Assembly: GCA_020723305.1 (NCBI GenBank)
Contig: DYJC01000004.1
Coordinates: forward strand, 200,261 to 264,260
Length of the DNA: 64,000 nucleotides
Origin: Desulfosudis oleivorans
Lineage (GTDB): Bacteria; Desulfobacterota; Desulfobacteria; Desulfobacterales; SURF-7
Direction of reading: 5' to 3'
In this document: positions 1 to 64,000 of the stretch, piece after piece
How the letters are laid out: each line of letters begins with the position of its first letter
Position numbering within the stretch: position 1 is the stretch's first letter
Notes under the pieces: generated by a model
What the model was told of the DNA's origin: nothing
Database searches by the model: none
The model's input: only the letters and a program-made list of their open reading frames with translations
Made by a program: the position numbers and the translations under genes

Positions 1-228
1 TCCGCCTTTCAGAGCTATAAGTCCGGCCAGTATTTCAAGAACTGAGGCATTATTAAGCAGCCATTGGTCAAGCTCCGCTTTTTTCAGGATGTTGGTTGCA
101 ACCAGATGATCGGTCATCATCCTGGTTATGGAATCCCGGCTGTAATCATAGGACAAATAACCTAAGGACATGACCGGCACCATGGCAAACAGCCAGAAAA
201 GAAAAAAGAGTTTGACGGACAGCCTCAT
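1..228 (-). CDS. Membrane-anchored sensor protein, N-terminal fragment
   Basis: The window cuts this gene; only the first 76 codons are present. The ATG at 228 overlaps the TGA of the upstream lipoprotein gene as ATGA, so translation is probably coupled. The protein starts with a short basic end, then one hydrophobic segment (about residues 5-25), then a stretch likely to face the periplasm. That is the usual start of a Cache-type histidine kinase or diguanylate cyclase. NMT1-like binding proteins often sit next to such sensors. The catalytic part lies outside the window, so the output domain cannot be named. Confidence 0.6.
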   Translation of the reverse strand, partial: MRLSVKLFFLFWLFAMVPVMSLGYLSYDYSRDSITRMMTDHLVATNILKKAELDQWLLNNASVLEILAGLIALKGG

Positions 229-1238
229 TTTTCAGTTGCTCCATAAACTGTTTTCAAAAATTGCATGGTATATGCTTTGTTCAAGTCCGGCAGCGGAGCC
301 GTCAGAAGACCCTGCCCCAGCATAATGTCATGCATATGCCTCCATGTTTCAGGATTCATCCAGCCGATTTGAGCCTCTCCGGTATGAACATACGGGAGGA
401 GCGCCTCCATCATGGCGGTTTGAAGAGCCTCATCCTGAATCCTTGCGTATTTCATGGTGATTTGTACTGCCTTGCCTGGATCACCTACGGCGTCGAGCCA
501 TCCCATGAGGGAAGCCCTCACAAAGCGAGCAACCTGATCCGGATGTTGCTCAATCATCTTGCGGGTTGTCATCAAGGTATCTGAATAAAAATGAATTCCA
601 TAGTCATCCGGCCAGATCAGATTGATCTTACAGCCTTTTTTGCACATTTTAATGACGCCGCTGGTCAGATAGGCCGGCGTGATATCGACGCTTCCATTAT
701 AAAAATCCTTGTAATCAGGATCGTAAGAAGTGAGCTTGGCCACGGAAGGATCCAGCCCGTTTTTTTTCATCAAGGCGCGCAGCCGGAACTCAAGATCTCT
801 CACAGAGCCACCGACACCGGCCGCAGCAATGGTCTTACCCTTAAAATCCTCGGGCCGGGTGATCCCGGACTTTTCCATGGCCACAAATACCACTGTGCTG
901 CGCTGGTATATGGTTGCGATGGCCGTAATATCCAAGCCCTTGCTTTGTTTTATCAGAATATCCTCAGGCGCCGCCACGCCAAAATCCGCTTTCCCCGTAA
1001 CGACTGACTGAGCGATGTCGATGCCCTGACCGCCTTCCAGAAATTGCACATTGAGATTCTCCTGGACATAATAACCCAGCTCCTGTGCCAGATAGAATCC
1101 GGCGAACTGGGCCTGGTGCTGCCACTTGAGTTGCAAAACAATTTTATCCAGCGGCTTTATTTCCCTCTTTTCCGGGCAAGCTGTGACAAGAGCGAAGGCG
1201 AATAACCAACCCATTAAAAGTAAAGCGGTTCTTCTCAT
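225..1238 (-). CDS. NMT1/THI5-like substrate-binding lipoprotein
   Basis: Predicted 337-aa lipoprotein. A signal peptide with lipobox LVTAC puts the lipidated Cys at residue 21. The mature part begins with the IVLQLKWQHQAQFAGFYLAQ-type segment typical of NMT1/THI5-like periplasmic binding proteins, a family that binds pyrimidine precursors and other small ligands for ABC transport or sensing. ATG at 1238 is chosen because AGGAGG lies 4 nt upstream; a TTG at 1253 in the same frame would spoil the signal peptide. No permease or ATPase gene is visible. The overlapping downstream gene encodes a membrane sensor, so it may serve sensing rather than uptake. The ligand is unknown. Confidence 0.8.
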   Translation of the reverse strand: MRRTALLLMGWLFAFALVTACPEKREIKPLDKIVLQLKWQHQAQFAGFYLAQELGYYVQENLNVQFLEGGQGIDIAQSVVTGKADFGVAAPEDILIKQSKGLDITAIATIYQRSTVVFVAMEKSGITRPEDFKGKTIAAAGVGGSVRDLEFRLRALMKKNGLDPSVAKLTSYDPDYKDFYNGSVDITPAYLTSGVIKMCKKGCKINLIWPDDYGIHFYSDTLMTTRKMIEQHPDQVARFVRASLMGWLDAVGDPGKAVQITMKYARIQDEALQTAMMEALLPYVHTGEAQIGWMNPETWRHMHDIMLGQGLLTAPLPDLNKAYTMQFLKTVYGATEK

Positions 1239-1500
1239 CTTTACCTCCTGCAATCGAGTGCATAATGATCTGTGGAGGAATCAAACCGGCAGTTATTTTT
1301 ATGACCGGTTTTTTAGGGGATCTGTTTTAAAGTCGGAGGTCGGGAAAAGAATAAAGTCTAAGCCTGTTCCCACTCATTTGGATGTAATAAAAATATATAA
1401 TTCCGCCTGTTTTGTCAAACCATATTTTTTCAAAATCATGAGTTTATTGATGCCAAACCTTTAATAATATGTTATACAGAAAACATAAAAATTGAAATGG
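1239..1500. other. Intergenic region with no recognised gene
   Basis: AT-rich spacer between the divergent lipoprotein gene and the hypothetical gene at 1684. It must hold promoter elements for the minus-strand pair, but I see no convincing -35/-10 pair, no tRNA and no coding frame with a ribosome binding site. It ends at the palindromic repeat that begins near 1501. Confidence 0.5.
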
Positions 1501-1647
1501 AGAGCCGGTTTCAGAAAAGTCTGTTGTTGTCATTCCGGCGAAAGCCGGACACGCAGTGAAGAGTAACGCTATCCAGTATTTTCGGCTCTTTTCTGGACAC
1601 CGGCTTTCGCCGGTGTGACGTTTTCTGATCATTTTGAAATTGGCTCT
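1501..1647 (+). repeat. Palindromic intergenic repeat, copy 1
   Basis: Bounded by imperfect inverted ends: AGAGCCGGTTTCAGAAAA on the left and, on the opposite strand, AGAGCCAATTTCAAAA on the right. Inside are nested palindromes: CATTCCGGCGAAAGCCGGA near the left and ACCGGCTTTCGCCGGTGTGAC near the right, separated by TCCAGTATTTTCGGCTCTTT. Related copies lie at 5338-5480 (opposite orientation) and 18270-18391. It encodes nothing and resembles a non-autonomous miniature element or REP-like sequence. Confidence 0.8.
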
Positions 1648-1683
1648 GGATTCTATGAAATAGCAACAACCGGGAATGGCAAC

Positions 1684-2409
1684 ATGGTGAAATCAGACAG
1701 TCAGTTCAGTTATGTTCATTGGAAAGATCTCAAAAATATTGAAGACCAAACCGTTTATTCATTTGGTATGATCGTACAGAAGATGCGAACGGAGATCACC
1801 AACCTGATCAACACCATCGGTGAGCAGGCATCATCCACACCGCTTACGCAATCCAATTTCGTATCCCTGAAAATCCTGTTCCGGTTGAAGGAGTGCATGG
1901 TGTCCATTGAGCTTCTGATTTCAAAAGGCCTTGCACGGGATGCGGCTGTCCTGCTTACAACACTGATGGAACTGAGACTGGAGATGCAATATGTTTCTGA
2001 AAATCCTTCCAGTGCGGGCGAATGGATTACCTGCAACCGGCAAAATAAAAAGCCATGGCCGGTTGATTTCCTGATCAAAAAACTCTTTCCGAGCCATGAA
2101 GACCAGAATACGGAAAGATCCAACTACAAGCACCTCTTGCAGATCAAACACAGTGACCCCATGGGAAGTCAACCCAGTTTTCCGGTCCGGGATGATGATT
2201 TTATCAATACGGATAAAAATGACCTTGCCGTATGCCTGTTCTGTGAAGGAAGTGAATGCTATCGAACCCTGATCGCTGCTTCCGAGGATCTTTCCGAATC
2301 CGGATTCAGCATCTCCAAAAACAGAAAAGCAATTGAAGAGCTGAATGAACTGAAAGAAAAGATGCAAACGCTCCGAAAAAGCAAAGCCGGCGTTGTCCAA
2401 CGATTTTAA
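1684..2409 (+). CDS. Hypothetical protein, possibly DUF5677-like
   Basis: Predicted 241-aa soluble protein with no signal peptide or membrane segment. The open frame continues upstream into the palindromic repeat, so the start is placed at ATG 1684, after the repeat; the ribosome binding site is weak. Residues about 50-110 form a helical stretch (LKILFRLKECMVSIELLISK, then a run ending in LMELRLEMQYV) that recalls DUF5677/abortive-type proteins with an RA(x)LE-like helix, but this is only an impression. The C-terminal 40 residues are charged and probably coiled coil. Two CxxxxC-type cysteines sit in the LFCEGSEC segment. Function unknown. Confidence 0.55.
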   Translation: MVKSDSQFSYVHWKDLKNIEDQTVYSFGMIVQKMRTEITNLINTIGEQASSTPLTQSNFVSLKILFRLKECMVSIELLISKGLARDAAVLLTTLMELRLEMQYVSENPSSAGEWITCNRQNKKPWPVDFLIKKLFPSHEDQNTERSNYKHLLQIKHSDPMGSQPSFPVRDDDFINTDKNDLAVCLFCEGSECYRTLIAASEDLSESGFSISKNRKAIEELNELKEKMQTLRKSKAGVVQRF

Positions 2410-2482
2410 CCCTGTACAATGTTCCCGAATCGAAGCGATCTGAAAACCATTTACGATATTCCCTTTTCAAACGGAGGCTGCA

Positions 2483-3847
2483 ATGACGTACAACCGGACC
2501 TGCCATGTTGCCGCAGGAACTTATATGATTCATGAAACATCGGATATGACCGTAGAGGCATTTCTGGGTACTTGCGTCGGGATCGCCATTTTTGACCCGG
2601 AATACGGTATCGGGGGATTGATGCATCTGCTCCTGCCGGAACCGGCTTTTTTGGCGTATCCAAAAGACCCTGAAAAATATGTTACAACCGGTCTTCCTCT
2701 CTTTATACATAATCTTTTGAAACAGGGAGCCAAAAAAGAGAATTTAAGGGCCTGGGTTGCAGGCGGAGCTCTTGTGGAACCGCTTACCAGACAGGATATT
2801 GCACTTGACATTGGTGGGCGAAATGCAGATGCGGCCATCCAGGTGCTTACAAAAGAAAATATTCTGATCGAGCATATCGAAACCGGAGGATTTTTTTCAT
2901 GTACCCTGAGCTTGAACATGAAAACCTGGACCCCGGATATCCGGCCCATCAGCATTGCCGCAACCGAATCTCATATACAAATCAAGCCCCCCTCCAAGGA
3001 AGAACTTGACCGGGCTTTTGCTTCCATAAAACCAATACCCCAGGCTGCCATAAAGGTGATGAGAATGCTGGATGACGAAGGCAGCAGTTTCAGAGAGATT
3101 GCCAATGAAATCCGGAAAGATCAGATTATCACCGCCAGTGTGATCCGAATCTGTAATTCAGCCTTGTTTAAAGGAAACACCAAAATCGACACCCTGGATG
3201 ACGCCCTGATCATACTTGGACGGGATGTTCTGGTAAAATCCATACTACTGGCTGCGATCAACAACTATTTCGGTCAAGCAGGCAGCGGATATGCCCTTTG
3301 TTACGGAAGCCTGTACCACCATTCCGTTTCCAGTGCGGTTATTGCTGAAAAACTGGCACAGCAAAGCGAAAAGGTTCGTCCCCAGACAGCCTATACCGCA
3401 GGTTTATTGCATGACATCGGCATGGTGGTTCTGGATCAGGCCATTGCCTCCTCATTTCCTTTTTTTTACCGAAACATACAAAAGCAAGGGGCAAACATCC
3501 TTGCGGTGGAAAAAGAGATATTCGGCATGGATCACTGTGAGGCCGGGAAAAAACTGGCCGGACTGTGGTCTTTCCCGGAAAACCTGATTGATAGCATTTT
3601 TTCCCATCACCACCCTGAAAAAACGAAAATCAGCCCTGGGTTGTCCCATATCATCTTTCTTACCGAGCTGATCATGTCCCGATTCCATACCAGCCTTGAG
3701 CTTCTGTCCACCAGTGTGGAATCCTTTGAATCCAGCCTTCAAAAAATAGGGCTTTCAATTTCCAAATTTCCTGATATTGTTAGCCAAATTCCGTTAGAGG
3801 CGTTTGGAACCGACCCGGATAAGACTGCCATACTGGTAAAGAGATAG
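2483..3847 (+). CDS. CheD-like domain fused to an HDOD domain
   Basis: Predicted 454-aa cytosolic protein. Residues about 8-155 look like CheD, the chemoreceptor glutamine deamidase and CheC partner: LGTCVGIAIFDP, GIGGLMHLLLP and a later GGRN segment. Cys31 and His48 keep the 17-residue spacing of the CheD catalytic pair; the family's catalytic Thr six residues before the Cys appears to be Glu here. Residues about 175-400 form an HDOD domain, with a LLHDIG motif near the middle of the signalling fold. The ATG at 2483 has GGAGG about 6 nt upstream. No other chemotaxis gene lies nearby. The fusion suggests a regulator in signalling or motility; activity is unproven. Confidence 0.8.
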   Translation: MTYNRTCHVAAGTYMIHETSDMTVEAFLGTCVGIAIFDPEYGIGGLMHLLLPEPAFLAYPKDPEKYVTTGLPLFIHNLLKQGAKKENLRAWVAGGALVEPLTRQDIALDIGGRNADAAIQVLTKENILIEHIETGGFFSCTLSLNMKTWTPDIRPISIAATESHIQIKPPSKEELDRAFASIKPIPQAAIKVMRMLDDEGSSFREIANEIRKDQIITASVIRICNSALFKGNTKIDTLDDALIILGRDVLVKSILLAAINNYFGQAGSGYALCYGSLYHHSVSSAVIAEKLAQQSEKVRPQTAYTAGLLHDIGMVVLDQAIASSFPFFYRNIQKQGANILAVEKEIFGMDHCEAGKKLAGLWSFPENLIDSIFSHHHPEKTKISPGLSHIIFLTELIMSRFHTSLELLSTSVESFESSLQKIGLSISKFPDIVSQIPLEAFGTDPDKTAILVKR

Positions 3848-3857
3848 ATTCAAAAAA

Positions 3858-5276
3858 ATGAAACAGATGAACAATCAAGAAATGCTATTGCGCAAGCTGC
3901 CTGGTGTGGATCGAATATTGGAACGTATTCAGGAAGAACAGGAGTATACAGGTACCCCGAAATCCGTTCTTGTGGATGCGATCCGGTTTGTGATCGAAAA
4001 AAAACGTTCCGATATTCTGCAAACCAGGACATTCGATGATGTTACCGATGATATTAATATCGATCAGCTTCTGTCCGATATCCGGCAGAAAATTGCAATG
4101 ATCATGAAACCCAACCTGAGACGAACCGTCAATGCAACCGGTGTTGTGGTTCATACAAACCTTGGGCGCTCTCTCTTGGCTAAAAAAGCGATTGAACAGG
4201 TTATTGAAATCGCATCAAACTATTCCAACCTTGAATTTGATATTGAAAAAGGCCAGAGGGGACTTAGGTACAGCAGTGTTGAAGATATTCTGTGTGAAAT
4301 CAGCGGGGCTGAATCCGGAATGGTGGTCAATAACAATGCAGCCGCCGTACTTCTCTGCCTGGAAACCATGGCCAAAGGAAAAGAAGTCATTGTTTCCAGG
4401 GGTGAACTTGTTGAGATCGGTGGATCCTTCCGAATTCCGGATGTCATGGCAAAAAGCGGTTGTATCCTGAAAGAGGTCGGAACCACAAACAGAACCCATC
4501 CCAGAGATTATGAAGAAGCCATCAATGAAAATACAGGGCTTTTACTCAAGGTGCATACCAGCAACTATACCATAACCGGATTTACGGCAGATGTTTCCTT
4601 ACCGGAAATGGAAAAAATCGGAAAAAAACATAGCCTTCCGGTCATGGAAGATCTGGGCAGCGGTACATTTATTGATTTTTCACGATACGGGCTTACACGA
4701 GAACCCACGGTTCAGGATTCTGTCCGGGCTGGAATGGATATTGTAACCTTCAGTGGTGACAAATTATTGGGCGGCCCTCAGGCAGGGATCATTGTCGGCA
4801 AAAAAGAGATCATCGGAAAAATACGAAAAAATCCTTTGACCCGGGCTCTCCGGATCGACAAATTAACCCTTGCCGCTCTGGAAAGTACGCTCAGGCTGTA
4901 CCGGGATCCAAAAAATGCAGCCAGATGCATTCCCACACTTCGCATGATAACTGAACCCTATGAACAGGTGCATCAAAAAGCGGACCGGCTTGTCAGAAAC
5001 ATAGAAGAACTGCATGACTCCCGTCTGGTTCTTAACATCAAAAAAATATCCTCGAAAACCGGTGGAGGTGCCCTGCCCCTTCTGGACATACCCAGCGCCG
5101 GCGTGGGAATCCGGATTCAGGACATGACCGCAGACGGAATTGAAAAAGCCATGCGGGCCAATGACCCGGCGATTATCGGAAGGATTGAAGAGGATCTGTA
5201 TATTCTGGACCTTCGAACCATTCAGGATGATGAGTTTTCAATCATCGTGAATGCCTTGAAAAATATTCTTGCATAA
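3858..5276 (+). CDS. selA: L-seryl-tRNA(Sec) selenium transferase (SelA)
   Basis: 472-aa PLP enzyme that converts Ser-tRNA(Sec) to Sec-tRNA(Sec) using selenophosphate; E. coli SelA is 463 aa. The N-terminal tRNA-binding domain is followed by VNATGVVVHTNLGRS and the PLP-lysine motif SGDKLLGGPQAG, with the lysine at residue 302. The gene begins 10 nt after the CheD-HDOD gene, probably in the same transcript. selB, selC and selD are not in the window; in many genomes selB follows selA, but here a palindromic repeat and a FmdB gene follow instead. Its presence supports reading the TGA at 58719-58721 as selenocysteine. Confidence 0.96.
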   Translation: MKQMNNQEMLLRKLPGVDRILERIQEEQEYTGTPKSVLVDAIRFVIEKKRSDILQTRTFDDVTDDINIDQLLSDIRQKIAMIMKPNLRRTVNATGVVVHTNLGRSLLAKKAIEQVIEIASNYSNLEFDIEKGQRGLRYSSVEDILCEISGAESGMVVNNNAAAVLLCLETMAKGKEVIVSRGELVEIGGSFRIPDVMAKSGCILKEVGTTNRTHPRDYEEAINENTGLLLKVHTSNYTITGFTADVSLPEMEKIGKKHSLPVMEDLGSGTFIDFSRYGLTREPTVQDSVRAGMDIVTFSGDKLLGGPQAGIIVGKKEIIGKIRKNPLTRALRIDKLTLAALESTLRLYRDPKNAARCIPTLRMITEPYEQVHQKADRLVRNIEELHDSRLVLNIKKISSKTGGGALPLLDIPSAGVGIRIQDMTADGIEKAMRANDPAIIGRIEEDLYILDLRTIQDDEFSIIVNALKNILA

Positions 5277-5298
5277 TCGGACAAATAAAAAAACTTGA

Positions 5299-5333
5299 AT
5301 ATATGTGCTATTTCGTCCATATATATTTTTTTT
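5299..5333 (+). terminator. Candidate Rho-independent terminator after selA
   Basis: ATATATG (5299-5305) pairs with CATATAT (5318-5324) around a 12-nt loop and is followed by a run of eight T. The stem is AT-rich and therefore weak, but the position, 20 nt after the selA stop, fits. Confidence 0.45.
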
Positions 5334-5337
5334 CATA

Positions 5338-5480
5338 AGAGCTAATTTCAAAACGATGAAAAACCGTCACACCGGCGAAGGCCGGTGTCCAGAAAAGAAT
5401 TGAAAATACTGGATAGCACTTCACTTCTCTGGATTCCGGCCTTCGCCGGAATGACAACAACAGACTTTTGAAATTAGCTC
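5338..5480 (-). repeat. Palindromic intergenic repeat, copy 2
   Basis: Inverted ends: AGCTAATTTCAAAA at 5340-5353 and its complement at the right edge (TTTTGAAATTAGCT). The interior matches copies 1 and 3 read on the other strand: CCGTCACACCGGCGAAGGCC, then GGTGTCCAGAAAAGA, AATACTGGATAG and TTCCGGCCTTCGCCGGAATGA near the end (given here in short pieces). It separates selA from the FmdB gene. Confidence 0.8.
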
Positions 5481-5514
5481 ATAAGTTTAAACTGAATATC
5501 AGGAGAAGATATCT

Positions 5515-5748
5515 ATGCCGATATATGAATACCATTGTAAAAAATGTGACCAGGTCTTTGAGTATCTGGTTTTTGGTTCCGATGAACCAACCGCCTGCCC
5601 CTCCTGCAAGGGTAAAAAAGTGAGCCGGATGATGTCCGCATGCGGATTTAAAACAAAAGGAAGCAGCGGTGAAACCGTTCGTTCTTCCGCCTCATCATCA
5701 TCCTGCGGCGGTTGTTCCGCAAACAGTTGTTCAGGGTGCGGACATTAA
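5515..5748 (+). CDS. FmdB-family zinc ribbon protein
   Basis: 77-aa protein beginning MPIYEYHCKKCDQVFE, the hallmark of the FmdB/CxxC regulatory zinc ribbon family. Two CxxC knuckles (CKKC near residue 8 and CPSC near residue 31) should hold one zinc. The C-terminal 25 residues are Ser/Cys/Gly rich with further CGGC and CSGC pairs, a frequent tail in Desulfobacterota members. The role is unknown; proposed roles range from nucleic-acid binding to regulation. hemC begins 4 nt after its stop codon, so the two are probably co-transcribed. Confidence 0.85.
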   Translation: MPIYEYHCKKCDQVFEYLVFGSDEPTACPSCKGKKVSRMMSACGFKTKGSSGETVRSSASSSSCGGCSANSCSGCGH

Positions 5749-5752
5749 CCCC

Positions 5753-6694
5753 ATGCAGATAACCATTGGAACAAGGGGCAGCAAGCTGGCGCTCTGGCAG
5801 GCCAATTGGGTAAAAGCCGCCATCCAGGCAATCGATCCGGATTGTTCCGTATCCCTTGAGATCATCAAGACCAAAGGGGATAAAATTCTGGATGTTCCTC
5901 TTGCAAAGGTGGGCGGCAAGGGTCTGTTTGTCAAGGAAATCGAAGAAGCTCTTCTTGCCGGAAAAGTGGATCTGGCGGTCCACAGCATGAAAGACATGCC
6001 GGCTCTGGTACCGTATGGACTGTGCATTGGAGCGGTTCCGGAACGGGAAGACTACCGGGATGTCATGATCTCAAAAAACAATCTTCCTTTTTCAGACCTG
6101 CCTCAAGGAGCAAGAATCGGAACCAGCAGCCTCCGGCGCTCTTCGCAATTAAAGCATATCCGTCCGGATATTACGATCGTTCCCTTACGCGGCAATCTGG
6201 ATACCCGCATTCAAAAACTTTCGACTGAAAAACTGGATGCGATTGTTCTGGCTGCTGCCGGAATGAACCGCCTGAATCATAAAGATAAAATCTCCGAATA
6301 CCTGACAACCGACATCATGCTGCCTGCGGTAGGCCAGGGAGCACTCTGCATTGAAATCCGGGAAAGCGACCCGGTTATCGCCCCGATTGTAGAAAAACTG
6401 AATCATGAGATCACCCGAACCACGGTTCTTGCGGAACGTTCCTTTTTACACCGGCTGGAAGGCGGGTGCCAGGTTCCCATTGCAGCACTGGGCATGCTGG
6501 AAAACGAAAATCTTTCCCTGACCGGTCTGGTGGCGGATATCGAAGGCAGAACCATTATCCGAAAAACCATTACCAGCCATCCTTCCCTGTATGAAACAAC
6601 CGGGATTGATCTGGCTGAAATACTGTTGGCTCATGGCGCAGATGAATTATTGAAACAACTGAAACAGATTGAAAAGGGAAACCATGAAGGGTAA
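5753..6694 (+). CDS. hemC: Porphobilinogen deaminase (hydroxymethylbilane synthase)
   Basis: 313-aa cytosolic enzyme joining four porphobilinogen molecules into hydroxymethylbilane for haem, sirohaem and cobamide synthesis. The start MQITIGTRGSKLALWQA is typical, and the dipyrromethane cofactor is held by the Cys of LEGGCQVPIA (residue 239; 242 in E. coli). The frame is open upstream inside the FmdB gene, but ATG 5753 gives the family N-terminus. The next gene starts 11 nt before the hemC stop, so translation is probably coupled. Confidence 0.96.
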   Translation: MQITIGTRGSKLALWQANWVKAAIQAIDPDCSVSLEIIKTKGDKILDVPLAKVGGKGLFVKEIEEALLAGKVDLAVHSMKDMPALVPYGLCIGAVPEREDYRDVMISKNNLPFSDLPQGARIGTSSLRRSSQLKHIRPDITIVPLRGNLDTRIQKLSTEKLDAIVLAAAGMNRLNHKDKISEYLTTDIMLPAVGQGALCIEIRESDPVIAPIVEKLNHEITRTTVLAERSFLHRLEGGCQVPIAALGMLENENLSLTGLVADIEGRTIIRKTITSHPSLYETTGIDLAEILLAHGADELLKQLKQIEKGNHEG

Positions 6695-8204
6695 AGTGTT
6701 TCTGATCGGTGCCGGCCCCGGAGATCCCGGCCTGATTACCGTAAAAGGCAAGGAATGCATCTCCCGTGCAGATGTCGTCATCTATGACTATCTTGCTTCC
6801 CCTTCCCTGCTGACCTTTGCCGGACCGTCTGCCGAACAGATCTATGTGGGCAAAAAAGGCGGTGATCATACCCTCTCCCAGGATGGAATCAACCAGCTTC
6901 TTGTGGAAAAAGCCAATAAAGGGATGGTTGTGGCGCGATTGAAAGGCGGTGATCCGTTTATCTTCGGAAGGGGAGGAGAAGAAGCTGAGGTTCTGATCCA
7001 GGCCGGCATTCCTTTTGAAATTGTTCCCGGCGTTACCTCAGCCATTGCCGCACCGGCATATGCGGGAATACCGCTTACACACCGAAAATTCACCACCACC
7101 CTTGCCTTTGTTTCCGGCCATGAAGCACCGGGCAAGGAAAAATCCGGCATACGCTGGGAATCCCTGGCCAATGGAATCGGAACCCTGGTGTTCCTCATGG
7201 GAGTGAAAAACCTGCCCTATATCGTAACCAGCCTGATCGAACACGGCAAACCCCCGGAAACCCCTGTGGCACTGGTTCGATGGGGAACCACGACCCGGCA
7301 GCAGACCGTGACCGGCACCCTTGAAACCATTGTGGACAATGTTGCAAAAGCGGGCCTGAAATCTCCCTCCATCATCATCGTAGGCGAGGTGGTCACCCTG
7401 CGGGAATCGATGAACTGGTTTGAAAAAAAACCGCTGATGGGCAAACGGATCATTGTCACGCGCGCACGGGAACAAGCCAGCGATCTGGTAAAACTGCTTT
7501 CCGAACTCGGTGCGGAATGTATGGAATTCCCGACCATTACAATCGTACCCCCAAAGGATTTCACTCTGCTGGACAGGGCGATTGATACGATCTCCTCTTA
7601 CGACTATCTTGTTTTCACCAGCGTGAACGGAGTAACCTTTTTCTTTGACAGACTTTTTGAAAAAGGACGGGATGTCCGGTGTCTGGGTCATATCCGCACG
7701 GCCACCATTGGACCAGCCACATCCGCAAGGTTGAGGCAATTCGGAATCACCAGCGATATTATCCCGGAAAGCTACCGGGCGGAATCGGTGATCACTGCAT
7801 TTAAGAAGGAACCTGTGAAGGGGAAAAAAATCCTTCTTCCCCGTGCAAAAGACGCAAGACCCATTCTTCCGGTCGAGCTTACGAAAATGGGTGCAATCGT
7901 GGATGAAATCATCACTTATGCTGCAAACCCGGTATCGGAAAACACAGATGAACTGATCCAAAATCTTGAAAGCGGTTCCATTGATATGATTACATTCACC
8001 AGTTCATCTACGGTAACCAATTTCAAAGCCCTGATACCGGATGAACAATTTGATGATCTGATGAGAGATGTCGCCATTGCCGGCATCGGCCCGATCACCA
8101 GCGATACAGCGGAAAATCTTGGATTCCATGTGGATGTTACGGCTGAAGTGTTTACCATTCCCGGTCTGGTTGCAGCGATCGTGAAATATATGGAAGGCAA
8201 TTGA
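6684..8204 (+). CDS. Fused uroporphyrinogen-III C-methyltransferase / uroporphyrinogen-III synthase
   Basis: 506-aa two-domain enzyme. Residues 1 to about 245 form a SAM-dependent SUMT (CobA type), with GAGPGDPGLIT at the start, the GGDPFIFGRGGEE motif and VPGVTSA. Residues about 255-506 form uroporphyrinogen-III synthase (HemD). The fusion closes hydroxymethylbilane to uroporphyrinogen III and methylates it to precorrin-2, the entry to sirohaem and cobalamin. It overlaps hemC by 11 nt. CobA-HemD fusions occur in Desulfobacterota and Firmicutes. Start ATG 6684 has a purine-rich site upstream. Confidence 0.95.
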   Translation: MKGKVFLIGAGPGDPGLITVKGKECISRADVVIYDYLASPSLLTFAGPSAEQIYVGKKGGDHTLSQDGINQLLVEKANKGMVVARLKGGDPFIFGRGGEEAEVLIQAGIPFEIVPGVTSAIAAPAYAGIPLTHRKFTTTLAFVSGHEAPGKEKSGIRWESLANGIGTLVFLMGVKNLPYIVTSLIEHGKPPETPVALVRWGTTTRQQTVTGTLETIVDNVAKAGLKSPSIIIVGEVVTLRESMNWFEKKPLMGKRIIVTRAREQASDLVKLLSELGAECMEFPTITIVPPKDFTLLDRAIDTISSYDYLVFTSVNGVTFFFDRLFEKGRDVRCLGHIRTATIGPATSARLRQFGITSDIIPESYRAESVITAFKKEPVKGKKILLPRAKDARPILPVELTKMGAIVDEIITYAANPVSENTDELIQNLESGSIDMITFTSSSTVTNFKALIPDEQFDDLMRDVAIAGIGPITSDTAENLGFHVDVTAEVFTIPGLVAAIVKYMEGN

Positions 8205-8219
8205 AAAGAGGGCTCCACC

Positions 8220-9170
8220 ATGAATCCATTTGAAGAAATCAATCCGGCAGGTATCAAGACCTATTCTGCACAGCAGCGTTCATCCAAGGTACAGACCAGT
8301 GCCGAGGCTGTGCCGCCAAAAGCAGGCATGACCGTTAAAGCGTTTCTGGAAGGGCTTCCATCCATTCTCAAAGCCAATGACCTGAAAGCCATTGCAAAGG
8401 AGGTTGTCCTTGCCCGGAAAAAAGGGAAACCCGTTATCGCCATGATCGGAGGGCATGTAATCAAGACCGGATGCAGCCCGGTTCTGATTGATCTGGTGAA
8501 GAAAGGGCTGATCACCCATGTAGCCTCAAACGGATCAGCTGCCATCCACGACACGGAGCTGGCGCGTTTTGGCCACACATCAGAGGATGTGGCATCCCAG
8601 CTTGATGATGGTTCTTTTGGGATGGCGGCGGATACGGCGGAACTGGTGAATCAGGCGGCGAAAACAGCTTTCGTCACAAAAACCGGCTTTGGCCAATCTG
8701 TCGGAGCCGCCCTCTTAAAAGAAAATGCCCCTTATTCAGACCGCGCACTCATTGCATGCTGTTTCAGACAGAACATCCCCTATACCCTCCATGTGGCGAT
8801 CGGTACGGATATTGTTCATCAGCATCCGGGCGCGGACGGTGCCGCCATCGGGGAAGCCTCTTTACGGGATTTCAGAATCTTTGCCGCAACCGTTGCCAAG
8901 CTGGGAAACGGCGGTGTGGTCTTAAATTTCGGAAGCGCGGTTATCATGCCGGAAATCTTTTTAAAAGCCCTTTCCATCGCACGCAACTTACAAAACAATA
9001 TCCAGGATTTCACCACAGCCAACTTTGATATGATTCAGCATTATCGGCCCAGCGTCAATGTGGTGAACCGCCCTGTCTTAAAAGGCGGAAAGGGATATGC
9101 CATCACCGGGCACCATGAGATCATGATTCCATTATTGTCAGCCATCATTCAGGAAGAATCGTCCCAGTAA
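8220..9170 (+). CDS. Deoxyhypusine-synthase-like protein of unknown function
   Basis: 316-aa protein. Residues about 70-150 (MIGGHVIKTGCSP, THVASNGSAAIHDTELA, TSEDVA) closely recall the NAD-binding fold of deoxyhypusine synthase, including the GGHVIKTG and NG..IHD..L motifs. Bacteria of this group lack eIF5A, so the canonical reaction is unlikely; related bacterial proteins are homospermidine-synthase-like or uncharacterised. A later GSAVIMPE motif is also reminiscent of the family. It starts 15 nt after the cobA-hemD fusion and is likely in that transcript. The substrate is unknown. Confidence 0.65.
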   Translation: MNPFEEINPAGIKTYSAQQRSSKVQTSAEAVPPKAGMTVKAFLEGLPSILKANDLKAIAKEVVLARKKGKPVIAMIGGHVIKTGCSPVLIDLVKKGLITHVASNGSAAIHDTELARFGHTSEDVASQLDDGSFGMAADTAELVNQAAKTAFVTKTGFGQSVGAALLKENAPYSDRALIACCFRQNIPYTLHVAIGTDIVHQHPGADGAAIGEASLRDFRIFAATVAKLGNGGVVLNFGSAVIMPEIFLKALSIARNLQNNIQDFTTANFDMIQHYRPSVNVVNRPVLKGGKGYAITGHHEIMIPLLSAIIQEESSQ

Positions 9171-9233
9171 TCTTTTTTTATTTTTTTTAACTTAAGCGCT
9201 TGTATTTTATTCTGATTAAGGTATATATAGCCC

Positions 9234-9785
9234 ATGTTCTATACATTATTACAAAATCACATACAATGCCTTGAATCTCTCAAGGATATTCAACCGGATA
9301 TTGAAAAAGCAGGCGAATGGATGGTCAGTGCCCTGCAAAATGGGAAAAAAATCCTTGTCGCCGGAAATGGCGGGTCAGCCGCTGATTCACAGCATTTTGC
9401 CGCCGAGCTGATCGGAAGATTTGAAAAGGAACGCAGCTCTTATCCGGCAATCGCGCTGACAACCGATACCTCTATCCTGACCGCTCTCGGGAATGATTAT
9501 GGCTTTGACAAGATTTTTTCCAGGCAGGTGGAGGGTCTTGGGAACTCAGGAGATATCCTGATCTCTATCTCCACATCCGGAAACTCGAAAAACCTGATTC
9601 TGGCAGCGGAAACAGCAAGCCTGAAAAAAGTGAAAACCATCGGGCTTTTCGGAAACAACGGAGGCCTGCTGAAAGACAAGATGGATCTGTCCATAACGGT
9701 TCGGAACAAGGTTACCGCAAGGATTCAGGAAGCGCATATTTTTATTCTTCATTATTGGGCTGCTTTCATCGAAAGCAATCTATAA
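9234..9785 (+). CDS. gmhA: D-sedoheptulose 7-phosphate isomerase
   Basis: 183-aa SIS-domain isomerase making D-glycero-D-manno-heptose 7-phosphate, the first step of ADP-heptose synthesis for lipopolysaccharide. The motifs VAGNGGSAADSQHFAAELIGRF, in its shorter core GNGGSAADSQHFA, and SISTSGNSKN are those of GmhA; the DiaA paralogue is less likely because hldE follows. The start lacks a clear Shine-Dalgarno site; TATATA lies 7-12 nt before the ATG, so a very short leader is possible. The next gene starts 24 nt after the stop. Confidence 0.9.
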   Translation: MFYTLLQNHIQCLESLKDIQPDIEKAGEWMVSALQNGKKILVAGNGGSAADSQHFAAELIGRFEKERSSYPAIALTTDTSILTALGNDYGFDKIFSRQVEGLGNSGDILISISTSGNSKNLILAAETASLKKVKTIGLFGNNGGLLKDKMDLSITVRNKVTARIQEAHIFILHYWAAFIESNL

Positions 9786-9808
9786 CGATCCCCGAGGAAA
9801 ACATCTGT

Positions 9809-11290
9809 ATGAAATTTGATCCTGATATCTTTTCCAGAACGCACATCCTTGTGGTTGGAGATATCATGCTAGACCAGTACCACTGGGGAGAGGTAAGTCG
9901 GATCTCTCCGGAAGGGCCTGTACCGATCGTGCATGTTCGGGAAAAATCTTATGTGCTGGGCGGAGCAGGCAATGTGGCAGCCAATCTTTCCGGGCTGGGA
10001 TGCCGGACCACCATTATCGGCATCTATCGAAATGATCCTGCCGGCAACCGTATCCGGACAATCCTCGGTGAAAAAAACATTACCAACAGACTGATTGAAG
10101 ATAATTCCCGGTCTACCATCACCAAAACCAGAATCATGGCCCAAGGTCAGCAACTGATTCGTCTGGATGAAGAAAACCCGGATCCGATCTCTCCGGAACT
10201 TTCCGAAAAACTGTTCCAAACTGTAGAAAAAAACATTCAGGAATACCATGCAATCGTTTTATCGGATTACGGCAAAGGGATTTTTCAGGCTCCGGGTTTA
10301 TGTAAAAAAATCATTGCATTATGCAGAGAAAAAAACCTGCCCGTATTGGTTGACCCAAAAGGAACAGACTGGGAACGGTATCGTGATGCGACGGCAATCA
10401 CACCCAACACCTCTGAGCTGCGGCTGGTTGCAGGAACAGATTTCCACAATGAAGAAAGCTCCCTGGAGGAGGCAGGCCGTTCCATCCGGGATAGACTGAA
10501 CCTCAACTGGCTGATTGTAACCCGCGGGCCCAAAGGCATGCTTCTTGCCGGGCCGGATAAACAAGTGCTTGTAATACCCTCAGTGGCCAGAGAGGTTTAT
10601 GATGTCTCCGGAGCGGGGGACACGGTGATTTCAACGATTACCGCAGCTGTTGCAGCAGGATTATCCTTTCCGGAAGCAGCCTCCCTTGCCAATACCGCAG
10701 CCGGCATTGTTGTGGGTAAAATCGGAACCCAGCCCATCACCATTTCCGAACTGGATTCCGCCCTGCAACTGGAAAATTCAAAACAGCAGACACCCGGAGG
10801 TATCAACACCCATACCCTGGAGGGTGCCAAAATCCTGATCAAGGCCTGGCGGAACTCCGGTAAAAAGATCGTATTTACAAACGGATGTTTTGACCTTCTT
10901 CACCCCGGACATATCAATCTGCTTCATCAGGCCCGATCCTTTGGAGACCGCCTGATCATCGGCCTGAATACAGACGCTTCCGTAAAACGATTGAAAGGCG
11001 CTTCCCGCCCGATATTATCAGAGCAAGACCGGGCAGCGATTCTGAATGCCCTTGACTGTGTTGATCTGGTGGTTCTTTTTGATGAAGACACCCCCCTGTC
11101 ACTCATCTCCGGCCTGCGGCCGGATATTCTTGTAAAAGGAGCGGATTATAAACCGGATCAGGTTGTTGGCCGGGATGTGGTGGAATCGTATGGCGGTCAG
11201 GTTCGTCTGGTACAATTATTGGAAGGATACAGCACAACGGAAATTGCAAAAAAAGTAATATCTGCCGGAAAAAACATAAAAAAACAATAA
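9809..11290 (+). CDS. hldE: Bifunctional D-beta-D-heptose 7-phosphate kinase / 1-phosphate adenylyltransferase
   Basis: 493-aa fusion (477 aa in E. coli). Residues 1 to about 320 are a PfkB-type kinase with GGAGNVAANL and the active-site VSGAGDT. Residues about 345-490 are a nucleotidyltransferase with TNGCFDLLHPGH. It phosphorylates GmhA's product at position 1 and, after GmhB, adenylates it to ADP-heptose. gmhB and hldD are not in the window. ATG 9809 has GAGG upstream. Together with gmhA this shows a Gram-negative envelope with heptose-containing LPS. Confidence 0.95.
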   Translation: MKFDPDIFSRTHILVVGDIMLDQYHWGEVSRISPEGPVPIVHVREKSYVLGGAGNVAANLSGLGCRTTIIGIYRNDPAGNRIRTILGEKNITNRLIEDNSRSTITKTRIMAQGQQLIRLDEENPDPISPELSEKLFQTVEKNIQEYHAIVLSDYGKGIFQAPGLCKKIIALCREKNLPVLVDPKGTDWERYRDATAITPNTSELRLVAGTDFHNEESSLEEAGRSIRDRLNLNWLIVTRGPKGMLLAGPDKQVLVIPSVAREVYDVSGAGDTVISTITAAVAAGLSFPEAASLANTAAGIVVGKIGTQPITISELDSALQLENSKQQTPGGINTHTLEGAKILIKAWRNSGKKIVFTNGCFDLLHPGHINLLHQARSFGDRLIIGLNTDASVKRLKGASRPILSEQDRAAILNALDCVDLVVLFDEDTPLSLISGLRPDILVKGADYKPDQVVGRDVVESYGGQVRLVQLLEGYSTTEIAKKVISAGKNIKKQ

Positions 11291-11306
11291 ATCCGGCTCT
11301 ATTTTC

Positions 11307-11335
11307 TTGACAAAAACAGAAGTAAAAATTAATTT
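11307..11335 (+). promoter_or_regulatory. Candidate sigma-70 promoter for the first IHF/HU-like gene
   Basis: TTGACA at 11307-11312 and TAATTT 17 nt later at 11330-11335, about 55 nt before the ATG. The -35 is perfect, the -10 moderate. The IHF/HU-like paralogue at 18571 also has a TTGACAAA...CAG...GTAAAA segment upstream. Confidence 0.45.
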
Positions 11336-11389
11336 GCCGGAATAATAATACAATTATTTATTTTATTCCATTTACAGGAGTTATTCTCT

Positions 11390-11671
11390 ATGACACTTAC
11401 AAAAGCACAAATTGTTGACTCAATCCAGGACAAATTCGGCTTCCCCAGAAAAAAATGTGTTGAACTGATCGAAATCATGCTGGAAGAAATCAAAAAACCC
11501 CTGCAACAAGGGGAAGATGTCATGATCAGCGGTTTCGGCAAATTCTGTGTAAACAACAAGAAAGAACGAAAGGGAAGAAATCCGGCCACAGGGGATGATC
11601 TCACCCTGCCTGCAAGAAGGGTTGTGACTTTCAAGTGCTCGCAAGGTCTGAGAGATAAAATCAACAAATAA
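11390..11671 (+). CDS. IHF-alpha/HU-family DNA-binding protein, copy 1
   Basis: 93-aa histone-like protein that bends DNA as a dimer. The N-terminal LTKAQIVDSI, central EDVMISGFGKF and beta-arm GRNPATGDD(x)L are diagnostic of the IHF/HU fold; the length and pattern fit the IHF-alpha branch. A paralogue lies at 18571-18852 and shares much of the sequence, notably the ISGFGKFCV and GRNPATG motifs. It carries its own promoter-like sequence and a GGAG site 8 nt before the ATG. Whether the two copies form one heterodimer cannot be told from sequence. Confidence 0.92.
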   Translation: MTLTKAQIVDSIQDKFGFPRKKCVELIEIMLEEIKKPLQQGEDVMISGFGKFCVNNKKERKGRNPATGDDLTLPARRVVTFKCSQGLRDKINK

Positions 11672-11741
11672 TATTGGCATCCCGAATATTTTTCAATTCT
11701 CTCAGATATTCAGAGGCAGGAGCCGGGAAAGGAGAACAGGA

Positions 11742-11915
11742 ATGGCCATCAGCAAGGAGCTTTTGGATATCATTGCATGTCCCAAATGCAAAGGGGATAT
11801 TTATCTGAACAAAACAAACGACGGGTTAATCTGTGATCACTGCAAACTCTTATACGAGATAAAAGAAGATATCCCCATCATGTTGATTGACGAGGCAAAA
11901 CCCATTGCTGAATGA
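11742..11915 (+). CDS. Trm112-family zinc-ribbon protein
   Basis: 57-aa protein. It begins MAISKELLDIIACPKCKGD and contains CPKCKG near residue 13 and CDHC near residue 33, a four-cysteine zinc ribbon, followed by YEIKEDIPIML, the classic end of the Trm112/YcaR (UPF0434) family. In eukaryotes Trm112 activates methyltransferases; bacterial members are small stand-alone proteins of uncertain partner. AAAGGAGAACAGG precedes the ATG. It lies 70 nt after the IHF/HU-like gene. Confidence 0.9.
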   Translation: MAISKELLDIIACPKCKGDIYLNKTNDGLICDHCKLLYEIKEDIPIMLIDEAKPIAE

Positions 11916-11996
11916 TTTCCCTTCATATCATAATTTATCCGTTGATTTCATGGTTGAAATAAGCGACCCCAATAGCAGAATGATCCGGTAGAAAAA

Positions 11997-12530
11997 ATGA
12001 GCCTGCCCCAGCCGCCGGACCTTGCAAAACTGATCATTGGACTGTTTACCAGAGAAAAACAGCAGTTCAAGGAAGCAGCCTGTGACCTGTCTGAAGAATT
12101 TGGCGAAATTGAGGTGGTCAGCCCATGGTTTTCTTTTGATTATACCCGTTATTATGAAACTGAAATGGGAGGGCCGTTATTCAGAAGGATGATGGTTTTT
12201 AAAACCCCTATACAACAGGATGATCTCCCGGATATCAAAATCATCACAAACAAAATTGAACTCAAATATACCCGCGATCATAAACGCGCCGTCAATATTG
12301 ATCCCGGATACCTGCTGCTGGAACGGTTTGTACTGGCTACCGGTAAAAATTATACCCACAGAATTCATATCGGCAAGGGCATTTATGCAGATTTAACGTT
12401 GATTTTTCAGAACGGATCTTTTCAGCCGCTTCCCTGGACCTATCCGGACTATGCAGATCAAACCATGAAAACATTTCTTGAAAAAATTCGTGATCGGCTC
12501 AGGATGGAAACAAAAGGGGGAAAAAAATGA
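11997..12530 (+). CDS. DUF4416 family protein
   Basis: 177-aa soluble protein. The SPWFSFDYTRYYETEMG segment, the NIDPGYL(L)LERFVLATGKN stretch and the closing FQPLPWTYPDY(x)D are characteristic of DUF4416, a family mainly in Desulfobacterota, Nitrospirota and relatives. Function unknown. Its stop overlaps the start of yicC by 4 nt (ATGA), so the two are translated together, which suggests a link to RNA metabolism or simply operon membership. Confidence 0.85.
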   Translation: MSLPQPPDLAKLIIGLFTREKQQFKEAACDLSEEFGEIEVVSPWFSFDYTRYYETEMGGPLFRRMMVFKTPIQQDDLPDIKIITNKIELKYTRDHKRAVNIDPGYLLLERFVLATGKNYTHRIHIGKGIYADLTLIFQNGSFQPLPWTYPDYADQTMKTFLEKIRDRLRMETKGGKK

Positions 12531-13408
12531 TCAGCAGCATGACCGCATATGCGAGATCGGAAAAAACAGAAAACAATATTACGGTAACGGCTGAAATCCG
12601 GTCTTACAACAGCAAATATCTGGATATCTCTCTCCGGACTCCCCATGGGTATGAATCCCTGGAGAGCCGGATCAAAGAACGGATTTCCAGTCAGATCAGC
12701 CGTGGCAGAATTGAGATACAGGTCCGGTTAAAAGATGAATCTGAAAATGCATTCTCTTATGAAATTGACAAACCAAAAGCCAAGGCCTATTATCAGGCGC
12801 TCTCCGAGCTGAAAAACCTTCTGGGAATCAAGGAAGAAATCAACTTGGAACAGATTGCCGATTCCATGGGAATCATCCGGCTGGCAGAAACGGAAAAAAA
12901 TTTCGAATGTAACTGGCCGATCATTCAGGATTGTCTGGATGACGCCATCATAAACCTGAAAAAGATGCGTGAAAAAGAAGGCGCCTATCTGAAAAAAGAT
13001 TTTCTGGAACGTCTGAATGGCATTGAACAATCCATTCAGGAGATCGAAGGCCTTTCTGAAAATCTAATACCGGTTTACAAACAGCGGCTGGAAGAACGGA
13101 TTGTTGCATTGACCAAAGGAATTGTCGAAATCGATATGGGAAGAATATCCCAGGAAGCGGCTTTTCTGGCGGATAGAAGCGATATTTCCGAAGAGATCGT
13201 CCGATCCAGAAGCCATGTAAAACAGTTTCGTGAAATTTTAACCGGTACGGAACCTGCCGGAAGAAAACTCAATTTTCTGTTACAGGAATTCAACCGGGAA
13301 TTCAATACCATGGGAGCCAAATCCGTCAAAACAGAGATCGCCCATACCATTGTCGCTGTTAAATCAGAGCTTGAAAAAATACGCGAACAGGTACAAAATG
13401 TAGAATAA
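12527..13408 (+). CDS. yicC: YicC/YloC-family endoribonuclease
   Basis: 293 aa. It begins [11 protein letters not shown] and has the [15 protein letters not shown] core, with a C-terminal [13 protein letters not shown] segment holding conserved acidic and asparagine residues. E. coli YicC is an endoribonuclease implicated in RyhB decay. The order yicC-remA-gmk is a common conserved block in many bacteria. The start overlaps DUF4416. Confidence 0.93.
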
Positions 13409-13427
13409 AAAAAAGGAATACGGGATT

Positions 13428-13688
13428 ATGGATTATACACTGTTAAACATCGGTTTTGGGAGCAGTGTGGTCGCAGAGCGGGTAATAACCATTGTTTCCC
13501 CGAATTCTGCACCCATGAAAAGACTCAAGGACGAAGCCAAAGAAGAAAAACGGCTGGTGGATGCCACACACGGTCGCCGCACACGATCCATGATCATCAT
13601 GGACAGCAATCATGTTGTCCTGTCGGCAATACAGGCGGAAACCATATCCCAACGTTTCGATACGCTAAAGGATGTTGAAAAAACATGA
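13428..13688 (+). CDS. remA: RemA-like (DUF370) regulatory protein
   Basis: 86 aa. [21 protein letters not shown] and the following RLKDEAKEE and [13 protein letters not shown] are the signature of the DUF370/RemA family. In Bacillus RemA is an oligomeric DNA-binding activator of matrix genes; in Gram-negative bacteria its role is unknown. It sits between yicC and gmk, its usual neighbours, and its stop overlaps the gmk start by 4 nt (ATGA). Confidence 0.93.
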
Positions 13689-14299
13689 CTGATCCGGAAG
13701 CACGATTGATAGAAAACCAACCGGAATCCAAACGATCTTCCTCCGGCAGACTCTATATTCTGTCAGCCCCATCCGGAGCCGGGAAAACAACCCTCTGTCA
13801 GGAGATTCTGAAACATTTTTCAACTATCCGATATTCCATATCCCATACCACCCGATTACCCAGACCGGGTGAAAAGGACGGTGTCGACTATTTTTTTATC
13901 ACGGAGGAGGAGTTTGTAAATGGAATTCAGGAAGGTTCATGGGCTGAATGGGCAAAGGTTCACGATAACTACTATGGCACATCCAGCCGGTTCCTGGATA
14001 ACATACTGCTTTCCGGTTCGGATATCCTTCTGGATATCGATGTTCAAGGTACGATGAAGATTATAAAACAGTATCCCGATGCGATTACAATCTTTATCAT
14101 GCCGCCATCCTTGGAAAAACTCAACCAGAGACTTCGCGATAGAGGAACCGATTCTGATGAAGTGATTGAAAAACGATTGCAGAATGCCAAAGAGGAGATT
14201 GAACGGAAAGGTATTTACAAACATACTGTGGTCAATGACCAGCTTGAGAAAGCAAAGCAGGAGCTTTTTCAGATTATCCATCAATATCAAACCTCCTGA
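13685..14299 (+). CDS. gmk: Guanylate kinase
   Basis: 204-aa cytosolic kinase converting GMP to GDP with ATP. The P-loop is [11 protein letters not shown] near residue 27, followed by [12 protein letters not shown](x)DG(V)DYFF and the nucleotide-binding [10 protein letters not shown]. The gene starts inside the remA stop codon. rpoZ, which often follows gmk, is absent here; rlmB follows after 38 nt. Confidence 0.96.
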
Positions 14300-14337
14300 T
14301 TGTTTCCGGTCAGGATTCATACGACGCTAAAAATAGA

Positions 14338-15114
14338 TTGACCGCCTTGAAACAGACTTCTGATAACCAAATCGAAACTCTCTATGGAATCCATCCTGTT
14401 CTGGAAGCACTCCAGGCAGGAAGACGAAAATTTCATGCACTATATGTTGTTCAGGGCAAACACAATGCCCGCCTCAAACCGATAATGGACCGGGCCGGCA
14501 AACTCAATATCCCGATCCAATGGATCTCACACGCTGCCCTGACCGCAAAATGCAACACGGAATTTCATCAGGGAATCGGAGCTGCGGTCAGCCTCTATCC
14601 TTTTAAAGATCTCTCTGAAATCATTCCCGGCCCCGGGAAGACAAACAAACATCCGTTTCTGCTGATGATTGACAGTGTTGAAGACCCTCAGAACCTGGGT
14701 GCCCTTGTCCGGACTGCGCTATGCGCCGGAGCGGATGGAATTATCATCCCCAAGGACCGGGCAGCATCGCCGACACCGGCCGCTTCCAAAGCTTCTGCCG
14801 GTGCTCTTGAACATGCCGGAATCTGTCAGGTCACAAACCTGGTCAATACGATTCAGACCCTTAAAAAAATTGGATTCTGGATACTGGGAACAGCCGCCCA
14901 TGCGAAAACCTCACTTTTTTCAACAGACATTGCTTTTCCCACAGTGGTTGTGATTGGAAGCGAGGGGAAAGGTATCCGTCCGCTGGTTCAAAAAAATTGT
15001 GACCTTCTGGTCTCCATTCCGTTGTGCGGCCCGGTCACTTCTCTGAACGCATCGGCTGCCGGAGCAATTATCCTGTATGAGGTATTCAGGCAGCGTTCCA
15101 AAACAGGTACTTGA
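14338..15114 (+). CDS. rlmB: 23S rRNA 2'-O-ribose methyltransferase (SpoU/TrmH family)
   Basis: 258 aa. The N-terminal substrate-binding domain has LYGIHPVLEAL (residues 14-25). The SPOUT knot has DSVEDPQNLGALVRTA(L), VVIGSEGKGIR and the last motif SIPLCGPVTSLNASAA with its C-terminal N-x-S. This order fits RlmB, which methylates Gm2251 in the 23S peptidyl-transferase loop. The start is TTG at 14338; no in-frame ATG precedes the conserved region, and the ribosome binding site is poor. Confidence 0.88.
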   Translation: MTALKQTSDNQIETLYGIHPVLEALQAGRRKFHALYVVQGKHNARLKPIMDRAGKLNIPIQWISHAALTAKCNTEFHQGIGAAVSLYPFKDLSEIIPGPGKTNKHPFLLMIDSVEDPQNLGALVRTALCAGADGIIIPKDRAASPTPAASKASAGALEHAGICQVTNLVNTIQTLKKIGFWILGTAAHAKTSLFSTDIAFPTVVVIGSEGKGIRPLVQKNCDLLVSIPLCGPVTSLNASAAGAIILYEVFRQRSKTGT

Positions 15115-15199
15115 TTTTGGGACTATCCTCTTTTATGAATAAGTGCATTGGCCTTCTTTATTTTATTAAAAAGTTACGAAAGCGAAAGGAAATACTGTC

Positions 15200-16420
15200 A
15201 TGACTCAGAAAAACCTGATCACAAAAAATAACGATGGAACACTGAATATCCCGGATCATCCAATAATCCCCTATATAGAAGGCGACGGAATCGGCCCGGA
15301 TATCTGGAAGGCCACACGCATTGTCATTGATCAAGCTGTACAGGCAAGCTTCGGCAGAGAAAAAAGCATTCAATGGCTGGAGCTTTATGTGGGAGAAAAA
15401 GGATTTCAAAAAACAGGGGAATATCTTTCTGATAAATCCCTTCAGACCATACAGGATCACGTTGTTTCAATCAAAGGGCCTTTAACCACGCCGGTTGGAA
15501 AAGGATTCCGAAGCCTAAATGTCACCATTCGTCAAAAGCTGGATCTTTACGCCTGTGTCCGTCCGGTACGGTATATCGAACCCGTCCCGAGTCCTATGAA
15601 ACACCCGGAGAAAATCAATATGGTGGTTTTCCGGGAAAACACGGAAGATCTCTATGCCGGAATCGAATGGCAGTCCGGTACGGTTCAGGCAGAGCAGGTC
15701 ATCTCCTTTCTGAAAGATAAAATGGGCGCCAAGGTGCCGGAACATGCGGGAATCGGAATCAAGCCCATCAGTGAAAAAAATACAAAACGTCTGGTGGCAA
15801 GCGCCATTCAATATGCCGTGGATCATCACCTGCCCAGTGTTACCCTGATGCATAAAGGCAATATCATGAAGTTTACGGAAGGGGCCTTCAGCTTATGGGG
15901 GTATGAGGTTGCCAAAGAAAAATTCGGAGAAAAGACCATCACGGAATCCGAGCTGTATGACAAATATCATGGAAAAGTTCCCAATGGAAAAATCGTGATC
16001 AAGGATCGTATTGCTGATATGCTGTTCCAGCAGGTGCTGCTGAGACCGGAGGAATTTTCGGTCATTGCCACTCCGAACCTGAACGGAGATTATATTTCCG
16101 ATGCCCTGGCAGCACAGGTGGGTGGACTCGGCATGGCACCCGGTGCAAATATCGGTGACACCTGTGCCTGCTTTGAAGCCACCCACGGTACTGCTCCCAA
16201 ATACGCAGGGCTGGATAAGGTAAACCCGAGTTCCCTGATCCTTTCCGGCGCCATGATGCTGGAGTATATGGGATGGGCGGATAGCTCGGAACGTATCCGA
16301 AAAGCCCTTCAGGATACCGTACGGTCCGGGATTGTCACCTATGATCTTGCCCGCCAGATCGAAAATGCAAAAGAAGTGAAATGCTCTGAATTCGCTGCTG
16401 CAATCGCAGAAAGACTTTAG
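15200..16420 (+). CDS. icd: NADP-dependent isocitrate dehydrogenase
   Basis: 406-aa enzyme oxidising isocitrate to 2-oxoglutarate and CO2. [13 protein letters not shown] is near the start, and the phosphorylatable-serine region [19 protein letters not shown](C)VRP and the metal site [10 protein letters not shown] are as in E. coli-type Icd. The coenzyme loop [14 protein letters not shown] favours NADP. In sulfate reducers it may serve the oxidative TCA cycle or glutamate supply. It has its own 85-nt leader. Confidence 0.95.
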
Positions 16421-16460
16421 AGCCAAAGGCAAGAGGGGGTGTTTCTCAACAGGACGATTC

Positions 16461-17285
16461 ATGGTTCAGAAAATTTCCAGACGGATCTTTCATAGCCTTA
16501 CATCCGCATTCTTCCCGAATCGATGTCTTGCATGCGACCGGTTGTATCACCTGCCATTTTCTTTTTCAGAACAGAGCGGAAATAATCTTCCCCAAGACTT
16601 GACCGCAGCCTTTACGGATTTTACAAAAAAATTTGTTTGCGCTTCATGTGCTCCAAATTTTTCCATTGTTGAATCACCGATCTGCATCATGTGCGGAATG
16701 ATGTTCGTCAGCCGTGAAGGCGACGATCATCTTTGCGGCAGGTGTCAAAAGACCCCGAAGCACTTTACAACGGCGAGAGCCGCAGTTGTCTATGATAATC
16801 TGGTGATGAACGCAATCCTCAAACTCAAATACCAGGGCAGGATAAGGTTGGCCAAACCATTGGGAATCTTTCTCCTGTTCGCCTTTTTGCATTATTTTTC
16901 CGAGCAGGATCTGGATATTATTATCCCGGTTCCCCTTTATCCCGGAAAACTGAAACAGCGGGGTTTCAATCAGGTGTTTCTTATGATTCAAGATTGGAAA
17001 AAACAATTACCGGAAAATGGATATGGATTCCCATTTACAATTCATAAAACCATTTTACAAAAGAATAAAAATACCAGCGCACAAACCGGGTTACATAAAG
17101 ACCAAAGAATCAAAAATGTAAAAAATTCATTTCATATTGAAAATCAATCTGATATTTCCGGGAAAAATGTTCTTCTGGTGGATGATGTTTATACAACCGG
17201 ATCAACCGTCAATGAATGCGCAAAAACTTTAATAAAAGGGGGTGCCCGTCGTGTTGATGTACTGACACTTGCGCGTACAATCTGA
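16461..17285 (+). CDS. comF: ComF-family phosphoribosyltransferase-like protein
   Basis: 274 aa. The N-terminal zinc-finger region has CLAC and CASC, then CIMCGMMF and CGRC; the C-terminal phosphoribosyltransferase fold has VLLVDDVYTTGSTVNEC, a PRPP-binding loop. The family includes ComFC of naturally competent bacteria and E. coli GntX; the enzymatic activity is mostly untested. The internal NTSAQTGL(x)K(x)QR motif is typical. It begins 40 nt after icd. Confidence 0.9.
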   Translation: MVQKISRRIFHSLTSAFFPNRCLACDRLYHLPFSFSEQSGNNLPQDLTAAFTDFTKKFVCASCAPNFSIVESPICIMCGMMFVSREGDDHLCGRCQKTPKHFTTARAAVVYDNLVMNAILKLKYQGRIRLAKPLGIFLLFAFLHYFSEQDLDIIIPVPLYPGKLKQRGFNQVFLMIQDWKKQLPENGYGFPFTIHKTILQKNKNTSAQTGLHKDQRIKNVKNSFHIENQSDISGKNVLLVDDVYTTGSTVNECAKTLIKGGARRVDVLTLARTI

Positions 17286-17318
17286 TTATTTTTCATTCTG
17301 AAAGAAAGGATACGCTCC

Positions 17319-17672
17319 ATGGAAGATATTACGCAAAATCTGATAAAAATAATTCAAAAAATGCCGAAGAAAGACCGATATAAACTATATCAGGTGCTGG
17401 TGAAAAGATATCCTCTTGAAAAGCGGAAGAACAACAGGGTCAAATTGAATACACATGCCGGATATACAAGCCTTGAATGCTTTGGAAAGGATATGATTCA
17501 GGATATCAGTGTCGGGGGTGTTTTTTTGAATACCATGGCCCCTCTTGCTGTCGGGCGACCCATCACGGTGACCATCCCATCGGCAGATGGCAGCCACTCG
17601 ATCAAGGTTCACGGTGAGGTTGTTCGAGTGACAGATGACGGTGTTGGAATCAAATTTACCGGAAAAGCATAA
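17319..17672 (+). CDS. PilZ-domain protein
   Basis: 117 aa. After an approximately 37-residue helical start, a PilZ domain follows with the basic RKNNRVKL motif and DISVGGVFL (the D-x-S-x-x-G motif), both needed for cyclic di-GMP binding in active members. It probably acts as a c-di-GMP receptor. ATG 17319 has GAAAGGA 9 nt upstream. It starts 33 nt after comF. Confidence 0.85.
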   Translation: MEDITQNLIKIIQKMPKKDRYKLYQVLVKRYPLEKRKNNRVKLNTHAGYTSLECFGKDMIQDISVGGVFLNTMAPLAVGRPITVTIPSADGSHSIKVHGEVVRVTDDGVGIKFTGKA

Positions 17673-17772
17673 ATTATACTCGCTTGAGCGAAAAAAGAGC
17701 AACTATAATATCTTTAAAAAAACAAAAATCCACTCGGATCAACCGGCGAACGGATTAACTCAGGCAGTCAGG

Positions 17773-18276
17773 ATGACTCTTTTTAAACGAAAAATCAACT
17801 ACTCTCAAATTGTAACCGGTCTCTTGATCCTGTTTTTCGGTTCCCTTGTGTACATCGTGGACCGCCCCCCGGAACAAACCCATTTTGTCAATAACGGCAT
17901 CGTGAAAATCAGCCTGTATAAAACACTCCCAAACCTTTTTGGAACTCTCGGCAACAGCCTTCCTGACTTTGCCCATGTGTTTGCTTTTATCATGATTACT
18001 GCAGGCCTTATTTCGTGCAGTTCCAAGGGATACATCCTGATCTCCACATTATGGTTTATCATGGATTCCCTTTTTGAAATCGGTCAGAAATTCAGCGCAA
18101 CCGCTACGGGACTGATCCCCGGCTGGTTTCATTCCATCCCATTATTAAAAAACACCCCCTATTTTTTTCAGACCGGAACTTTTGATTGGCTTGATTTGGC
18201 CGCGATTCTGACCGGTTCTGTTTCCGCCTGTCTCACGATGCATATCCTGGCGCAAAAAGAAAAACTGCTGAGCTAA
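17773..18276 (+). CDS. VanZ-like membrane protein
   Basis: 167-aa integral membrane protein with about four transmembrane helices (roughly residues 13-31, 60-77, 84-103 and 140-158). The D-F-A-H-V-F-A-F and F-E-I-G-Q-K segments recall VanZ-family proteins, which have a conserved His in helix 2 and Glu-x-x-Gln in helix 3. The start is uncertain: the frame runs back to 17635 inside the PilZ gene, and ATG 17773 is preferred. The final Ser and stop codon (AGC TAA) lie within the left end of palindromic repeat copy 3. Confidence 0.65.
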   Translation: MTLFKRKINYSQIVTGLLILFFGSLVYIVDRPPEQTHFVNNGIVKISLYKTLPNLFGTLGNSLPDFAHVFAFIMITAGLISCSSKGYILISTLWFIMDSLFEIGQKFSATATGLIPGWFHSIPLLKNTPYFFQTGTFDWLDLAAILTGSVSACLTMHILAQKEKLLS

Positions 18277-18391
18277 TTTCAAAAGTCTGTTGTTGTAGTT
18301 CCGGCGAAAACTAGAATCCAGTATTTTCGGCTCTTTTCTGGGCACCGACTTTCGCCGGTGTGACGCTTTTTAATAGTTTTGAAATTAGCTC
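18270..18391 (+). repeat. Palindromic intergenic repeat, copy 3 (shortened)
   Basis: Inverted ends GAGCTAATTTCAAAA (18270-18284) and TTTTGAAATTAGCTC (18377-18391) are perfect. Same orientation as copy 1, about 25 bp shorter: the internal stretch between AAAACTAGAATCCAGTATTT and the preceding CATTCCGG-like arm has decayed. It still holds the GGCACCGACTTTCGCCGGTG palindrome. It overlaps the stop codon of the VanZ-like gene. Confidence 0.85.
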
Positions 18392-18472
18392 TGTTGGAAT
18401 AGATTTTTTTTAATTTTTTTACATGTTTTCAAATTTTTCTTTTCACTTGTTATGAAAATATTGTATAATTTC

Positions 18473-18501
18473 TTGACAAATCAGTACGATGTAAGTAAAA
18501 G
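18473..18501 (+). promoter_or_regulatory. Candidate promoter for the second IHF/HU-like gene
   Basis: TTGACA at 18473-18478 with a weak TAAAAG 17 nt later. Alternatively TATAAT at 18464-18469 is preceded at 16 nt by TTCACT. The TTGACAAA segment and following CAG...GTAAAA match the sequence upstream of the paralogue at 11390. Confidence 0.4.
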
Positions 18502-18570
18502 TTCAAAATATTATTCATACAGTAAAGACAAACAATCTTTTTTCAATATGATACGGGAGATCATTCATTC

Positions 18571-18852
18571 ATGGCGCTAACGAAAAATCACATTATTGAT
18601 TCAATTCAGAATTCACTTGGTTATCCCAGAAATAAATCCGTTGATCTGACAGAAACCCTTCTGGAAATCATTAAAAAAAATCTGGAAAACGGCGAGGATA
18701 TCATGATCAGCGGCTTTGGAAAATTCTGTGTAAAAGAAAAAAAACAACGCCGCGGCCGGAATCCTGCGACAGGAGAAGATATGATGCTGGATCCGAGAAA
18801 AGTTGTCACCTTCACCTGTTCCGGAAAGCTCAGAGAAAAAATTAACAAATAA
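18571..18852 (+). CDS. IHF-alpha/HU-family DNA-binding protein, copy 2
   Basis: 93 aa, the same length as the paralogue at 11390. It starts MALTKNHIIDSIQNSLGYPR and has EDIMISGFGKFCV and GRNPATGED in the DNA-binding arm, then VVTFTCSGKLREKINK. The differences are mainly in the helical dimer interface, so hetero- or homodimers are possible. It is a single-gene unit: a promoter-like sequence upstream and a terminator at 18902-18945 downstream. Confidence 0.92.
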   Translation: MALTKNHIIDSIQNSLGYPRNKSVDLTETLLEIIKKNLENGEDIMISGFGKFCVKEKKQRRGRNPATGEDMMLDPRKVVTFTCSGKLREKINK

Positions 18853-18901
18853 CGATCTATGGAAGATCCATAAAAGTCAAAAACCGCCCATTTAACCGTT
18901 G

Positions 18902-18945
18902 ACCCGTCGGTACCAATTGTCCGTTGATATCGACGGGTTCTTTTT
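18902..18945 (+). terminator. Rho-independent terminator after the second IHF/HU-like gene
   Basis: ACCCGTCG (18902-18909) pairs perfectly with CGACGGGT (18931-18938); the 21-nt loop is large but is followed by TTCTTTTT. It lies 50 nt after the stop codon and before the M48 protease gene. Confidence 0.75.
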
Positions 18946-19009
18946 CAGGGAGATTTTTCGATATTCACACGCTCCAACCGACCCCTTTAACACCGACTGA
19001 ACTCAGCCA

Positions 19010-20260
19010 ATGAACACGATTGCCATCATTATTCTGATCACGATTCTATCCGGATATTTGCTCAACCTACTTGCCGATTGTCTCAACCTGCGTATGCTTC
19101 AGCCCAATCTGCCAACAGAGTTTCAAGGGCTTTATGATGCAGATCAGTATCGGAAATCCCAGGAATATCTTACGGTAAATACCCGGTTTGAGTGGGTCGC
19201 ATCTACCCTTGGCCTTGCGATTACACTTCTGTTCTGGTTCGGGAAAGGATTTCCATTTCTGGATACCTGGGTTCGAGGGTTTTCATCAAATCCGATCTGG
19301 TGGGGAATCATGTATATGGGAATCCTGATCCTGTGCAAGGCGATTCTATCCCTGCCATTTACGATCTACTCCACTTTTGTGATCGAAGAACGGTTTGGAT
19401 TCAATAAAACAACCTTTTCCACGTTTGTATCTGATATGGCCAAAGGCGCTTTGCTTGCTCTTTTACTGGGCACACCTGTTCTTGCAGGCATTCTGGCTTT
19501 CTTTGAATATGCAGGCGAATTGGCATGGCTGTATTGCTGGATCTCGGTTACTCTTTTCATGCTGATTGTTCAATTTATTGCCCCGACCTGGATTATGCCT
19601 CTGTTCAATAAATTTAAACCGATTGAAGAAGGTGAGCTGAAGGAAGGCATCCTGACTTATGCAGATTCCATTCGCTTTCCCCTGGAGAATGTTTATGTGA
19701 TGGATGGTTCCAAGCGTTCGAACAAAGCAAACGCCTTTTTCACTGGCTTTGGAAGTCACAGGCGCATCGTACTTTACGATACGCTGATTCAGCAGCATAC
19801 CGTTCCGGAACTGATTGCAATTCTGGCGCATGAAATGGGACATTACAAGAAAAAACATATCCAGAAGAGACTGGTGATGGGGATTGCACAGATGGGATTC
19901 GTGTTTTACCTGCTTACTCTGTTTATCCACAACCAGGCTCTTTTTGATGCTTTTTATATGAAAAATCAGTCTGTATATGCCGGCCTGATCTTTTTCAGCA
20001 TGCTGTATACACCCATTGATTTTTTCACCGGACTTTTCATGCAGTTTCATTCCCGGAAAAATGAATACGAGGCAGACCGATTTGCGGTTGAAACAACAGG
20101 CAGCGCAAGCTTCCTGATCAGCTCATTGAAAAAGCTGTCCATGGGAAATCTCTCCAACCTTACGCCCCATCCGTTTTACGTTTTTTTACACTACTCCCAC
20201 CCTCCTGTACTGAAACGGATAGAGGTAATGAAATCTTTAGAAGTAATGAGGAAAATATAA
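19010..20260 (+). CDS. M48 family (Ste24/CAAX-type) membrane metalloprotease
   Basis: 416 aa with several transmembrane helices. The zinc site is HEMGH (His274) followed by the third-ligand glutamate in EYEADRFAVE about 80 residues on. The N-terminal GYLLNLLADCLNLRML and FEERFGFNKTT-type segment mark the Ste24 branch (M48A) rather than HtpX. Bacterial members probably degrade or process membrane proteins; no farnesylation is expected. The NYN-LOTUS gene begins directly after its stop codon. Confidence 0.92.
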   Translation: MNTIAIIILITILSGYLLNLLADCLNLRMLQPNLPTEFQGLYDADQYRKSQEYLTVNTRFEWVASTLGLAITLLFWFGKGFPFLDTWVRGFSSNPIWWGIMYMGILILCKAILSLPFTIYSTFVIEERFGFNKTTFSTFVSDMAKGALLALLLGTPVLAGILAFFEYAGELAWLYCWISVTLFMLIVQFIAPTWIMPLFNKFKPIEEGELKEGILTYADSIRFPLENVYVMDGSKRSNKANAFFTGFGSHRRIVLYDTLIQQHTVPELIAILAHEMGHYKKKHIQKRLVMGIAQMGFVFYLLTLFIHNQALFDAFYMKNQSVYAGLIFFSMLYTPIDFFTGLFMQFHSRKNEYEADRFAVETTGSASFLISSLKKLSMGNLSNLTPHPFYVFLHYSHPPVLKRIEVMKSLEVMRKI

Positions 20261-20261
20261 T

Positions 20262-21002
20262 ATGTCTATGGAAAATTCAGACAAATTAGCCGTACTGATC
20301 GATGCGGATAATGCTCAGCCAAGTATTGTAGATGGTCTGCTGTCAGAGATAGCCAATTATGGAACAGCCAGCGTCAAAAGAATCTATGGTGACTGGACAA
20401 ATCCTGCTTTAAAGGGATGGAAGGAAATCCTGCTGCATCATTCCATTCAGCCAATGCAGCAATTTGCATACACAAAAGGAAAAAATGCAACCGACAGCGC
20501 CATGATTATTGACGCAATGGACTTGCTCTACACCGGTAACTTCAACGGGTTCTGTATTGTATCGAGTGACAGTGATTTTACAAAACTGGCTTCCAGGATA
20601 AGAGAATCCGGGTTGCTTGTGTACGGCTTTGGAGAACAAAAAACACCACCGGCTTTTGTTTCGGCTTGCGATAAATTTATCTATACCGAAGTGCTCCGCA
20701 CGAAAACAGGTGAACACGAAGCAATTCATAAAAAATCCAGCAGCGATTTAAAGCAGGATACAAAATTGGTCAGTTTGCTGCGAAATGCAGTTGAAGCATC
20801 ATCCGACGAAAGCGGGTGGGCTCATCTTGCGCCTGTTGGCAGCAATATTGCCAAACAGGCGCCTGATTTTGATCCACGTAATTACGGATATACCAAACTG
20901 GGGGAACTGGTATCTGCAACAAAACTTTTTGACGTGGAGGAAAGGCAGATAGGCAGCTCCAATTCAAAAGCACTTTATGTCCGAGACAAGCGGAAAAAAT
21001 AA
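20262..21002 (+). CDS. NYN-domain protein with C-terminal OST-HTH/LOTUS domain
   Basis: 246 aa. Residues about 8-150 are a NYN (PIN-like nuclease, LabA/DUF88) domain: AVLIDADNAQPS, then KNATDSAMIIDAMDLLY and SSDSDFTKLASRIRE, which bring the acidic residues of a metal-dependent RNase site. Residues about 165-235 match OST-HTH/LOTUS: LLRNAVEASSDESGWAHLA(P) and NYGYTKLGELV. LOTUS domains bind RNA, notably G-rich or structured forms. The likely role is RNA processing or decay. It starts 2 nt after the protease stop codon, with GAGGA upstream. Confidence 0.85.
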   Translation: MSMENSDKLAVLIDADNAQPSIVDGLLSEIANYGTASVKRIYGDWTNPALKGWKEILLHHSIQPMQQFAYTKGKNATDSAMIIDAMDLLYTGNFNGFCIVSSDSDFTKLASRIRESGLLVYGFGEQKTPPAFVSACDKFIYTEVLRTKTGEHEAIHKKSSSDLKQDTKLVSLLRNAVEASSDESGWAHLAPVGSNIAKQAPDFDPRNYGYTKLGELVSATKLFDVEERQIGSSNSKALYVRDKRKK

Positions 21003-21025
21003 ACACAAGTGGAGGTAAAAAACAG

Positions 21026-21256
21026 ATGGCAGCAAAAACCGCAAAACGGAAACGGGATATTGAAAAAAATTATACTGCAAAACAGTTGGCCATGAAACTG
21101 AGAAGGCTCGCGGATTGTATTGAAAAAGGAAATCGCTTTCAGATACAGGTGGCAGGTGAACGAATCGTTATCCCGCCGGATGCCGTTATCAACATTGAAC
21201 ATGAACGCAGCACTTCAGAGGAAGAGGTGGAATTCCAGATTAAATGGAAACGATAG
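21026..21256 (+). CDS. Amphi-Trp domain-containing protein
   Basis: 76 aa. The DIEKNYTAKQLAMKLRRLADCIE start and the EEEVEFQIKWKR end match amphi-Trp domain proteins, which have a C-terminal amphipathic strand with a conserved Trp. Function unknown. It is 23 nt after the NYN-LOTUS gene, with GGAGG 8 nt before the ATG. Confidence 0.75.
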   Translation: MAAKTAKRKRDIEKNYTAKQLAMKLRRLADCIEKGNRFQIQVAGERIVIPPDAVINIEHERSTSEEEVEFQIKWKR

Positions 21257-21276
21257 GGCGACCACAAGGGTCGCCC
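21256..21276. terminator. GC-rich hairpin between convergent genes
   Basis: GGGCGACC pairs with GGTCGCCC around ACAAG. It lacks a T-run on the plus strand, so it is at most a weak terminator for the amphi-Trp gene and the opposing activase gene. The GGGCGACC...GGTCGCCCCTAC motif is a widespread short intergenic repeat. Confidence 0.4.
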
Positions 21277-21303
21277 CTACGAAGATCCGATAAAAAAGAT
21301 TGA

Positions 21304-24300
21304 TCATGCAGAAGACCCAAACCAGGATATCTTCTCTTCCTTTTTGCGGAACCCGATTCTTGGATATTTCAGATAAGGAATAATGGAATCGTTTTTCATT
21401 CCACCCGTTCCGTCATAGGTAATGGATACAATGGGGACACCCGTCTTCTGCTCAATCTCCTTTGCCATGGCTTCGGTAACAAGCGATGGACAGCAGAATG
21501 CCGGGCTTGTCTGGACATACAGAGCAATATCCGGATAATGCTTCTGTGTGTAAAAAATTTTCAGTACATTTTCTATGGACTCCCCGGTATTTTCGATCCG
21601 CATACCATATTCGGACAATATTTTCTGGGGGGAATCATCATATTCAGGCTCCGGCTCAGTCCGTATCCGATCAAAATATTTCAGGTATGTTTTTTCAAGC
21701 TGTTTGACCGCAGCAATCAGCGTTTTATAGGAAAGAACATTGAAATACAATTTTTCCCGGAACCATTTCTGGAGATACGGTTTTTGAACCATTTTTACAT
21801 AGGAACTGAAAGGTGTTACAACAACCTCACCGCCATTCTCCTCAATAAAATGGATCAGGTTTTGATTCAAGACTTCATTATCCCGGGCATAAAGATCGCC
21901 GAAAATTGCCACCTTGGGACGATTCATGGAATGGCTGTTCTGCTCGATATGCTCAAAATTGGTGATCACATTATCCAAGGCATCCTCTTTGGATCGATTT
22001 CCCAGAAATGCATCCACCAGAAGATTGATATTCTGTTCGATGACCCGGTCGGTTTCGCCTTTGTTTTTTTCATACGGCCTTATTTTGCAGCCGATTTTTC
22101 GAATCAACCCGCCAAACATATAGCTGAAGTACACATTGACCGGAAGCTTAATAGACAGATCCATAAATGAGATTTCACCGGCAAACACACCGATCTTTTC
22201 CATGCCGTTTCCATATTTCCGGAAAATCGTCTTGATGTGGTGCGGGAAAAGGGCCAGGTTGCAAGCCATGGAGGATTTCAGATTCCAGAGAACCGTATTT
22301 GCCGGATCCAAATTATTTAGCTTCACACAGTCGATTGCCTCCTGTGCAATGATATTAAGGGGTATACACTGACCAGAATTGTGTCGAAGGCTTTTCTGAA
22401 TGGTTGTTTCATTTTCCTCCAGCAACCGTGCATCTATTCCCTCTTTTTGAAAAGCAGCCACAACAAACCTCAGGGAAATATTGTCCCAGTTGGGAATGAG
22501 AAGCGTCCGGTTGCCGAGTCTTTTTTCGCGGCTTGGCATGAGAGCCGGGGCATTTGCCATATTTCTTTCCATTACGTTTGTCACATAGTGATTTTTAAAG
22601 GACCGGATGGCCGCTTCAATCCGCGTCTCATAACCAACGCTGGAATCATGATCGTCCAGTTGCAATATCAGATAAGGCTTTCCGTATGATTCCATCGTCT
22701 GTTTGAAGTACTCCATAACAAATGCGTCCGGTGTGCATTTGAATGAAGTAATAAAAACCGGATATGCTCCTTTTCGTTGGGCAGTAACGCATGCCGCCTC
22801 CAGTATCTTGGCCGCATAGTTCCAGTGTACTTCATCCAGCAGGGCATCTATGGATTGAACATCCTTTTTGGTATAAGCAAGCATATCCTGATAAAAAGTT
22901 TTCACTCCCTGAGTATTGAAGATTTCGGGAATTTTTTTATTCATGGAGGAGGAAAGTACTGTATACGGACGGCCCAATAGGACAACATGGAATTCATCGG
23001 AAAAAATATTCTTCTGATAAAGTGTTTTCAGCCCCTGTCTATACTTATTTTTATATTCAGAAGCAGAATCATAGGCCGCCGAAACAGCAAAAAATCCTTG
23101 TTTGCCGGGTAAAACATCCTTCAGCATCTGATACAATTGAACCTTGTCATAAAAACTGCTGTATAAATAATTTTCAAGAGGCATCAATAATTTCTTCCGG
23201 TTTTCCGGTTTGACTGCCGTATATATAAGACTGGGCGAGAACTGGGTATAGTAGCAGAATTGACGACGCGAATCTTTTCTTTCTGTTTTTTTCTCCAGAT
23301 AAAACGGAAGGAAAATATAATCCACACGATCCATCAGATAATCCACATGCCCATAAAGAGAAGCCACCGGAGTGCAAAATTCCGCACCGGCTATCTTTTT
23401 ACCAATCTTTACTGCATCCCGAAATTTCAGACTGGTAGTGGTTTTGATGGAAAGTTCATTGAAAAAATACTGCCAGAACGGCAGATCCTCATATATGTGA
23501 AGGCTAGCCGGCAGTCCGATTGTCAGATCATCATCAATTCCCTGCTTCTGTTCAAATGATAATACTTTTTTTCTGGCACCTGACAGATCAAATCCGGATC
23601 GATTGTTGTCTACATATTTATCGTTCTCATAATCCCTTCCGCAAAGAAAGCCATAAGCCACTTTCTCCTGGTCGACTTGCGCTGTCGTGATCTTACAATG
23701 ATTCACACACAAATCACAAACTTCTGAAGCAATGGGAATATTTTTTTGATACAGGGAAATACCCCTGAATCCGGATTCTGCTGTTTTCTGATCCATCAAG
23801 GAGAGTGCTGTACCCATGGCACCTGTGAGATGGCAATAACGGGAAACGTGGATCGGCTTTTGAAGTCGCTGTTCAAATGCCGCAACCAGCGACCGGTTTC
23901 TGGCTGTTGCTCCTTGAAAAAAAATTGTTTCTCCGATGCTGCCTTCTATGGCAACCTTGGTCAGATAATTTTCCACAATGGAATGAAGCACGGATCCGAG
24001 AACCTCATCCCGATCATACCCTTCTGAAAGATAATGATTGATATCCCTTTCCATAAACACAGTGCACCGATCACTAGCCATTGGGGCTTTTCGGTTTTCC
24101 GTTCTTCCAGAGTATTCCGTGAGCGGGCAATCCAGTTTTTGTGCTTGCTCTTCTATAAAACTTCCGGTACCGGCTGCGCAAACGGTATTCATGATGGAAA
24201 AAGTGACCATCCCATTTTTTAAGGTGGTAAATTTTGAGTCCTGACCGCCGATTTCAATGATCGTATCCACTTTTGGATCAATTTCAACAGCAGCCCGGGC

Positions 24301-25551
24301 ATGGGCGGTAATCTCGTCGATCACAAGATCCGCATGGATAATCTTTCCGATAAACTTTCTTCCGGAACCGGTTGTCCCGGCTCCAAGAATTAAGAGGTCG
24401 ATCGATTTTTCAATCCAAACATGATCCATGGCGGCCAGTATCAATTTCATGGCTTCTACCGGCCTTCCCGCTGTCCGGGTATAAAAACCGGCCAGTACCG
24501 TTTTATCCCGATCAATCAATACAGCCTTGGTGCTGGTTGAACCGATATCCATTCCCAGATAGGCTTCCTGACGGGTGTTATTCATGTTCTCATAAAGATC
24601 GATCTCGACCTTGCTGTCGGATCTTGACTGGATATCGGAAGGAACATACTCAAAGGATTCAATACCGGAAAAATCAGGATAGGATGTATCCTGAATTTTC
24701 AATGGCGGATAAAACCACCTTTTCCCGGATTTTTTGGAAATCAGAACATCTGCAACAGAAAAGAATCGAATCCTGTCTTTCAGCAATAATTCATCCAGGA
24801 GATGCAAGGCTGCACCCGCTGCACCATAAAAGGTTTTTCCGACAACCATTTCCTGATCAATCAAGGAGGAGATATGCCGAACCACTGAACGATTCTTTGC
24901 AACTCCTCCGGTAAAGACTATTTTTCCCCGGAAAGACTCTCCGGCAAATAATGTATCCACAATATTTTTCGCAAGCCCTCTGCACAATCCATCACAAATC
25001 TGTGATAGTGCGAACCCCTCCTGCTGGGCATGTACAAGATCTGTTTTGGCAAACACCGCGCACCGGGAGGCAATCTGGGGAACAGATCCAATGTTGGTAA
25101 ACGCCAGTTCACTCAACTCTTCCGTATTTTTCAGTCCCAGCCTTCCTGCCTGCTGATCTAGAAAACTACCGGTGCCCGCAGCACAGGAAGTATTGGCCTT
25201 GAATTCTCTGTAATTTCCATTATCGTCGAAACGAATCAGACCAAACTTTTCTCCACCCACTATCAAAATTGCCTGAACCGGGCCATGAAAATGATCACAG
25301 GCTTTCATGACGGCAATACGGTTATCATACCGCTGATTCACTTTAACAATTAATGGTGTGGACGATGTTGAGGCAATTCCGCATATCCCGGTTAGATCAT
25401 ATTTCTCCAGCATATGAATCAAGGTTTCTCTGATATTCCCATGGTGGAATTCATAGCTGGTCTTCCATATTTGTTTATCAGGTGTTATTTCTGCAAGAGA
25501 GATGGATACGGATCCGATATCCATGCCTAATATATTTGAATGTTTGATCAT
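21304..25551 (-). CDS. Giant BadF/HgdC-type activase with acyl-CoA dehydratase-related domain
   Basis: 1415-aa protein in an architecture known from anaerobes. Residues about 5-265 and 330-605 are two ASKHA ATPase domains, each starting G(M)DIGS and holding a TxCAAGTGSF(x)(E/D)(Q)QA motif; the second keeps RCTVFMERDI and IEIGGQDSK. These activate 2-hydroxyacyl-CoA dehydratases by ATP-driven electron transfer and bind a 4Fe-4S at the dimer interface. CDLCVNHC at about residue 625 opens a DUF2229-like region, and the rest (about 890-1415) resembles HgdB-type dehydratase subunits. It is probably an ATP-dependent reductant system; the substrate is unknown. Confidence 0.88.
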   Translation of the reverse strand: MIKHSNILGMDIGSVSISLAEITPDKQIWKTSYEFHHGNIRETLIHMLEKYDLTGICGIASTSSTPLIVKVNQRYDNRIAVMKACDHFHGPVQAILIVGGEKFGLIRFDDNGNYREFKANTSCAAGTGSFLDQQAGRLGLKNTEELSELAFTNIGSVPQIASRCAVFAKTDLVHAQQEGFALSQICDGLCRGLAKNIVDTLFAGESFRGKIVFTGGVAKNRSVVRHISSLIDQEMVVGKTFYGAAGAALHLLDELLLKDRIRFFSVADVLISKKSGKRWFYPPLKIQDTSYPDFSGIESFEYVPSDIQSRSDSKVEIDLYENMNNTRQEAYLGMDIGSTSTKAVLIDRDKTVLAGFYTRTAGRPVEAMKLILAAMDHVWIEKSIDLLILGAGTTGSGRKFIGKIIHADLVIDEITAHARAAVEIDPKVDTIIEIGGQDSKFTTLKNGMVTFSIMNTVCAAGTGSFIEEQAQKLDCPLTEYSGRTENRKAPMASDRCTVFMERDINHYLSEGYDRDEVLGSVLHSIVENYLTKVAIEGSIGETIFFQGATARNRSLVAAFEQRLQKPIHVSRYCHLTGAMGTALSLMDQKTAESGFRGISLYQKNIPIASEVCDLCVNHCKITTAQVDQEKVAYGFLCGRDYENDKYVDNNRSGFDLSGARKKVLSFEQKQGIDDDLTIGLPASLHIYEDLPFWQYFFNELSIKTTTSLKFRDAVKIGKKIAGAEFCTPVASLYGHVDYLMDRVDYIFLPFYLEKKTERKDSRRQFCYYTQFSPSLIYTAVKPENRKKLLMPLENYLYSSFYDKVQLYQMLKDVLPGKQGFFAVSAAYDSASEYKNKYRQGLKTLYQKNIFSDEFHVVLLGRPYTVLSSSMNKKIPEIFNTQGVKTFYQDMLAYTKKDVQSIDALLDEVHWNYAAKILEAACVTAQRKGAYPVFITSFKCTPDAFVMEYFKQTMESYGKPYLILQLDDHDSSVGYETRIEAAIRSFKNHYVTNVMERNMANAPALMPSREKRLGNRTLLIPNWDNISLRFVVAAFQKEGIDARLLEENETTIQKSLRHNSGQCIPLNIIAQEAIDCVKLNNLDPANTVLWNLKSSMACNLALFPHHIKTIFRKYGNGMEKIGVFAGEISFMDLSIKLPVNVYFSYMFGGLIRKIGCKIRPYEKNKGETDRVIEQNINLLVDAFLGNRSKEDALDNVITNFEHIEQNSHSMNRPKVAIFGDLYARDNEVLNQNLIHFIEENGGEVVVTPFSSYVKMVQKPYLQKWFREKLYFNVLSYKTLIAAVKQLEKTYLKYFDRIRTEPEPEYDDSPQKILSEYGMRIENTGESIENVLKIFYTQKHYPDIALYVQTSPAFCCPSLVTEAMAKEIEQKTGVPIVSITYDGTGGMKNDSIIPYLKYPRIGFRKKEEKISWFGSSA

Positions 25552-25622
25552 ATTATCACTTAAAAAAAAGGGAATGTTTGATTATGGCAAAAAAAATGCC
25601 GATTATTTGACTGGATTTACTA

Positions 25623-25659
25623 TTTACAAATCTTTTACATTTAATACAAAACTTTTACA
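25623..25659 (-). promoter_or_regulatory. Four TACA repeats upstream of the activase
   Basis: TACA occurs at 25625-25628, 25636-25639, 25645-25648 and 25656-25659 in a TTTTACAAA-like context. The start-to-start spacings of 11, 9 and 11 bp keep the sites on about one face of the helix. It lies about 75-110 nt before the activase start. An operator is inferred from spacing only. Confidence 0.35.
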
Positions 25660-25810
25660 AACGTTTTTTTGAAAATTGCAACATGGATTTCCGCCTGTCT
25701 GAGCTTGACACTCACATGTCGTTGCTTTACAAGGGGAAAAAGTAAGGTATAACGAAAAAATAAGAGGGGTTGAAATCTGAAATTATCTTTACGGTCGAGG
25801 ATAGCCGAGT

Positions 25811-26290
25811 TTATTCAGATAGATCTCTTTCATGAATTTCCGGTATGCGGTATAATCTCCCCTGAACCCGGATCAGGCATATGCCTCCTTCTTCTTCCAG
25901 AATGGCAGAAATTTTCATCATGGATCGATCCGTGAACTTGACTCGCTCCCCGTCAAGGCTCAAATAGAGGTTATCATTTTCTATCCACAAAGCTTCCGGA
26001 TCCAGCATAATTTCTTTTTCTGTATTCAAACGTAAAACAACGGTTTCGCCCAATGTGACATGAAACACAAAAAGCGCCGTATCTTCGTGATGGAAATATG
26101 CCTTTTCAATCACACCATCCTTTTCCTGTTTCACAAAATACCCATCTATATCCCGGTCAATGGCGGAGTGAAAATAATCAATTATTTTCTTCTTTTCAAA
26201 TTTTCCAAATTCGTTATGCCAGCATCCATTCCCATCCATCCAGAAAATTGTTTTTTCTTTTGGAATAATAATTACATTCGGTTTGTCCAC
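25811..26290 (-). CDS. DUF1285-like protein
   Basis: 159 aa from GTG 26290. The F-W-M-D-G-N-G-C-W start and the HHEDTALFVFHV segment recall DUF1285 (family of small proteins with an EDxPFxV core), with LNTEKEIMLDPE following. The frame is also open back to ATG 26317, but that ATG lacks a ribosome binding site; GGAGG is 10 nt before GTG 26290. Function unknown. A 96-nt gap separates it from the radical SAM gene. Confidence 0.55.
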   Translation of the reverse strand: MDKPNVIIIPKEKTIFWMDGNGCWHNEFGKFEKKKIIDYFHSAIDRDIDGYFVKQEKDGVIEKAYFHHEDTALFVFHVTLGETVVLRLNTEKEIMLDPEALWIENDNLYLSLDGERVKFTDRSMMKISAILEEEGGICLIRVQGRLYRIPEIHERDLSE

Positions 26291-26413
26291 TCGCAGCTTT
26301 CCTCCGACCCTGAACATCCAATTGGTGTATGCTCACTCGGCCAATCCGGTTCTTCCCGCCTGGCACTTTTCATTGTCAATATCATATCATGAATTGAATT
26401 GATGAAAATTAAA

Positions 26414-28135
26414 TCAGTTACTGCAGACACCACACTGATCACATGATTTCATCGGACAAGGAGGTGAAGTTTCTGCACGTTGAGCCCTGTTGTATTCTTT
26501 AACAAGAAAGGATTTCCGGATTCCATGGTCGATAAAATCCCAGGGCAAAAACTCATCAATTGACCGTTCCCTGTTTGCAAAAAAACCGATATCCAGGTCT
26601 GTTTCTTTGAAAGTCTTTGACCAGTTACCTTGATTTTTTAAAGCAAGCAATAGTATATCCGCCACCCTTCGGTCACCCCTGGACAAGAGACCTTGAACAA
26701 TTGCCCGGCGGGGAGATTCCGCCTGGATACGAATATTGGCAACCTTCTTTAGGCCATCCCGGATAATTTCGATTTTTTTATTCAAATCCTTGACATTATC
26801 CATAGGTGCCCATTGAAATGGTGTAAATGGTTTTGGAACAAATGGATTGACGCTGACGGTAATGGTGCCGATCCGTTTTTTTTTGCGGCTTTCCAACAAA
26901 AACTGTTCCTTGATTGTTTTGCTGAGTAATACTATGGAACCAATATCTTGCTGTGTCTCCCATGGCAGCCCGATCATAAAATAGAGTTTCAAATTCGGAA
27001 TCCCGCTCTGAACAATTATTTTTACGGTTTCTAAAATTTCCTTTTCTGTTATTCCCTTATTGATAATACGGCGCATTCGCTCTGAGCCTGCCTCCGGAGC
27101 AATGGTGACTGTCTTGATATCGCTTTTTTTCAATGCGGATATCAATTCCAATGTCAAGGCATTTGCCCGAAGAGAGCTGAAAGAAACAGTGAAGCCTTTA
27201 TCCATGGCATACTGACAAAGTTTTCCGATTTCCGGATGATCAGAAACCGCTGCACCCATAAAACCGATTTTCCGGCTCTTCTCTTTTCCCATGTCGATAT
27301 TCTGTTTCAGGAATGAAAACGACCGGAATCGGGGAGGCCGGTAAACATATCCGGCGCTGCAGAACCTGCATCCATGAGGACATCCACGACTGACTTCAAC
27401 CAGGAAGGTGTTATTAAAAACGGTGTTTGGCGTAACAATTGAGGTACAAGAATATTTCTTGGATATGTCCCTTTCAAATACCCTTTTGACTGTTTTCGGT
27501 ATACCGCTCCTGTTCGGAATCAAATCCATGCAGGTCATGTCGGAGTTATAGGAAGGTGTGTAAAATTCAGGGACATAAACACCAGGAAGTGTGCAAGCTG
27601 CTTGATACAAAAAATTCTGTCTGCCGGCAGATAAATCAAGAGAAGTAATAAACCGGGGAAGCAGTTTTTCCGCTTCCCCAAACAAAAAACAGTCAACAAA
27701 GGGAGCAACTGGTTCTGGATTTAAGAAACAGGCTACTCCCCCTGCAATCACGAGGGGGTGGGGATCACCTCGGGCAGCAGATTGCAGGGGAAGACCCGCT
27801 TTCTCAACGACGGCTATCAGGTTGAGGAAATCAGATTCAAATGATACGGAAAAGGCGATCACATCAAATTCCGCTATGGATCGATTGGTTTCAACGGTTC
27901 GAACTTTGCTGTCGGTTTTTTCATCAAAATCAGGCAAAAAAGCTCGCTCGCAAGAGACTTCATCCATTTCATTCAGAAGTCGATAAACCGTTTGAAACCC
28001 GAGATTGGACATACCAACGGAGTATGTATTGGGATAAACCAAAACAACATCGATTTTTCCCATTTGTTTTTGAAAGAGATCACCCGTCTCGGAATCGATA
28101 TAACGTTTTTTTATATTACCGCTTTTCCGTGCCAT
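26414..28135 (-). CDS. B12-binding-type radical SAM protein (TIGR03960-like)
   Basis: 573 aa. Residues about 25-180 form a cobalamin-binding-like Rossmann part (VVLVYPNTYSVGMSNLGFQ). The SAM cluster motif CPHGCRFCSAG lies near residue 240, and IAPEAGSERMR follows in the barrel. The C-terminus has CPMKSCDQCGVC, a possible extra Fe-S site. It matches the N-terminal part of TIGR03960-type proteins, which often carry a DUF2344 domain; here that domain is absent. It is 18 nt downstream of ftsZ. Confidence 0.85.
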   Translation of the reverse strand: MARKSGNIKKRYIDSETGDLFQKQMGKIDVVLVYPNTYSVGMSNLGFQTVYRLLNEMDEVSCERAFLPDFDEKTDSKVRTVETNRSIAEFDVIAFSVSFESDFLNLIAVVEKAGLPLQSAARGDPHPLVIAGGVACFLNPEPVAPFVDCFLFGEAEKLLPRFITSLDLSAGRQNFLYQAACTLPGVYVPEFYTPSYNSDMTCMDLIPNRSGIPKTVKRVFERDISKKYSCTSIVTPNTVFNNTFLVEVSRGCPHGCRFCSAGYVYRPPRFRSFSFLKQNIDMGKEKSRKIGFMGAAVSDHPEIGKLCQYAMDKGFTVSFSSLRANALTLELISALKKSDIKTVTIAPEAGSERMRRIINKGITEKEILETVKIIVQSGIPNLKLYFMIGLPWETQQDIGSIVLLSKTIKEQFLLESRKKKRIGTITVSVNPFVPKPFTPFQWAPMDNVKDLNKKIEIIRDGLKKVANIRIQAESPRRAIVQGLLSRGDRRVADILLLALKNQGNWSKTFKETDLDIGFFANRERSIDEFLPWDFIDHGIRKSFLVKEYNRAQRAETSPPCPMKSCDQCGVCSN

Positions 28136-28153
28136 AGGATAACAATCTTACTA

Positions 28154-29344
28154 TTAATCCGCCTTTCTTCTTAAAAATGTCGGAATATCCAGATCATCCT
28201 TATCAAGAACAATTCCTTTAAAGCCTCGGTAAGAAGCTCCGGACTCCTCACCAACTGCTTTTTGATGACGAATAAAAGTAGGCTCTTCAAAAGCGGAAGC
28301 ATGTTTCAAATCTTCCGGTGTAATATCCCTCACTTTTCCTCTTAACTGTTCCTTCATGCGGCTTTCAGGCTTTCTGGAATAATTTTCTGCATCAATGCCG
28401 GTCGCAATCACAGTGACCCTCATTTCATCACCAAGACTCTCGTCAATCGCCTGCCCCCAGATAATCTCCGCTTCATCTCCTACTTCTTCATAAATACGAT
28501 CCGATGCTTCCGTCATTTCATCAAGAGTCATATCGCTGGTACAGGTTATATTCATTAAAACTCCTCTTGCACCGGATATGGAAATATCTTCCAGGAGCGG
28601 ATGAGAAATGGCTCTTTCAGCCGCTTCCCTTGCTCTATTCTCGCCGGATGCGACTCCGATTCCCATCAGTGCCATTCCAGCTTTTGACATGGTTGTTCTG
28701 ACATCTGCAAAATCAAGATTAACTAGACCGGGTACCATGATTAAATCCGTTATGCCTTTTACAGAATGATGTAAAATTTCATCTGCTTTTTTAAACATCT
28801 CCAACATCTTCGCATTCTTCGGTGCAATACCACGAAGCCTGTCATTGGGTATTGTAATAACCGTATCTGCTACATCTTTTAAAATACTGATACCTTCTTC
28901 TGCCTGTTTTGCTCTCTTTTTCCCTTCAAATGAAAATGGTCTGGTAACAACAGCAACAGTAAGCGCTCCGATTTCCTTACAAATTTCAGCAATTATCGGA
29001 GTTGCCCCGGTACCTGTGCCTCCGCCGAAACCAGCCGTTAAAAACACCATATGGCTTCCCTCCAGAACCTTGCGGATTGCATCTGCATTTTCCATAGCTG
29101 CATCTCTTCCAACAGATGGATTTGCTCCTGCACCGAGTCCTTCCGTCAGCTTTCCTCCAATCTGAATTCTTATGGCTGCTTTCGAAATGTCAAGGGCTTG
29201 TGCATCGGTATTGGCAGCGATAAAATCCACGCCTAAAAGATTTGACGCAACCATATTATTGATTGCATTTCCACCTGCTCCGCCAATACCGATAACCTTA
29301 ATTTTTGCTGTTTTTTCACGTTCCACATAAGTAAAATTATTCAT
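28154..29344 (-). CDS. ftsZ: Cell division protein FtsZ
   Basis: 396-aa tubulin-like GTPase that forms the Z ring. The start MNNFTYVEREKTAKIKVIGI leads to IGGAGGNAINN, and the tubulin signature GGGTGTG sits near residue 105. The C-terminus ends in the conserved peptide DIPTFLRRK, the docking site for FtsA and other partners. ATG 29344 is chosen because GGAGG lies 8 nt upstream. It is the last division gene of the cluster. Confidence 0.98.
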   Translation of the reverse strand: MNNFTYVEREKTAKIKVIGIGGAGGNAINNMVASNLLGVDFIAANTDAQALDISKAAIRIQIGGKLTEGLGAGANPSVGRDAAMENADAIRKVLEGSHMVFLTAGFGGGTGTGATPIIAEICKEIGALTVAVVTRPFSFEGKKRAKQAEEGISILKDVADTVITIPNDRLRGIAPKNAKMLEMFKKADEILHHSVKGITDLIMVPGLVNLDFADVRTTMSKAGMALMGIGVASGENRAREAAERAISHPLLEDISISGARGVLMNITCTSDMTLDEMTEASDRIYEEVGDEAEIIWGQAIDESLGDEMRVTVIATGIDAENYSRKPESRMKEQLRGKVRDITPEDLKHASAFEEPTFIRHQKAVGEESGASYRGFKGIVLDKDDLDIPTFLRRKAD

Positions 29345-29440
29345 ACTCCCCACCTCCGCTAAGTAAAAATTAATTTATCTTAAATCCCTTAACCGCCCTT
29401 TTGCTGCAAAGGGCATGTTAAAACAAATGAACATAAAACC

Positions 29441-30664
29441 TCATATTATTTCCTGAAACCATTTTTTCATCCGAGTCGTGACACGATTGAAAATATTGGC
29501 ATCACGAATCCTGAATTTACTCTGAGTTCGATTTTTTGCTCCAAAAAGAACCAGTCCAACAGCCGTTGCATACATTGGATTGTTCACCACGTCTACAAGC
29601 CCACCGATTCCTTGAGGCCTTCCCAAACGAGCAGGCACATTCAAAACCGACTCTGCAACATCAATAACGCCATCTAAAAGTGCCGTTCCCCCTGTGACGA
29701 CAATTCCTGAATTGATCATGCTTTCCATTTCTGCTCGAACAATTTCTCTTTTAATCAAGGTAAACATCTCTTCCATGCGGGGTTCCAGAATTTCTCCCAA
29801 AATCTGTCTAGGTAATTTTCTTGACTTCCTTCCGCCCATTCCAGGTACTTCAATCGTATCATCTGCTGCAATCTGGCTCGATAAGCATGTCCCGAATTTT
29901 TTCTTTATTTTCTCGGCTTCGGCAGTTGGAGCCCTTAAACCGATAGAAATATCATTGGTAAGATTATTACCGCCAAGAGCTAAAACAAATGTATGACGGA
30001 TATTATTTTTTGAAAATATGGCAAGATCAGATGTCCCGCCGCCGAGATCCAAAAGTGCAACACCCTGCTCTTTTTCTTCTTTTGTGAGAACCGATTCTCC
30101 GGAGGCAAGAGACTCCAGTACAATATCGCATACATCGAGACCCGCCTTATTGGTACACTTGACAATATTATGAGCAGATGCAACCGCTCCTGTTACAATA
30201 TGTATTTTTGTTTCCAGCCTCACGCCTGTCATGCCCACAGGATTTTGGATTCCGGATTCATCATCAACAATAAATTCCTGTGGAAGTACATGAATCACCT
30301 CCCGATCCATTGGAATCGCAACTGCTCTGGCAGCCTCAATCACTCTATCTACATCGCTTTGAGTAATTTCACTACCCTTCACTGCGATGATGCCATGGCT
30401 GTTGAATCCGGTAATATGCCCACCGGCAATACCCGCATAAACTGATGAGATTTCGCAACCCGCCATTAGTTCTGCTTCTTCGACCGCTTTTTGAATTGAT
30501 TCCACAGTGGCTTCAATGTTAACAACAACTCCTTTTCGGAGACCAACTGAAGGATGTGTTCCGATTCCGATGATATTAATTCCATCTCCTGAGACCTCAC
30601 CCACAACTGCACAAATTTTTGTTGTGCCGATATCAAGGCCAACAATTAATTCCGGTCCCTGCAC
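29441..30664 (-). CDS. ftsA: Cell division protein FtsA
   Basis: 407-aa actin-like ATPase tethering FtsZ to the membrane. VGLDIGTTKI(C)AVVGE at the start and LDLGGGTSDLAIF in the nucleotide fold are typical. It ends in an amphipathic helix (TRMKKWFQEII) that serves as membrane target. The start is GTG 30664, with AGGAGGT 6 nt upstream. The 96-nt gap to ftsZ may hold a further promoter. Confidence 0.97.
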   Translation of the reverse strand: MQGPELIVGLDIGTTKICAVVGEVSGDGINIIGIGTHPSVGLRKGVVVNIEATVESIQKAVEEAELMAGCEISSVYAGIAGGHITGFNSHGIIAVKGSEITQSDVDRVIEAARAVAIPMDREVIHVLPQEFIVDDESGIQNPVGMTGVRLETKIHIVTGAVASAHNIVKCTNKAGLDVCDIVLESLASGESVLTKEEKEQGVALLDLGGGTSDLAIFSKNNIRHTFVLALGGNNLTNDISIGLRAPTAEAEKIKKKFGTCLSSQIAADDTIEVPGMGGRKSRKLPRQILGEILEPRMEEMFTLIKREIVRAEMESMINSGIVVTGGTALLDGVIDVAESVLNVPARLGRPQGIGGLVDVVNNPMYATAVGLVLFGAKNRTQSKFRIRDANIFNRVTTRMKKWFQEII

Positions 30665-30701
30665 GTTAATACCTCCTTTTCTATAATGGCAGTTGATAGC
30701 A

Positions 30702-31535
30702 TCATCCTACAGGCCTGAGGATAATACGATCCGGGTTCATCAGGTTGATCGATTGAATTTCAAGTAATTGAGATCTCTCTTTCAGAAAATCGACAATCTT
30801 TCTCAGCCTGTTGATTTTCTGACGATAATCATTATATCCAAGACAAATCAACCTTTCGCCATCCGATAGTAGAAGTGTCAAGCCAATCTCCCTGTCTACT
30901 TTTATCTCTTTCACATCAATTTCCGGCAAAACACGATTCATTCTGGAACTAATGAGAAGCCATTCAACTACTGCTGCCAGAGGGGAATTCTTCTGTTCAT
31001 TGATAGGTCCCAAATCTGAATAATCCAATCCGCTGATAACAGGCAAATTTTCCGGGTCCGACAATTCGTTTTCCTTGAATATCTCCCCACTGAAATTGAT
31101 AAGAAATTTTCTACCCATACTCAACACTGCAAGGGCCTTATGCTCCTTGATCTGAATTGAAATTCCCTTGGGTAACTCGCGACTTATATCTGCATCAGCA
31201 ATCCAGGGATGGGATAGAAGCTGTTTTCGAGCTAGCGGCAAATTGAGCGCCAGTATATTTTCATCTTTTTGTATGCCGGCGTACTTAAGAATTTCCTCTT
31301 CCGAAATCCTCTTAGCCCCGGATATCACGATTTTGTTTGCTCTGAAATAATCACATTGTGTTATAAAATCATGAATAAAAATCAGGAGTAGACTCATCAG
31401 AGACAGTACACCTGCACCCAAAAATATTTTAAAGAAAAAAACCAGCCGAGACATAATATGAAGCCGGCTTCCGAATGAAGTTTTTTTCTTTTGTTTCTTG
31501 AATCTGTTTTTTCGAACCTGATGATTACTCGACAA
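30702..31535 (-). CDS. ftsQ: Cell division protein FtsQ
   Basis: 277-aa inner membrane protein. A basic cytosolic tail (about 25 residues, Lys/Arg rich) is followed by one helix (about 35-58), then a POTRA domain (YFRANKIVISGAKRISEEEIL) and the FtsQ domain. It recruits FtsL/FtsB and FtsI. Start TTG 31535 is preferred: CGGAGG lies 6 nt upstream. It overlaps murB by 11 nt. Sequence is poorly conserved, as usual for FtsQ, so the call rests partly on location. Confidence 0.88.
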   Translation of the reverse strand: MSSNHQVRKNRFKKQKKKTSFGSRLHIMSRLVFFFKIFLGAGVLSLMSLLLIFIHDFITQCDYFRANKIVISGAKRISEEEILKYAGIQKDENILALNLPLARKQLLSHPWIADADISRELPKGISIQIKEHKALAVLSMGRKFLINFSGEIFKENELSDPENLPVISGLDYSDLGPINEQKNSPLAAVVEWLLISSRMNRVLPEIDVKEIKVDREIGLTLLLSDGERLICLGYNDYRQKINRLRKIVDFLKERSQLLEIQSINLMNPDRIILRPVG

Positions 31536-32472
31536 TTCTAACCTCCGGTTCAAGGGTAATCTGAAACATCTGAAAAACCTTGTCTTGAATCACCTTGGAC
31601 AGAGTCAATACGTCTTCTGCCGTTGCATTCCCTGAATTAACGATATAATTTGCATGTTTTTCGGAAACAACTGCACCACCGATCCGGTATCCTTTTAATC
31701 CGGCGAGATCAATCAGTTTTCCTGCTGATTCCAGCGGGGAGGGATTTTTAAAAAAACACCCTGCACTACCAAGCCCTTTTGGTTGTGTTTCAGCTCTCCT
31801 GTCTAAAATATGCTTTGCTTCTTTCTCAATTGTTTCTGGATTTCCTGGGCGTAATTGAATTACAGCTTCAACAATTATTGGAGCATTGATGGATCGAAAA
31901 TCGCTTCCTCCTTTTATTGCGAAACTCCGATATGAATATAAAAATTTTTCCTTCTGCGCTTTTGAGAATGATCCGTTTCCGTCAACATATTCAACCTCAA
32001 AAAGAACATCCTGCATTGAACCTCCGGCAGTACCGGCATTCATGATAATGGCCCCACCCAGCGTTCCCGGAATACCCGATGCAAAACTCATCCCTTCCAG
32101 GCAATTGTCAAAGGCGAACCGGCATAATGCGCTTAACTTTGTTCCTGCGGTAGCCCGAATATGTGCAACTTCCTCATTGGTTGTCTCTATTTCAATAACC
32201 GGTTTTTGTTTTTCTGTCGCAATAACTATACCCCGAATACCGTGATCTTTGATGAGAAGATTTGTTCCTCCGCCGACAACCACCCAGGAGATATCCGCTT
32301 CAATCACCTTTTTAATCAGAAGAGCCAACTCTTGTCTGGTTTCTGGGAACACAAGCGCATCCGCAGGTCCGCCGATTCGAAAAGAGGTATGCTTTGACAT
32401 TGGTTCATCAAATCGAGCTCGATCCCCAAATTTGTTTTCAAGCCATTTTTTCAAATCATTTGAGATTGACAT
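31525..32472 (-). CDS. murB: UDP-N-acetylenolpyruvoylglucosamine reductase
   Basis: 315-aa FAD enzyme reducing enolpyruvyl-UDP-GlcNAc to UDP-MurNAc. The HTSFRIGGPADALV, VVVGGGTNLLI and SGIPGTLGGAIIMNAG motifs belong to the PCMH fold, and GSAGCFFKNP marks a type II MurB without the extra loop. Start ATG has GGAAGAAGG upstream. Its stop is beyond the ftsQ start. Confidence 0.97.
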   Translation of the reverse strand: MSISNDLKKWLENKFGDRARFDEPMSKHTSFRIGGPADALVFPETRQELALLIKKVIEADISWVVVGGGTNLLIKDHGIRGIVIATEKQKPVIEIETTNEEVAHIRATAGTKLSALCRFAFDNCLEGMSFASGIPGTLGGAIIMNAGTAGGSMQDVLFEVEYVDGNGSFSKAQKEKFLYSYRSFAIKGGSDFRSINAPIIVEAVIQLRPGNPETIEKEAKHILDRRAETQPKGLGSAGCFFKNPSPLESAGKLIDLAGLKGYRIGGAVVSEKHANYIVNSGNATAEDVLTLSKVIQDKVFQMFQITLEPEVRIVE

Positions 32473-32487
32473 TGACCTTCTTCCTGA

Positions 32488-33858
32488 TCAGGAAATATCC
32501 GCTAATACTTTTTCTCCAACCTTCCATACATCTCCTGCGCCTAACGTCAGAAGAATATCACCTTTTTTCAAAACTTCTTTCACAGAAGAAACCGCTTCCT
32601 CATGGGTGTCTACACAGATGACATTTTTATGTCCATGTGACCGGATACCATCACAAACGGAACGGGAATCTACTCCACCAACATTTTTTTCACCTGCAGA
32701 ATAAATCGGCATCACAACCAGTATATCGGACTGGTAAAATGAGCGGGTGAATTCCGAAAAAAGAGCTTTTGTCCTGGAGTAACGATGTGGCTGAAAAACA
32801 ACAACCAGTCTTTTATCTGTCCAGCTTTCCCGAACCGCTGCAAGTGTCGTTTTAATTTCAGTTGGATGATGCCCATAATCATCCATCACCTGGATACCTT
32901 GTTTGATGCCCTTTACTTGAAGTCGCCGTTGGACTCCCTGATGCGTTTCCAATGCTTTTTTAATGACCTGGAACGATATACCAAGCTCAAGTCCTACTGC
33001 AATACCTGCAAGGGAATTATTTACATTATGAATACCCGGAAGATTCAGAGAAATATCTCCCAATTTTTCATTCTGATGATACACAAAGAAACGACTGGTC
33101 GGCCCTTTAAAAATGATATGACGTGCCTGATAATCAGCCTGTTTATTCAACCCATAAGTCGTGAAACGTTTTTTAATATTCGGAATAACATCCTGAATCG
33201 CTTCATTGTCCAAACATAAAACAGCAAGACCATAAAATGGTATTCGATCAATAAAGCTGAGAAATACCTGTTTAATCTCATCCAGGTCTTTATAAAAATC
33301 GAGATGCTCCTGATCAATATTGGTCACAACGGCTATTGTAGGAGAAAATTTTAAAAACGATCCATCACTTTCATCTGCTTCCGCTACAATGTATTCTCCC
33401 TTTCCTAAAACTGCATTTGTCCCGACACTGTTCAGCTTCCCCCCAATGACTACTGTTGGATCAAGATCACCTTCCCCCAGAATAGAAGCAATGATTGAAG
33501 TTGTTGATGTTTTCCCATGTGCACCGGCAATTGCAATACTATATTTTAAACGCATCAGTTCAGCCAGCATTTCCGCTCTTGGGATAACCGGTATGGAGGC
33601 CTGGTAAGCAGCTTCCACTTCAGGGTTTTCTTTGTGAATCGCTGAAGAAGTCACTACCACATCGGCGCCTTCAATCTGATGGGCAAAATGCCCTTCGTAA
33701 ATTTTTCCACCGAGACTTTCAAGACGTTTTGTTATTCCGGATGACTGAATATCGGAACCGGAAACCTGATATCCAAGATTCAGAAGGAGTTCGGCGATTC
33801 CACTCATACCGATCCCTCCGATTCCAACAAAATAAATATGATACTTTTTTCGATACAT
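32488..33858 (-). CDS. murC: UDP-N-acetylmuramate--L-alanine ligase
   Basis: 456-aa ATP-dependent ligase adding L-Ala to UDP-MurNAc. The N-terminal Rossmann motif is FVGIGGIGMSGIAE, the P-loop AGAHGKTSTTS, and the C-terminal domain has DDYGHHPTE and FQPHRYSRT. It sits 15 nt before murB and 30 nt after murG, in the usual dcw order. Confidence 0.97.
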   Translation of the reverse strand: MYRKKYHIYFVGIGGIGMSGIAELLLNLGYQVSGSDIQSSGITKRLESLGGKIYEGHFAHQIEGADVVVTSSAIHKENPEVEAAYQASIPVIPRAEMLAELMRLKYSIAIAGAHGKTSTTSIIASILGEGDLDPTVVIGGKLNSVGTNAVLGKGEYIVAEADESDGSFLKFSPTIAVVTNIDQEHLDFYKDLDEIKQVFLSFIDRIPFYGLAVLCLDNEAIQDVIPNIKKRFTTYGLNKQADYQARHIIFKGPTSRFFVYHQNEKLGDISLNLPGIHNVNNSLAGIAVGLELGISFQVIKKALETHQGVQRRLQVKGIKQGIQVMDDYGHHPTEIKTTLAAVRESWTDKRLVVVFQPHRYSRTKALFSEFTRSFYQSDILVVMPIYSAGEKNVGGVDSRSVCDGIRSHGHKNVICVDTHEEAVSSVKEVLKKGDILLTLGAGDVWKVGEKVLADIS

Positions 33859-33888
33859 TTGCCTTCCATTAAAAAGGTGCGGTTTCCG

Positions 33889-35133
33889 TCACACACCTTT
33901 AATCAAATTATAAATATCCTTTATGATTTCTTCAGCCGCATCCGGATGACCAAACATTTTTGAATTTCTTTTCATCTCATCCATTCTCTCCGGATCATTT
34001 GCCAGGGCATTGATTCTTTCCGCAAGCTTTTTTCCCGAAAGAATATCTTCCGTAATCATTTCCGCTGCACCCCCATCTACGAGGGCCTTTGCGTTCAGCA
34101 CCTGATGGTTATCAGCTGCAAATGGATATGGAATAAAAATCACACTCTTTCCAATCGATGTAACCTCGGCAACCGTTGTGGCCCCTGCTCTGCAAATCAG
34201 CAGATCCGTCTGGCTGTATAACGCTGCCATATCATGAAAAAACGACTGCACAACTCCCGGAATCGACCATCTCTTATATGCTTCTTTAACAACTGCTTCA
34301 TCTTTGGCTCCGGTCTGATGTATAAAATAATAATTACATCCTGAAGTCAGATAGGGCAGAGCCTCTATGACAGCCATGTTGATGCTGTGAGCTCCCTGAC
34401 TTCCGCCCAGAACGGCAATTGTCATTGTATTTTCATTATCCTTTTTATGTTCACCCGATGATTCTATTGACTTCAAAATTTCCTTGCGTATCGGATTTCC
34501 AACGATGCGCAACTTTTCAGGGTTTGAAATCATTTTCGTTCCATGAAAAGAAACATATATCCGATCGGCAATACGGGATAACAGGCGATTTGTGATTCCA
34601 GGCCGGAGATTCTGCTCATGAAGTACAATCTGAATTCCCATTACCCTTGCCGCAAGTACGACCGGTCCGGAAGAGTAACTCCCCATTCCAATGACGATAA
34701 CGGGCTGAAACTCTTTCAGAATTGCAATTGATGCCATGAATGCTTTCGGGATTTTAAATAATGATTTCAATTTTGCCATTACTCCCCGGCCTTTGATTCC
34801 TTCCACGTCAATGGCCTTCAGAGAAAACCCTTTTTCGGACAAAACTGCCCTTTCGAATGCATTTCCGCTACTCACAAAAAGTATTCTGGTGTTTTTTTCT
34901 TTTTCAATTATGGATTCCGCAATGGCAATACCGGGAAAAAGATGTCCGCCGGTTCCTCCTCCTGTGATAATAACCGATGGAGGAGATGATTCTTCTTTTA
35001 ATCCAAATATTGATCGCAGAAATCGCAAAATAAATTTTTTCCTTTTTTTCTCCAGGCCTGTTTTACTTTCATCCACATGCTGACGAAAAAAATTATCTTT
35101 TTTGGCATCACAGAAAGAAAATCCGTAATTCAT
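33889..35133 (-). CDS. murG: UDP-GlcNAc:lipid I GlcNAc transferase
   Basis: 414-aa peripheral membrane enzyme making lipid II. The substrate motif is ITGGGTGGHLFPGIA; QGAHSIN and the CRAGATTVAE segment follow. It is longer than usual (about 355 aa), because ATG 35133 (ATGA with the ftsW stop) puts about 66 residues, Lys-rich and without a known domain, before the GGGTGGH motif. A shorter internal start is possible but the overlap supports the long form. Confidence 0.94.
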   Translation of the reverse strand: MNYGFSFCDAKKDNFFRQHVDESKTGLEKKRKKFILRFLRSIFGLKEESSPPSVIITGGGTGGHLFPGIAIAESIIEKEKNTRILFVSSGNAFERAVLSEKGFSLKAIDVEGIKGRGVMAKLKSLFKIPKAFMASIAILKEFQPVIVIGMGSYSSGPVVLAARVMGIQIVLHEQNLRPGITNRLLSRIADRIYVSFHGTKMISNPEKLRIVGNPIRKEILKSIESSGEHKKDNENTMTIAVLGGSQGAHSINMAVIEALPYLTSGCNYYFIHQTGAKDEAVVKEAYKRWSIPGVVQSFFHDMAALYSQTDLLICRAGATTVAEVTSIGKSVIFIPYPFAADNHQVLNAKALVDGGAAEMITEDILSGKKLAERINALANDPERMDEMKRNSKMFGHPDAAEEIIKDIYNLIKGV

Positions 35134-36245
35134 TTGGTCTGAGATGCTCCTATATTCATTAAAATACCGATACATGCCATATTCACCAGCAACGACGTTC
35201 CTCCATAACTTAAAAAGGGAAGCGCCAATCCTTTTGGCGGCAATAAACCCATTGCAACACCTATATTAATGAAGACCTGAAGCCCTAAAGCAGCTGTCAG
35301 TCCAATGGCAACAAAAGACCCGAATAGATCTTTGCTTTTTTTTGCAATACTTAGCCCACGCCACATGATAACAGAGTACAATCCCACAATGACAAGTACG
35401 CCTAAAAGACCTAACTCTTCACCAATTACGGCAAAAATAAAATCCGTATGCGGCTCCGGAAGATAAAAAAGCTTCTGGTAGCCTTGACCGATGCCGGACC
35501 CGAAAATTCCACCTGAACCAAACGCCATCAGGGAATGTACTACCTGATAGCCTGAATCCGATGAGTGCTTCCAAGGATCTAAAAAACTTAAAATTCTTTT
35601 AATCCTGTAATCTGCTGTCTGCAACAGATAAATGGCAGGTGGAATGATAACAATCAGTCCTGAAAGCAGATGTTTGATTCTTACACCTCCGGCAAACAGC
35701 ATGATCCAAGTCACCGCACAAAGGATCATAACTGAACCGAAATCCGGCTGAATCATGATCAACCCGGTAAACAGTATCAGGACAGCGACATGGGGAATAA
35801 ATCCAATCGACAGTACTTCTATTTTTTCCTGTTTCTTACTCATGGAGTAGGCCAGATAAATGATCATGGCGAACCTGGCAAATTCGGAAGGCTGGAAAGA
35901 AATTCCGGAAAATCGAATCCATCGTTCAGCACCTCCGGCAGAATATCCGACACCGGGTATCTTGACTGAAATCAATAAAACCAACGCAAACAATAAAATT
36001 ACATAGGTAAGCGAACGAAACAACTTATAGGATATATGCCGAAAAACGACGAGTGCGACAATCCCTGTAAGCGCAAATAAGGATTGTTTTTTCAGAAAAT
36101 AGCTATCTGCACCGAACTTGTTCATTGCCAAGGCAGAACTTGCGCTGTATACCATCACAATCCCAATTCCCACCAGCATGAGTACAGGAAAAAGCAGCTT
36201 GATATCATATTGAATCGAATCTGATGTTATACCCGGAATTTTCAC
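35130..36245 (-). CDS. ftsW: Lipid II glycosyltransferase FtsW
   Basis: 371-aa SEDS-family polytopic membrane protein with about ten helices, the peptidoglycan polymerase of the divisome. Characteristic segments are WIRFSGISFQPSE and GSGIGQGYQKLFYLPE(x)HTDFIFA(V)I. The start GTG 36245 overlaps the murD stop (GTGA), with AGGAGA 7 nt upstream; a TTG further upstream in the same frame is less likely. Confidence 0.95.
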   Translation of the reverse strand: MKIPGITSDSIQYDIKLLFPVLMLVGIGIVMVYSASSALAMNKFGADSYFLKKQSLFALTGIVALVVFRHISYKLFRSLTYVILLFALVLLISVKIPGVGYSAGGAERWIRFSGISFQPSEFARFAMIIYLAYSMSKKQEKIEVLSIGFIPHVAVLILFTGLIMIQPDFGSVMILCAVTWIMLFAGGVRIKHLLSGLIVIIPPAIYLLQTADYRIKRILSFLDPWKHSSDSGYQVVHSLMAFGSGGIFGSGIGQGYQKLFYLPEPHTDFIFAVIGEELGLLGVLVIVGLYSVIMWRGLSIAKKSKDLFGSFVAIGLTAALGLQVFINIGVAMGLLPPKGLALPFLSYGGTSLLVNMACIGILMNIGASQTK

Positions 36246-37609
36246 GAATACTTCTCCTGGATTTTCCTTACTGCCTTGCAAAAAACATCCCCACGATGTG
36301 CATAACTGTCAAACATGTCAAAGCTTGAACAAGCGGGCGAAAGAAGAACCGTATCGCCCGGGATCGACTTTTCATGAGCTATGGTAACCGCATCAATCAT
36401 TGATGAAGCTTCTCTAATTTCAGCGTAGCCGCTTAATGATTTTTGAATTATCTTACGCGCTTCACCAATCACCAGAATCAGACGAACCTTGTCGAGTAGT
36501 TGTTCTTTTAAGACTCCATATTCACCACCTTTATCCAATCCGCCCATGATCAATATTATTTTACCATCAAATACCTCAAGTGCACGAAGAACTGCATCGA
36601 CATTGGTTGCTTTTGAATCATCAAAGTATCGCACCTGCCCTATCGTTGTAACATACTCAAGCCGATGAGGAAGGCCTCTAAAACTTTTTAATGCTGAGTT
36701 TATTCCTTCTATATTCCCTCCTGCAGCAAGTGTTGCAAGAGATGCGGCGGCAATATTTTCGTGGTTATGCTTGCCAACAAGTGTTGTTTCAGACAGATCA
36801 ATTATATACTGATTTTCACTCAGATGCCTGGGAAGATAAATTTTTTCCCGATTTATAATTGCTGTATTCTCCTGCTCTCCCGTGCTATCGAAAAACAGAT
36901 TTGTTGCCCTGCTTCTTACAGCCAAGCGCCGAATGGACTTGTCCGCACGGTTTAAAACCGCAAAATCCGTTTTTTCCTGGTTCTGAAAAATTTTTGCCTT
37001 GGATGTTGCATATGATTCAAAACCGTCATACCGATCAAGATGATCCTCTGTGATATTTAACAATACGCTGACATTCGGTCTGAACTGTTGAATTGTATCC
37101 AATTGAAAACTGCTCACTTCCACGACAAGCCGATCGACTTTATTAGACCCGCTAACATACTCGATAAGGGGCGTGCCAATGTTCCCTCCGGTAAATACCG
37201 AAAAACCACTTGCTTCCATCATTGCACTGATTAATTTTGTTGTCGTGGTCTTACCGTTTGTTCCCGTTATTGCAATCATGGGTTCATGGATAAATCTTGC
37301 TGCCAGTTCAATCTCACCGATAACAGGAATCCCTTTTTTATATGCCATCCGAAGAGGTTCTATGGTATGCGGAACACCAGGACTGATTACGATCAAGTCC
37401 GAGCCTTCCACTGTCTCAATACAGTGCCCGCCCAACTCCAGATGAACTCCCTTTTCCTGAAGCATTTTACTGAATGGCAGCAGTTTTTTCTCCTCTGCCC
37501 TATCGGTTACAGTTACAGTTGCACCCATCCCGGAAAGAAAGCATGCGCTCGCATACCCGGAACGGCCCAATCCTATCACCAGAATGTTTTTATTCTTAAA
37601 ATCATTCAT
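36242..37609 (-). CDS. murD: UDP-N-acetylmuramoylalanine--D-glutamate ligase
   Basis: 455-aa ligase adding D-Glu. The start MNDFKNKNILVIGLGRSGYA is typical; the P-loop is ITGTNGKTTTTK and the C-terminal LSPACSSFDMFDSYAHRGD is the diagnostic MurD end. The frame is open a further 28 codons upstream but ATG 37609 fits the family. The gap to mraY is 26 nt. Confidence 0.96.
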   Translation of the reverse strand: MNDFKNKNILVIGLGRSGYASACFLSGMGATVTVTDRAEEKKLLPFSKMLQEKGVHLELGGHCIETVEGSDLIVISPGVPHTIEPLRMAYKKGIPVIGEIELAARFIHEPMIAITGTNGKTTTTKLISAMMEASGFSVFTGGNIGTPLIEYVSGSNKVDRLVVEVSSFQLDTIQQFRPNVSVLLNITEDHLDRYDGFESYATSKAKIFQNQEKTDFAVLNRADKSIRRLAVRSRATNLFFDSTGEQENTAIINREKIYLPRHLSENQYIIDLSETTLVGKHNHENIAAASLATLAAGGNIEGINSALKSFRGLPHRLEYVTTIGQVRYFDDSKATNVDAVLRALEVFDGKIILIMGGLDKGGEYGVLKEQLLDKVRLILVIGEARKIIQKSLSGYAEIREASSMIDAVTIAHEKSIPGDTVLLSPACSSFDMFDSYAHRGDVFCKAVRKIQEKYS

Positions 37610-37635
37610 TTGCTTTAAACAACTCCAGCTCCTTT

Positions 37636-38715
37636 TTAACGCAGTTTGAGCGTACTCATGGATAGTAAGGCAAGTGCAATTGAAATGATCCAAAACCTTA
37701 CGATAACTTTAGGTTCAGGCCATCCCTTTAATTCAAAATGATGGTGAAGCGGTGCCATTCTGAATATCCTGCGCCCGTTTGTCATTTTGAAATAACCAAC
37801 CTGGAAAATGACCGATAATGCTTCAATCACAAAAAGGCCGCCGACAATCACCAATAAAATCTCCTGTTTTGTAATCACCGCAACTGTTCCTAGTAATGCG
37901 CCAAGGGGCAAAGAGCCGACATCCCCCATAAAAATCTGAGCAGGATATGTATTAAACCAGAGAAATCCAAGAGTCGCTCCTGCCAGTGCCCCACAAAAAA
38001 TGGTAATCTCACCGCCTCCGATTACATGGGTTATCTGCAGATATGTAGAAATCTTGGCATGCCCAGCCACATATGCAAAAACCATATAGGTTACGGAAGC
38101 GATTAAAACCGGACCTGCGGCAAGACCATCCAAGCCGTCTGTCAGGTTAACCGCATTGGATGTCCCGACAATGACAAATGCGGCAAATAGAATATAAAAA
38201 ACGCCAAGATCCGGGGAAATCTCTTTAAAAAACGGTATGGTCACCTGAGTATTGAACTCCGGGCCCATATACAATAACAGACCGGTTATCAATCCTATCA
38301 GTACCTGGAATGTAAATTTTGCATTTCCACTCAGCCCTTTATTACGTTTCTTGATCTGCATGAGAAAGTCATCGGCGAACCCGATCAGGGTAAAACCTAC
38401 AGCCACAAAAAGTAATACCCATACATAATGATTGGTCAAATCAGACCAAAGAAGTGTGGAAAGACAGATAGAAAACATGATGAGAACTCCGCCCATCGTC
38501 GGTGTCCCAGCTTTATCAAAGTGCGATGCCGGGCCCTCTTTTCGGATGTACTGTCCAATCTGCAGTTCTGCCAGTTTCCGGATGACCCATGGTCCCAGGA
38601 AAAAGCAGATGAAAAAAGCAGTCAGGCTGACGTAAATCGTCCTGAAAGTAATATACCGAAATACATTAAAGGCCGATATTTCAGTATGAAGTGGGTATAG
38701 TAAATGATAAATCAT
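37636..38715 (-). CDS. mraY: Phospho-N-acetylmuramoyl-pentapeptide transferase
   Basis: 359-aa integral membrane enzyme forming lipid I from UDP-MurNAc-pentapeptide and undecaprenyl phosphate; ten helices. TPTMGGVLI, the Mg-binding [13 protein letters not shown] and the APLHHHFE(L)KGW end are hallmarks. Its start overlaps the murF stop by 4 nt. Confidence 0.98.
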
Positions 38716-40154
38716 TGTTCTATTTTAACCGATCCTTTTATTTGGGTGACGGTATCCTTGAGTCCTTCGATGATTCGTTCCATTTTCATTGCCCTTGAAC
38801 CCTTTACCAGCAACCAGTCCCCTGAAATCAGATTTCTTTTCAACTGTAAAATGATGTCATCTATCCCGCCGATAAAAATCTGCTTTTCGTTCATTTTTTT
38901 TCCTTTTGCCCCCTTTGCAACGGTTTCAGCCTGGTTACCGGTAACATATAAACTTGTGATTCCAGATTGTGCTGCAATTTCGCCGATCTCCTGATGCAGT
39001 TTTTGAGAATGTTCACCCAGTTCAAACATATCTCCAAAAACAAAAATCCCCCTCTTTTCCCCCCGAAGAGAACGAAAAGCGGCAATAGCGCATTTCACTG
39101 AATCCGGATTTGCATTATAGGTATCATCAACAATCGTTATCCCACTCTGGGTTGATACGATATTCATTCTGCCTTTAATGGGCTGGAATGCCTCAATTCC
39201 CAACCGTATTTCTTCACCGCTTATTCCAAGGGAATATCCGACAGCGGCTGCACAAAGCGCATTCAAAACATTAAAGTCACCACAGGTATTCAGCGTAACA
39301 TCGATTTCCGATTCCGGAAAGCGAATCGAAAAAACGGTTTTACTTTCAAATACACGAGATGCCATTCCCCGGATATTCGCTTTTTCTGAAAAACCATAAA
39401 AAAGGATACGTTCTTTTCTTCTTTCCGATAATTTCAGGATACGCGGATCATCTGCATTTAAAATCGCAGTGCCACCCGGCTGAATTTCTGATAGAAGCTC
39501 TCCCTTTGCATTCATTACGCCTTCTATGGAACCAACACCTTCAAGATGTGCATGCCCGATATTGGTGATTACTCCGATGTCCGGCTCACAGATTTTGGCA
39601 AGTCTGGTAATTTCACCGGCATGGTTCATACCAATCTCAACAACTGCCTGTTCGTGGTCCTTCCCGAGCCTTAAAAGTGTCAGTGGAAGGCCAATCTCGT
39701 TATTGTAATTTCCAATGGTTGATAATGCCGAATATTTTTGTTCAACTACCCGAGATATCATGTTCCGGGTAGTTGTCTTGCCACTGGATCCGGTGATTGC
39801 CGTGAGCGTCACACCCGATCGTTTTCTTTGAAACAAAGCAAGATCGCCAAGTGCTTTTGTGGTATCCTCCACGGCAATACATGAAACATTCCCACTCAGC
39901 CTGCCGGAGGAAAAAATTTCCTTTTTATGGTTTTTATCCACTATCAAACCATGAACACCCTGCCTCAGAACTTCCGGAACAAAAGAATGCCCATCATGAG
40001 AACCGCCGATGATTGCAACAAACAAATCACCCTTCCGTATATTTCTGGAATCGATTGAAACACCGGAAAATACATCCTCCCGATTACCGCAAAGCCATTC
40101 TCCGTCTGTTGCAGCAAGAAGATCATGAACTGAAAAAGGAATCGGGTGTATCAT
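38712..40154 (-). CDS. murF: UDP-N-acetylmuramoyl-tripeptide--D-Ala-D-Ala ligase
   Basis: 480-aa ligase adding D-Ala-D-Ala. [13 protein letters not shown] is the P-loop and [11 protein letters not shown]-like [12 protein letters not shown] is diagnostic. [14 protein letters not shown] follows. The start overlaps the murE stop (ATGA). No ddl gene lies in this cluster. Confidence 0.97.
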
Positions 40155-41683
40155 AACATTTCCACTCTCTTGAGTATATTTTCCGCCTCAATCCGATCAT
40201 CAAAGGGAGTTTTTTTCTTTCCGATAATCTGGTATGTTTCATGTCCTTTTCCGGCAATCAGGATTGTGTCACCTGGAAGAGACGCATCAATCCCTTTTTG
40301 GATGGCAGATTTCCGATCCGGTTCAACCATATATCCATTAAAAGGGGTTTTGGCATCATCCTTCACCTGGGTTTTCACCGGACGTATGCCTTCCAGAATA
40401 TCCTGGATGATGGCCATTTTATCTTCTGTTCTGGGATTATCAGATGTAATGATGCACAGATCCGATTGTTTTCCGGCAATACTACCCATTATCGGACGTT
40501 TGGATCGATCGCGATCACCGCCGCATCCAAAAATACAAATCAATCTGCCGGTTGTTAAAACTCGTAACGCGGAAAGAACTTTTTCCAGTGCATCCGGTGT
40601 ATGGGCATAATCCACAAATACATACCTTCCGGATCGATTGATAACCGGTTCGAGCCTTCCTGGAACACTGGCGAATTTCTCAATCCCTTCTTTCATATCT
40701 GAAATGGACAAGCCAAGACCGCAGCCGGCCCCGATTGCACATAAAATATTTTCGAGATTGAATTGGCCGACAAGAGGTGAACGAAATTCTATATTTCCTA
40801 TGGGAGTCTTGATTGAAGCTGTGATTCCGGAAAGAGTGATATGGGATTTCTCTATCTGGATATCATGATTTGTCGTAAGTCCGATTGTAATTATTCTTGG
40901 CCTGGTTTCTTGGGCTTCAAGAAGTGTTCTGAGTTCTTCTCCTTTCTCATGGAGACAATTAATCACTGCAATCGCTGGAGCTTTTCTTTGTCTTGTATCC
41001 AGACTTTCCATAAAAAACCGCTTTTTACACGCCCAGTAAGAATCCATATCACCATGGTAATCCAGATGATCCTGGCTCAAGTTGGTAAAGATTCCTACGC
41101 GGAATAAGATGTCGCTGATCCGATTCAAATCGATTGCATGGGAAGATGTTTCCATAACCACATGGCTGATACGATCATCGATCATTTCGGAAAGAATTCT
41201 GTGAAGATCCATTGATTCCGGTGTCGTCATTGGATTATCAAAGCTTTTGTCTCCATATCGATAGTTGATCGTTCCGATGACACCGCACGAGATGGCCGAA
41301 GCCTTCAGCATACTCTCAATAATATAAGAAGTTGTTGTTTTTCCATTTGTCCCGGTGATCCCGATCATGGTCAACTTTTCAGAAGGATAGGAATAAAATC
41401 TTGCCGCCAAATCAGACAAGGCTTTCCGGGAATCTTCTACCTGTATAAAAATCCCTTGCTTTTGAACAGCTTTCTGAACAATTACCGCAGATGCACCGCG
41501 TTCCAGCGCCTGATCGATAAAGTCATGTCCATCTGCCGATAAGCCGGGAATGGCCACGAATAATCCCCCCGGCAATACAGTGTCGGCACGGTAATGCATG
41601 GAAACAATTTCCGGATCAACCGTTTTCCGGAGTTTATTTTCCGGTTTGATATGGATGGCTTTCAGGAGTTCAGACAACTTCAT
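40151..41683 (-). CDS. murE: UDP-N-acetylmuramoyl-tripeptide synthetase MurE
   Basis: 510-aa ligase adding the third residue, probably meso-diaminopimelate. The P-loop is ITGTNGKTTTS and the substrate-selecting motif reads DNPRTED, a variant of the DNPR that binds meso-DAP in Gram-negative enzymes. The start overlaps the ftsI stop by 4 nt. Confidence 0.97.
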   Translation of the reverse strand: MKLSELLKAIHIKPENKLRKTVDPEIVSMHYRADTVLPGGLFVAIPGLSADGHDFIDQALERGASAVIVQKAVQKQGIFIQVEDSRKALSDLAARFYSYPSEKLTMIGITGTNGKTTTSYIIESMLKASAISCGVIGTINYRYGDKSFDNPMTTPESMDLHRILSEMIDDRISHVVMETSSHAIDLNRISDILFRVGIFTNLSQDHLDYHGDMDSYWACKKRFFMESLDTRQRKAPAIAVINCLHEKGEELRTLLEAQETRPRIITIGLTTNHDIQIEKSHITLSGITASIKTPIGNIEFRSPLVGQFNLENILCAIGAGCGLGLSISDMKEGIEKFASVPGRLEPVINRSGRYVFVDYAHTPDALEKVLSALRVLTTGRLICIFGCGGDRDRSKRPIMGSIAGKQSDLCIITSDNPRTEDKMAIIQDILEGIRPVKTQVKDDAKTPFNGYMVEPDRKSAIQKGIDASLPGDTILIAGKGHETYQIIGKKKTPFDDRIEAENILKRVEML

Positions 41684-43431
41684 CCGTTTGCTCCTTTTTC
41701 CCGGGAAATCGTTACCTTTTCCGAGCTTACAACAGACTTAACCTGACGCGGGGGAACATTTAGATAATTCAGCGTCTCATACGCAATTCGTTTGAATGAT
41801 GGAGCTGCTACAATCCCACCATAATGTTGTTCCTGGGGTTCATCCACAATCACAAGAATCGCCAATTTTGGGTCTTCGGCTGGTGCAAATCCGATAAAAG
41901 AAGCAACATAACCACTCCCTGCATATCCGCCGGATTTACCAACTTTCTGTGCTGTGCCGGTCTTCCCGCAAACGGAATATCCTTCCATGGCAGCTCCTGT
42001 TCCTGTGCCGCCTTCAGTTGTAACCTCCTGCATGATTTTCTTGACAGTTCTTGCAGTTTCAAGTGAAATCACATTCCGTATTTTTTGGGGCCGGAAATTC
42101 TCTACTAAACGTCCATTTCCATCAATGATTGCCTTAACGATATATGGTTTCATCAGGACACCATCATTGGCTATCGCCGAAACCGCTGTGATCAACTGAA
42201 TTGCGGAAACCGACATACCCTGACCAAAAGAAATTGTTCCAAAATCGATTTTCGACCACCTGGAATATGGAGTCAATAAACCAGTGGTTTCACCCGGACA
42301 GTCGATCCCGGTTTTCTCACCAAAACCAAATTTTTTCAGCATACTATACAATTGTTCTTTTCCGATTCTTTCCCCTACTTTCACTGAACCGATATTGCTT
42401 GAAACCTTAACGATTTCCTGAAGTGAAAGCCACCCATAGGGGTGTGTGTCATGAATGGTATTTCGACCCACCTTATAGCGCCCCTCTTCGCAATAGAAAA
42501 TAGTATTGGGTGTGCAGTACCCGCTTTCAAGAGCTGCGGATGCTAAAAAAATTTTCATCGTAGACCCGGGCTCGAACGGGTCTGTTATCGCTCTGTTTCT
42601 CCACCGACCTCGGTTGGACTCCTGATAGGTGTTGGGATTAAATCGGGGGGAATGAGCAAGAGCCAGTATGGCCCCGGTAGATGGTTCCATCACCACCGCA
42701 ATCCCCGACTTTCCGGAAAAATTCTGTACTGCTTCATCCAGGGAATACTCGGTGATATACTGAATAGCCTTATCAATCGTCAGAATAAGATTATTGCCGT
42801 TATATTCAGCAAGAATTTTCTTTTCCTCCCTGAAACGGCGTCCAAGAGCATCCTGAATCACTGTCTGCTTTGCTGTGCCACCTTTCAGGTAGTGGTTATA
42901 ATAAAACTCAAGTCCTTCAAGTCCATGACCATCAATTCCGGAAAACCCTATTACCTGAGATCCGAGAGAACGGTTTGGATAAACACGGCTATTCTCTGAA
43001 AGAAATCCGATCCCTTCCAGATTGGCTGCTTTTATCAATTGAACTTCTTTCGGTGTGGCATAACGCTTCACCCAGACAAATGGGCTTTTTGATGATAATT
43101 TTTCTCTTAGCTGTTTAGGATTGATTCCAAGAATGGTGCCAAGAGTTTTGGCTGTTTTAGAGGGTTTTTGAATACTCCTCGGAAATCCGGCGATGGATGT
43201 GACATCGATACTGACAGCCATCTCCCGATGCTTTGCATCAAAAATCGTTCCGCGCCTGCCGGTATCCGTTAATGATCTTTTATACTGCCCCTCAGCCTTT
43301 TCAGATAACCAGGAACCTTTAAAAACATGGAGATGAACAGCCCTTACAATGATAGCAGAAAATAACGAGCAGAAAAATATACCGATAATAAGAATGCGTG
43401 TTTGAATATTTTTCTTTTCGTTTTTTTTCAT
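41680..43431 (-). CDS. ftsI: Septal peptidoglycan transpeptidase FtsI (PBP3)
   Basis: 583-aa class B penicillin-binding protein. An N-terminal helix (about 13-34) is followed by the pedestal domain (RRGTIFDAKHREMA) and the transpeptidase, with active-site Ser290 in GSTMK, SSN, and CGKTGTAQK. Start ATG overlaps the ftsL stop (ATGA). A PASTA domain is absent. It cross-links septal peptidoglycan with FtsW. Confidence 0.96.
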   Translation of the reverse strand: MKKNEKKNIQTRILIIGIFFCSLFSAIIVRAVHLHVFKGSWLSEKAEGQYKRSLTDTGRRGTIFDAKHREMAVSIDVTSIAGFPRSIQKPSKTAKTLGTILGINPKQLREKLSSKSPFVWVKRYATPKEVQLIKAANLEGIGFLSENSRVYPNRSLGSQVIGFSGIDGHGLEGLEFYYNHYLKGGTAKQTVIQDALGRRFREEKKILAEYNGNNLILTIDKAIQYITEYSLDEAVQNFSGKSGIAVVMEPSTGAILALAHSPRFNPNTYQESNRGRWRNRAITDPFEPGSTMKIFLASAALESGYCTPNTIFYCEEGRYKVGRNTIHDTHPYGWLSLQEIVKVSSNIGSVKVGERIGKEQLYSMLKKFGFGEKTGIDCPGETTGLLTPYSRWSKIDFGTISFGQGMSVSAIQLITAVSAIANDGVLMKPYIVKAIIDGNGRLVENFRPQKIRNVISLETARTVKKIMQEVTTEGGTGTGAAMEGYSVCGKTGTAQKVGKSGGYAGSGYVASFIGFAPAEDPKLAILVIVDEPQEQHYGGIVAAPSFKRIAYETLNYLNVPPRQVKSVVSSEKVTISREKGANG

Positions 43432-43721
43432 GGAATAACAATTATTTGTTTTGGCTCAGGAATGATCAGCCCGAGCCGTTCTCTTGCAATTCTCCCAATC
43501 CGATCCGGTGATTTCAGACCGGCCAGTTCAACCTGTAAATTTTTCTGAAGATTGATCAACTCTCTGTTTCTTTTTTTTTCTTCTGTAATTTTGTATCCGG
43601 TACGAATACATTGAACCCGACACCAGGTATAAAAAAGCATCTCCCCCATCAGGATCAAAAGAAGAAGTACTCCGATTCCGACAGGAATGGGGGAACGAAA
43701 TCTTTTTTTACCTTTTTTCAT
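43428..43721 (-). CDS. ftsL: Cell division protein FtsL
   Basis: 97-aa bitopic membrane protein. A basic cytosolic start, one helix (about 14-35) and a coiled-coil (about 40-75) ending in RIGRIARERLGL(I)IPEP, the FtsL/FtsB-like end. It assembles with FtsB and FtsQ. Sequence conservation is low, so the call rests on length, layout and location. Confidence 0.9.
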   Translation of the reverse strand: MKKGKKRFRSPIPVGIGVLLLLILMGEMLFYTWCRVQCIRTGYKITEEKKRNRELINLQKNLQVELAGLKSPDRIGRIARERLGLIIPEPKQIIVIP

Positions 43722-43754
43722 AGGACTCTTTCCATATTGAAAATGGTTGTCATG

Positions 43755-44696
43755 TTATATTCTTTCAACTGCCCGAAGCCTGGTGCTACGGGACATTGGA
43801 TTTACCATCTTTTCAATCTCTGAAGGTTTTTGCGCCTTCCGGGTCAGAACATTAACCTTCTTCTTTTTACCACATACACATTGCGGAAAATCAGATGGGC
43901 AGACACACCCCTTATCCATGCTTCGAAACGTATGTTTAACAATTCGATCCTCAAGTGAGTGAAAGGAAAGTATACAAAGACGCCCTTTTGGATTCAGCAG
44001 GTCAACTGCTGTCTCCAGAAAACCTTCCAGAACGTCAAGCTCCTGATTCACTTCGATCCGCAATGCCATAAACACTTTTGTTGCAGGATGAATCCGCTTC
44101 TTATCCTGTTTTTTCTGAGAAGGAACCACCTCGCATATCATATCCGCCAGTTGTTTGCTTGTTCGGATTCTCTCCTTCTTTCTTTTTAAAACAATTTTTT
44201 TTGCAATCGATCGCGCATACCGCTCATCCCCTTTTTCCCAAAAAAGAGATGCCAGCGATTTCTCTTCATATCTGTTTACAATATCTTCAGCAGTAATTTT
44301 TGATTGCACATTCATTCGCATATCCAGCGGTTCATCCCTCATGAAACTGAAACCCCTCCCGCTGTTTTCCAGTTGATTGAGAGAAAGTCCCAAGTCTAGC
44401 AGGATTCCGTCCACGGCATTAATTTGTAGTTGAAAAAGAATGTCCTTCAAATTGATATAATTATCATGGAACAAATCGACTTGCTGTTTTTCATGGTTCA
44501 AGGCCTGAATTGCATTCTGAATCGCATCCATATCCTGATCGATTCCGATAAGCCTTCCACCTGGATGAATTTTTTCAAGAATCAAGACCGCATGACCTGC
44601 CCCGCCCAGAGTTCCATCAACATATATTTTCCCCGGTCGGCAGTTGAGCATATTGATAACCTCATTGGGCATAACCGATATATGGTGATAGGGCAT
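43755..44696 (-). CDS. rsmH: 16S rRNA (cytosine-1402-N4)-methyltransferase
   Basis: 313-aa SAM enzyme (MraW). HISVMPNEVINML, DGTLGGAGHAVLIL, the DLGLS(x)NQLE(x)SGRGFSF segment and the C-terminal ILSFHSLEDRIVK are diagnostic. It starts 4 nt after mraZ. It methylates C1402 in the ribosomal P site. Confidence 0.97.
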   Translation of the reverse strand: MPYHHISVMPNEVINMLNCRPGKIYVDGTLGGAGHAVLILEKIHPGGRLIGIDQDMDAIQNAIQALNHEKQQVDLFHDNYINLKDILFQLQINAVDGILLDLGLSLNQLENSGRGFSFMRDEPLDMRMNVQSKITAEDIVNRYEEKSLASLFWEKGDERYARSIAKKIVLKRKKERIRTSKQLADMICEVVPSQKKQDKKRIHPATKVFMALRIEVNQELDVLEGFLETAVDLLNPKGRLCILSFHSLEDRIVKHTFRSMDKGCVCPSDFPQCVCGKKKKVNVLTRKAQKPSEIEKMVNPMSRSTRLRAVERI

Positions 44697-44700
44697 AAGA

Positions 44701-45147
44701 TTATAGTCCTAGCTTTGCAATCTCGTTTCGAACACCCTCCTCCATAATATTTTCTTCCATCTTCAGGTTTTCCGCTTCCCAGTTTTCTCGATCCCAAATT
44801 TCAAAATGATCCAGGACTCCGACCAACACGACCTCCTTTTTGACTCCTGCATACTGCCTTAGTGTTGGAGGTATCAGAATGCGGCCCTGCTTGTCACAAC
44901 CGAGTTCAAAGGCTCCGCCGATAAAAACCCTTCTAAAACGCCGCATGGCTTCACTTTTCTCAGCCAGCGAAAGAATTTTATCCTCAATTTTTTTCCATTC
45001 TTCAAAAGTATAGGCGAAAAGGCTTGAATCCATCCGTGACAACATAACCCCATCACCGCCACCAGCTTGCAGGACCTCACGGAACCTGGCCGGAATAATC
45101 AGCCGTCCTTTTGGATCAATTGTATGGAAAGAACTTCCTCGAAACAT
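44701..45147 (-). CDS. mraZ: Transcriptional regulator MraZ
   Basis: 148-aa DNA-binding protein that controls the dcw operon. Two swapped-hairpin AbrB-like repeats are visible: DPKGRLIIPARFRE (residues 11-24) and DKQGRILIPPTLRQYA (about 85-100). It is the first gene of the cluster, and three TGG repeats 10 bp apart lie directly before its start. Confidence 0.96.
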   Translation of the reverse strand: MFRGSSFHTIDPKGRLIIPARFREVLQAGGGDGVMLSRMDSSLFAYTFEEWKKIEDKILSLAEKSEAMRRFRRVFIGGAFELGCDKQGRILIPPTLRQYAGVKKEVVLVGVLDHFEIWDRENWEAENLKMEENIMEEGVRNEIAKLGL

Positions 45148-45151
45148 ATTT

Positions 45152-45176
45152 CACCATTCAAACCCACTTTGAACCA
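45152..45176 (-). promoter_or_regulatory. MraZ operator (10-bp-spaced TGG repeats)
   Basis: Read on the minus strand, TGGTT, TGGGT and TGGTG begin exactly 10 bp apart between the promoter and the mraZ ATG. MraZ of E. coli and mycoplasmas binds TGGGN repeats at this spacing and represses its own operon. Confidence 0.75.
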
Positions 45177-45188
45177 CAATATTTGTCA

Positions 45189-45216
45189 TATCTATAATAT
45201 TTATGAAAATTGTCAA
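45189..45216 (-). promoter_or_regulatory. Candidate promoter of the dcw operon
   Basis: On the minus strand TTGACA (45211-45216) is a perfect -35. TAGATA follows after 16 nt; TATAGA after 14 nt overlaps it. It lies about 45-70 nt before mraZ, with the MraZ repeats just downstream of the -10. Confidence 0.55.
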
Positions 45217-45661
45217 GAAAAAAAATCAAAAATTAAACATTTTTTAAATAATTAACAGAAGTTAAATGAAGATACAATATGTGGTTTAAAGTGGATGTAA
45301 ATATGAAAATTTTTCCATATTTAACCTGATATAAAAAAGGTAATATGAGAATAACTTATTGAATTTAAATTAAATACATAAATACGCCCTCCAAAAGACC
45401 GATGGCCCTGTAAAAGGGAAAGACCAGCCCCTGCCATCGGGCATAAATTTAAAATACAATTATTTCAAAATGTTATTATCTGCCATATCCTCGGAAAGGG
45501 TATGGTTGAGGAAACTTCTGTCTTCATCCAAACTCGGCATAAATGACGACAAAAAGGGGGTGGTCAGAAGTGGGGATGTCTGTATGTAAAAAAAACAACC
45601 GGACAAAATGAAATTTATCATGAAAGGGAATACACTAATACAGTTTCAATTCGATAAAGCG
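45217..45661. other. Gene-free region with three RNA-like hairpins
   Basis: 445 nt with no plausible gene. On the plus strand CCGATGGC (45399-45406) pairs with GCCATCGG (45433-45440); CCATATCC (45483-45490) pairs with GGGTATGG (45498-45505, one G-U); and CTTCTG plus CATCC (45515-45520, 45525-45529) pair with GGGTG plus CAGAAG (45558-45562, 45565-45570). The first hairpin read on the minus strand ends in TCTTTT and could terminate the 45662 gene. The set could also be a small RNA; I do not recognise a riboswitch or known RNA family. Confidence 0.4.
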
Positions 45662-46090
45662 CTACTTTCTGTTGTTCTTTTTATCCTGTTGCGGCTCAAG
45701 ATGGATCGTAAATGGAATAACATGCAACGCCGGGGAAACCTCTGAAGTCGCACCGATTTCCCATTTCAGTGCAGTTGCTTTGTTTTCAAGATGCTCGGCA
45801 ATTTTGCGGAAAAGTCCATTCAGGTTTATCACAGGATGACGGGAAAACACCGCAGGCAGACCATAGGTCAAATTGCAGGCAAGGCATCTGCCCGGCCGCT
45901 GCTTGAGATGAAATTCAAATGCAAGTGCATTGTTTTGTATGCCTTGAAATACCAGGGAAATATCGTATGCACCTTCAGCAGCGTCCCCGTAAAGAGCATC
46001 AAAAAACTGATCCGAACGATCCAGGGGAAAAAGATCTGCTAATTTTTTTTCTGAAAATATTTCATGAAAAGAACTGTCTGCCATTATCAT
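45662..46090 (-). CDS. Conserved hypothetical protein
   Basis: 142-aa soluble protein. The central stretch (FHLKQRPGRCLACNLTYGLP then VFSRHPVINLNGL) is very distinctive and I recognise it as common in Desulfobacterota proteins of about 130-145 aa that have been given misleading names in databases. Two Cys in CLAC could bind metal. Start ATG 46090 (or 46084) follows AGGAG. Its function is unknown. It is transcribed towards the hairpin region. Confidence 0.7.
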   Translation of the reverse strand: MIMADSSFHEIFSEKKLADLFPLDRSDQFFDALYGDAAEGAYDISLVFQGIQNNALAFEFHLKQRPGRCLACNLTYGLPAVFSRHPVINLNGLFRKIAEHLENKATALKWEIGATSEVSPALHVIPFTIHLEPQQDKKNNRK

Positions 46091-46273
46091 CCTGCTCCTG
46101 AAGTCAAAAATATCTGTTACTCAAAATCCGGGATCGAAACATACATCAGGCACCAAAGCCCGTCAAACACTAAAAGTGTATATCAAGAAAAAATTTTGCC
46201 TTGCAAATGCATGCTTTTTAATATACTAAAATCCCTTCGGTTAAGACTGCAATTCAGTCTGTGCAATTCAAAC

Positions 46274-46361
46274 GCCTGGGTGGCGGAATAGGTAGACGCA
46301 AGGGACTTAAAATCCCTCGGCAATTATTGTCGTGCCGGTTCAATTCCGGCCCCAGGTACCA
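46274..46361 (+). tRNA. tRNA-Leu (UAA anticodon)
   Basis: 88-nt class II tRNA. The acceptor GCCTGGG pairs with CCCAGGT (first pair G-U), the anticodon stem AGGGA/TCCCT holds the loop CTTAAAA (anticodon TAA), and a long variable arm and T-arm GCCGGTTCAATTCCGGC follow. The 3' end ACCA (discriminator A plus CCA) is encoded. A weak AGATGC...GCATCT hairpin follows at 46367-46385 without a T-run. Confidence 0.97.
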
Positions 46362-46521
46362 AAATTAGATGCTCTCTCTGCATCTTGAACAATCGAAAAC
46401 AAATAATATAAATCAGGCTCGTTTTTTTAGATTTCCATAGTTATCATTCCTTTTGTTTCCCCAGATAAACCAATTGTTTCGCTCCCTTGTTCGCAATTTA
46501 ATACCAATAAAATTCAAGCCC

Positions 46522-46549
46522 TTGACATAGTATCCTTCCTCAATATAGG
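46522..46549 (+). promoter_or_regulatory. Candidate sigma-70 promoter of the oxidoreductase operon
   Basis: TTGACA (46522-46527) is followed after 16 nt by TATAGG (46544-46549), about 55 nt before the ATG of the membrane-protein gene. The spacing and -35 are good; the -10 is moderate. Confidence 0.5.
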
Positions 46550-46602
46550 TATGATTCACTGGTCACAACTCTGAAATCGCCATATACTGTACTGCCATCG
46601 GG

Positions 46603-46983
46603 ATGGAAATCATGAGCAGAAGTGCAAGAACAATGATCGTTGTCGGTATCTATGTATTGATTTTGGGCAGCCTTATGATACTGGTTCCCAATTTTCTGCT
46701 TCGTTTGTTCATGCAGCCGGAGACATCGGAAATATGGATCAGAACCACCGGCATGTTTCTCCTGTTTCTGGGTTATTACTATATTGCAGCAGCACGGGCA
46801 GAGCTGACCCAATTTTTTCAATTCAGTGTATATGCCAGGGCATGTGTCATCCTGTTCTTTGTCGGTTTTGTCGTTTTTCTTTCGGCAAGCCCTGTTTTAA
46901 TCGCCTTTGGGGTTGTGGATCTTGGCACAGCCATATGGACCCAAATTGCATTACTAAAAGACCGGTCAAAAGGAGTATCCTGA
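46603..46983 (+). CDS. Small hydrophobic membrane protein
   Basis: 126 aa with four transmembrane helices (about residues 11-31, 44-63, 76-95 and 96-115). Not a recognised transporter. ATG 46603 or 46612 (MSRSART) may be the start. The stop TGA overlaps the next ATG by 1 nt, so the oxidoreductase gene is translated with it. It may be an anchor or helper for the operon; this is inference from position only. Confidence 0.6.
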   Translation: MEIMSRSARTMIVVGIYVLILGSLMILVPNFLLRLFMQPETSEIWIRTTGMFLLFLGYYYIAAARAELTQFFQFSVYARACVILFFVGFVVFLSASPVLIAFGVVDLGTAIWTQIALLKDRSKGVS

Positions 46984-48173
46984 TGTCTATTCTTTTCAGC
47001 AGTAAAAAAGTGGGTGGCCTTGAAATTAAAAACCGGTTCGTACATTCCGGAACCTATGAATGCATGGCTACGGAAACCGGAGAAGTCACGGATCAACTTA
47101 TCAAGCGGTATGCAACATTGGCAAAAGGCGAGGTCGGCCTGATTGTTACCGGCTATATGTCTGTTCTGGCATCGGGCCGTGCGGCCAAGCACCAGACCGG
47201 AATTCATTCCGATTCCTTTATTCCGGGTCTTCGAAAACTTGCCGATGCTGCTCATGAAGGAGGAAGTAAAATCTTTTTCCAGCTCGTTCATGCAGGAAGG
47301 CAGACCATACCGGAATATACCGGACAGAAGCCCATGGGGCCTTCCAGTGTTCATATCGACCCGACCTATCTGGTAAAACCCCGTGAAATGACCGCATCTG
47401 ATATAAAGGAAGTAATCGAGTCATATGGGGAATCCGCAAAGCGCGCTGTTTCAGCCAATGCTGATGGAATCAATATCAGTGCTGCTGCCGGATATCTTCC
47501 CAACCAGTTTCTGTCTCCTTACCACAATCACCGGAAAGACGAATGGGGAGGATCCGATGAAAACCGGTTCCGTTTTTTAATGGAAGTTGTAATCGCCGTC
47601 AAAAAAAATCTGCCTCAGGGAATGCCGCTGGTTGTAAAAATCAGCACGAATGATCAGTCACCAGGGCCGGGTGTTACACTAGAAACCGCAAAAAAACATG
47701 CAAAATGGCTTGCTGAACTGGGTGTGGACGGTCTTGAAATCGCCTCCGGCAACCTTTTGTATGCCCATATGACCATGTGGCATGGTGATGTGCCGATCAA
47801 AGAACTGGTCCAATCTCTGGCCTGGTGGAAAAGGCCGGCCGCATGGATCGTAATGAAAAGAATGGAAGGTAAATATCTGTTAAAAGGCCCATGGAACCTG
47901 GAAGCAGCCAGAAGCATTCGGAAGATGACCGGAGAGCTCCCGTTGTTCCTGGTCGGCGGCATCCGGGATGTTCAGATTATGGAAAAACTGATCGAAAACA
48001 GTGACTCGGATTTTATCCAGATGTGCCGACCTTTTGTCCGGGAACCATTCCTGGTAAAAAAAATTCAAAAAGGTGAAATGGAAAAGGTTTCCTGCAAAAA
48101 CTGCAACCGATGTCTCGGGGCGATTGCAAATCATATTCCCATTGCATGCTATTATAACGGACTGCCGGAATAA
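46983..48173 (+). CDS. Old-yellow-enzyme-family NADH:flavin oxidoreductase
   Basis: 396-aa FMN enzyme of the OYE / 2,4-dienoyl-CoA reductase class. IKNRFVHSGTYECMA, FFQLVHAGRQTIPEY, the GINISAAAGYLPNQFLSP segment and LVGGIRD are typical of the TIM barrel. The C-terminal CKNCNRCLGAI...C cluster could hold a 4Fe-4S, as in 2,4-dienoyl-CoA reductase; the second flavin/NAD domain of that enzyme is missing. Probably reduces enoyl or enone substrates. AAAGGAG lies 9 nt before ATG 46983. Confidence 0.85.
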   Translation: MSILFSSKKVGGLEIKNRFVHSGTYECMATETGEVTDQLIKRYATLAKGEVGLIVTGYMSVLASGRAAKHQTGIHSDSFIPGLRKLADAAHEGGSKIFFQLVHAGRQTIPEYTGQKPMGPSSVHIDPTYLVKPREMTASDIKEVIESYGESAKRAVSANADGINISAAAGYLPNQFLSPYHNHRKDEWGGSDENRFRFLMEVVIAVKKNLPQGMPLVVKISTNDQSPGPGVTLETAKKHAKWLAELGVDGLEIASGNLLYAHMTMWHGDVPIKELVQSLAWWKRPAAWIVMKRMEGKYLLKGPWNLEAARSIRKMTGELPLFLVGGIRDVQIMEKLIENSDSDFIQMCRPFVREPFLVKKIQKGEMEKVSCKNCNRCLGAIANHIPIACYYNGLPE

Positions 48174-48184
48174 GGAGGCCGATC

Positions 48185-49816
48185 ATGAAAACCTTACTGT
48201 TGAAAAATGGCCGGATCATTGATGGAACCGGGAAAAAAGCATTTTCAGGCCATGTATTGCTTCATGGCACAAAGATCGAATCGGTTCTGGAAAACGGCCA
48301 TATACCGGAAGCAGATGAAGTGATCGATGCGACAGGGAAAGTGATTTCCCCCGGATTTATCGATATGCATTCCCATTCAGACTGGGTTCTTCCCTGCGAA
48401 GATCATGATCTGGCCATGAAATGCCTTCCGGAGCAAGGGATCACAACGATTGTCGGTGGTAACTGCGGTTTTTCACCGGCTCCCATTTCTGAAAACATGC
48501 GGCGACTCTTGAACACGACTCATTTTTCACTCATGAATGACCGCCCGCTTGATTACGGTTGGAACACCTTTGAGGAATATCTGAATCAGGTTGAAAAAGC
48601 CCGCCCGATCGTAAACACAGCACATCAGGTGGGTCATGCTTCCCTAAGGCTGGGACAGGCTGAATTACATCAAAAAACACTGTCCAAAGATCAACTGGAT
48701 GAATGCTTGAAATCCCTTGCCCAATCTTTTGAGCAAGGGGCCTGCGCCGTAAGTTTCGGCCTGGGGTATGAGCCGGGAATGTATTCATCTCTTGCGGAAC
48801 TGGAAGCGTTTTGCAAGGTCGCAGCATCTGCAGACAAGCTGGTTACGGTCCATATGAAAGCATTGAGCCGGATTTCCCCGACCTATCCGCCGACCTATCT
48901 GAAACCGCACAATATCCGAGCCCTTACGGAAATCATCCAGATTGCCCGTAACACCGGAGTCAGGCTCCAGTTGTCACATCTCATTTTTGTTGGGCGAAAC
49001 AGTTGGTCTACGGCAGACAGATGCATCCGGATCATTGAAAATGAGAAGGCACGCGGCATGGATATCAAATTTGATGCATTCCCCTATACCTTCGGCAATA
49101 CAACCATTACGGCCTTTCTCCCCTCCTGGTTTCTCAGCAAGCTCCCCCAGGCTTATCAGAACAGATGGAACAGAATTCTGCTTAGAGCAGAGCTTCTGCT
49201 AGGATTCAAACTGGTCGGGTTCTCGTATCGGGATTTTCAGATCATGGATGCAGGGATTGAAAAATGGCAGGAACTGAATGGATACCGGATCATTGAAATT
49301 GCCCGAAAGTGGGGCCTTTCTCCTTTTGAAACCGTGCTGAAGCTTTGTGAAGAAAGCAACGGCCAGACGGTTGTCCTGTTTCATTCATACAGTGGTGAGC
49401 CTGGTCAGGAAACCGTACTGGAAAATGTTTTAAAACATGACCTGTGCCTTTTTGAAACCGATGCGCTCACCCGGTTCGGCGGATACCCCAACCCGGCCGG
49501 ACTGGGAACCTTTCCCAAAATACTGGGAGAATATGTCCGAAACCGCAAACTGTTTTCCATGGAAAATGCGATCCAACGGATGACATCTGCTTCGGCTGAA
49601 CGATTCGGCATTCAGGATCGGGGAGTGTTGTCTGCCGGTAAAAAAGCGGATCTGGTCGTTTTTGATCCAGCAACAATTGACGAAACACCGGCAAATGGCC
49701 ATAACCCGGCCGGCCGACCCAAAGGAATCTCCCATGTGATCATCAATGGCACCCAAGTTGTAATAAACGGTGAGTATCAAAAAGGTGTGAGAACAGGAGA
49801 AGTACTCCTTTTTTGA
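48185..49816 (+). CDS. D-aminoacylase/N-acyl-D-amino-acid-deacylase-type amidohydrolase
   Basis: 543 aa. The N-terminal LLKNGRIIDGTGKKAFSGHV and the GFIDMHSHSD metal motif (two His) are typical. VVGGNCGFSPAP is a distinctive D-aminoacylase sequence, and GTFPKILGEYVR near the end is also characteristic. The family hydrolyses acyl amides or D-amino-acid derivatives with zinc; the substrate is unclear. It starts 11 nt after the oxidoreductase gene, so the two probably act in one pathway. Confidence 0.85.
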   Translation: MKTLLLKNGRIIDGTGKKAFSGHVLLHGTKIESVLENGHIPEADEVIDATGKVISPGFIDMHSHSDWVLPCEDHDLAMKCLPEQGITTIVGGNCGFSPAPISENMRRLLNTTHFSLMNDRPLDYGWNTFEEYLNQVEKARPIVNTAHQVGHASLRLGQAELHQKTLSKDQLDECLKSLAQSFEQGACAVSFGLGYEPGMYSSLAELEAFCKVAASADKLVTVHMKALSRISPTYPPTYLKPHNIRALTEIIQIARNTGVRLQLSHLIFVGRNSWSTADRCIRIIENEKARGMDIKFDAFPYTFGNTTITAFLPSWFLSKLPQAYQNRWNRILLRAELLLGFKLVGFSYRDFQIMDAGIEKWQELNGYRIIEIARKWGLSPFETVLKLCEESNGQTVVLFHSYSGEPGQETVLENVLKHDLCLFETDALTRFGGYPNPAGLGTFPKILGEYVRNRKLFSMENAIQRMTSASAERFGIQDRGVLSAGKKADLVVFDPATIDETPANGHNPAGRPKGISHVIINGTQVVINGEYQKGVRTGEVLLF

Positions 49817-49989
49817 TTCTGCAAATACAATATGATCAGGCAGGCTCAAAGGATAAAACGCTCAAAATTTTTGATATCAAATCTACCGGAACTCATTGGG
49901 GGCATATTGATCTGATCAGCGGGAAACATGCCCCCAAATATATATGGCCGTATATGCTAAAATGGTTGAAAAAAAGAGTGACTGCCTGA
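49813..49989 (+). pseudogene. Remnant of an alpha/beta-hydrolase gene (3' end)
   Basis: After the amidohydrolase, the plus strand has an open frame (58 codons from TTG 49813, stop 49987-49989) that reads as the C-terminus of an alpha/beta hydrolase: THWGHIDLISGKHAPKYIWP followed by a LKWLKKR end. The GH(x)DL motif carries the catalytic His of that fold, but no nucleophile-elbow region precedes it. The TTGGGGGCAT/ATGCCCCCAA inverted repeat (49896-49905 and 49928-49937) is inside this frame. Most likely a decayed gene fragment. Confidence 0.55.
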
Positions 49990-50028
49990 TCGCTCCATTT
50001 ATACAGAACACGATATACAGCCTGCGGC

Positions 50029-50499
50029 TCAGATTGCAGACAAAGCTTTTCCTAAATTTTTTAAATATTTGTCCACAAGGCCTGAAAACTCGCGAACGAC
50101 CAGCGGCGATACAATCATTTTAATTAAACCAGGCAAAGGCAGTGTCAACTCTCCCTTTGAAGTAAAAGTAAGATGAGTTGTTTTATCACTATTGGATTTG
50201 ATTTTCCAGGAGCCTTCGACAATACCGTTTCCAATACCTTTTACCGGCTCCCACTTGATCCAGCCTTTGCTTTTGTTTTTGGAATATTTTACCGCATAAA
50301 TGGATTGTATGGAATACTTATCGACTCCAAATTTTTTCATCTCCCACTGATATGTATTGTTCCCGAGATCAATCAGTTTGTCCACATTCGGAAAATGGCT
50401 TGCTGACTGGGGAACGTCCTCCAGATATGCAAATGCATCTGTAAAGGAACAATCCACATCCAATTCTCTTTCAATTTTTACATTGACTGTTAATGCCAA
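50029..50499 (-). CDS. SRPBCC-family (START-like) ligand-binding protein
   Basis: 156 aa. It has the beta-rich fold seen in polyketide-cyclase-like proteins: VDCSFTDAFAYLEDVPQSAS and HFPNVDKLIDLGNNTYQWEM at the N-terminal half, and a C-terminal helix SPLVVREFSGLVDKYLKNL. It may bind lipids or aromatic compounds. The start TTG 50499 is chosen because TAGGAGG lies 4 nt upstream; a TTG at 50535 also fits. No partner is clear. Confidence 0.7.
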   Translation of the reverse strand: MALTVNVKIERELDVDCSFTDAFAYLEDVPQSASHFPNVDKLIDLGNNTYQWEMKKFGVDKYSIQSIYAVKYSKNKSKGWIKWEPVKGIGNGIVEGSWKIKSNSDKTTHLTFTSKGELTLPLPGLIKMIVSPLVVREFSGLVDKYLKNLGKALSAI

Positions 50500-50657
50500 A
50501 TTGCCTCCTATTGTTGTTTTCTGTTGATTCAACAATTATCAGCCAAGATATCACCTTCTAATTATTTTACACTATTTAAGAAACAGCTTCATGTCAAGAT
50601 GATCAGATAAGGTTATTTGAGCAGCATAAACTTCTTGAATAATTCATCCTGTTTGTT

Positions 50658-51695
50658 ATGATGGTTACAGAGTGCTGCTTCTTGTTTCATTCAAGACTGA
50701 CCAATATTGATCCGATCTTGAAAATCACAAGTCAGAATAATAACTTCACTCCAATTGATTTCTGTGAGCCAATGCAAAAAGAACTGAACCTTGCAAATAT
50801 CCGTCTTGAATATCCAGTCCATACCATCAGCAAAAAACTGCTCGTACCTGCCGGAGCAAAGCTGGATGAAGAAACCATAAATTCCCTTCGAGCCAACAAT
50901 CAGAATAATGATAAATATCCGTTAATCCGTATTATGCTGCATGATACATTGATGGATGATTTTTTTAAAATAATTGAGAGTTCAGCACATTACAGCGTCA
51001 TATTTTCCGACAACAAATCCGTGAAAAGTATGCTGGAAATCATTACGGAGATCGAAGTCCCGGCACCGATCATCTCCTATCTGGAATTTTTTAAAATTCA
51101 TGAATATTATACGTATCGCCATATCCTGATGGTATTTACACTTTCCACAATGCTTGCCATGGATTTAATCAAGGATAAAAGCAAAATAATTGAAGCCTCC
51201 ATTGCCGGGCCTACTCACGATTTTGGAAAACTATCTGTTCCTTTATCTATATTGACCAAAGACACCCCACTGACTGCCAAAGAGAAATCCTATCTTCAAC
51301 ACCACTCCATAGCCGGATTCGTCTTGCTGACATATTACTTTCAAAAATCCAAGCACCTCCCAGGGCTTGTAGCCCTGCAGCACCATGAACGAAGGGATGG
51401 ATCAGGATATCCTCTGGGAATTTTTCTTGACAACCCTATGGTTGAAATCGTGGTTGCCTGTGATATATATGATGCACTCGTGTCACCGAGACCCTATCGT
51501 CCCATGTCCTTTGACAACCGTTCCGCACTTGAAGAAATCACACATATGGCTGAGCAGAACAAACTAAGTTGGGATGTGGTAAAAGTCTTGATTGCAAAAA
51601 ATAGAAAAAAGCAGCCTCATTTTCAAGATTGCAGCATTTCAAAAGAAACAAGAGGGGGGATTCCGGAAAAGAATCTATACGGCAAAATCCTATAA
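50658..51695 (+). CDS. HD-GYP-type phosphodiesterase-like protein
   Basis: 345 aa. Residues about 150-300 show the HD-GYP fold: YRHILMVFTLS, AGPTHDFGKLSVP with the HD pair, HHSIAGF, and HHERRDGSGYP with the GYP signature. These hydrolyse cyclic di-GMP. The N-terminal 140 residues lack a recognised domain. ATG 50658 lacks a clear ribosome binding site; ATG 50772 (MQKELNL) is an alternative. It complements the PilZ receptor elsewhere in the window. Confidence 0.85.
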   Translation: MMVTECCFLFHSRLTNIDPILKITSQNNNFTPIDFCEPMQKELNLANIRLEYPVHTISKKLLVPAGAKLDEETINSLRANNQNNDKYPLIRIMLHDTLMDDFFKIIESSAHYSVIFSDNKSVKSMLEIITEIEVPAPIISYLEFFKIHEYYTYRHILMVFTLSTMLAMDLIKDKSKIIEASIAGPTHDFGKLSVPLSILTKDTPLTAKEKSYLQHHSIAGFVLLTYYFQKSKHLPGLVALQHHERRDGSGYPLGIFLDNPMVEIVVACDIYDALVSPRPYRPMSFDNRSALEEITHMAEQNKLSWDVVKVLIAKNRKKQPHFQDCSISKETRGGIPEKNLYGKIL

Positions 51696-51801
51696 TGAAT
51701 TGGACAGATGTTTGGCATGAAATGACTTGAATCGACGATAAAATTATTTTAATCAATAAAAAAAGCAATTACCATTATAGACAAATACAAGGAGCTTGAG
51801 C

Positions 51802-52800
51802 ATGAAAAAAGCACTGGTTACAGGAGCAGCTGGTTTTATCGGTTCACATGTTGTTCGGGAACTTCTGAAAGAAAATGTTGAAGTACGAGCGATGGTAAGA
51901 CCAGGAGAACCGCTGACAAACCTTTCCGGTCTTGAAATTGAGACGGTTCAAGCTGACATTCTGAATCAAAGCGCGGTTGAAAAAGCAGTGAAAAGCGTGG
52001 ATACTGTTTTTCATCTCGCTGCCGTATATTCGATCTGGATGAAGGACTGGAGTACAATCTATGAGGTAAACCTCCAGGGCTCACGAAATGTTCTCTGGGC
52101 ATGCTTGAAAGCCGGCACAAAAAAAGTAGTTTATACTAGTTCCATTGCGGCTATCGGCACCTCTCCCGGAAAGCAGTTGAGCAATGAAAAGACCCCGTTT
52201 AATCAATATGATTTAGGGAATCACTATGTTCTAACCAAATATCTCTCTCAGCAGGAAGCCCTGGGCTTTTCCAAAAACGGTCTTGATCTTGTTGTCGTAA
52301 ACCCATGCTTTCCTTTTGGAGAAAACGACATCGCGCCGACACCCACGGGGAAGAGTATCCTGGATGTGATCTCCGGCCTTGCACGATTTCATTACAAAGG
52401 AGGCATCAACATTGTTGATGTAAATGATGTGGCAAGGGGTCACCTACTGGCTGCAAAAAAGGGAAAAACAGGTGAACTATATATACTTGGGAATGAAAAT
52501 CTTACCATGGGCGAATTTATCAGAACCATAAACCGAATTGCCGGCTTCCAGAACAGAAAACTGCCCAGGCTTCCGGTTGCAGCGCTCAAAGCCGGGACAT
52601 CCGTTCTCAAGGTCTGGTCTGACTATATAAGCCATAAACCGCCGCTGTCGACACCTGCTGAGATACACTATACCTCCCAATATCTCTTTTTTGATGTCAC
52701 AAAGGCAAAAACCGAACTGGGCCTTGAACTTTCGCCCGTTGAAACCTCAATTGAAAAATCCATCCAATGGTTTCGAGAAAATGGATATTTAAAAAAATAG
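51802..52800 (+). CDS. NAD-dependent epimerase/dehydratase (extended SDR)
   Basis: 332 aa. VTGAAGFIGSHVVRELL gives the Rossmann glycine motif, and TSSIAAIG with Y-x-x-x-K (YVLTKYLS) gives the active site. The overall pattern resembles dihydroflavonol-reductase-like or HpnA-type SDRs. ATG 51802 has AAGGAG 8 nt upstream; a TTG-initiated extension (MSMKK) is not favoured. The substrate could be an isoprenoid or sugar; no partner is visible. Confidence 0.8.
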   Translation: MKKALVTGAAGFIGSHVVRELLKENVEVRAMVRPGEPLTNLSGLEIETVQADILNQSAVEKAVKSVDTVFHLAAVYSIWMKDWSTIYEVNLQGSRNVLWACLKAGTKKVVYTSSIAAIGTSPGKQLSNEKTPFNQYDLGNHYVLTKYLSQQEALGFSKNGLDLVVVNPCFPFGENDIAPTPTGKSILDVISGLARFHYKGGINIVDVNDVARGHLLAAKKGKTGELYILGNENLTMGEFIRTINRIAGFQNRKLPRLPVAALKAGTSVLKVWSDYISHKPPLSTPAEIHYTSQYLFFDVTKAKTELGLELSPVETSIEKSIQWFRENGYLKK

Positions 52801-52812
52801 GGCGGATATTTT

Positions 52813-53811
52813 TTATCCAATATTCAGACTCAGTTCCCCGAGTGCCATTCGGACAAGATCCCCAATAAAGATAAAAGGCAGCTCATTCTTTTGTGCCGCA
52901 ATAAAAAGGTTATTGCGGCACATGGGGCAAAGATAAACCATCGCTTGTGCACCTGACTTCTTTGCATCCAGGATATTTTTTTCCTGATCTTCAGTCGGAT
53001 CTCCCATACCAAGCAGTTGTTTTACGGCAGCACAACAAAGAGCCTTTTCACGATCATAAACTCGTTTTACCCGACGAACCCCGACAAGTTCAAACAACTC
53101 ATCAATAAAATGTTCCTTTTCCGGGGTGTGTCTCGAAGCACAAGGCCTTTGGTAAGAGATGTCAAGATTGATCGGTTTGATCCGGTCTGCATTCTTTTTG
53201 ACATGCTCGACCAGATATTCAGCAAGATGAACAGGCCGGAACGGGACATCAATTCCATATTCCGGAGCAAGCCGGGCCAGCATGGCATAGCAATCATCAT
53301 GAAAGCAGACAACTTCTTTGGCACCTGTTTTTGCCAGATGGGAAACAACCTCCTTTGCATGTTTTCTTTGAATGCTTTCAACCCCCATGTGACTGAACAA
53401 CAACCAGCAGAAATAGGGTTTGCCGCCCACTTTGGGCAGATCGTACAGTTCCCCTTGAATCAGCGCTGCTTCATTTTTACCGAACACACAGGTTGTCATC
53501 ACACGATCTGCTTTCGGAATATCGCGTAATTCACCTGAAAATGTGTACTGTTTTTCTGTAGCGGCAACCGAATCTTCGGGAATGAACCGGCAAAATTTTT
53601 CCTGTAATTCTGCTATCAAATCAAATGGATTTGCTTTTTTGGGGCAAATCTCATTGCAGCCATAGCATGTGATACAAGCATCAAGTGCCGGAGCATACTC
53701 TCCGGAATTCATCAATTGCTTCCATGTAACCGCCTGATCCAAATCAACGTCCATCCATTGGCACTTAACGAGACATTCTCCACAGAGATTGCATTGTTCA
53801 GGTTTAAACAT
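52813..53811 (-). CDS. HdrD/GlpC-like CCG-domain iron-sulfur protein
   Basis: 332 aa. Residues about 7-70 hold two 4Fe-4S motifs: CNLCGECLVKC and CITCYGCNEICP. The later half has two CCG-like regions, CFHDDCYAML and then a C-terminal RPCASRHTPE and ALCCAAVKQLL with LCPMCRN, which are the cysteine pairs of HdrB/HdrD-type proteins. Probably transfers electrons to a quinone or a disulfide-like site. ATG 53811 has GAGGAT 7 nt upstream; the open frame runs back to 53973 but this part is not needed. It is convergent with the SDR gene. Confidence 0.75.
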   Translation of the reverse strand: MFKPEQCNLCGECLVKCQWMDVDLDQAVTWKQLMNSGEYAPALDACITCYGCNEICPKKANPFDLIAELQEKFCRFIPEDSVAATEKQYTFSGELRDIPKADRVMTTCVFGKNEAALIQGELYDLPKVGGKPYFCWLLFSHMGVESIQRKHAKEVVSHLAKTGAKEVVCFHDDCYAMLARLAPEYGIDVPFRPVHLAEYLVEHVKKNADRIKPINLDISYQRPCASRHTPEKEHFIDELFELVGVRRVKRVYDREKALCCAAVKQLLGMGDPTEDQEKNILDAKKSGAQAMVYLCPMCRNNLFIAAQKNELPFIFIGDLVRMALGELSLNIG

Positions 53812-53999
53812 TTGTTTATCCTCATCGTAGAGTAGTAATATTCCAATACAAAGCAGTAACCCAAAAATATACTCAATTCTTAATGACGTTTCCTTGGATT
53901 TGTCAATATTGGATTTACGATAAAAATTCGGGTTGTGCAGTAAAAAAAAATCATGTATTGTGAACAAAATCAATGAACCTCGAAAAAAGGAGATCGATC

Positions 54000-54464
54000 A
54001 TGACTGTGGAAATATTATCCATTGACGAGATGAAAAAACGAATTGGGATGGAAATTGGTGTTACTGATTGGTTGAAAATCGATCAGGAACGGATCAACAA
54101 GTTTGCAGACTGCACACTAGACAGCCAATGGATCCATGTTGACGAAAAAATGGCAGCGAAAGGGCCTTTTGGAAAAACCATTGCCCACGGTTTTCTTACG
54201 GTCTCTCTTTTATCCCATTTTTCAGAAAAATTTGCGATCATTCCTGAAGGAACAAAAATGACGGTCAATTATGGAATGAATAAATTACGGCTCATCAACC
54301 CTGTACCTGTAGGATCAAAAATAAGAGATCGGATTACACTTTCCGACATTGCGGTTAAATCTGAAGATCGAATTCTGGTAACCAATACACACACGGTTGA
54401 AATCGAAGGTCAGGAAAAACCTGCCTGTATTGCAGAACTCCTTTTTATGTATTTCAGAGGATAG
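54000..54464 (+). CDS. MaoC-like hot-dog dehydratase
   Basis: 154 aa. VTDWLKIDQERINKFADCTL then HVDEKMAAKGPFGKTIAHGFL is the MaoC/(R)-specific enoyl-CoA hydratase signature: the catalytic Asp and His of the hot-dog fold fall in the FADCT and HVD region. It probably hydrates enoyl-CoA. ATG 54000 has AAAGGAG 7 nt upstream. It is divergent from the HdrD-like gene. Confidence 0.85.
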   Translation: MTVEILSIDEMKKRIGMEIGVTDWLKIDQERINKFADCTLDSQWIHVDEKMAAKGPFGKTIAHGFLTVSLLSHFSEKFAIIPEGTKMTVNYGMNKLRLINPVPVGSKIRDRITLSDIAVKSEDRILVTNTHTVEIEGQEKPACIAELLFMYFRG

Positions 54465-54500
54465 ACCGGTTTTTCAATATGGCTGGATTGAATATCCCTG

Positions 54501-57500
54501 TTAGCCCCTTGAGGGATGGATTTTTTGAATTTTCTCCAGGTCCCAATACAACTCCATGGATTGAAAATCATTTTTGGCTTTTTCAAGATAGGTATTCCCA
54601 ATATTTTTTTCAGTCGGAAGCAGTTTTTCCATATTTGTATTCCAGAAACTGCCGATCTCAAAATATGTCCGGCTCACTTCTATCAGGGCTCCGAGCTTGA
54701 CACCTATGGACAGGCTCTGATCCCATAACCTGAGTGCTTTGCGATGAAAGCCGGTTAACAGGTAATATTTCCCCATAAGTCTATATGCCTCTGTTTGATA
54801 GGATACCACCTTTCTGGAATTTTTTTTTATTTGCCGGCATGCTGCGAACGCTTTTTTCCTGCATATGTTTATTGTCCTCGGATCACCTTTTTTAATAACA
54901 GCCTCTAAACAATATAACTCAAAATGAGCGAGGCTCATGAGATAATGGCAAAGGTATGAAGAAACAATATCTGTTTCAGATCGAATTTTATTGGCTGCAT
55001 CCAAAAATTTTTTCGCATTCGGGAGGTCATCCAAAAACAGGTAAATCAAAACCTTAAACGAGTATAAAACCATGAGAACCTGTTTGAAATCCGTTCTGGA
55101 AACAAATGCTATCCCTTCTTCTGCTTCGATCATAGCTGCCCTGAGCTTGCGGTACTTCAGCAACAACTTGGTGTTTAAAAAATATTTTAAGGTTTGTGAA
55201 AAATCATGTGAATACGTACTGCCGATATCGGATAGCTGTTTAACCAGATAGCGTGCCTCTTGGTATCTGCCCTGCTCTAATCGTATACGACCCAAAAAGG
55301 CGATATATCCGGAAACATGCATGATGGATCCCTGTTGCAGACCAAACTCAACAAGTTCTTTATCATATGATATATCCCAGTTCCCTGTATAATAACATAG
55401 GAACAGATTGGCCATTTCTAAATTTAACCTGGATTTTCCATCATCGGGATCAACTTTTTTCTTTACAAAAGAAAAAATTCTTCTGCTCAATCGAAAGGAA
55501 ACAGCTGACCAGGAAAAGGCCACGCTCAACCCAACAAACATACCAACCCCGCCTTTTATCTTCTTGATATTGTATCTGGAAAGATATCTTGAAAAAAAGA
55601 GGGATTCTATAAAAAATTTTTTTGAGTCCGTGTACACCAAGGTTGAAACCTTGTTATAAAAAAGATTGATCACCTCGATATCGCCGGCCTCCGGTTCTTT
55701 ACGCCATTTTAAAACCGGCAGGTAGAGGCTTACCAGAAAATCCAAAAATGCAAAAAGAAAACAAATAGCTAAAAAAAAGCCTTTTTCAGGAGTTCGAATA
55801 TGATAGCCGGCAAGTGCTTTTTTATAATATATCAGGGCTTCTTTATATTGGCCACGGTTATAAAGGCTATGGGCAATATTCTTTTGCATCATGGCAACCT
55901 TTATAAAGTCTGCACTGTCTCCATATTTTTTCAGATAGATGGCCAACGCTTCCTGGTAATAATAGAAAGCTTCATTAGAAGCTCCAGCACGTAAGGATTC
56001 CTCTCCTGCTTTTAACATACATGTTTCAGCACGATCCATATCATCACTGCCGATATAATGATACGCCAGCATGCCATAAAATTCACTCAACCGGTCTTTA
56101 AATACAATTTCAATGGCAAGTGCAATTTTACCATGCAGTTCCCTGCGTTTCTGGTTCAGCATGGAAGCATATGCTGTTTCCTGAGCAAGGGCATGTTTGA
56201 ATACATACTCAGTTTCCTCAAAACGATAACGCTCTACAATAAGCTGCATCTCTTTCAGTTCTCTCAATGCAGATTCAATCTTTTCCGTATCATCAATTAC
56301 GTGAGATAAAATTCGATGAAAAAAAGTTCTGCCGATTACGGATGCAATCCTCAGTACTTCTCTCGTTGAATCACCCAATCGATCTATTCTTGACATAACA
56401 ACATCATTTACAGTCTGAGGAATTGTAACCGCGTCAACCATATTCGTTATCATATAACAACCATTTTTCCTCACCACGGCTCCGATATCAATAAAGGATC
56501 GCATCACTTCTTCAATAAAGAAAGGATTACCGTCCGCTCTTTGCAAAATCCGGTTTTTTACCTTTTCAGGCATTCCATTGGTCTTAATCAGGCTGTCAAT
56601 CAAACATTCACCCTGGGATTCGGAAAGTGGTTGAATCAGCATTTCAATATATCGATCCGGGTATTGGATCCTTATGTTTCCGACCATTCGATTCATAGTT
56701 GTTTCCGTTATCGGACGGAAAAGATTCGCAAAGAGAATTGAATATTTTTGACACAGAGGAAGCAGTTCGGAAAGTAATTCAATAGAACTAGTATCTGACC
56801 AATGAAGATCTTCCATGATTAAAACAACTGGTCTCTTCGATGACAATTTTACCAGCAACTTTTTAATGCTCTTCGCAATCAGAATTTCCAGCGCATCACC
56901 CTCAATCTCTTCTGTCCTCTGGTGACAATGATCCGGAATGGATAAACCCATAATCGTTGCAACAAATGGAAGGACTTCTTCCGCATCCTCATCAAGGATC
57001 GATCGTATGGCCTTCTCAAGCTTTCTGAAAGAAACTTTTTCCGGGTCATTTTCTTTTATCCCGGCCCAGTTTTGAAACAGATTTGAAAATGAATGAAAAC
57101 CAAACTTGTTCCCCATTGAAATACTTTTCCCCTCGAGAAAAATGAATTTTCGACACACTTTCATTTTCCTGACTTCATATAAAATGCGGGATTTCCCAAT
57201 CCCTGCCTCTCCTGTGATACTGATAATTCCTCCGCTACCTTCCGATAGCTTTTGAAAGCATGATGTAATCATAGCTACTTCTGTATCGCGGCCTATCAGT
57301 TCTGAAAAAATCATCCTGTGACTGGCCAATTCATTATGATAAACCGGCCTTTTCCCCGGAAGCAGTTCATAAATCGACATGATTTCACTCTTCCCTTTTA
57401 AGACCAGCGGTTTTAATTTCTTAAATTGAAATCTTCCCCTGACTGCATGATAGGTATCCTGCCCAACAAGTATCTGGCCGACCTGTGAAATGCTTTCAAG

Positions 57501-57932
57501 TCTTGACGCGATATTCACGGTGTCTCCCATTACCGTATATTCCTTTTTCCGATTACCACCAATGGCACCGGCAAGAACGGTTCCCGTATTGATACCCACA
57601 TGAATATCCAACTGTGCTCCGAATCTGTTTTCCCTGTTTAACAGATTCAGTCTGTTCTGAATCTCAAGAGCGGTTTGTATGGCCTTGTAAGCTGCATTCT
57701 CGATGGCTGCAGGTACGCCAAACAATGCCATAACGCAGTCGCCCATAAATTTGTCAATCGTGCCGCCATACTTTTCAATAATATGCTCCATCATTGCAAA
57801 ACAGCGATTCATGATACTGGATACTTCCTCTGGGTCCATCTGTTCCGACATCGCCGTAAATCCGGATATATCAGCAAACATAACTGTCACGACACGTCGT
57901 TCGGGCTCTTGATTCGGAGAATACAAACTCAT
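54501..57932 (-). CDS. Class III nucleotide cyclase fused to AAA-type ATPase and TPR-like region
   Basis: 1143 aa. Residues about 12-195 form a class III cyclase: VMFADISGFT and FMGDCVMALFG carry the two metal-binding Asp, and KEYTVMGDTVNIASRLE carries the base-recognising Lys and Asp and the transition-state Asn and Arg. It should make cAMP. Residues about 215-640 are a STAND-type ATPase with P-loop GEAGIGKSR and LIMEDLHWSD. The remainder is helical repeat (TPR-like), with hydrophobic stretches near 745-765. This layout is common in large signalling cyclases. The input is unknown. Confidence 0.9.
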   Translation of the reverse strand: MSLYSPNQEPERRVVTVMFADISGFTAMSEQMDPEEVSSIMNRCFAMMEHIIEKYGGTIDKFMGDCVMALFGVPAAIENAAYKAIQTALEIQNRLNLLNRENRFGAQLDIHVGINTGTVLAGAIGGNRKKEYTVMGDTVNIASRLESISQVGQILVGQDTYHAVRGRFQFKKLKPLVLKGKSEIMSIYELLPGKRPVYHNELASHRMIFSELIGRDTEVAMITSCFQKLSEGSGGIISITGEAGIGKSRILYEVRKMKVCRKFIFLEGKSISMGNKFGFHSFSNLFQNWAGIKENDPEKVSFRKLEKAIRSILDEDAEEVLPFVATIMGLSIPDHCHQRTEEIEGDALEILIAKSIKKLLVKLSSKRPVVLIMEDLHWSDTSSIELLSELLPLCQKYSILFANLFRPITETTMNRMVGNIRIQYPDRYIEMLIQPLSESQGECLIDSLIKTNGMPEKVKNRILQRADGNPFFIEEVMRSFIDIGAVVRKNGCYMITNMVDAVTIPQTVNDVVMSRIDRLGDSTREVLRIASVIGRTFFHRILSHVIDDTEKIESALRELKEMQLIVERYRFEETEYVFKHALAQETAYASMLNQKRRELHGKIALAIEIVFKDRLSEFYGMLAYHYIGSDDMDRAETCMLKAGEESLRAGASNEAFYYYQEALAIYLKKYGDSADFIKVAMMQKNIAHSLYNRGQYKEALIYYKKALAGYHIRTPEKGFFLAICFLFAFLDFLVSLYLPVLKWRKEPEAGDIEVINLFYNKVSTLVYTDSKKFFIESLFFSRYLSRYNIKKIKGGVGMFVGLSVAFSWSAVSFRLSRRIFSFVKKKVDPDDGKSRLNLEMANLFLCYYTGNWDISYDKELVEFGLQQGSIMHVSGYIAFLGRIRLEQGRYQEARYLVKQLSDIGSTYSHDFSQTLKYFLNTKLLLKYRKLRAAMIEAEEGIAFVSRTDFKQVLMVLYSFKVLIYLFLDDLPNAKKFLDAANKIRSETDIVSSYLCHYLMSLAHFELYCLEAVIKKGDPRTINICRKKAFAACRQIKKNSRKVVSYQTEAYRLMGKYYLLTGFHRKALRLWDQSLSIGVKLGALIEVSRTYFEIGSFWNTNMEKLLPTEKNIGNTYLEKAKNDFQSMELYWDLEKIQKIHPSRG

Positions 57933-58202
57933 AGCACATCCATTGCATTATTGATGCGTTCAATAAGGAACTGTTTATACAGTTATTACGATGTTTTCAT
58001 TGAACCAGGAAGGTAAATTCTCTTTTTCGTAATTTGTATTATCATATGATTCAAATAAATCAAGCAAAATTAAATAACAATTATCTATAAAATTATTATG
58101 TAAATAAGCTGATTCATCGAAAATCAATTTCTCAATTTTTAGAGTAATTCGCGGATATTGGCAGGGTGGCGTTCTTACCAGAGGAAGGCGCTTGAATCAT
58201 CT

Positions 58203-59426
58203 TCAAAGTACCAGTATGTCCGCAACCAGTTCCCAAAGATACTTGACCTCCAAATCTCCCATTCCATATTTATTTTTTACTGCATTTAGCTGTCCATGGC
58301 AGCTATGACAGGGAACAATAATCATCTTCACTCCTGCCGCCTTGATCTGCTCCATTTTTTTCCTGCCATAAAAAATTCGTTCCTCATCATACCCAGTGAC
58401 CAGGGTACCGCCGCCACCACCACAGCAGTATTGACCTATTCCTGCCGGATACAGATCCATCCACTCTTCAAGACACTGGTCCAGTATCCAGCGGGGTTCA
58501 TCAAAAAAACCATGCCCAAAAATCTTTTGAGCTTTTCGTCCATAATTGCAGGGATCATGATAGGCAGCCTTTACAGACACCTTTGATTTATCCAGTTTGA
58601 TTTGGCCATTTTGAATATACTTGATCAGCAAATCAAATACAGTATAAGTTCCAAATTTTTTCAATACTTCCGGATACCATTTTTCAAGACCAGACCTGGT
58701 CGCAAGATAGGCATGACCTCATTCCGGCCAAAGCAGATTTTTTGCCTGAAGCCGCTCCATATTTTCTGCAACCCGGCCGGCCATAATTCTCATTTTTTCA
58801 TCATCCCCGGTAAACAGCCCCCAGTTCGTTCCCTCCCAATTGATGGAAGGTACCGTCCAGTCCTCCTTGGCCGCAAAAAAAATCTTCCACCAGTGCTTTA
58901 AATCATCTGTATGGGTATTTACGAGTTTATTGTGTATGGTTGTCAGAATATTAGCCCCTATTTTATCCACCGGAACCACAAAATCTTCGAATCCGGGTTC
59001 TTGTGCAATCTCTTCTCCGACATCCTGAAGGATAAAAACAAAGTCTTCCTGTGGCAGTCCCAGATTATTGCCGGTCTGAATGGCCATGTCCAGCCCTTTA
59101 TGGAGAATGCCGGGAACCTTGTCCCTGTCTCTCAAGGATCGAATCTTCCGGATCAGACCCGGAATATCGACTTCCATCGGGCATACATTCTCACATTTTG
59201 CGCACATGGTGCAAATCCATGGCCATCTGGACGAAACGATTTCTTCCTGCATACCAAGGGAAACCATGCGTACGATTTTGCGGGGATCAAACCCGTCAAT
59301 CCCTGAAACCGGACAAGAGCTTGAGCAGACTCCGCAAGTAATACAATAGTCCTGAGAATGAGGCCATGATCTCAAACAGCCCCGGTTCAGATTGTTCATA
59401 TCAATCATTTTATCTGTTTCAGTCAT
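58203..59426 (-). CDS. Selenocysteine-containing HdrD/DsrK-like iron-sulfur protein
   Basis: 407 aa if TGA at 58719-58721 (codon 236) is read as selenocysteine. N-terminal ferredoxin motifs are Cys28-x2-x2-x3 (CITCGVCSSSCP) and CTMCAKCENVCP (about 72-83). The first CCG domain ends LLWPE-Sec-GHAYLATR, where the family has E-C-G-H-A-Y; the second has YHDPCNYGR, YCCGGGGG and PCHSCHG. Without recoding, the first 235 codons and the later part would be two broken genes. The frame matches exactly, and a hairpin like a bacterial SECIS lies at 58688-58701. AGGACGG precedes ATG 59426. It is the last gene of a three-gene Hdr/Qmo-like operon. Confidence 0.88.
58688..58721 (-). promoter_or_regulatory. UGA codon with bacterial SECIS-like hairpin
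   Basis: The UGA (58719-58721) is followed after 17 nt by GACCA (58697-58701), loop GGTC (58693-58696) and TGGTC (58688-58692): five perfect pairs and a 4-nt loop beginning GG, 22 nt from the UGA. Bacterial SECIS elements have an apical loop about 16-37 nt after the UGA and a G in its first two positions, as here. Confidence 0.8.
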
Positions 59427-59437
59427 CTTTTCCGTCC

Positions 59438-61057
59438 TTATGAATACTTCAGGTTCTTCCGGATCACGCTCGGACCGAGCTCCAGTAGTTGTTTTTGAAA
59501 TGCATTTACGATCCTGCCAAACTCTGTTCCCATATTTGCTGCGATGGTCTCGATATGCAGGCGTTCTTTTTCAAATCCCATAACCGACAACCGGGCCTTG
59601 ACATTTTCCGCTCTTGTTTTTGCATAATGATTTCCAACCTCTGAATGACAGTTCCCTGGATGACATGTCAGAAGGATTACCCCGTCTGCTCCTTTCATAA
59701 AGGTGCTTAAAATATGGCCCATTGAAACGCCGCCGGCACACGGGACTGCTACGATTTTGAGACCTTCCGGCAGGCTGTTTTGAAGTTGATCTGTTGCCAG
59801 TCGAAATGACCTGCCCGCAGATCGTGTGCAGCAAAAAGCAACGATTTCCGGGATAAACTCTTCTGTCTGATCCAAAATCCTGCTGACATGAATTTTGTCC
59901 AGGTCATCAGAAATTCCAGGACCGGACCAGGTAATATACTCCCGGGGACACTCCGCAACACAAATTCCACACCCTTCACACGCATCTGCACAAACCATCA
60001 CTCTGCCTTCCAGCCTGATCGCTTTATACGGGCAGATCCGAAAGCAGGTAATGCATCTCGCGCACTCCACAACGCCGATTTTGGCTTTACCAACAGAAAC
60101 CGGTTCGGTTTTTTCCGCTGTCAGGCGCATCATAACAAGTGCAGCATTGCCGGCATCATCCAGCTTGGTTTTATGATCAGCGATACACCGTGACGAACCA
60201 ACAACCAGGATTCCTTTTCGATTGGTAAAAACAGTTTCCCTGTGAACATTATCGGTCTGTAAAAAACCGGCCTTATCCTGATTCAGCTCAAACACCCCTG
60301 CCAATGCTTCCAGATTCTCAGATGGCAAAAGCTCTTCATCCACTACCGCCAAATCCGGAAAAATCTTTACCGGTGATTGCAGAATTTCATCCTGGTATAC
60401 CACGGTAACTCTTCCGTCATCCGACTGTGCAACCACAGGGGGTATCTGATTGAGCTTGGCATAAAAAACACCGGATGCTTTCGTCTCCCTGTAAAGTTTT
60501 TCAAGACCTTCCCCGCCGACCTTAAGATTCCCGGTGAGAACAAAGACTTCCTGGTGATAATCTTTTTGTAACTGAAATGCGCAGGTCATTATTTCATTCA
60601 GTACAACCGGATTGCTTTCCTGATTGCATCCTGTCAAAAAAAGCACCTTGAGCCCCTCTTTTAATAAGCCTTGAGGACTTGTTTTGTTTTCAATTGCGTT
60701 TACTATCTCCGACAGGGAAATAACGGAATCCGAAGGCCTGAGTCCATAGCTTTCAAAATTGTCTTTTCTTCGATACTCTTCAGCAATCACGACCCCGGAA
60801 ACAGTCTCTGAAATATCCTTTTCGTTGGAGCGAATGGTTATCCGGAAATCATTTACACATCCTCGGCAGGAAATTATTTCAGAATTACTGTAGAGTAAAG
60901 TGCCAGTATTCTCTTTCTGAATCGGTTCCTTCAAAAAATCTGCCCGGTCAATTTCCTTTCTTGAAACCAGAACAGTGCCAATACCATTGGCTGATAACTC
61001 TTTTGCGGTTTTGATGGCACTCGCTCCATCACCGGCGATTAAAACTTTTACCGTCAA
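59438..61057 (-). CDS. QmoB/HdrA-like flavoprotein subunit with ferredoxin and MvhD-like domains
   Basis: 539 aa. The start VKVLIAGDGASAIKTAKELS is a degenerate FAD-binding fold. Residues about 330-390 carry two 4Fe-4S motifs (CARCITCFRICPYKA and CADACEGCGICVAECP). The C-terminal about 120 residues look like MvhD, the small electron-transfer protein of F420-non-reducing hydrogenase, with LLTCHPGNCHSEVGN and an N-terminal CCT instead of the usual CNWC. This order recalls QmoB and HdrA-MvhD fusions. It follows the HdrA-like gene by 15 nt and precedes the selenoprotein gene by 11 nt. Confidence 0.82.
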   Translation of the reverse strand: MTVKVLIAGDGASAIKTAKELSANGIGTVLVSRKEIDRADFLKEPIQKENTGTLLYSNSEIISCRGCVNDFRITIRSNEKDISETVSGVVIAEEYRRKDNFESYGLRPSDSVISLSEIVNAIENKTSPQGLLKEGLKVLFLTGCNQESNPVVLNEIMTCAFQLQKDYHQEVFVLTGNLKVGGEGLEKLYRETKASGVFYAKLNQIPPVVAQSDDGRVTVVYQDEILQSPVKIFPDLAVVDEELLPSENLEALAGVFELNQDKAGFLQTDNVHRETVFTNRKGILVVGSSRCIADHKTKLDDAGNAALVMMRLTAEKTEPVSVGKAKIGVVECARCITCFRICPYKAIRLEGRVMVCADACEGCGICVAECPREYITWSGPGISDDLDKIHVSRILDQTEEFIPEIVAFCCTRSAGRSFRLATDQLQNSLPEGLKIVAVPCAGGVSMGHILSTFMKGADGVILLTCHPGNCHSEVGNHYAKTRAENVKARLSVMGFEKERLHIETIAANMGTEFGRIVNAFQKQLLELGPSVIRKNLKYS

Positions 61058-61072
61058 GAAATTTCTCCAATT

Positions 61073-62101
61073 TTAATTATGTTGTGTCTGAAAATAATTC
61101 AGGACATCCAAAGCTACCCTTCCTGCATCTGCAATGGATTCTGTTATGCTTTTGGGCCCCGTTGCCGTTCCTGCTGCAAAAACCCCGGGAGCGGATACCA
61201 TGGATTGTTCATCTAAAAATTCACTTCCAGTGGATTTCAACCCGATTTTTTCCGCTATGGGATCTGCATTCCGGTTCGGTGTTATCCCGACCGAAAGCAC
61301 AACCAGATCAAACAGCTCTTCCGTCTGTTTCCTCAAAGCGGGCAAATAATATTCCAGTTTTATTTTTCGATCATCTGTTAAAAAAACATCCCCGGGTATT
61401 GCACGGATCATTCTGACCTGGTCCTTGATCAAATCATAATTATTCTGGAAGTCTTTTCCAAATGACTGGACATCAATATAAAAAACAGAAATCTCCATGC
61501 TCTTTTCCCTGAATTTGATAAGCCTTGCCATTCGAAGCGCTGATCCGCAACATACCTTTGAACACCAGAGATGGTTCAGGCTTGAATCCCGGCTGCCCAC
61601 ACACTGGATAAACGCAATTTTCTTTGGAACGCTCCCATCTGATGGCCTCTTCACAACCCCATCCTGACGTAATCTTTTTTCAAGGTCAAGATTGGTGATT
61701 ACATCATCAAACCGTTTATACCCGAACGGCTTGTCTATGGGATCAAACGGCTGAAAACCGGTTGCCATGACAACAGCGTCAACCTCACAAGCCTGCTTTT
61801 CATGATTCCGGTCAACAAAGGATATGGCAAATCCATCTTTTTTAACGATATCCGTCAGACAAACTCCGGAGTATATGGTTATATTCGGATGGGAAACAGC
61901 GGCATCGATTTTTTCTTCCACAATACAGGCACCACACTTTACGCAATCATCGGTTGCCTTGCACGTAAACTGTCTTGCATATCCGCCAACTGTTTTTTCT
62001 TTTTCTATCAGGACTACCTTGACATCAAACTTTGCCAGTTCAATGGCGGTTGTCAGGCCAGCCACACCACTTCCGATAATCAATACTTTTTTATCAGGCA
62101 T
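61073..62101 (-). CDS. HdrA/QmoA-like FAD-containing subunit
   Basis: 342 aa from ATG 62101. The start KKVLIIGSGVAGLTTAIELA is a GxGxxG FAD fold, followed by CKATDDCVKCGACIVEEKI and the HdrA motif FIQCVGSRDSS...WCSKVCC. It lacks ferredoxin domains at the end and so resembles QmoA. A start at ATG 62140 (MSAKRDQGG) or GTG 62212 is possible; none has a strong ribosome binding site. It is the first gene of the operon and probably binds the flavin that splits or collects electrons. Confidence 0.8.
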   Translation of the reverse strand: MPDKKVLIIGSGVAGLTTAIELAKFDVKVVLIEKEKTVGGYARQFTCKATDDCVKCGACIVEEKIDAAVSHPNITIYSGVCLTDIVKKDGFAISFVDRNHEKQACEVDAVVMATGFQPFDPIDKPFGYKRFDDVITNLDLEKRLRQDGVVKRPSDGSVPKKIAFIQCVGSRDSSLNHLWCSKVCCGSALRMARLIKFREKSMEISVFYIDVQSFGKDFQNNYDLIKDQVRMIRAIPGDVFLTDDRKIKLEYYLPALRKQTEELFDLVVLSVGITPNRNADPIAEKIGLKSTGSEFLDEQSMVSAPGVFAAGTATGPKSITESIADAGRVALDVLNYFQTQHN

Positions 62102-62218
62102 TCTCGATTCAATTCCCCCCTGATCACGCTTTGCAGACATGATCCATTTTACAATAGTGATGCTTCTAAACAGCAATACACAATGATATCCAAATAATAT
62201 AAAAGTGATCACAGGTCA

Positions 62219-62278
62219 AGGTAACAAAGAACAGGTAACAAAGAATTACTTGACAGAATTCTTACCCCTGTTTTATCC
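62219..62278 (+). promoter_or_regulatory. 14-bp tandem repeat and promoter in the divergent region
   Basis: AGGTAACAAAGAAC (62219-62232) is followed directly by AGGTAACAAAGAAT (62233-62246), 13 of 14 bp alike. TTGACA begins at 62250 and TTATCC lies 17 nt after it (62273-62278), a weak -10. The region lies between the Hdr-like operon and the MerR-type regulator; the repeat may be an operator for one or both. Confidence 0.5.
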
Positions 62279-62386
62279 TGCGTTCATTTTAGTTTACGAT
62301 TTTTTACAACGGTTCATTATCCGGATAAAGCGATGAAGACACAGTACACTGAAATTCGCTTTGTATATCAACACAGGAGTTTCCAA

Positions 62387-63136
62387 TTGAAAATCAGCGA
62401 ACTTGTTAAACAAACCGGGGTTACAAAAGAAACAATCCATTATTACATTCGGGAGGGCATCCTGCGTAAACCGAAAAAATCAGGGAAAAACACGGCTGAT
62501 TATAATCAAAAATATATTGATCAGATCAACCTTATAAAATCTTTGCGTGAAAACTACTTCCTTCCCCTGCCTGTCATTAAGCAACTGATTACCATGCAGA
62601 AGAAAAAATCAGATCTGGACCAAACCTCATTTCATTTTTTGAGTAATCATTTCAAACCGCTTGAGCAGCTATTATCCAATGAAATTATCGGCAGAGATAA
62701 TTTTAAAAACAAAACCGGCCTCGATGACAATACGCTTTCATTAATGGAAGAATGGAATGTCATCAATGGTGAGGACATAGAGGGTACAACCCGTTATTTG
62801 GCGGATGATGTGATCATCGGAAAACTGATTGCAGATATGAAACGGCTCGGCATGATACCAAAATCCGGTTTTGATCCCAAATTATTAAAAGAATTTACGG
62901 ATTTTTTTCGTGAACTCGCCAAAAAAAATATCAAATTATTCTGGAATGCGAACTGGGGTGATATATCCATGGAAGAACTGACCATGAAAGGGATTCGGGC
63001 AACTGAGGTTTTAAGTCTGTTTTTTTATCACAGTTACCGGAAGGCGGTTCGTGAAGAATTTAAAGAATACATTAAAACCATAAATCCGGATCCAATTGTA
63101 AATATCCGGTCACGGCAATTCTCGATGAAAGCATAG
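62387..63136 (+). CDS. MerR-family transcriptional regulator
   Basis: 249 aa from TTG 62387. MKISELVKQTGVTKETIHYYIREGIL is the MerR winged helix, given here as KISELVKQTGVTKETIHYYI; the extra C-terminal domain (about 100-249) is unknown and not a metal-binding loop. TTG is chosen because AGGAG lies 7 nt upstream and gives the family's start; the open frame from ATG 62333 would add 18 residues. It is divergent from the Hdr-like operon and may control it. Confidence 0.85.
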   Translation: MKISELVKQTGVTKETIHYYIREGILRKPKKSGKNTADYNQKYIDQINLIKSLRENYFLPLPVIKQLITMQKKKSDLDQTSFHFLSNHFKPLEQLLSNEIIGRDNFKNKTGLDDNTLSLMEEWNVINGEDIEGTTRYLADDVIIGKLIADMKRLGMIPKSGFDPKLLKEFTDFFRELAKKNIKLFWNANWGDISMEELTMKGIRATEVLSLFFYHSYRKAVREEFKEYIKTINPDPIVNIRSRQFSMKA

Positions 63137-63157
63137 AGAACGAAAGGAACTGAAGGT

Positions 63158-63460
63158 TCAAATTTCCCAAGATATTTTCCCATCATAAGTTTTGTAAATG
63201 GAGAGAACGCAAGCCGCATTCTTTCCCAACAACAGACTTCGGATCAGGCCTCTGGTTGATCCATCTTCATATAGTTGCTTGGTCATTTTGCCTCAATCTT
63301 CATTCAATTTATAGTCGTGACAAAAAACTTCGTCTACCCATCTCCTGGTATAGGCCCTAACAATGTCAGTAGACCGCCATGTAATATCATCATACCTGAT
63401 ACCTGGGCCCAAAATCCAAACCATTAACTCATTTTTCACCGCGAAATAGGATATATCGCC
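63158..63460 (-). pseudogene. Decayed transposase fragment (IS4-like)
   Basis: On the minus strand the frame reads STDIVRAYTRRWVDEVFCHD then YKLNED, an in-frame TGA where homologues have Trp, then GKMTKQLYEDGSTRGLIRSLLL. This is the C-terminal part of a DDE transposase with the RRW(x)(x)E(V)F and SRGLILSLLLDH-like features. No start, no N-terminal catalytic half and no inverted ends are visible. Confidence 0.6.
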
Positions 63461-63561
63461 TTAATTTCTCCCTTTTCTATCCGGTTTTTCCAAGCCTTTC
63501 AAACAGCACATAACATATTGCCAAAAAAATCCTGTGCTGATTATATATCTGATTATATATC

Positions 63562-63590
63562 TTGACAGCCCCCTTTTTGTCGGCTATAAC
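63562..63590 (+). promoter_or_regulatory. Strong sigma-70 promoter with upstream 12-bp repeats
   Basis: TTGACA (63562-63567), 17-nt spacer, TATAAC (63585-63590): one of the best promoter matches in the window. Two tandem CTGATTATATAT units (63537-63548 and 63549-63560) lie just upstream. It points at the small protein gene at 63779, leaving an approximately 180-nt leader. The remaining 63461-63778 holds no other recognisable gene. Confidence 0.6.
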
Positions 63591-63778
63591 CCATAGCCAC
63601 TGAACGAATAATTAACATCATCTATCATAATGTACATTTAAAAAAACAGCAAAAATATTCAAAAACTCATCCAAATGAGATAATAAATCGTAGTCAATTG
63701 TCACACGGATCATACCGGAAAATAATTTCTATTTCCCGGCGAAAGTTTACGACTGAAAATCCTATGGAAGGGACCGTT

Positions 63779-63988
63779 ATGGAAAACAAATCAAATAATG
63801 CTACTGTAGACAAGCTTTTTGATGCTAACGCAAATGATTGCGGCTGCCCGGTTTCGGCGGATGTTGATCTGGATAATATCAAAATTGATACCATCCAGTT
63901 TGATGACCTTAAGAAAACAATTCTGTTGCCCATTGCCGTGACATTAGCTGTTTTGGCCGGTATTGCTGGCTTATTTTTTTACTTTTAG
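63779..63988 (+). CDS. Small single-pass membrane protein
   Basis: 69 aa. A polar, acidic start contains NDCGCPVSADVDLDNIKID, and one helix (about residues 48-68, LLPIAVTLAVLAGIAGLF) ends at the C-terminus. GGAAGGG lies 6 nt before ATG 63779; the open frame runs back to 63698 but that start lacks a site. Possibly a tail-anchored protein with a CGC metal or thiol site. Function unknown. Confidence 0.65.
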   Translation: MENKSNNATVDKLFDANANDCGCPVSADVDLDNIKIDTIQFDDLKKTILLPIAVTLAVLAGIAGLFFYF

Positions 63989-64000
63989 CGAACCAGACAA

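Follow-up and report, generated by a model that had tools for sequence, protein, structure and literature searches.

Genes and features of the locus

The window analysed is a 64,000-nucleotide stretch of DNA from Desulfosudis oleivorans. It carries a three-gene operon on the minus strand, and the last gene of the operon is interrupted by an in-frame TGA. The features are listed below.

3858–5276, plus strand: SelA (TIGR00474, 623 bits against a cut-off of 268)
58203–59426, minus strand: hdrD-like gene, 407 aa with a predicted selenocysteine (Sec) at position 236, assigned from the open reading frame, domains and motifs
58688–58701, minus strand: SECIS-like hairpin, 5-bp stem GACCA/UGGUC and loop GGUC, supported by restricted choice among synonymous codons and by compensatory changes from A-U to C-G
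58719–58721, minus strand: in-frame TGA, codon 236, in the motif E-U-G-H
59438–61057, minus strand: fusion of the HdrA C-terminal part, a ferredoxin domain and an MvhD (FlpD) domain, adjoining the Sec gene in most relatives
61073–62212, minus strand: HdrA N-terminal-like FAD protein, assigned from domain matches; it opens the operon, and its exact start is uncertain

The hdrD-like gene is read from 59426 to 58203. After the TGA, 171 further codons (237–407) follow without a stop, up to a terminal TGA at 58205–58203. The context of the internal TGA is W-P-E-U-G-H-A-Y, and the longer one is LLWPE-U-GHAYLATRSGLEKW. The initial annotation had reported this interruption at codon 236 and the continuation of the frame. 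Both were confirmed at correct coordinates, and the minus strand, on which it was silent, is added here.

The order of the operon is hdrA-N, hdrA-C/mvhD fusion and Sec-hdrD, with gaps of 15 and 11 nt. At 74 of 80 named loci from relatives, a homologue of the fusion is present, usually directly upstream and in the same order. An hdrA-N homologue was found at 61 of the 80, usually directly upstream, with many contigs ending early. The operon holds hdrA and an mvhD domain only; neither frhG/frhA nor any other hydrogenase gene is present in it, and no membrane or cytochrome partner genes were found in it. Two further clusters of the order hdrA - mvhD(Sec) - hdrD(Sec) are located in the same genome. 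The Sec site of MvhD is FCCxRS, with Ser, in the window operon and in nearly all relatives, and three MvhD paralogues of the same genome have FCCxxU there. From these motifs, the window MvhD appears to have lost its Sec/Cys and the adjoining HdrD to have kept its Sec. A link with QmoAB, raised by the domain layout, was rejected. The fusion is just 25% identical to the homologue next to QmoC in the same genome, and other HdrA/MvhD genes score higher.

Past the three operon genes, the only conserved neighbour among the 80 loci is a small PocR-sensor-domain gene, which precedes the operon in 20 of the 80 relatives (among loci L076–L155), about 4 kb upstream of the TGA. Its product is a possible ligand sensor for the pathway. 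A MerR-family regulator (62333–63136, plus strand) is divergent from the operon, and its presence at this place is limited to two close relatives whose flank is long enough. Downstream of the operon, there is a fusion of an adenylate/guanylate cyclase, an AAA ATPase and TPR repeats (54501–57932, minus strand), which resembles the TOMM kinase/cyclase model. A second CCG-domain iron-sulfur protein (52813–53973, minus strand) has weak similarity to the NCBIfam model 'diclust_near_Sec' and stands beside the operon in the nearest relatives only.

Decoding of the in-frame TGA

The codon at the exact site was TGA at all of the 80 named loci, whose genes come from relatives roughly 59 to 94% identical. 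At the level of the class, orthologue matches with an E-value of 1e-95 or better were obtained in 123 of 389 genomes, and nearly all of them had exactly one internal TGA. As the class matches overlap with the named loci, the two sets cannot be counted as independent. Among the class matches, the exact position of the TGA was read in those that were fetched. Six class matches had no internal TGA; two of them stop short of the site, and the other four belong to a sister clade and have Cys there, in P-D-C-G-G-G. Chance does not account for the TGA, since the same site holds it at every named locus and a single internal TGA is seen in nearly all class matches that extend to the site. The orthologous group occurs widely in the class to which the window belongs, and its named members are mostly Desulfobacterales.

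The site was also compared in less related proteins. Paralogues of 33 to 40% identity, two of which are in the same genome, carry TGA in E-U-G-H. More distant relatives of the HmcF/TmcB/DsrK type have TGC or TGT at the site. Cys is found in all of the outgroups and also at the aligned site in two Cys subclades, and the tree of 71 sequences contains at least three Sec/Cys changes. The motif E-C/U-G-H is invariant among 34 diverse homologues. The alignment of homologues, a check proposed in the initial annotation, thus supports a Cys at this site in the relatives. In addition, purifying selection is equally strong on either side of the TGA, with a dN/dS of 0.06–0.17 past it versus 0.07–0.13 before it.

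The hairpin starts 17 nt past the TGA. The 5-bp stem and the loop starting with GG were already described in the initial annotation, and both were confirmed and are kept by selection across the relatives. Codon +7 is ACC in 81 of 81 sequences. In the same set, the ratio of codon entropy to its expectation was 0.29 for +6 (Ala), 0.00 for +7 (Thr), 0.40 for +8 (Arg) and 0.44 for +10 (Gly), whereas most codons outside the hairpin had values of about 1. In 66 of the 81 sequences, four or more Watson-Crick pairs form a stem that ends at nt 24; in a null of 500 synonymous recodings, the corresponding number averaged 3.9 and never exceeded 12. In the registers tested, the strict stem is not formed in about 15 of the 81. 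Synonymous Arg and Ser codons allow the closing pair, in one of two registers, to switch from A-U to C-G or the reverse. A matching G run was present in 33 of 33 sequences that have C at nt 24, and it was absent in 44 of 48 that have A there. Well-supported branches offer only three independent contrasts of the closing pair, a number with which a sign test cannot reach significance, and the recoding null therefore carries more weight. The folding energy of the 52 nt after the TGA, a check suggested earlier, was unremarkable (z = –0.18). Therefore, the case for the hairpin rests on the comparative evidence, by which it is under RNA-level selection.

The genome contains the complete set of selA, selB, selC and selD. 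SelA is encoded in the window, as previously claimed. The other three, for which a genome check had been proposed, are all present elsewhere in the genome: SelB with 382 bits, SelD with 376 bits and tRNA-Sec with 73 bits, the last being reported by ARAGORN as tRNA-SeC with the anticodon TCA. The SelD gene of this genome (L017, C41:10371–11294) has an in-frame TGA of its own. SelB scored above the cut-off in 38 of 40 genomes sampled with and without the Sec gene, and its presence is thus not discriminating. One orthologue-bearing genome, G021, had no SelB above the cut-off, perhaps because of an assembly gap.

Judged from the sequence comparisons, it is close to certain that the UGA at codon 236 is Sec. 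The initial reading of the codon is thus supported by its conservation, the selection past it, the hairpin codons, the Cys outgroups and the Sec machinery. If the TGA were a true stop, the locus would encode two separate proteins or represent a pseudogene or an assembly error, and a plain ORF caller does split the gene here, giving about 60 N-terminal and 47 C-terminal fragments among the relatives. Such a stop is extremely improbable and both it and the pseudogene were rejected, because the identical TGA recurs at every named locus, purifying selection continues downstream, the hairpin codons are frozen, the outgroups carry Cys and the Sec machinery is complete. Insertion of another amino acid such as Trp, or non-specific readthrough, for which no positive evidence was found in the sequence comparisons, has a negligible chance and was likewise rejected because the aligned residue is always Cys and never Trp in the relatives examined, the gene's own terminator is TGA and the layout of the hairpin, with a loop beginning GG, is that of a bacterial SECIS. 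Since a plain gene caller halves the gene, many genomes probably carry a wrong annotation for this conserved electron-transfer protein of sulfate reducers.

Cluster ligands and the putative role of Sec236

The N-terminus of the protein is HdrC-like and has two [4Fe-4S] motifs, C28/31/34/38 and C72/75/78/82. There is no Cys in residues 83–235. The N-terminal CCG half is degenerate and retains U236 alone, and the C-terminal CCG is complete (C293, C334, C335, C373 and C376). The two complete five-Cys CCG motifs of an HdrB-type two-cluster reductase are therefore absent, as the C-terminal one is the only one. The best structural matches of an AlphaFold2 model (pLDDT 86) were EtfD (PDB 9ojn, PMC13083937), with a Z of 25, and HdrB (PDB 5odc), with a Z of 19. 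In a profile alignment to EtfD, U236 corresponds to Cys581, H238 to His583, C293 to Cys637, C334/335 to Cys672/673, C373 to Cys709 and C376 to Cys712; the EtfD residue numbers agree with the ligand list of PMC13083937. In EtfD, the linear [3Fe-4S] cluster is held by Cys503, Cys538, Cys581 and Cys584, and His583 is a ligand of the noncubane cluster (PMC13083937). All six noncubane ligands of EtfD are kept in the Sec protein according to the alignment. In contrast, only the Cys581 position of the linear-cluster ligands survives, as Sec, and the other three have no counterpart. The membrane domain of EtfD is absent as well. By analogy, the noncubane 4Fe-4S site would consist of the C-terminal CCG and H238 and would be complete without Sec236. 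The initial annotation had placed the Sec at the CCG Cys that ligates the unusual 4Fe-4S site. The presence of Cys at this place in relatives agrees with that claim, but the assignment to that cluster is not supported in this form: the equivalent Cys581 of EtfD ligates the linear [3Fe-4S] cluster instead.

A mechanism can be proposed on these grounds. Sec236 would be inserted by SelB and tRNA-Sec by means of the downstream hairpin. The product would be an HdrD-like soluble electron-transfer subunit, in which HdrC and HdrB are fused, and its partners would be the FAD-binding HdrA half and the HdrA-ferredoxin-MvhD fusion encoded just upstream. Electrons may leave the flavin of HdrA by way of ferredoxin-type clusters, enter the HdrD-like protein at its two N-terminal [4Fe-4S] clusters and then reach a single noncubane [4Fe-4S] cluster in the C-terminal CCG domain. 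Sec236 would lie at the place of the second HdrB/EtfD cluster, two residues from the probable cluster ligand His238. Together with the noncubane cluster, its redox-active selenol could cleave or form a substrate of the disulfide type, such as a small-molecule disulfide or one like that of DsrC.

The role of Sec236 is less settled than its coding. That it serves as a redox-active selenol beside the noncubane cluster, not as a cluster ligand, is slightly favoured from the motif comparison. The main rival is that Sec236 is an iron-sulfur ligand, which completes or tunes the noncubane cluster or holds a small second N-terminal cluster. This is unlikely, although the equivalent EtfD Cys581 does ligate a cluster, the E-C/U-G-H motif is unchanged in all of the diverse homologues and H238 matches a noncubane ligand. 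The counterparts of Cys503, Cys538 and Cys584 that a second cluster has in EtfD are missing, with no Cys at all between the second [4Fe-4S] motif and U236; the C-terminal CCG already holds its five Cys; and Sec and Cys have been interchanged several times at the site. Returning to the redox-active selenol, it is tentatively suggested, at rather less than even confidence, that a lone Sec replaces the whole second cluster of an HdrB-like disulfide-splitting site, in a hydrogenase-free HdrA/MvhD complex common in Desulfobacterales. A nearly invariant Sec clade beside natural Cys versions is a good test of what Sec contributes at a noncubane-cluster active site of the HdrB/DsrK type. The question of Sec versus Cys also bears on the electron delivery of sulfate reducers to disulfide-type acceptors.

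Relation to known selenoproteins and HdrD-type proteins

In 2006, Zhang et al. (PMC1794560) described an 'Fe-S oxidoreductase (GlpC)' that contains Sec and has hdrA-frhD as neighbours, and a Sec Fe-S oxidoreductase (GlpC)-like protein with the motif UGH is an entry in a 2026 review table (PMC13188914). The window protein is of the same kind, a CCG-domain Fe-S protein, with the same U-G-H motif and from Deltaproteobacteria, and its gene adjoins hdrA and mvhD/frhD homologues as in that family. Taken jointly, Sec coding and membership in this known Sec 'Fe-S oxidoreductase/GlpC-like' (UGH) family are very probable on the sequence evidence. Some members have their gene in the published operon glpC-hdrA-frhD-frhG-frhA, which includes a hydrogenase and several Sec genes; such an operon is not required. 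The window operon differs from it in that hdrA is split, the C-terminal part of HdrA and mvhD form one fusion with Ser at the Sec site of mvhD, and the hydrogenase is lacking. The idea of Sec in such a protein is not new, as the UGH family has been in the literature since 2006, and the protein is a new orthologous group of that selenoprotein family. The novelty lies mainly in the detail of the branch and its gene cluster: an almost invariant Sec group, an operon of split hdrA, hdrA-mvhD fusion and Sec-hdrD, and an MvhD with Ser at the Sec site. No paper linking selenocysteine with DsrK was found in the literature search, and no discussion of Sec at the noncubane site was found in the literature examined.

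HdrD4 of Desulfobacterium autotrophicum HRM2, a related sulfate reducer, was reported to contain Sec (PMC2702500). As described, it is likewise a soluble protein of the HdrD type with HdrC and HdrB fused. The closest NCBIfam models of the window protein are HmcF, TmcB and DsrK, with 174, 152 and 143 bits against equivalog cut-offs of 750, 735 and 400, respectively. With such scores, it is not DsrK, HmcF or TmcB itself. The HdrD/DsrK-like membership given in the initial annotation is supported at the level of the group HdrD/DsrK/HmcF/TmcB. DsrK, HmcF and TmcB (NF045796, NF045711 and NF045724) share the overall architecture, and E-C-G-H is kept at the site by the Cys homologues that were examined; however, they have Cys where the window protein has Sec.
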